A stretch of DNA of 10,836 bases from Bacteroidales bacterium. Lineage in GTDB: Bacteria > Bacteroidota > Bacteroidia > Bacteroidales > UBA932. The stretch is taken from assembly GCA_013335275.1 (NCBI GenBank), contig JAAXVX010000023.1:1-10836 (forward strand). Direction: 5' to 3'. Below the pieces are notes generated by a model. The model saw nothing but the letters and a program-made list of their open reading frames with translations, was not told the DNA's origin and searched no databases. A program made the translations under genes and the position numbers. Positions 1 to 10,836 of the stretch are shown piece by piece; the first letter of the stretch is position 1; every line of letters starts with the position of its first letter.

Positions 1-3000
1 AAGATCCAAAATGGCGGAGACTACAGAACAAATTGCACACACTACCTTAGCGAACCGGACTGGGATCCGGTTGTGAAAAAAGTGAGAGAACTCAATTTGC
101 TTAACAGAGAAAACGACAAAGTCAGAGTCTTTTTTGTCCCTTCCTATTTAAACGGAAATGACGGGATTTTCAACAAGACATATTACACACTGCTTGCCGG
201 GCTGGACCTTACAATTTTTCCTTCCTACTACGAACCATGGGGATACACTCCGCTTGAGAGTCTAGCCTTTAGCGTTCCTACCATCACTACAACTCTTGCC
301 GGTTTTGGCCTTTGGGTGCAAAAGCACTACAAAGGAGACCACCCGGGTATTCAGATTATTGAGAGAAGAGACGACGGGTACGAAAAAGTGGTGCGGGGAG
401 CAGAATTAAAGATGATTGAAATGTCATCACTAACAGAAGCAAACGAAAAAATATACAGGGAAAATGCAAAGGACGTATCCAAGATTGCATTGTGGGATAA
501 TCAGATTATATACTATAAAGAAGCATATTCTATGGCAATAGATAAAGTTATAAAGAACAAGGGAGAATATCCGGCGGTTTCCGACGAGAGAGACCACTTA
601 AGCTTTAAGGTAAATGCGGCAAACACTCCAAACTGGTCGACGATAATAATTAACAAGCAACTCCCGGAAAGGCTGGCGTCGCTGGATACTTTGTCAAAAA
701 ACCTATGGTGGAGCTGGAATGAAGAAGCCATAGACCTATTCAAGATGGTTGATGAGGAGCTGTGGAGGTCCACTCACGGAAATCCAATCCTCATGCTGGA
801 TTTTATAAGTATTTCAAAGGCGAAGGAGCTGGAAAACGACCCGAAATTTCTAAAGAAAATGGATTCTGTATATAGCCATTTCCAGGCTTATATGGCAGAG
901 GCAGGCTCAATGACCGGTCCAAAGGTTGCATACTTTAGCATGGAATATGGGCTTGACCAGTCACTGAAAATCTATTCAGGAGGGTTAGGTATCCTTGCCG
1001 GAGACTATTTAAAAGAGTCAAGTGATAAAATGGTGCCTATGACAGGCATCGGTCTTCTTTATAAATACGGATATTTTACCCAGAGGCTCTCGGCACAGGG
1101 TGACCAGATTGCAGAATACGAACCACAGGACTTTACAAAAATTCCGGTTACACCTGTCAGAGACGGGAATGATAACTGGATAACAATAAGCATCGCTCTT
1201 CCAGGAAGAAATGTAACTGCAAGGCTTTGGCGTACAGACGTAGGCAGAACAGAGCTGATTCTTATGGATACCGATTTTGAAGACAACCTGCCGGAAGACA
1301 GGTCAATCACTCACTACCTTTACGGAGGCGACTGGGAGAACAGGCTTAAACAGGAGATGTTGCTCGGAATAGGTGGCATAAGGGCGCTGAGGGCGCTTAA
1401 CAAAGAGGCTCAGGTATATCACTGCAACGAAGGACATGCTGCTTTTATTGGTCTTGAAAGACTCAGGGAGTATGTTGTGCAGGATAATCTCACTTTTGGC
1501 GAAGCACTCGAGGTTGTCCGCTCGTCGTCCCTCTTTACAACACACACACCGGTGCCTGCCGGTCATGACTCATTTGGGGAAGACCTTCTCCGGGGATACA
1601 TGTCACATTATCCGTCCAGGCTTAAAATTTCATGGGAGATGATGATGTCCCTTGGAAAACTGAACCCAAATAACCCGGACGAGAAATTCTCCATGAGTAA
1701 TCTTGCCTGCAACCTTTCACAGGAAATTAACGGAGTAAGCTGGCTGCATGGAAAGGTGAGCCGCGAAATACTGTCTCCGCTGTGGCCCGGATATCTTCCG
1801 GAAGAACTTCATGTTGGATATGTTACAAACGGAGTGCACTATCCCACATGGACAGCTGCCGAATGGAAAGATGTTCATGCCGATGCATTCGGTGATGATT
1901 TTGCAACTCACAACTATGACAAAAGCTGCTTTGAAGGAATATACAATATAGAGGAGAGCAGAATATGGTCCGTTAGAAACAAACTAAGGACCAGAATGAT
2001 AAAGACAATAAAAAATTCTCTTTCAAATACTTCCGAAACCACGCACTATACGCCGCAACAGGTTGTCGCGATTAAAGAAGCGCTCAGGGATGACATCCTT
2101 ACTATCGGATTTGCCCGTCGTTTTGCCACATACAAGAGAGCACACCTTCTTTTCAAGGATTTACAAAGGCTTGATAAAATTGTAAACAATCCAAAACAGC
2201 CAGTCCAATTTGTTTTTGCAGGCAAGGCACACCCGGCCGACAAGGCGGGGCAGGATCTCATACGGCATATTGTTGAGGTTTCGCTTATGCCTCAGTTTAT
2301 TGGTAAAATTGTATTTGTACCGGGATACGATATGACACTGGCCAAAAGGCTGGTTCAGGGCGTTGATATATGGATGAACACTCCTACAAGGCCGCTCGAA
2401 GCCTCCGGAACCAGCGGAGAGAAAGCTGTAATGAACGGCGTTATGCATTTCTCCGTGCTTGACGGATGGTGGGTAGAGGGATATAAGGAGGGGGCAGGCT
2501 GGGCTCTTCCAATGGAGCGTACATATGAAAACCAGAGTTTTCAGGACGAACTGGATGCTGCCACAATATATAACATGCTTGAAAATGAAATTGCTCCGGT
2601 ATTCTACAAGACTAACCCGGAAAGCGGAATTCCGATGGAGTGGGTAATGATTATAAAGAATACCATTGCAAAAGTAGCTGCCAATTTCACTACAAACAGA
2701 ATGATTACAGACTATTGCGAGCAGTATTATCTTCCGCTTGCAAAACGCAGTAAAGATATTGTTGCCGGCGATTTTGCCCTTGCAAGGGAACTTGCTTTCT
2801 GGAAAAAGAAAATGCGAAGCGAGTGGCCGCTCATTGAGGTAAGAAGCTATACAAAACCCGATAGTGCAAGAATAAATCTCTCTCTTGGAAACGAATACCA
2901 TTCGGAGGTTGAACTTTCAATCGGGGACCTTAGCCCGGATGACATAGGAGTTGAGATAGTTATGGCCGAGCAGGATAAGAATAAGAAAACAGTAATTAAG

Positions 3001-3165
3001 AAAAGTTTCGAATTCAAACCTCACAGTTTTGAAAACGGAATTGCAAAATATGTTTGTGATATGTTGCCCGACAATGCTGGAGTATACACAGTTGCCGGCA
3101 GGATTTATGCCAAAAACCCAAACCTGGCACACAGACAAGACTTTGATCTGGTAAAATGGTTGTAG
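1..3165 (+). CDS. Alpha-glucan phosphorylase fused to a glycogen-synthase-like domain (5' end missing)
   Basis: The enzyme releases glucose 1-phosphate from the non-reducing ends of glycogen or other alpha-1,4-glucans in the cytoplasm. The frame is open from base 1, so the gene starts outside the window; the in-frame GTG at 73 is probably internal. Counting from that GTG, residues 1 to about 150 are the end of a GT3-type glycogen synthase domain, with the E-x7-E motif EPWGYTPLE at 54-62. A DUF3417-like region starts near 197 (LPERLASLDTLSKNLWWSWN). The GT35 phosphorylase follows, with YSGGLGILAGDYLKESSD, HCNEGHAAF from H450, and the pyridoxal-phosphate site GTSGEKAVMNG with K784. Residues from about 930 form a beta-rich tail I cannot name. 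It resembles the short 'alpha-glucan family phosphorylase' class, and such fusions are known in Bacteroidales, where I recall a full length near 1,400 residues. Whether the synthase half is active cannot be judged. Phosphorylase call very secure. Confidence 0.93.
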   Translation, partial: KIQNGGDYRTNCTHYLSEPDWDPVVKKVRELNLLNRENDKVRVFFVPSYLNGNDGIFNKTYYTLLAGLDLTIFPSYYEPWGYTPLESLAFSVPTITTTLAGFGLWVQKHYKGDHPGIQIIERRDDGYEKVVRGAELKMIEMSSLTEANEKIYRENAKDVSKIALWDNQIIYYKEAYSMAIDKVIKNKGEYPAVSDERDHLSFKVNAANTPNWSTIIINKQLPERLASLDTLSKNLWWSWNEEAIDLFKMVDEELWRSTHGNPILMLDFISISKAKELENDPKFLKKMDSVYSHFQAYMAEAGSMTGPKVAYFSMEYGLDQSLKIYSGGLGILAGDYLKESSDKMVPMTGIGLLYKYGYFTQRLSAQGDQIAEYEPQDFTKIPVTPVRDGNDNWITISIALPGRNVTARLWRTDVGRTELILMDTDFEDNLPEDRSITHYLYGGDWENRLKQEMLLGIGGIRALRALNKEAQVYHCNEGHAAFIGLERLREYVVQDNLTFGEALEVVRSSSLFTTHTPVPAGHDSFGEDLLRGYMSHYPSRLKISWEMMMSLGKLNPNNPDEKFSMSNLACNLSQEINGVSWLHGKVSREILSPLWPGYLPEELHVGYVTNGVHYPTWTAAEWKDVHADAFGDDFATHNYDKSCFEGIYNIEESRIWSVRNKLRTRMIKTIKNSLSNTSETTHYTPQQVVAIKEALRDDILTIGFARRFATYKRAHLLFKDLQRLDKIVNNPKQPVQFVFAGKAHPADKAGQDLIRHIVEVSLMPQFIGKIVFVPGYDMTLAKRLVQGVDIWMNTPTRPLEASGTSGEKAVMNGVMHFSVLDGWWVEGYKEGAGWALPMERTYENQSFQDELDAATIYNMLENEIAPVFYKTNPESGIPMEWVMIIKNTIAKVAANFTTNRMITDYCEQYYLPLAKRSKDIVAGDFALARELAFWKKKMRSEWPLIEVRSYTKPDSARINLSLGNEYHSEVELSIGDLSPDDIGVEIVMAEQDKNKKTVIKKSFEFKPHSFENGIAKYVCDMLPDNAGVYTVAGRIYAKNPNLAHRQDFDLVKWL

Positions 3166-4070
3166 CAGCTACAGGTTTTTTTGACGGAGTTCACAGAGGA
3201 CACCGTGCAGTTATTGACAAGATAACTTCCCTTGCAAAAGCACAGGGAATGAGTTCTGCAATAATAACTCTATGGCCCCACCCGAGAGCCGTACTTCAGC
3301 AGGATGCTGCAAAATTCAGGCTCCTCACCACCCTTGACGAAAAAATAGCCCTGATTCGCTCGTATGGCATTGACCATGTTCATACGCTTCATTTTGACAA
3401 GGATTTTGCAAAACAGACAACAGAGGAATATTTCAAAAACTATCTCCGTGAAAAATTTGGTGTTAAAACACTTGTTATAGGTTACGATCACAGGGTAGGA
3501 AGCGATATAAACCAAACACAGGACGAGATGTTTGAAATTGCCATCAGGGCCGGTATTACCCCTGTGAGAGTGGACGAATTTATTGAGGAAGAGAGCGGAC
3601 TCATTATCAGTTCAACAAAAATCAGAGACTTCCTTTGCAAGGGAGACGTTGAGAATGCAAATACACTTCTTGGTTACAGATACGGTCTCGAAGGCGCTGT
3701 TGTGGAAGGTATGAGAATTGGAAGAACAATTGGATTTCCTACGGCCAACATGAGACTATACGAACCGTTGAAAATTCTGCCCGGAGATGGAGTATATGCC
3801 GTATGGGCAGAAGTTCTTGGAAAAACCTACAGAGGAATTACCAATATCGGTATCCGTCCAACTGTGGGCCATAACAACGAAAGGACCATTGAGACCAACA
3901 TACTCGATTTTGACGAGGACATTTACGGGCTAAAGATAAAGATTGAATTTGTTGCAAAAATGCGCGAAGAGGTGGCCTTTTCTTCATTGGATGAACTCAA
4001 GAAACAGCTTTTCATGGACAGGGACAATTCCCGTAAATATCTACAATCCCACGAAATACATATGAGATAA
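3156..4070 (+). CDS. ribF: Bifunctional riboflavin kinase / FAD synthetase
   Basis: RibF converts riboflavin to FMN (C-terminal kinase) and FMN to FAD (N-terminal adenylyltransferase) in the cytoplasm. The 304-residue length is near the usual 310. The nucleotidyltransferase domain shows GFFDGVHRGH at 7-16, containing the HxGH motif, and ISSTKIR at 151-157. The kinase domain starts near 173 (GYRYGLEGAVVEG), with PTAN at 195-198, YRGITNIGIRPTVG at 225-238 and the catalytic-type glutamate E246 in the ETNILDF motif. ATG 3156 is the only possible start, because an in-frame TGA lies at 3144-3146. The gene therefore overlaps the phosphorylase by 10 bases and is probably translationally coupled to it. 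The N-terminus goes straight into the first beta strand, without the 10-20 residue lead-in many RibFs have. Confidence 0.96.
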   Translation: MVVAATGFFDGVHRGHRAVIDKITSLAKAQGMSSAIITLWPHPRAVLQQDAAKFRLLTTLDEKIALIRSYGIDHVHTLHFDKDFAKQTTEEYFKNYLREKFGVKTLVIGYDHRVGSDINQTQDEMFEIAIRAGITPVRVDEFIEEESGLIISSTKIRDFLCKGDVENANTLLGYRYGLEGAVVEGMRIGRTIGFPTANMRLYEPLKILPGDGVYAVWAEVLGKTYRGITNIGIRPTVGHNNERTIETNILDFDEDIYGLKIKIEFVAKMREEVAFSSLDELKKQLFMDRDNSRKYLQSHEIHMR

Positions 4071-4096
4071 TTATAAAGGCAAAAATTGGAGAGTAA

Positions 4097-4127
4097 TTTC
4101 TTTTTTAGTTAAAATTTATTATCTTTG
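4097..4127 (+). promoter_or_regulatory. Promoter for the greA operon (Bacteroidota sigma-ABfr type)
   Basis: The -7 element TATCTTTG at 4120-4127 fits the Bacteroidota consensus TAnnTTTG exactly. A weak -33 element, TTTC at 4097-4100 (consensus TTTG), lies 19 bases upstream, which is the normal spacing. Transcription should start at about 4131-4134, some 45 bases before greA. Prediction from motif match only. Confidence 0.7.
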
Positions 4128-4131
4128 TAAC

Positions 4132-4170
4132 AAAGAGTCCTGTCCTGCAGGATTCTTTTTAATTTTTTTT
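4132..4170 (+). terminator. Hairpin plus T-tract in the greA leader (terminator or attenuator)
   Basis: Bases 4132-4142 (AAAGAGTCCTG) pair with 4148-4158 (CAGGATTCTTT) over 11 pairs, one of them G-T (4137-4153), around a 5-base loop TCCTG. A T-rich run follows (TTAATTTTTTTT, 4159-4170). This has the shape of an intrinsic terminator. It lies after the predicted greA start site and before the greA ATG, so it may end transcripts arriving from ribF, attenuate greA, or protect the 5' end of the message. Confidence 0.6.
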
Positions 4171-4176
4171 ACTACT

Positions 4177-4650
4177 ATGTCAAAAATTCACTACTTAACC
4201 GCTGAAGGTTTAGAAAAACTGAAAGCCGAATTTCAACAACTTATTTCGGTGGAGCGTCCCTCGATTTCAAAGCAGATTGCAGAAGCAAGGGATAAAGGAG
4301 ATCTTTCGGAAAATGCAGAATACGATGCTGCAAAAGAAGCCCAGGGCCTTCTTGAGCTAAAGATTTCCAAGCTCGAGGATATGATTGCCAACGCCAGAAT
4401 AATTGATGAGTCGAGGATAAACACAACTCATGTTCAAATAATGAACAAAGTGAAGTTGAAAAATCTTTCGAACGACAGTGTAGTTGAATATACCCTTGTG
4501 GGAGAAACTGAAGCCAACCTCAGGGAGGGAAAGCTTGCAGCTGCAACCCCTATTGGCCGTGCTCTTATTGGAAAGAAAAAAGGAGACGTAGTTGAAGTAA
4601 ATGTTCCTTCCGGTGTTTTAAAATTTGAAGTTCTGGAAATTTCAAAATAA
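4177..4650 (+). CDS. greA: Transcription elongation factor GreA
   Basis: GreA enters the secondary channel of RNA polymerase and stimulates cleavage of backtracked RNA, rescuing stalled complexes. The 157-residue length is typical. The N-terminal half is the antiparallel coiled coil, with the family motif GDLSENAEYDAAKE at 41-54; D42 and E45 correspond to the acidic tip residues that position the catalytic metal. The C-terminal half is the FKBP-like domain, with the signature ATPIGRALIGKKKGD. ATG 4177 is used because MSKIHYLT is the usual N-terminus. No Shine-Dalgarno is present; the leader is T-rich, as is common in this phylum. It is first in a three-gene cluster and has its own promoter and leader hairpin. 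Confidence 0.97.
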   Translation: MSKIHYLTAEGLEKLKAEFQQLISVERPSISKQIAEARDKGDLSENAEYDAAKEAQGLLELKISKLEDMIANARIIDESRINTTHVQIMNKVKLKNLSNDSVVEYTLVGETEANLREGKLAAATPIGRALIGKKKGDVVEVNVPSGVLKFEVLEISK

Positions 4651-4651
4651 T

Positions 4652-5050
4652 ATGTCATCCATTTTTTCAAAAATAGCAAAGGGAGAAATTCCCTCATATA
4701 AGATTGCCGAGAGCGACAAATACTATGCTTTTCTTGACATAAACCCTGTAGCAAAAGGGCATACTCTGGTAATACCCAAAGAGGAAACCGATTATATTTT
4801 TGACCTCGGAAGCGACGATCTTTCGGGACTTGTCATTTTTGCCCAAAAAGTTGCAAAAGGCATTGCTGATGCTGTGCCGTGCAAAAGGGTAGGAGTTGCC
4901 GTTATTGGACTGGAAGTGCCTCATGCGCATATCCACCTTGTACCTCTCAATTCCGAGTCCGACCTTGACTTCAGAAAACCAAAACTTAAACTTGATAAAG
5001 AGGAGATGGAGGCAATTGCACTCAGCATCTCTTCAAAAATTAAACTTTAA
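4652..5050 (+). CDS. HIT-family protein (histidine triad nucleotide hydrolase)
   Basis: This is a small cytoplasmic hydrolase of the HIT superfamily, Hint branch, whose members cleave adenosine phosphoramidates or related nucleotide conjugates; the natural substrate here is unknown. It has 132 residues when started at ATG 4652. The N-terminus FSKIAKGEIPSYKIAESD and the strand HTLVIPKEE are typical. The triad HAHIHLVPL has histidines 91, 93 and 95, of which the middle or last acts as nucleophile in the family. A longer reading from a TTG at 4625 would run inside greA and adds nothing conserved, so I reject it. The ATG lies one base after the greA stop, so the two are almost certainly co-transcribed and translationally coupled. 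Confidence 0.95.
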   Translation: MSSIFSKIAKGEIPSYKIAESDKYYAFLDINPVAKGHTLVIPKEETDYIFDLGSDDLSGLVIFAQKVAKGIADAVPCKRVGVAVIGLEVPHAHIHLVPLNSESDLDFRKPKLKLDKEEMEAIALSISSKIKL

Positions 5051-5055
5051 AAACA

Positions 5056-6201
5056 ATGAGAAAATTCCTCTTTTTTGTTCTTATTTCGGCATTTACCTTT
5101 TCTTGCAGTTCAAACAAAGCAACTCTTAAAGCAAAAATTGAAGGACTAAAAAAAGGTGAGGTAGTTCTTAAAGTATTGGAAATTAATACCCAAAAAATTG
5201 TCGACACTCTTAAGACAGATGAAAACGGGTTGCTAAAATATTCTGCAAAAATTGAAGGGAAGGCTCCCAACTTCTACTTCCTTTATTACAAAGAGAAAAA
5301 AATTGCCTCAATGGTTGTATTGCCGGGAGACAACATATACATAACCACAGACACTCTGGGTGCAAACCAGAATATAGAAGGTTCTCAGGAGAGTATTCTT
5401 TTCCTTGAAATTGAGAAAAACCTCTCTCTGGCTACTGCAAAATTTGATTCTTTGTCTGCTTTGAGGGCACAGGCTGTACTTGCCGGCAATAAAGAGCTGG
5501 AAGACACGCTAGGATACGAACTTGGTTCGCTTTATGTAAAAAGCAAACAGGCTGCAATAAAACATCTTTATTCAAATCCCGGATCTATTACAAATATTCC
5601 GCTTCTCTATTATAAATTCCCCGGCAATCTGCCTCTTTTTGGGGATGTAAGGGATGTTTTGCTGTTCCAGAGAGTATATGATTCACTTCAGCCGGTATAT
5701 CCACAGTCGTCATATTTAAATGCACTTCTGGACGAGATTTCGTTGAGGGGGAAATCGGATATGCTCAATTCTAAACTTCTTGATGCATCGGAAGTAGGCT
5801 TTCCTGATATTTCTCTTCCTGACACAAAAGCTAAGGTAAGAACGCTTTCGGACCTTTCGGGTAAAGTTGTTATCCTTCTTTTCTGGTCCGTTACAGATGT
5901 AAATCAGAAGATATTCAACAGAGATCTTCTGGCGCTTTACGATAAATACAGCATCAAAGGGCTGGAAATCTATCAGGTTTCGGTAGATACGGACAAGACT
6001 GCATGGGCCAACACAGTTGCAGAACAGCAACTTCCATGGATTAATGTCTGTGACGGTCTCGGATCTTCATCTCCTGCCGTTACAACATATAATGTGCAAA
6101 AAGCACCTACTCTCTATGTTATAGACAAGAGCGGCTCAATAGCTGCAAAAGATGTTTATGACTCAAAACTTGAATCACTCATCTCATCGCTGGTCAGATA
6201 A
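5056..6201 (+). CDS. DUF4369 lipoprotein with a cysteine-less thioredoxin-like domain
   Basis: This is a predicted lipoprotein of 381 residues. Residues 1-17 form a lipoprotein signal ending ISAFTFSC with the acylated C17. The following SSNK has no acidic run of the kind that sends Bacteroidota lipoproteins to the cell surface, so a periplasm-facing anchor is likely. Residues about 20-110 are a DUF4369-like beta domain. About 115-240 is a helical linker. About 248-381 is a TlpA/AhpC-type thioredoxin fold (DISLPDTKAKVRTLSDLSGK, then VVILLFW). At the site where redox members have FWASWCxxC, this protein reads FWSVTDVNQ (276-284): D281 and Q284 replace both cysteines. The cis-proline P351 (KAPTLYVID) is kept. 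C332 is the only other cysteine. Thiol-disulfide exchange through CxxC is therefore not expected; a binding or scaffold role is possible. It starts 5 bases after the HIT stop. Confidence 0.9.
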   Translation: MRKFLFFVLISAFTFSCSSNKATLKAKIEGLKKGEVVLKVLEINTQKIVDTLKTDENGLLKYSAKIEGKAPNFYFLYYKEKKIASMVVLPGDNIYITTDTLGANQNIEGSQESILFLEIEKNLSLATAKFDSLSALRAQAVLAGNKELEDTLGYELGSLYVKSKQAAIKHLYSNPGSITNIPLLYYKFPGNLPLFGDVRDVLLFQRVYDSLQPVYPQSSYLNALLDEISLRGKSDMLNSKLLDASEVGFPDISLPDTKAKVRTLSDLSGKVVILLFWSVTDVNQKIFNRDLLALYDKYSIKGLEIYQVSVDTDKTAWANTVAEQQLPWINVCDGLGSSSPAVTTYNVQKAPTLYVIDKSGSIAAKDVYDSKLESLISSLVR

Positions 6202-6216
6202 AATTCAGACAGAAAA

Positions 6217-6915
6217 TCAGAGCAGAGACCGCTTTGAAATACCGGCCACAAAATCTTTCAGATAGAAAGGTTCGAAATATGCCGTGTCTACAAATTCTTT
6301 TTTATTGAATTTTTCAAATGCAGGGGCAGCCATTCCTCTGGCGGAAGCATCCGTAAAACGGAAAATGGCATTCGAATGTTTTATTAACTCCGCTGCCTTT
6401 TTTGCACCATCTCCGGTAAAGATTACAGGTCCGGCAGATAATTCTTCGGAAAAGCTATTTTCATCCAGTACAAGTGCCTCTGTTTTGGAAACAGGAATAC
6501 AATTGCGATTATACCTGCACGTATAGACCTCCATCCTTCTTGCATCAATCATAGGTGCAATTGTCAACTCTCCTTCGGGCATTTCTCCGCTTTCTGCACA
6601 AAGCCTTGCAAGAAGTTCCAGAGAACTCACGGCAATCATGGGAATTCCTGAACCATAGCACAGTCCTTTTGCTATTGATACCCCAACGCGGAGCCCGGTG
6701 TATGAACCGGGACCTTCACTCACTACTATTGCGCTGCAAGCGGCAACAGAGGAGGAGGCCTCTTTAAGGACCTCCTCTATAAAGTTGCCGATTATTCTTG
6801 CGTGTGCCTTTGGCTCTTTTATTATCCTTTCGGCAATAATTTCCGTTCCGCGGCTGAGCGCAACAGAACAAACCTCGGTGCTTGTTTCAATTAAAAGCAG
6901 TTGCGGAAGAAACAT
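6217..6915 (-). CDS. tsaB: tRNA threonylcarbamoyladenosine biosynthesis protein TsaB
   Basis: TsaB is the non-catalytic partner of TsaD (with TsaE) in moving threonylcarbamoyl from TC-AMP to A37 of ANN-decoding tRNAs, giving t6A. At 232 residues it is of normal length. It has the ASKHA-fold start LLLIETSTEVCSVALS, the family motif SEGPGSYTGLRVGVSIAKGL at about 67-86, and the C-terminal motif AYFEPFYLKDF typical of Bacteroidota members. The ATG (6915-6913) overlaps the TAA of the upstream adaptor gene in a TAATG arrangement, so translation is probably coupled. Its stop is 15 bases from the stop of the convergent lipoprotein gene, and I see no terminator hairpin between them. Having a near-universal translation gene at the end of an efflux operon is odd but sequence-clear. 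Confidence 0.95.
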   Translation of the reverse strand: MFLPQLLLIETSTEVCSVALSRGTEIIAERIIKEPKAHARIIGNFIEEVLKEASSSVAACSAIVVSEGPGSYTGLRVGVSIAKGLCYGSGIPMIAVSSLELLARLCAESGEMPEGELTIAPMIDARRMEVYTCRYNRNCIPVSKTEALVLDENSFSEELSAGPVIFTGDGAKKAAELIKHSNAIFRFTDASARGMAAPAFEKFNKKEFVDTAYFEPFYLKDFVAGISKRSLL

Positions 6916-8177
6916 TATTTAGCCTTTTTATTTACCGGAGGAGCCTTCTCATCCTTCTTTCCGGCTACTTTAGTACCGGCCTTAAGAGTTTTACTGATAG
7001 CAGAATAAGGACCAGTAACGACTTTTTCACCCTCTTTGAGTCCTTTAACTACTTCAATATTTGAAATATCCTGAATACCTGTGGTAATCTCTCTCACTTC
7101 AAGAGTATTGTCGGCCTTTATGACAAATACCTGTTCCAGCATCTCGTCGGCAAGTTTTGCTTTTTTAGTTGTGTCTCCTTTAAGGTCAGTTCTGGTTGTA
7201 ATTGCCTGAAGCGGAACTGTAAGGATATTATATTTCTTGTCTGTCTGGATGGATGCAGTTGCCGACATTCCGGGACGGAAAGGATTTTTACCGTTAACAA
7301 TAAGATCGGAATAAGATTCGGGAAGGATAAGAATCTTAACTTCAAAATTTGTTACCTGCTCAACGGATGAACCGATATTTTTTGCAGAGTTTGCAATTTG
7401 TGTAACAACGCCCGTGAACTTGCGATTAGGATATGCATCAACCTCAATGGAAGCGGTATCATTTTGCTTAATCCGGATAATATCATTTTCGTTAACATCA
7501 ACAAGAACCTCCATGTGGTCGAAGTTTGCGATGCGAAGCAATTCTGTACCCGCCATCTGACTTGTTCCGACAACCCTTTCGCCTTTTTCAACGCTCATCT
7601 TTGAGATTATGCCATCCATAGGTGCATATATGGTTGTTTTGATAAGATTTTCCTGAGCTTCCTTAAGAGCAGCAGTTGCGCTCTTTACGTTAAATTCTGC
7701 GGCCTTTATCTGCTCCTTTGTGACATTGTATTGAGAAAGTGCATTCTCATACTCTGACTCAGAAATTGCTTTCTGGTCAAAAAGAGTTTTGCTGCGCTTA
7801 TAAGTCTGCTCAACCAGGCTGAATTGTGCAATTTGCTGGGTTAACTGAGCCTTTACAGAGTTAAGTGATGCTTCCGATCTCTCTTTCATGGATATATACA
7901 CATCCTGCTTAATTTTGATTATAAGCTCTCCCTTCTTAATTAAATCGCCCTCTTTAAAATTGAGATCAATGATTTCTCCGGATACGTCCGGAGATATTTT
8001 TACCTCAACTACAGGTCTTATCTTTCCATTGGCAGGAATGACTTCTGTAATTGTTTTTTTAGAGATGACTTCGGATGTAACCTCAATGGCCTTGTTTTTA
8101 TTTTTTGTGCCGAATATTATCAGTACAGCTATTATTAGGACCGCTGCTGCGATTATCCATTTAAAACTCTTTTTCAT
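6915..8177 (-). CDS. Periplasmic adaptor (membrane fusion) protein, MacA/HlyD-like
   Basis: This is an adaptor that links an inner-membrane transporter to a TolC channel across the periplasm. It has 420 residues with an N-terminal membrane anchor (WIIAAAVLIIAVLIIFG, 7-23). The lipoyl half-motifs are VEVKISPDVSGEIIDLNFKEGD (from about 57) and IYAPMDGIISKMSVEKGERV (about 183-202). They flank an alpha-helical hairpin at about 95-180. A beta-barrel follows (FDHMEVLVDVNENDIIRIKQND), then a membrane-proximal domain (YNILTVPLQAITTRTD). The tail is lysine- and proline-rich and probably disordered. The layout fits MacA-type adaptors more than the long-hairpin HlyD of toxin exporters, but no MacB-like or RND pump gene lies beside it. 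It follows tolC by 32 bases without a Shine-Dalgarno and is coupled to tsaB. Confidence 0.92.
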   Translation of the reverse strand: MKKSFKWIIAAAVLIIAVLIIFGTKNKNKAIEVTSEVISKKTITEVIPANGKIRPVVEVKISPDVSGEIIDLNFKEGDLIKKGELIIKIKQDVYISMKERSEASLNSVKAQLTQQIAQFSLVEQTYKRSKTLFDQKAISESEYENALSQYNVTKEQIKAAEFNVKSATAALKEAQENLIKTTIYAPMDGIISKMSVEKGERVVGTSQMAGTELLRIANFDHMEVLVDVNENDIIRIKQNDTASIEVDAYPNRKFTGVVTQIANSAKNIGSSVEQVTNFEVKILILPESYSDLIVNGKNPFRPGMSATASIQTDKKYNILTVPLQAITTRTDLKGDTTKKAKLADEMLEQVFVIKADNTLEVREITTGIQDISNIEVVKGLKEGEKVVTGPYSAISKTLKAGTKVAGKKDEKAPPVNKKAK

Positions 8178-8209
8178 ATTATTGCGGGTGAAATTGTAAT
8201 CGAAATTTA

Positions 8210-9532
8210 TTAAAGTGTAATAGGGTTTCCTTTATAAAAATCCAGAATTTTAAGCTGGAAAATATACTGATACTTTGCCTGATAGAAATCGGACTGGCTT
8301 TTGAAAAGATTTGCCTTGGCAACGGTATAGTCGGTTGCATTAAGAACTCCAACGTCAAATTTCTGCTGAACATATCTGAATGATTCCTGCATTGCCTTAA
8401 CATTGTCTTCTGTTGCTTTGAAGCGGGCAAAATAGGAGTGAGCATCATTTGCAGCCTGTTGAATTTCTTTATAGAGAAGCTGCTCCTGACTCTTTACATT
8501 AATATCCGATTTCTTCACTTCAATCCGGGCGTTACGAATAGCGGTGTTGGTTCTCCATGAATTAAAAACAGGAATGCTCAGGCCAAACGAAAGTGAAGGA
8601 TTTCTGTTTTCATTGAACTGAGTCATAAAGGCCACATCCCTGCTGTCGGAGAAATATGAACCATAAGCCGCCGTAAAAGAAACAGTAGGGTAGCTTCTTC
8701 CTTTTGCTATTGCAAGCTGAAGATTTGAGTTATCGCGGCTGAGACGAACACTTTTTACCTGAGGAAGATTTAGAGAGCTGCTATATAATTCATCAATTGA
8801 TACCCCCTTGAAGTCTGAAACAAAATTGTCAAGATTTGGAAGGGAAATATCAAAACTGCTGTCGGTAGAAAGGTCAAGAAGTTGTTTTAGCGACAGAAGA
8901 TTGCTGCTCACCTGATTTTCTGCATTTGTAAGCTGAAGCTTTTCTGTTGCAAGCTGGGCCTGAATTTCCAACAGAGAACTGTATGCCTGGCTACCAGCGT
9001 CCACCAGCTTTTTTGTTCTCGCAACCTGTTCGTCAATACTTGCAAGGCTGGATTTTGCAGTATTCAGAATCTCCTTTGACAGCAGAACCTGAAGATAGGA
9101 TCTTGCAATTTCAATAGAGATGTCATTTTTTATCCTGCTCACCTCCTGAACAGATATTTCTCTGATTACCTGCTTGCTTTTGAGGTCATTGTTTTTAGCC
9201 ATTCCCTCAAAAAGATTTATTGAAGCTCTTGCTGAGGCACTTGTACTCTGGCTAAGCTGGTTCTCAATAATCTGCAGGTCGTTCATGTTCACGGACCTTC
9301 CCCAGTTCATGCTGTGACTCACAGAGGCGTTCACAGAAGGAACATAGTTGAGTTTAGATTGCAGCAGATTGTTGTCGCTTTCTTCGACCACAAGCTCTTG
9401 CTGCTTGATTTTCAGGTTATTATCCCAAGCGTATTTAATACACTCCTCAAGACTCCAGAGCTTCTGCTGTGCAGATAGCAGGGTCGGGATTAATATGAGG
9501 ATAAAAACGGGGAGTTTGTATATTATTTTCAT
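8210..9532 (-). CDS. TolC-family outer-membrane efflux channel
   Basis: This is an outer-membrane factor that forms a trimeric exit duct for efflux or type I secretion. It has 440 residues. The signal peptide has a hydrophobic core at 7-19 and a likely signal peptidase I cut after A21 (LLSA|QQ). The mature part shows two outer-membrane efflux (OEP) repeats. The first begins LWSLEECIKYAWDNN; the second begins near YSSSLNLPQVKSVRLSRDN. Each has long amphipathic helices followed by a strand region (YVPSVNASVSHSMNWGRSVN; YPTVSFTAAYGSYFSDSRD). The ATG at 9532 is fixed by the signal peptide and by the promoter, which lies only 6 bases away. It is the first gene of the tolC-adaptor-tsaB unit. Substrate unknown; the neighbouring peptide genes make a secretion role possible. 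Confidence 0.94.
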   Translation of the reverse strand: MKIIYKLPVFILILIPTLLSAQQKLWSLEECIKYAWDNNLKIKQQELVVEESDNNLLQSKLNYVPSVNASVSHSMNWGRSVNMNDLQIIENQLSQSTSASARASINLFEGMAKNNDLKSKQVIREISVQEVSRIKNDISIEIARSYLQVLLSKEILNTAKSSLASIDEQVARTKKLVDAGSQAYSSLLEIQAQLATEKLQLTNAENQVSSNLLSLKQLLDLSTDSSFDISLPNLDNFVSDFKGVSIDELYSSSLNLPQVKSVRLSRDNSNLQLAIAKGRSYPTVSFTAAYGSYFSDSRDVAFMTQFNENRNPSLSFGLSIPVFNSWRTNTAIRNARIEVKKSDINVKSQEQLLYKEIQQAANDAHSYFARFKATEDNVKAMQESFRYVQQKFDVGVLNATDYTVAKANLFKSQSDFYQAKYQYIFQLKILDFYKGNPITL

Positions 9533-9573
9533 AAGTCACAAAGATAAATTATTTTTTATGAAAAACTCCCCGT
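9507..9573. repeat. 11-base perfect inverted repeat flanking the tolC promoter and start codon
   Basis: ACGGGGAGTTT at 9507-9517 and its exact reverse complement AAACTCCCCGT at 9563-9573 enclose 45 bases. The left arm is in tolC codons 6-9 (KLPV); the right arm is upstream of the -7 box, at about the -33 position. The enclosed bases hold the -7 box and the ATG. The match cannot be extended by pairing directly inward or outward. Confidence 0.75.
9539..9546 (-). promoter_or_regulatory. -7 promoter element for tolC
   Basis: On the minus strand 9546-9539 reads TATCTTTG, an exact TAnnTTTG match and identical to the box in front of greA. Only six bases (TGACTT) separate it from the tolC ATG, so the message should have almost no 5' leader. 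I see no good TTTG -33 element at 19-21 bases; that region holds one arm of the inverted repeat. Confidence 0.6.
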
Positions 9574-9598
9574 AAATAAAGATTTTACAAGGGTTGCT

Positions 9599-9811
9599 CT
9601 ATTTTATAATCTGTTCCCTTTTCTGTAGTTCATAGAGGTTAGCACTCATAAACTTAAAAGCTCTCCATAGTTTTTTTATGCCATAACCCAGGCCCATTCC
9701 AACATAACCGGCGATTTCCTTGTCCCAGTCACCGGCACCGCCCCTTACCACAGTGCATTCGCTTTCCGATAGGGCGGTAATATACATACTGTTGCAATAC
9801 TCTCTGTTCAT
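9599..9811 (-). CDS. Double-glycine-leader bacteriocin-like peptide B
   Basis: This is a 70-residue predicted precursor of a secreted peptide. Residues 1-25 are a leader ending LSESECTVVRGG, which fits the GG-leader pattern L(-12)S(-11)..E(-8)..V(-4).GG. The mature part would be 45 residues starting AGDWDKEIAGYVGMGLGYG, then IKKLWRAFKF. It has about eight K/R against five D/E and no cysteine. The glycine run holds two overlapping GxxxG motifs, as in helix-helix contacts of class IIb two-peptide bacteriocins. The start at 9811 is chosen because it overlaps the stop of peptide A as TAATG and has a real Shine-Dalgarno seven bases upstream; an in-frame ATG at 9826 would add only five residues across that site. 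Both cysteines are in the leader. Function (antimicrobial, pheromone, toxin) is inferred, not shown. Confidence 0.72.
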   Translation of the reverse strand: MNREYCNSMYITALSESECTVVRGGAGDWDKEIAGYVGMGLGYGIKKLWRAFKFMSANLYELQKREQIIK

Positions 9812-10002
9812 TATGCTGCCTCCCATCCCTTCTTGAAACCATCCCGGAAATTTGGCCAGTACTTTTCGGCCTTCTGCAATAATTCCACTGCAGCGCCAAT
9901 AATTTCTACAAGCTTTTTAAGCTTACCTGCTCCTCCATTGGTCAGCAGATCTCTCTCGCTCAGGGGAACAATGCCCCATCCTTCATACACTTCACTTTGC
10001 AT
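9811..10002 (-). CDS. Double-glycine-leader bacteriocin-like peptide A
   Basis: This is a 63-residue predicted precursor. Residues 1-24 form a leader ending VPLSERDLLTNGG; the mature part of 39 residues starts AGKLKKLVEIIGAAVELLQK, a good amphipathic helix, followed by AEKYWPNFRDGFKKGWEAA. It has about eight K/R against five D/E, no cysteine, three tryptophans in all (two in the mature part) and one GxxxG (GFKKG). The LS pair sits one residue closer to the GG than in the standard leader pattern, so the leader match is weaker than in peptide B. The cut would leave AG at the mature N-terminus, as in peptide B. The ATG at 10002 has only an A/T-rich upstream region. It lies 74 bases after the exporter gene and overlaps peptide B by one base (TAATG), so the pair is translated together. 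Confidence 0.7.
   Translation of the reverse strand: MQSEVYEGWGIVPLSERDLLTNGGAGKLKKLVEIIGAAVELLQKAEKYWPNFRDGFKKGWEAA
9819..9824 (-). promoter_or_regulatory. Strong Shine-Dalgarno for peptide B
   Basis: GGGAGG on the minus strand (9824-9819) stands seven bases before the ATG at 9811, inside the last codons of peptide A. Clear Shine-Dalgarno sites are otherwise hard to find in this window, so it stands out and supports separate efficient translation of peptide B. Confidence 0.6.
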
Positions 10003-10076
10003 AGCTTATAAATTTTTAAAACATCCCTGCAGAATTATGGTGTGCAGAGTTCACCCGGAGTGTGCACCCTCCTTTT

Positions 10077-10836
10077 TTATATATTATAACTTCTGTCTGA
10101 TATTTTGCTGCATATATCGCTGTGTGAAATCATCAGAATAATCCGCCCCTTCTCTTTTTCGCGTAAAACGGCACCAATTATTAACTCTTCCGACTCTTTG
10201 TCCAGAGAGGAGGTTGCCTCGTCCAGTATTAGGATGCAGCAATTTCTGTACAGAGCTCTTGCCATTGCAATTCTTTGCTGCTGACCTCTGGACAGGCGGG
10301 ATCCGTTTTCTCCGGTTCTGGTATCAAATCCAAGAGGGAGATTTACCACGAATTCAGAAATGTTAAGTTCATCACATAATTTAAGTATTCTCTCAATATC
10401 CGGGTCCGCTTCTCCCGGGGCAATATTCTCCATAATTGTGGCATCAAACAGTTCCGGATTTTGTGGTACGACTGAAACAGAAGATCGCCAGTGGCTGAGA
10501 TTGATATGGTTGATGTTTATCCCGTCTGCTTTTATTGTACCTGCCTGTGGCTGGTACATCCTCAGGAGAAGTGCTGCAATGGTGCTCTTCCCCGAGCCGC
10601 TCTCTCCGTTTAAGGCGGTTATTTCTCCGCGCTTCAGCTCAATATTCAGTTCTTTAAAGATGGTTGTCCTGCCGGGATACGAAAAGTTTATTCCCTCAAG
10701 CCGGATGGTCCCTGCAGAGGACAGATCCGGTGTGATCCCACCCGACAAAGGCTCTGCATCAAGTTCCATAATTTCAAAAAGCCTTTCTGCGGCAACCATT
10801 CCTTCCCGCAATATGGAGTTTATTCCAATTAATTCG
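10077..10836 (-). CDS. ABC exporter, C-terminal ATPase part (probable peptide exporter; 5' end missing)
   Basis: The frame stays open to the right edge (ELIGINSI before LREGMVAAERLFEI), so the TTG at 10811 is not the start. Residues here are counted from it. The visible part is the end of the transmembrane domain and the whole nucleotide-binding domain: Walker A GESGSGKST (69-77), Q-loop Q117 (SVVPQNPELFD), signature LSRGQ (173-177, for LSGGQ), Walker B CCILILDEA with D197 and E198, D-loop SSLD, and H-loop H230 (MISHSD). All catalytic residues are kept. The protein ends 14 residues after H230, shorter than most ABC exporters. Because two GG-leader peptide genes follow directly, I expect a peptidase-containing (C39) exporter that trims and exports them; the peptidase domain would lie outside the window and is not seen. 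The fused membrane-ATPase layout is clear, the substrate is inference. Confidence 0.88.
   Translation of the reverse strand, partial: ELIGINSILREGMVAAERLFEIMELDAEPLSGGITPDLSSAGTIRLEGINFSYPGRTTIFKELNIELKRGEITALNGESGSGKSTIAALLLRMYQPQAGTIKADGININHINLSHWRSSVSVVPQNPELFDATIMENIAPGEADPDIERILKLCDELNISEFVVNLPLGFDTRTGENGSRLSRGQQQRIAMARALYRNCCILILDEATSSLDKESEELIIGAVLREKEKGRIILMISHSDICSKISDRSYNI

Follow-up and report, generated by a model that had tools for sequence, protein, structure and literature searches.

A pair of small, overlapping genes in this Bacteroidales genome encodes two precursors, peptide A and peptide B, which are best explained as a class IIb-like two-peptide system, that is, as a membrane-active antibacterial pair; from the sequence comparisons presented here we give this explanation a probability of roughly 0.58. 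In layout and motif the pair would work like a class IIb system; we refrain from assigning it to that class, because no linked immunity gene and no curated-family match were found for it in the window, and its activity is putative. The pair was first noticed in a preliminary description of this DNA, which read it as a two-peptide bacteriocin or pheromone cassette; that observation is confirmed, and the interpretation placed on it is partly supported.

Organisation of the peptide locus

The window is the whole stretch of DNA analysed, 10,836 nucleotides, and is identical with contig C208 of an assembly of 1.92 Mb in 424 contigs (82.6% complete). The peptide A precursor (63 aa; 9811..10002, minus strand) consists of a 24-residue leader ending in ...LSERDLLTNGG (codons 10002-9931) and a mature part of 39 residues (codons 9930-9814). 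The peptide B precursor (70 aa; 9599..9811, minus strand; ATG at 9811) has a 25-residue leader ending in ...LSESECTVVRGG (codons 9811-9737) and a mature part of 45 residues (codons 9736-9602); an in-frame ATG at 9826 would make it 75 aa. The start codon of B overlaps the TAA stop codon of A by one base, in the sequence TAATG. The two tiny overlapping genes with GG leaders, as well as the same-strand ABC exporter gene directly upstream of them, were thus located just as first described, with 74 nt between the exporter stop codon and the start of A.

The C-terminal part of the exporter (252 aa; ABC_tran, E 5e-33) occupies 10077..10836 of the minus strand. On the other side, 66 nt separate B from a gene for a TolC-family outer membrane factor (OEP; 8210..9532, minus strand; PF02321, E 2e-45), which is followed on the same strand by a periplasmic adaptor of the RND_mfp/MacA type (6915..8177; TIGR01730 above its cut-off) and by tsaB (6217..6915; TIGR03725 above its cut-off, and synteny), a housekeeping gene bordering the locus at its 3′ end. 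Pfam and NCBIfam scans identify the neighbours of the window peptides as a cvpA-like gene, TolC, the adaptor and tsaB, and the order in relatives is cvpA, exporter, A, B, TolC and adaptor (these two not always present), tsaB. A scan of positions 9400-10250 returned promoter-like and terminator-like sites at about the expected frequency (2 versus 2.2 expected and 1 versus 0.8 expected, respectively).

Both window peptides have A-G as their first mature residues, both mature parts are free of cysteine, and each peptide has a net charge of +3 (K+R minus D+E, counted by eye). GxxxG motifs, likewise part of the preliminary description, are present at A55-59 (codons of G55-xxx-G59, 9826..9840, minus strand), B38-42 (codons of G38-xxx-G42, 9686..9700, minus strand) and B40-44; inspection by eye found no GxxxGxxxG in either peptide. 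Neither A nor B of the window has a Pfam or NCBIfam match at E values up to 1, and the pair is best read, on its sequence, as lineage-specific and without a Pfam or NCBIfam name.

The exporter is of the PCAT type

The end of contig C291 overlaps the end of the window over 140 bases with one mismatch, and the exporter frame extends on C291 as far as its start, with a Peptidase_C39 domain first and an ABC membrane domain next. This N-terminal part of 480 aa (L003:6880-8319) has its Peptidase_C39 match (PF03412, E 4e-33) at exporter residues 7-137 and an ABC_membrane match with an E value of 1e-38, so that PF03412, PF00664 and PF00005 are all present across the two parts of the exporter. The C39 domain on which the preliminary reading would depend was thereby recovered. 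In the relative L055 the exporter is a single frame of 686 aa on one contig, 98% identical over the 480 residues.

The exporter aligns over residues 5-462 with a solved bacteriocin transporter, 4ry2 (E 1e-71), which we take to be PCAT1, and with ComA (E 4e-57). The separate exporter parts score 259 and 165 bits with TIGR01193; the model cut-off of 523.85 is not comparable, because the parts were scored separately. No second C39 match besides this exporter was found in the assembly of the window. Queried against named genomes, the exporter retrieved six loci, two of them in close relatives (98 and 96%). Judged by its domains, the exporter is of the PCAT type, a single chain predicted to combine a C39 peptidase with the transmembrane and ATPase parts of an ABC transporter.

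The peptide pair in relatives

The family sample comprised 149 genomes, one per species. At E values up to 1e-40, 97 of them contained matches to the exporter, 103 matches in total, of which 100 were examined (left out were the window's own L003 and partial frames in G026 and G082:C134). A complete exporter frame is present in 98 of these (all save L100 and L124). Seventy-two of the complete exporters are found at one locus, where cvpA immediately precedes the exporter in 68 cases, tsaB lies downstream in 69, and TolC is present in 66; some of the exceptions to these flanks, for example L132 and L143, are rearranged. The other 26 exporters group together at a split of the FastTree phylogeny (support 0.76).

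Checked against the DNA, A and B lie directly downstream of the exporter in 71/71 assessable fixed-locus relatives, which leave out the window's own locus; the 72nd, L120, was excluded as its contig ends 134 nt after the exporter. At 13 of the assessable loci one or both peptides were identified by eye, beyond the small-ORF filter; leader ends were set manually in L065, L099 and L140, and a spurious third ORF was removed in L098. The median A–B spacing is 10 nt over the 71 loci. The two different, adjacent peptides typical of class IIb systems, with adjacency taken from sequence, are therefore present at every assessable locus.

A single-sequence search with A gave matches in 20/149 family genomes, and the 12 listed genomes of the own genus were all among them. 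Two profiles, each built from 34 sequences of the window and these loci, reached further: profile A matched in 75/149 genomes (12/25 genera) and profile B in 74/149 (11/25 genera), with the matches of the profile rows themselves arising by construction as the rows come from these same genomes. The two profiles co-occur in 74/149 genomes, with A alone in one and B alone in none, which argues that the pairing is not due to chance. The sole A-only genome is G054, in which the A-like peptide accompanies an exporter of the group of 26.

In an order-wide sample of 344 genomes from 194 genera (at least five genomes from the own family), A was found in four genomes, all of the own family, and B in the same four and weakly in five of other families. 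The five outside matches (E 3e-5 to 9e-4) were regarded as chance and disregarded, since the open frames that contain them are 331-351 aa long and prenyl synthases, too, give weak matches to the B profile. Among 5.8 billion proteins, a search at E values up to 1e-3 returned 77 A-like and 218 B-like sequences; the readable organism names among the matches listed (for B, 120 of 218) are Bacteroidales, Bacteroidetes or Candidatus Coprenecus. Candidatus Coprenecus pullistercoris is among the named proteins; NCBI places its genus in Rikenellaceae incertae sedis.

Conserved residues, leaders and predicted fold

The most conserved mature residues across the 71 pairs are one small-xxx-small pair per peptide. 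In peptide A, G55 is present in 71/71 and G59 in 68/71 (Ala in the other three), in the context F-xx-G-F-xx-G-W; in peptide B, G42 is present in 71/71 and G38 in 61/71 (Ala in ten), and K or R follows four residues after the motif in 66/71. Peptide B numbering refers to the 70-aa start; the conservation count used the longer start of L055, which is five residues higher. A GxxxG is thus found in 68/71 A sequences (G-xxx-Ala in three) and 61/71 B sequences ([G/A]xxxG in 71/71), so that each peptide carries a GxxxG-like motif at all 71 loci if Ala is accepted in place of one Gly. When residues are shuffled within each peptide, GxxxG occurs on average in 20 of 71 A sequences and in 18 of 71 B sequences, and [GAS]xxxG in 43 of 71 B sequences, figures that ignore relatedness.

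The GG-type leader ends are likewise kept in relatives, an outcome in favour of the preliminary reading, which a lack of such conservation would have refuted. Peptide A leaders have G at both −1 and −2 in 71/71, with E at −7 in 41/71 and I/V at −4 in 48/71; peptide B leaders have G at −1 in 71/71 and G (66) or A (five) at −2, with E at −8 in 50/71, V/I at −4 in 65/71 and L/I/V at −12 in 68/71. With their hydrophobic and acidic positions and GG or AG ends, both A and B have the marks of predicted GG leaders, and by these positions the two leaders are of two kinds. Three further features named in the preliminary description are true of the window peptides and go no further: the A-G mature start is not kept in relatives, cysteine occurs in mature A in 8/71 and in mature B in 22/71, and a positive charge is found in A in 28/71 and in B in 56/71. 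Positive charge, a cysteine-free core and the A-G start were consequently rejected as diagnostic features, being unconserved in relatives.

Both peptides are amphipathic: the highest helical moment over 18 residues lies above the average for shuffled versions of the same peptide in 71/71 A and 70/71 B sequences. AlphaFold2, run with alignments of 38 sequences (A3) and 41 sequences (A4), predicts with low confidence one long helix per mature peptide (A 24-62, B 28-67; pLDDT 68 and 63, respectively; pTM 0.29 each). Median pairwise identity is 36% for the exporter, 27% for A, 21% for B and 46% for TsaB; measured in this way, A and B change fast around a fixed motif. No uniform difference in constraint between leader and mature parts was seen among 114 pairs (mean identity in A 0.58 for the leader and 0.67 for the mature part, in B 0.55 and 0.66, respectively).

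Searches of the PDB with the two profiles gave nothing convincing, the best matches being a designed protein for A (E 0.053) and a prenyl synthase for B (E 0.0038). In relatives, among 34 A and 34 B sequences scanned against curated families, where E values are listed without the model cut-offs, the lactococcin G-beta model matched three A (best E 0.019) and one B (0.009), both weak, and the Bacteriocin_IIc model matched one B, again weakly (E 0.05). The ComC model matched one A (E 3e-5) and the BlpC model one A (E 4e-4); we take these two matches as a likely resemblance of leaders.

Two separable modules at the locus

Twenty of the 52 exporter-negative family genomes were sampled, and tsaB was found in 18. 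In eight of the 18, tsaB comes next after cvpA, and neither exporter and peptide genes nor TolC and adaptor genes were recognised in the interval (L186, L188-L191, L194, L195, L198); the cvpA and tsaB frames of L194 are about 330 nt apart. In another eight the order is TolC–adaptor–tsaB, without exporter and peptides (L182-L185, L187, L193, L196, L197); the contig of L197 ends about 340 nt upstream of TolC. Of the remaining two, one has only an adaptor, at a contig end, and one has none of these genes. The reverse arrangement, exporter and peptides before tsaB without TolC and adaptor, occurs in L071, L072, L083 and L094. Downstream of the exporter and peptides of L101, no TolC and no tsaB gene was found.

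Inheritance was compared by pairwise identities, without formal tree reconciliation. Since the identities of the exporter track those of housekeeping neighbours (rho 0.46 with TsaB and 0.47 with GreA; TsaB–GreA 0.39), its inheritance looks vertical; the corresponding values are 0.39 and 0.25 for A and 0.35 and 0.27 for B. The three correlate with TsaB roughly as strongly as the two housekeeping proteins do with one another, and exporter, A and B together look like a vertically kept unit. TolC and the adaptor, which correlate at a rho of 0.90 with each other and at 0.06 (TolC) and 0.04 (adaptor) with the exporter, look like a separate, exchanged module. We rejected these two proteins as fixed partners of the exporter, because the identities are uncorrelated and there are loci with either module on its own; the neighbouring TolC and adaptor may nonetheless serve peptide export.

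An immunity candidate in one genus

A scan for Rce1-like motifs in 99 stretches (the 98 exporter loci and L155) gave ten matches, all directly after B and all in genus g21, in which an Abi/CAAX-type gene follows B in 10/10 assessable loci. Four of these Rce1-like proteins are 235-251 aa long, with EExxxR- and FxxxH-type motifs, and PF02517 was above its cut-off in 3/3 proteins of the genus scanned (E 1e-14 to 5e-18). Some immunity proteins of two-peptide bacteriocins belong to the Abi family and carry EXXXR and FXXXH motifs, according to the passages concerned in PMC6957408 and PMC10059821. The gene is a suggestive candidate for immunity; being one event in one genus, it stops short of proof.

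By the same motif scan, directed at this one kind of immunity protein, no Rce1-like or Abi-type gene is present in the window or at the other 61/71 loci, so the dedicated immunity gene of class IIb systems is wanting in the window and has a candidate counterpart at 10/71 loci. The distance from the B stop codon to the next TolC or tsaB match has a median of 89.5 nt (6 to 226) at 60 of the 61 loci outside g21, L101 not being measurable; further ATG frames of at least 50 aa in this gap number eight, in eight loci, and look unrelated. In the window there is no room for an immunity gene between the exporter and the TolC gene. Inspection by eye of the cvpA–exporter interval at 11 own-genus loci found no shared small frame. 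Genome-wide, Rce1-like genes are present in one to three copies in 12/12 own-genus genomes; these copies may or may not contribute to immunity.

Comparison with known systems

Most of the known class IIb (two-peptide) bacteriocins come from Gram-positive bacteria. Like lactococcin G, plantaricin EF/JK and thermophilin 13, the present system has two adjacent, different peptide genes with GG leaders, a C39 ABC exporter, a GxxxG-like motif per peptide, predicted helices and, in genus g21, an Abi-type gene (the class features used for comparison are from the relevant part of PMC4786598). It differs from the Gram-positive systems in its Gram-negative host, in window peptides without a curated-family match, in having no immunity gene in the window or at most loci, and in its mostly fixed chromosomal locus with vertical-looking inheritance. 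The class IIb layout proposed in the preliminary description thus stands as far as its conservation across the examined loci is concerned, and falls short in the curated-family match of the window peptides and in the immunity gene of the window operon.

The same description held such systems to be little described in Bacteroidota, where single-peptide bacteroidetocins with GG leaders and PCAT exporters are in fact already known (PMC6671954, in part). Bacteroidetocins share with the present system the phylum, the GG leader, the C39 ABC exporter and, apparently, the lack of an immunity protein; in the sections of that paper concerned they are single peptides, two studied examples maturing to 42 aa with four cysteines, with leaders of 15-16 aa, an adjoining protein with five transmembrane segments and mostly a thiol oxidoreductase. 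Here, by contrast, there are two peptides, cysteine-free in the window, with leaders of 24-25 aa and other neighbours, and the bacteroidetocin marks (at least two cysteines, a 15-16-aa leader, a transmembrane protein and thiol oxidoreductase as neighbours) were not found.

Among Gram-negative systems, the Caulobacter two-protein bacteriocin Cdz is similar in its G[G/A/S] leader end, GxxxG motifs, ABC export and a TolC encoded outside the cluster; as described in the portion of PMC5380434 concerned, its proteins carry long GxxxGxxxG zippers made up of small hydrophobic residues, which the window peptides do not have, and it includes an immunity protein, CdzI, whereas no immunity gene is seen in the window operon. 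Class II microcins of the colicin V type share the GG leader, the C39 exporter, the adaptor with TolC and the Gram-negative host. They are single peptides with their own immunity gene, unlike the two obligately paired peptides here.

The Bacteroidales bacteriocins reported in the relevant part of a 2023 survey are mostly of class III, with single-peptide bacteroidetocins (PMC10352776), and C39 exporters with GG peptides are also known from Bacteroidales RiPP clusters (PMC10352776 and PMC4573289, each in part). In Prevotella intermedia, genes for C39 exporters and GG peptides are largely strain-specific in the account given in part of PMC4349605, as opposed to the fixed locus found here. Bacteroidetocins and CdzCD are both named in the portion of PMC7616364 consulted, and the text of the class II section of the Hungate1000 survey names no two-component system from Bacteroidota. 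This peptide pair was not found described in the open-access journal literature that was searched.

Proposed mode of action and alternatives

We propose that the C39 domain cuts both GG leaders during export, a step suggested by the C39 domain, the GG leaders and their strict linkage. Mature A (39 residues) and B (45 residues) are predicted to fold as amphipathic helices on meeting a membrane, where they would pair through one small-xxx-small face each, the conservation of the motif being observed and the contact presumed, and would act jointly on that membrane. The target would most likely be close relatives, making the pair a narrow-spectrum antibacterial. Crossing of the outer membrane would need a TolC/adaptor pair, for which the neighbouring one, though not a fixed partner, may serve. 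Protection of the producers would come from differences in the target or from genes elsewhere in the genome, and genus g21 would have added its Abi-type immunity candidate directly after B.

For this bacteriocin reading we counted the C39 domain and the exporter's homology to 4ry2 and ComA, the position of A and B after the exporter in 71/71 loci, the co-occurrence of the two profiles, the conserved small-xxx-small motifs, the helical moments, the low-confidence helix predictions and the Abi gene of genus g21, and further that bacteroidetocins too, in the sections of PMC6671954 concerned, pair a GG leader with a C39 exporter, apparently without an immunity protein. Against it were counted the lack of a linked immunity gene in the window or at 61 loci, the vertical-looking inheritance as against the usual patchy occurrence of bacteriocins, the unconserved charge, the window peptides' lack of any curated-family match, and the restriction of the Abi gene to one event in one genus, together with the Rce1-like genes carried in one to three copies by 12/12 own-genus genomes.

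A rival explanation is a core secreted peptide pair directed at the producer itself, with a housekeeping role in the periplasm or at the surface (envelope remodelling, or partnership with an outer membrane protein), for which no immunity would be needed; we consider this unlikely, and still the strongest of the alternatives. The single copy, the mostly fixed cvpA–tsaB locus with its vertical-looking signal, the peptides in all 12 own-genus genomes listed and the absence of an Abi-type gene from the window and 61/71 loci are all in its favour, and the four loci without TolC and adaptor are compatible with periplasmic delivery. A housekeeping pair is, however, harder to reconcile with the fast divergence (median identity 27% for A and 21% for B versus 46% for TsaB), with the Abi gene in genus g21, with about half of the family genomes showing neither peptide, and with the 8/18 exporter-negative loci that run from cvpA to tsaB with none of these genes recognised between.

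That A and B are instead a pair of pheromones, which after export would regulate gene expression through a receptor, is suggested by the ComC- and BlpC-type leaders of one A member each; we regard it as improbable, as the recognised surrounding genes are for transport or housekeeping (in a search that did not extend to kinases and regulators), and two obligately paired, long amphipathic GxxxG helices would be unusual for pheromones. Finally, the close spacing and shared strand could mean that A and B are part of the efflux module formed by TolC and the adaptor, or that they are ORFs arisen by chance, which we hold to be scarcely credible, given that the module stands alone before tsaB in 8/18 exporter-negative loci and is missing in four loci with peptides, that the identities are uncorrelated (rho 0.06 and 0.04), and that conservation of both reading frames in 71/71 loci excludes chance ORFs.

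Significance

Returning to the class IIb-like antibacterial pair as the preferred explanation, we note a broader proposal, possible rather than probable on present comparisons, in which the locus would be a lineage-wide, vertically inherited two-helix system of one Bacteroidales family at a core position in the chromosome: a class IIb-looking resident trait, either a weapon of kin discrimination or a self-directed envelope factor, to which an immunity gene was added in one genus. If so, genus g21 would offer a natural before-and-after comparison of immunity added to a two-peptide system.

A peptide pair with class IIb hallmarks has been kept, nearly always together and at one chromosomal locus, by roughly one in two of the genomes sampled from a single Bacteroidales family. 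If the pair kills, it would be a new peptide-pair weapon for Bacteroidota, carried by producers most of which have no linked immunity candidate; if it does not, it would be a class IIb-looking pair with a housekeeping role.

The exporter gene is split between the window contig and contig C291 of the same assembly, where locus L003 holds its N-terminal part. The two contigs share a 140-base end (10697–10836 of the window, corresponding to L003:8181–8320) with one mismatch, a C at window position 10710 versus a T on the other contig; this shared end reflects either strain variation or an assembly break. At L003, cvpA (colicin V production family; 6155–6598) adjoins the ColV-type exporter, as it does at most loci, although this neighbourhood may be accidental because genomes that lack the exporter also have cvpA next to tsaB.

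In genus g21 of the family, a gene for an Rce1-like/Abi-type membrane protein is located between peptide B and TolC, about +500 to +1300 nt from the exporter stop, at all 10 assessable loci (L102, L103, L109, L111, L112, L114, L116, L117, L118 and L131), and is a candidate immunity gene.

Small helix-turn-helix-like ORFs (for example '...LAERLGISRSTLYSIIDEL...'; likeness judged by eye) immediately follow the stop of other C39 exporters of the family at L067, L068, L075, L082 and L084, at some of which they precede GG peptides; these ORFs perhaps encode a regulator. Two further ORFs, 3′ of non-syntenic C39 exporters (L134, +68..+307; L136, +63..+305), combine leader types oddly: after the GG leader come a run of hydrophobic residues and then a cysteine, which in L134 resemble a lipobox (LVGLLVTSCSEN).

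In a public protein search, a single cluster of a 51-aa B-type peptide (P0158) represents 283 contigs, and the two-peptide system is therefore common in public sequence sets.
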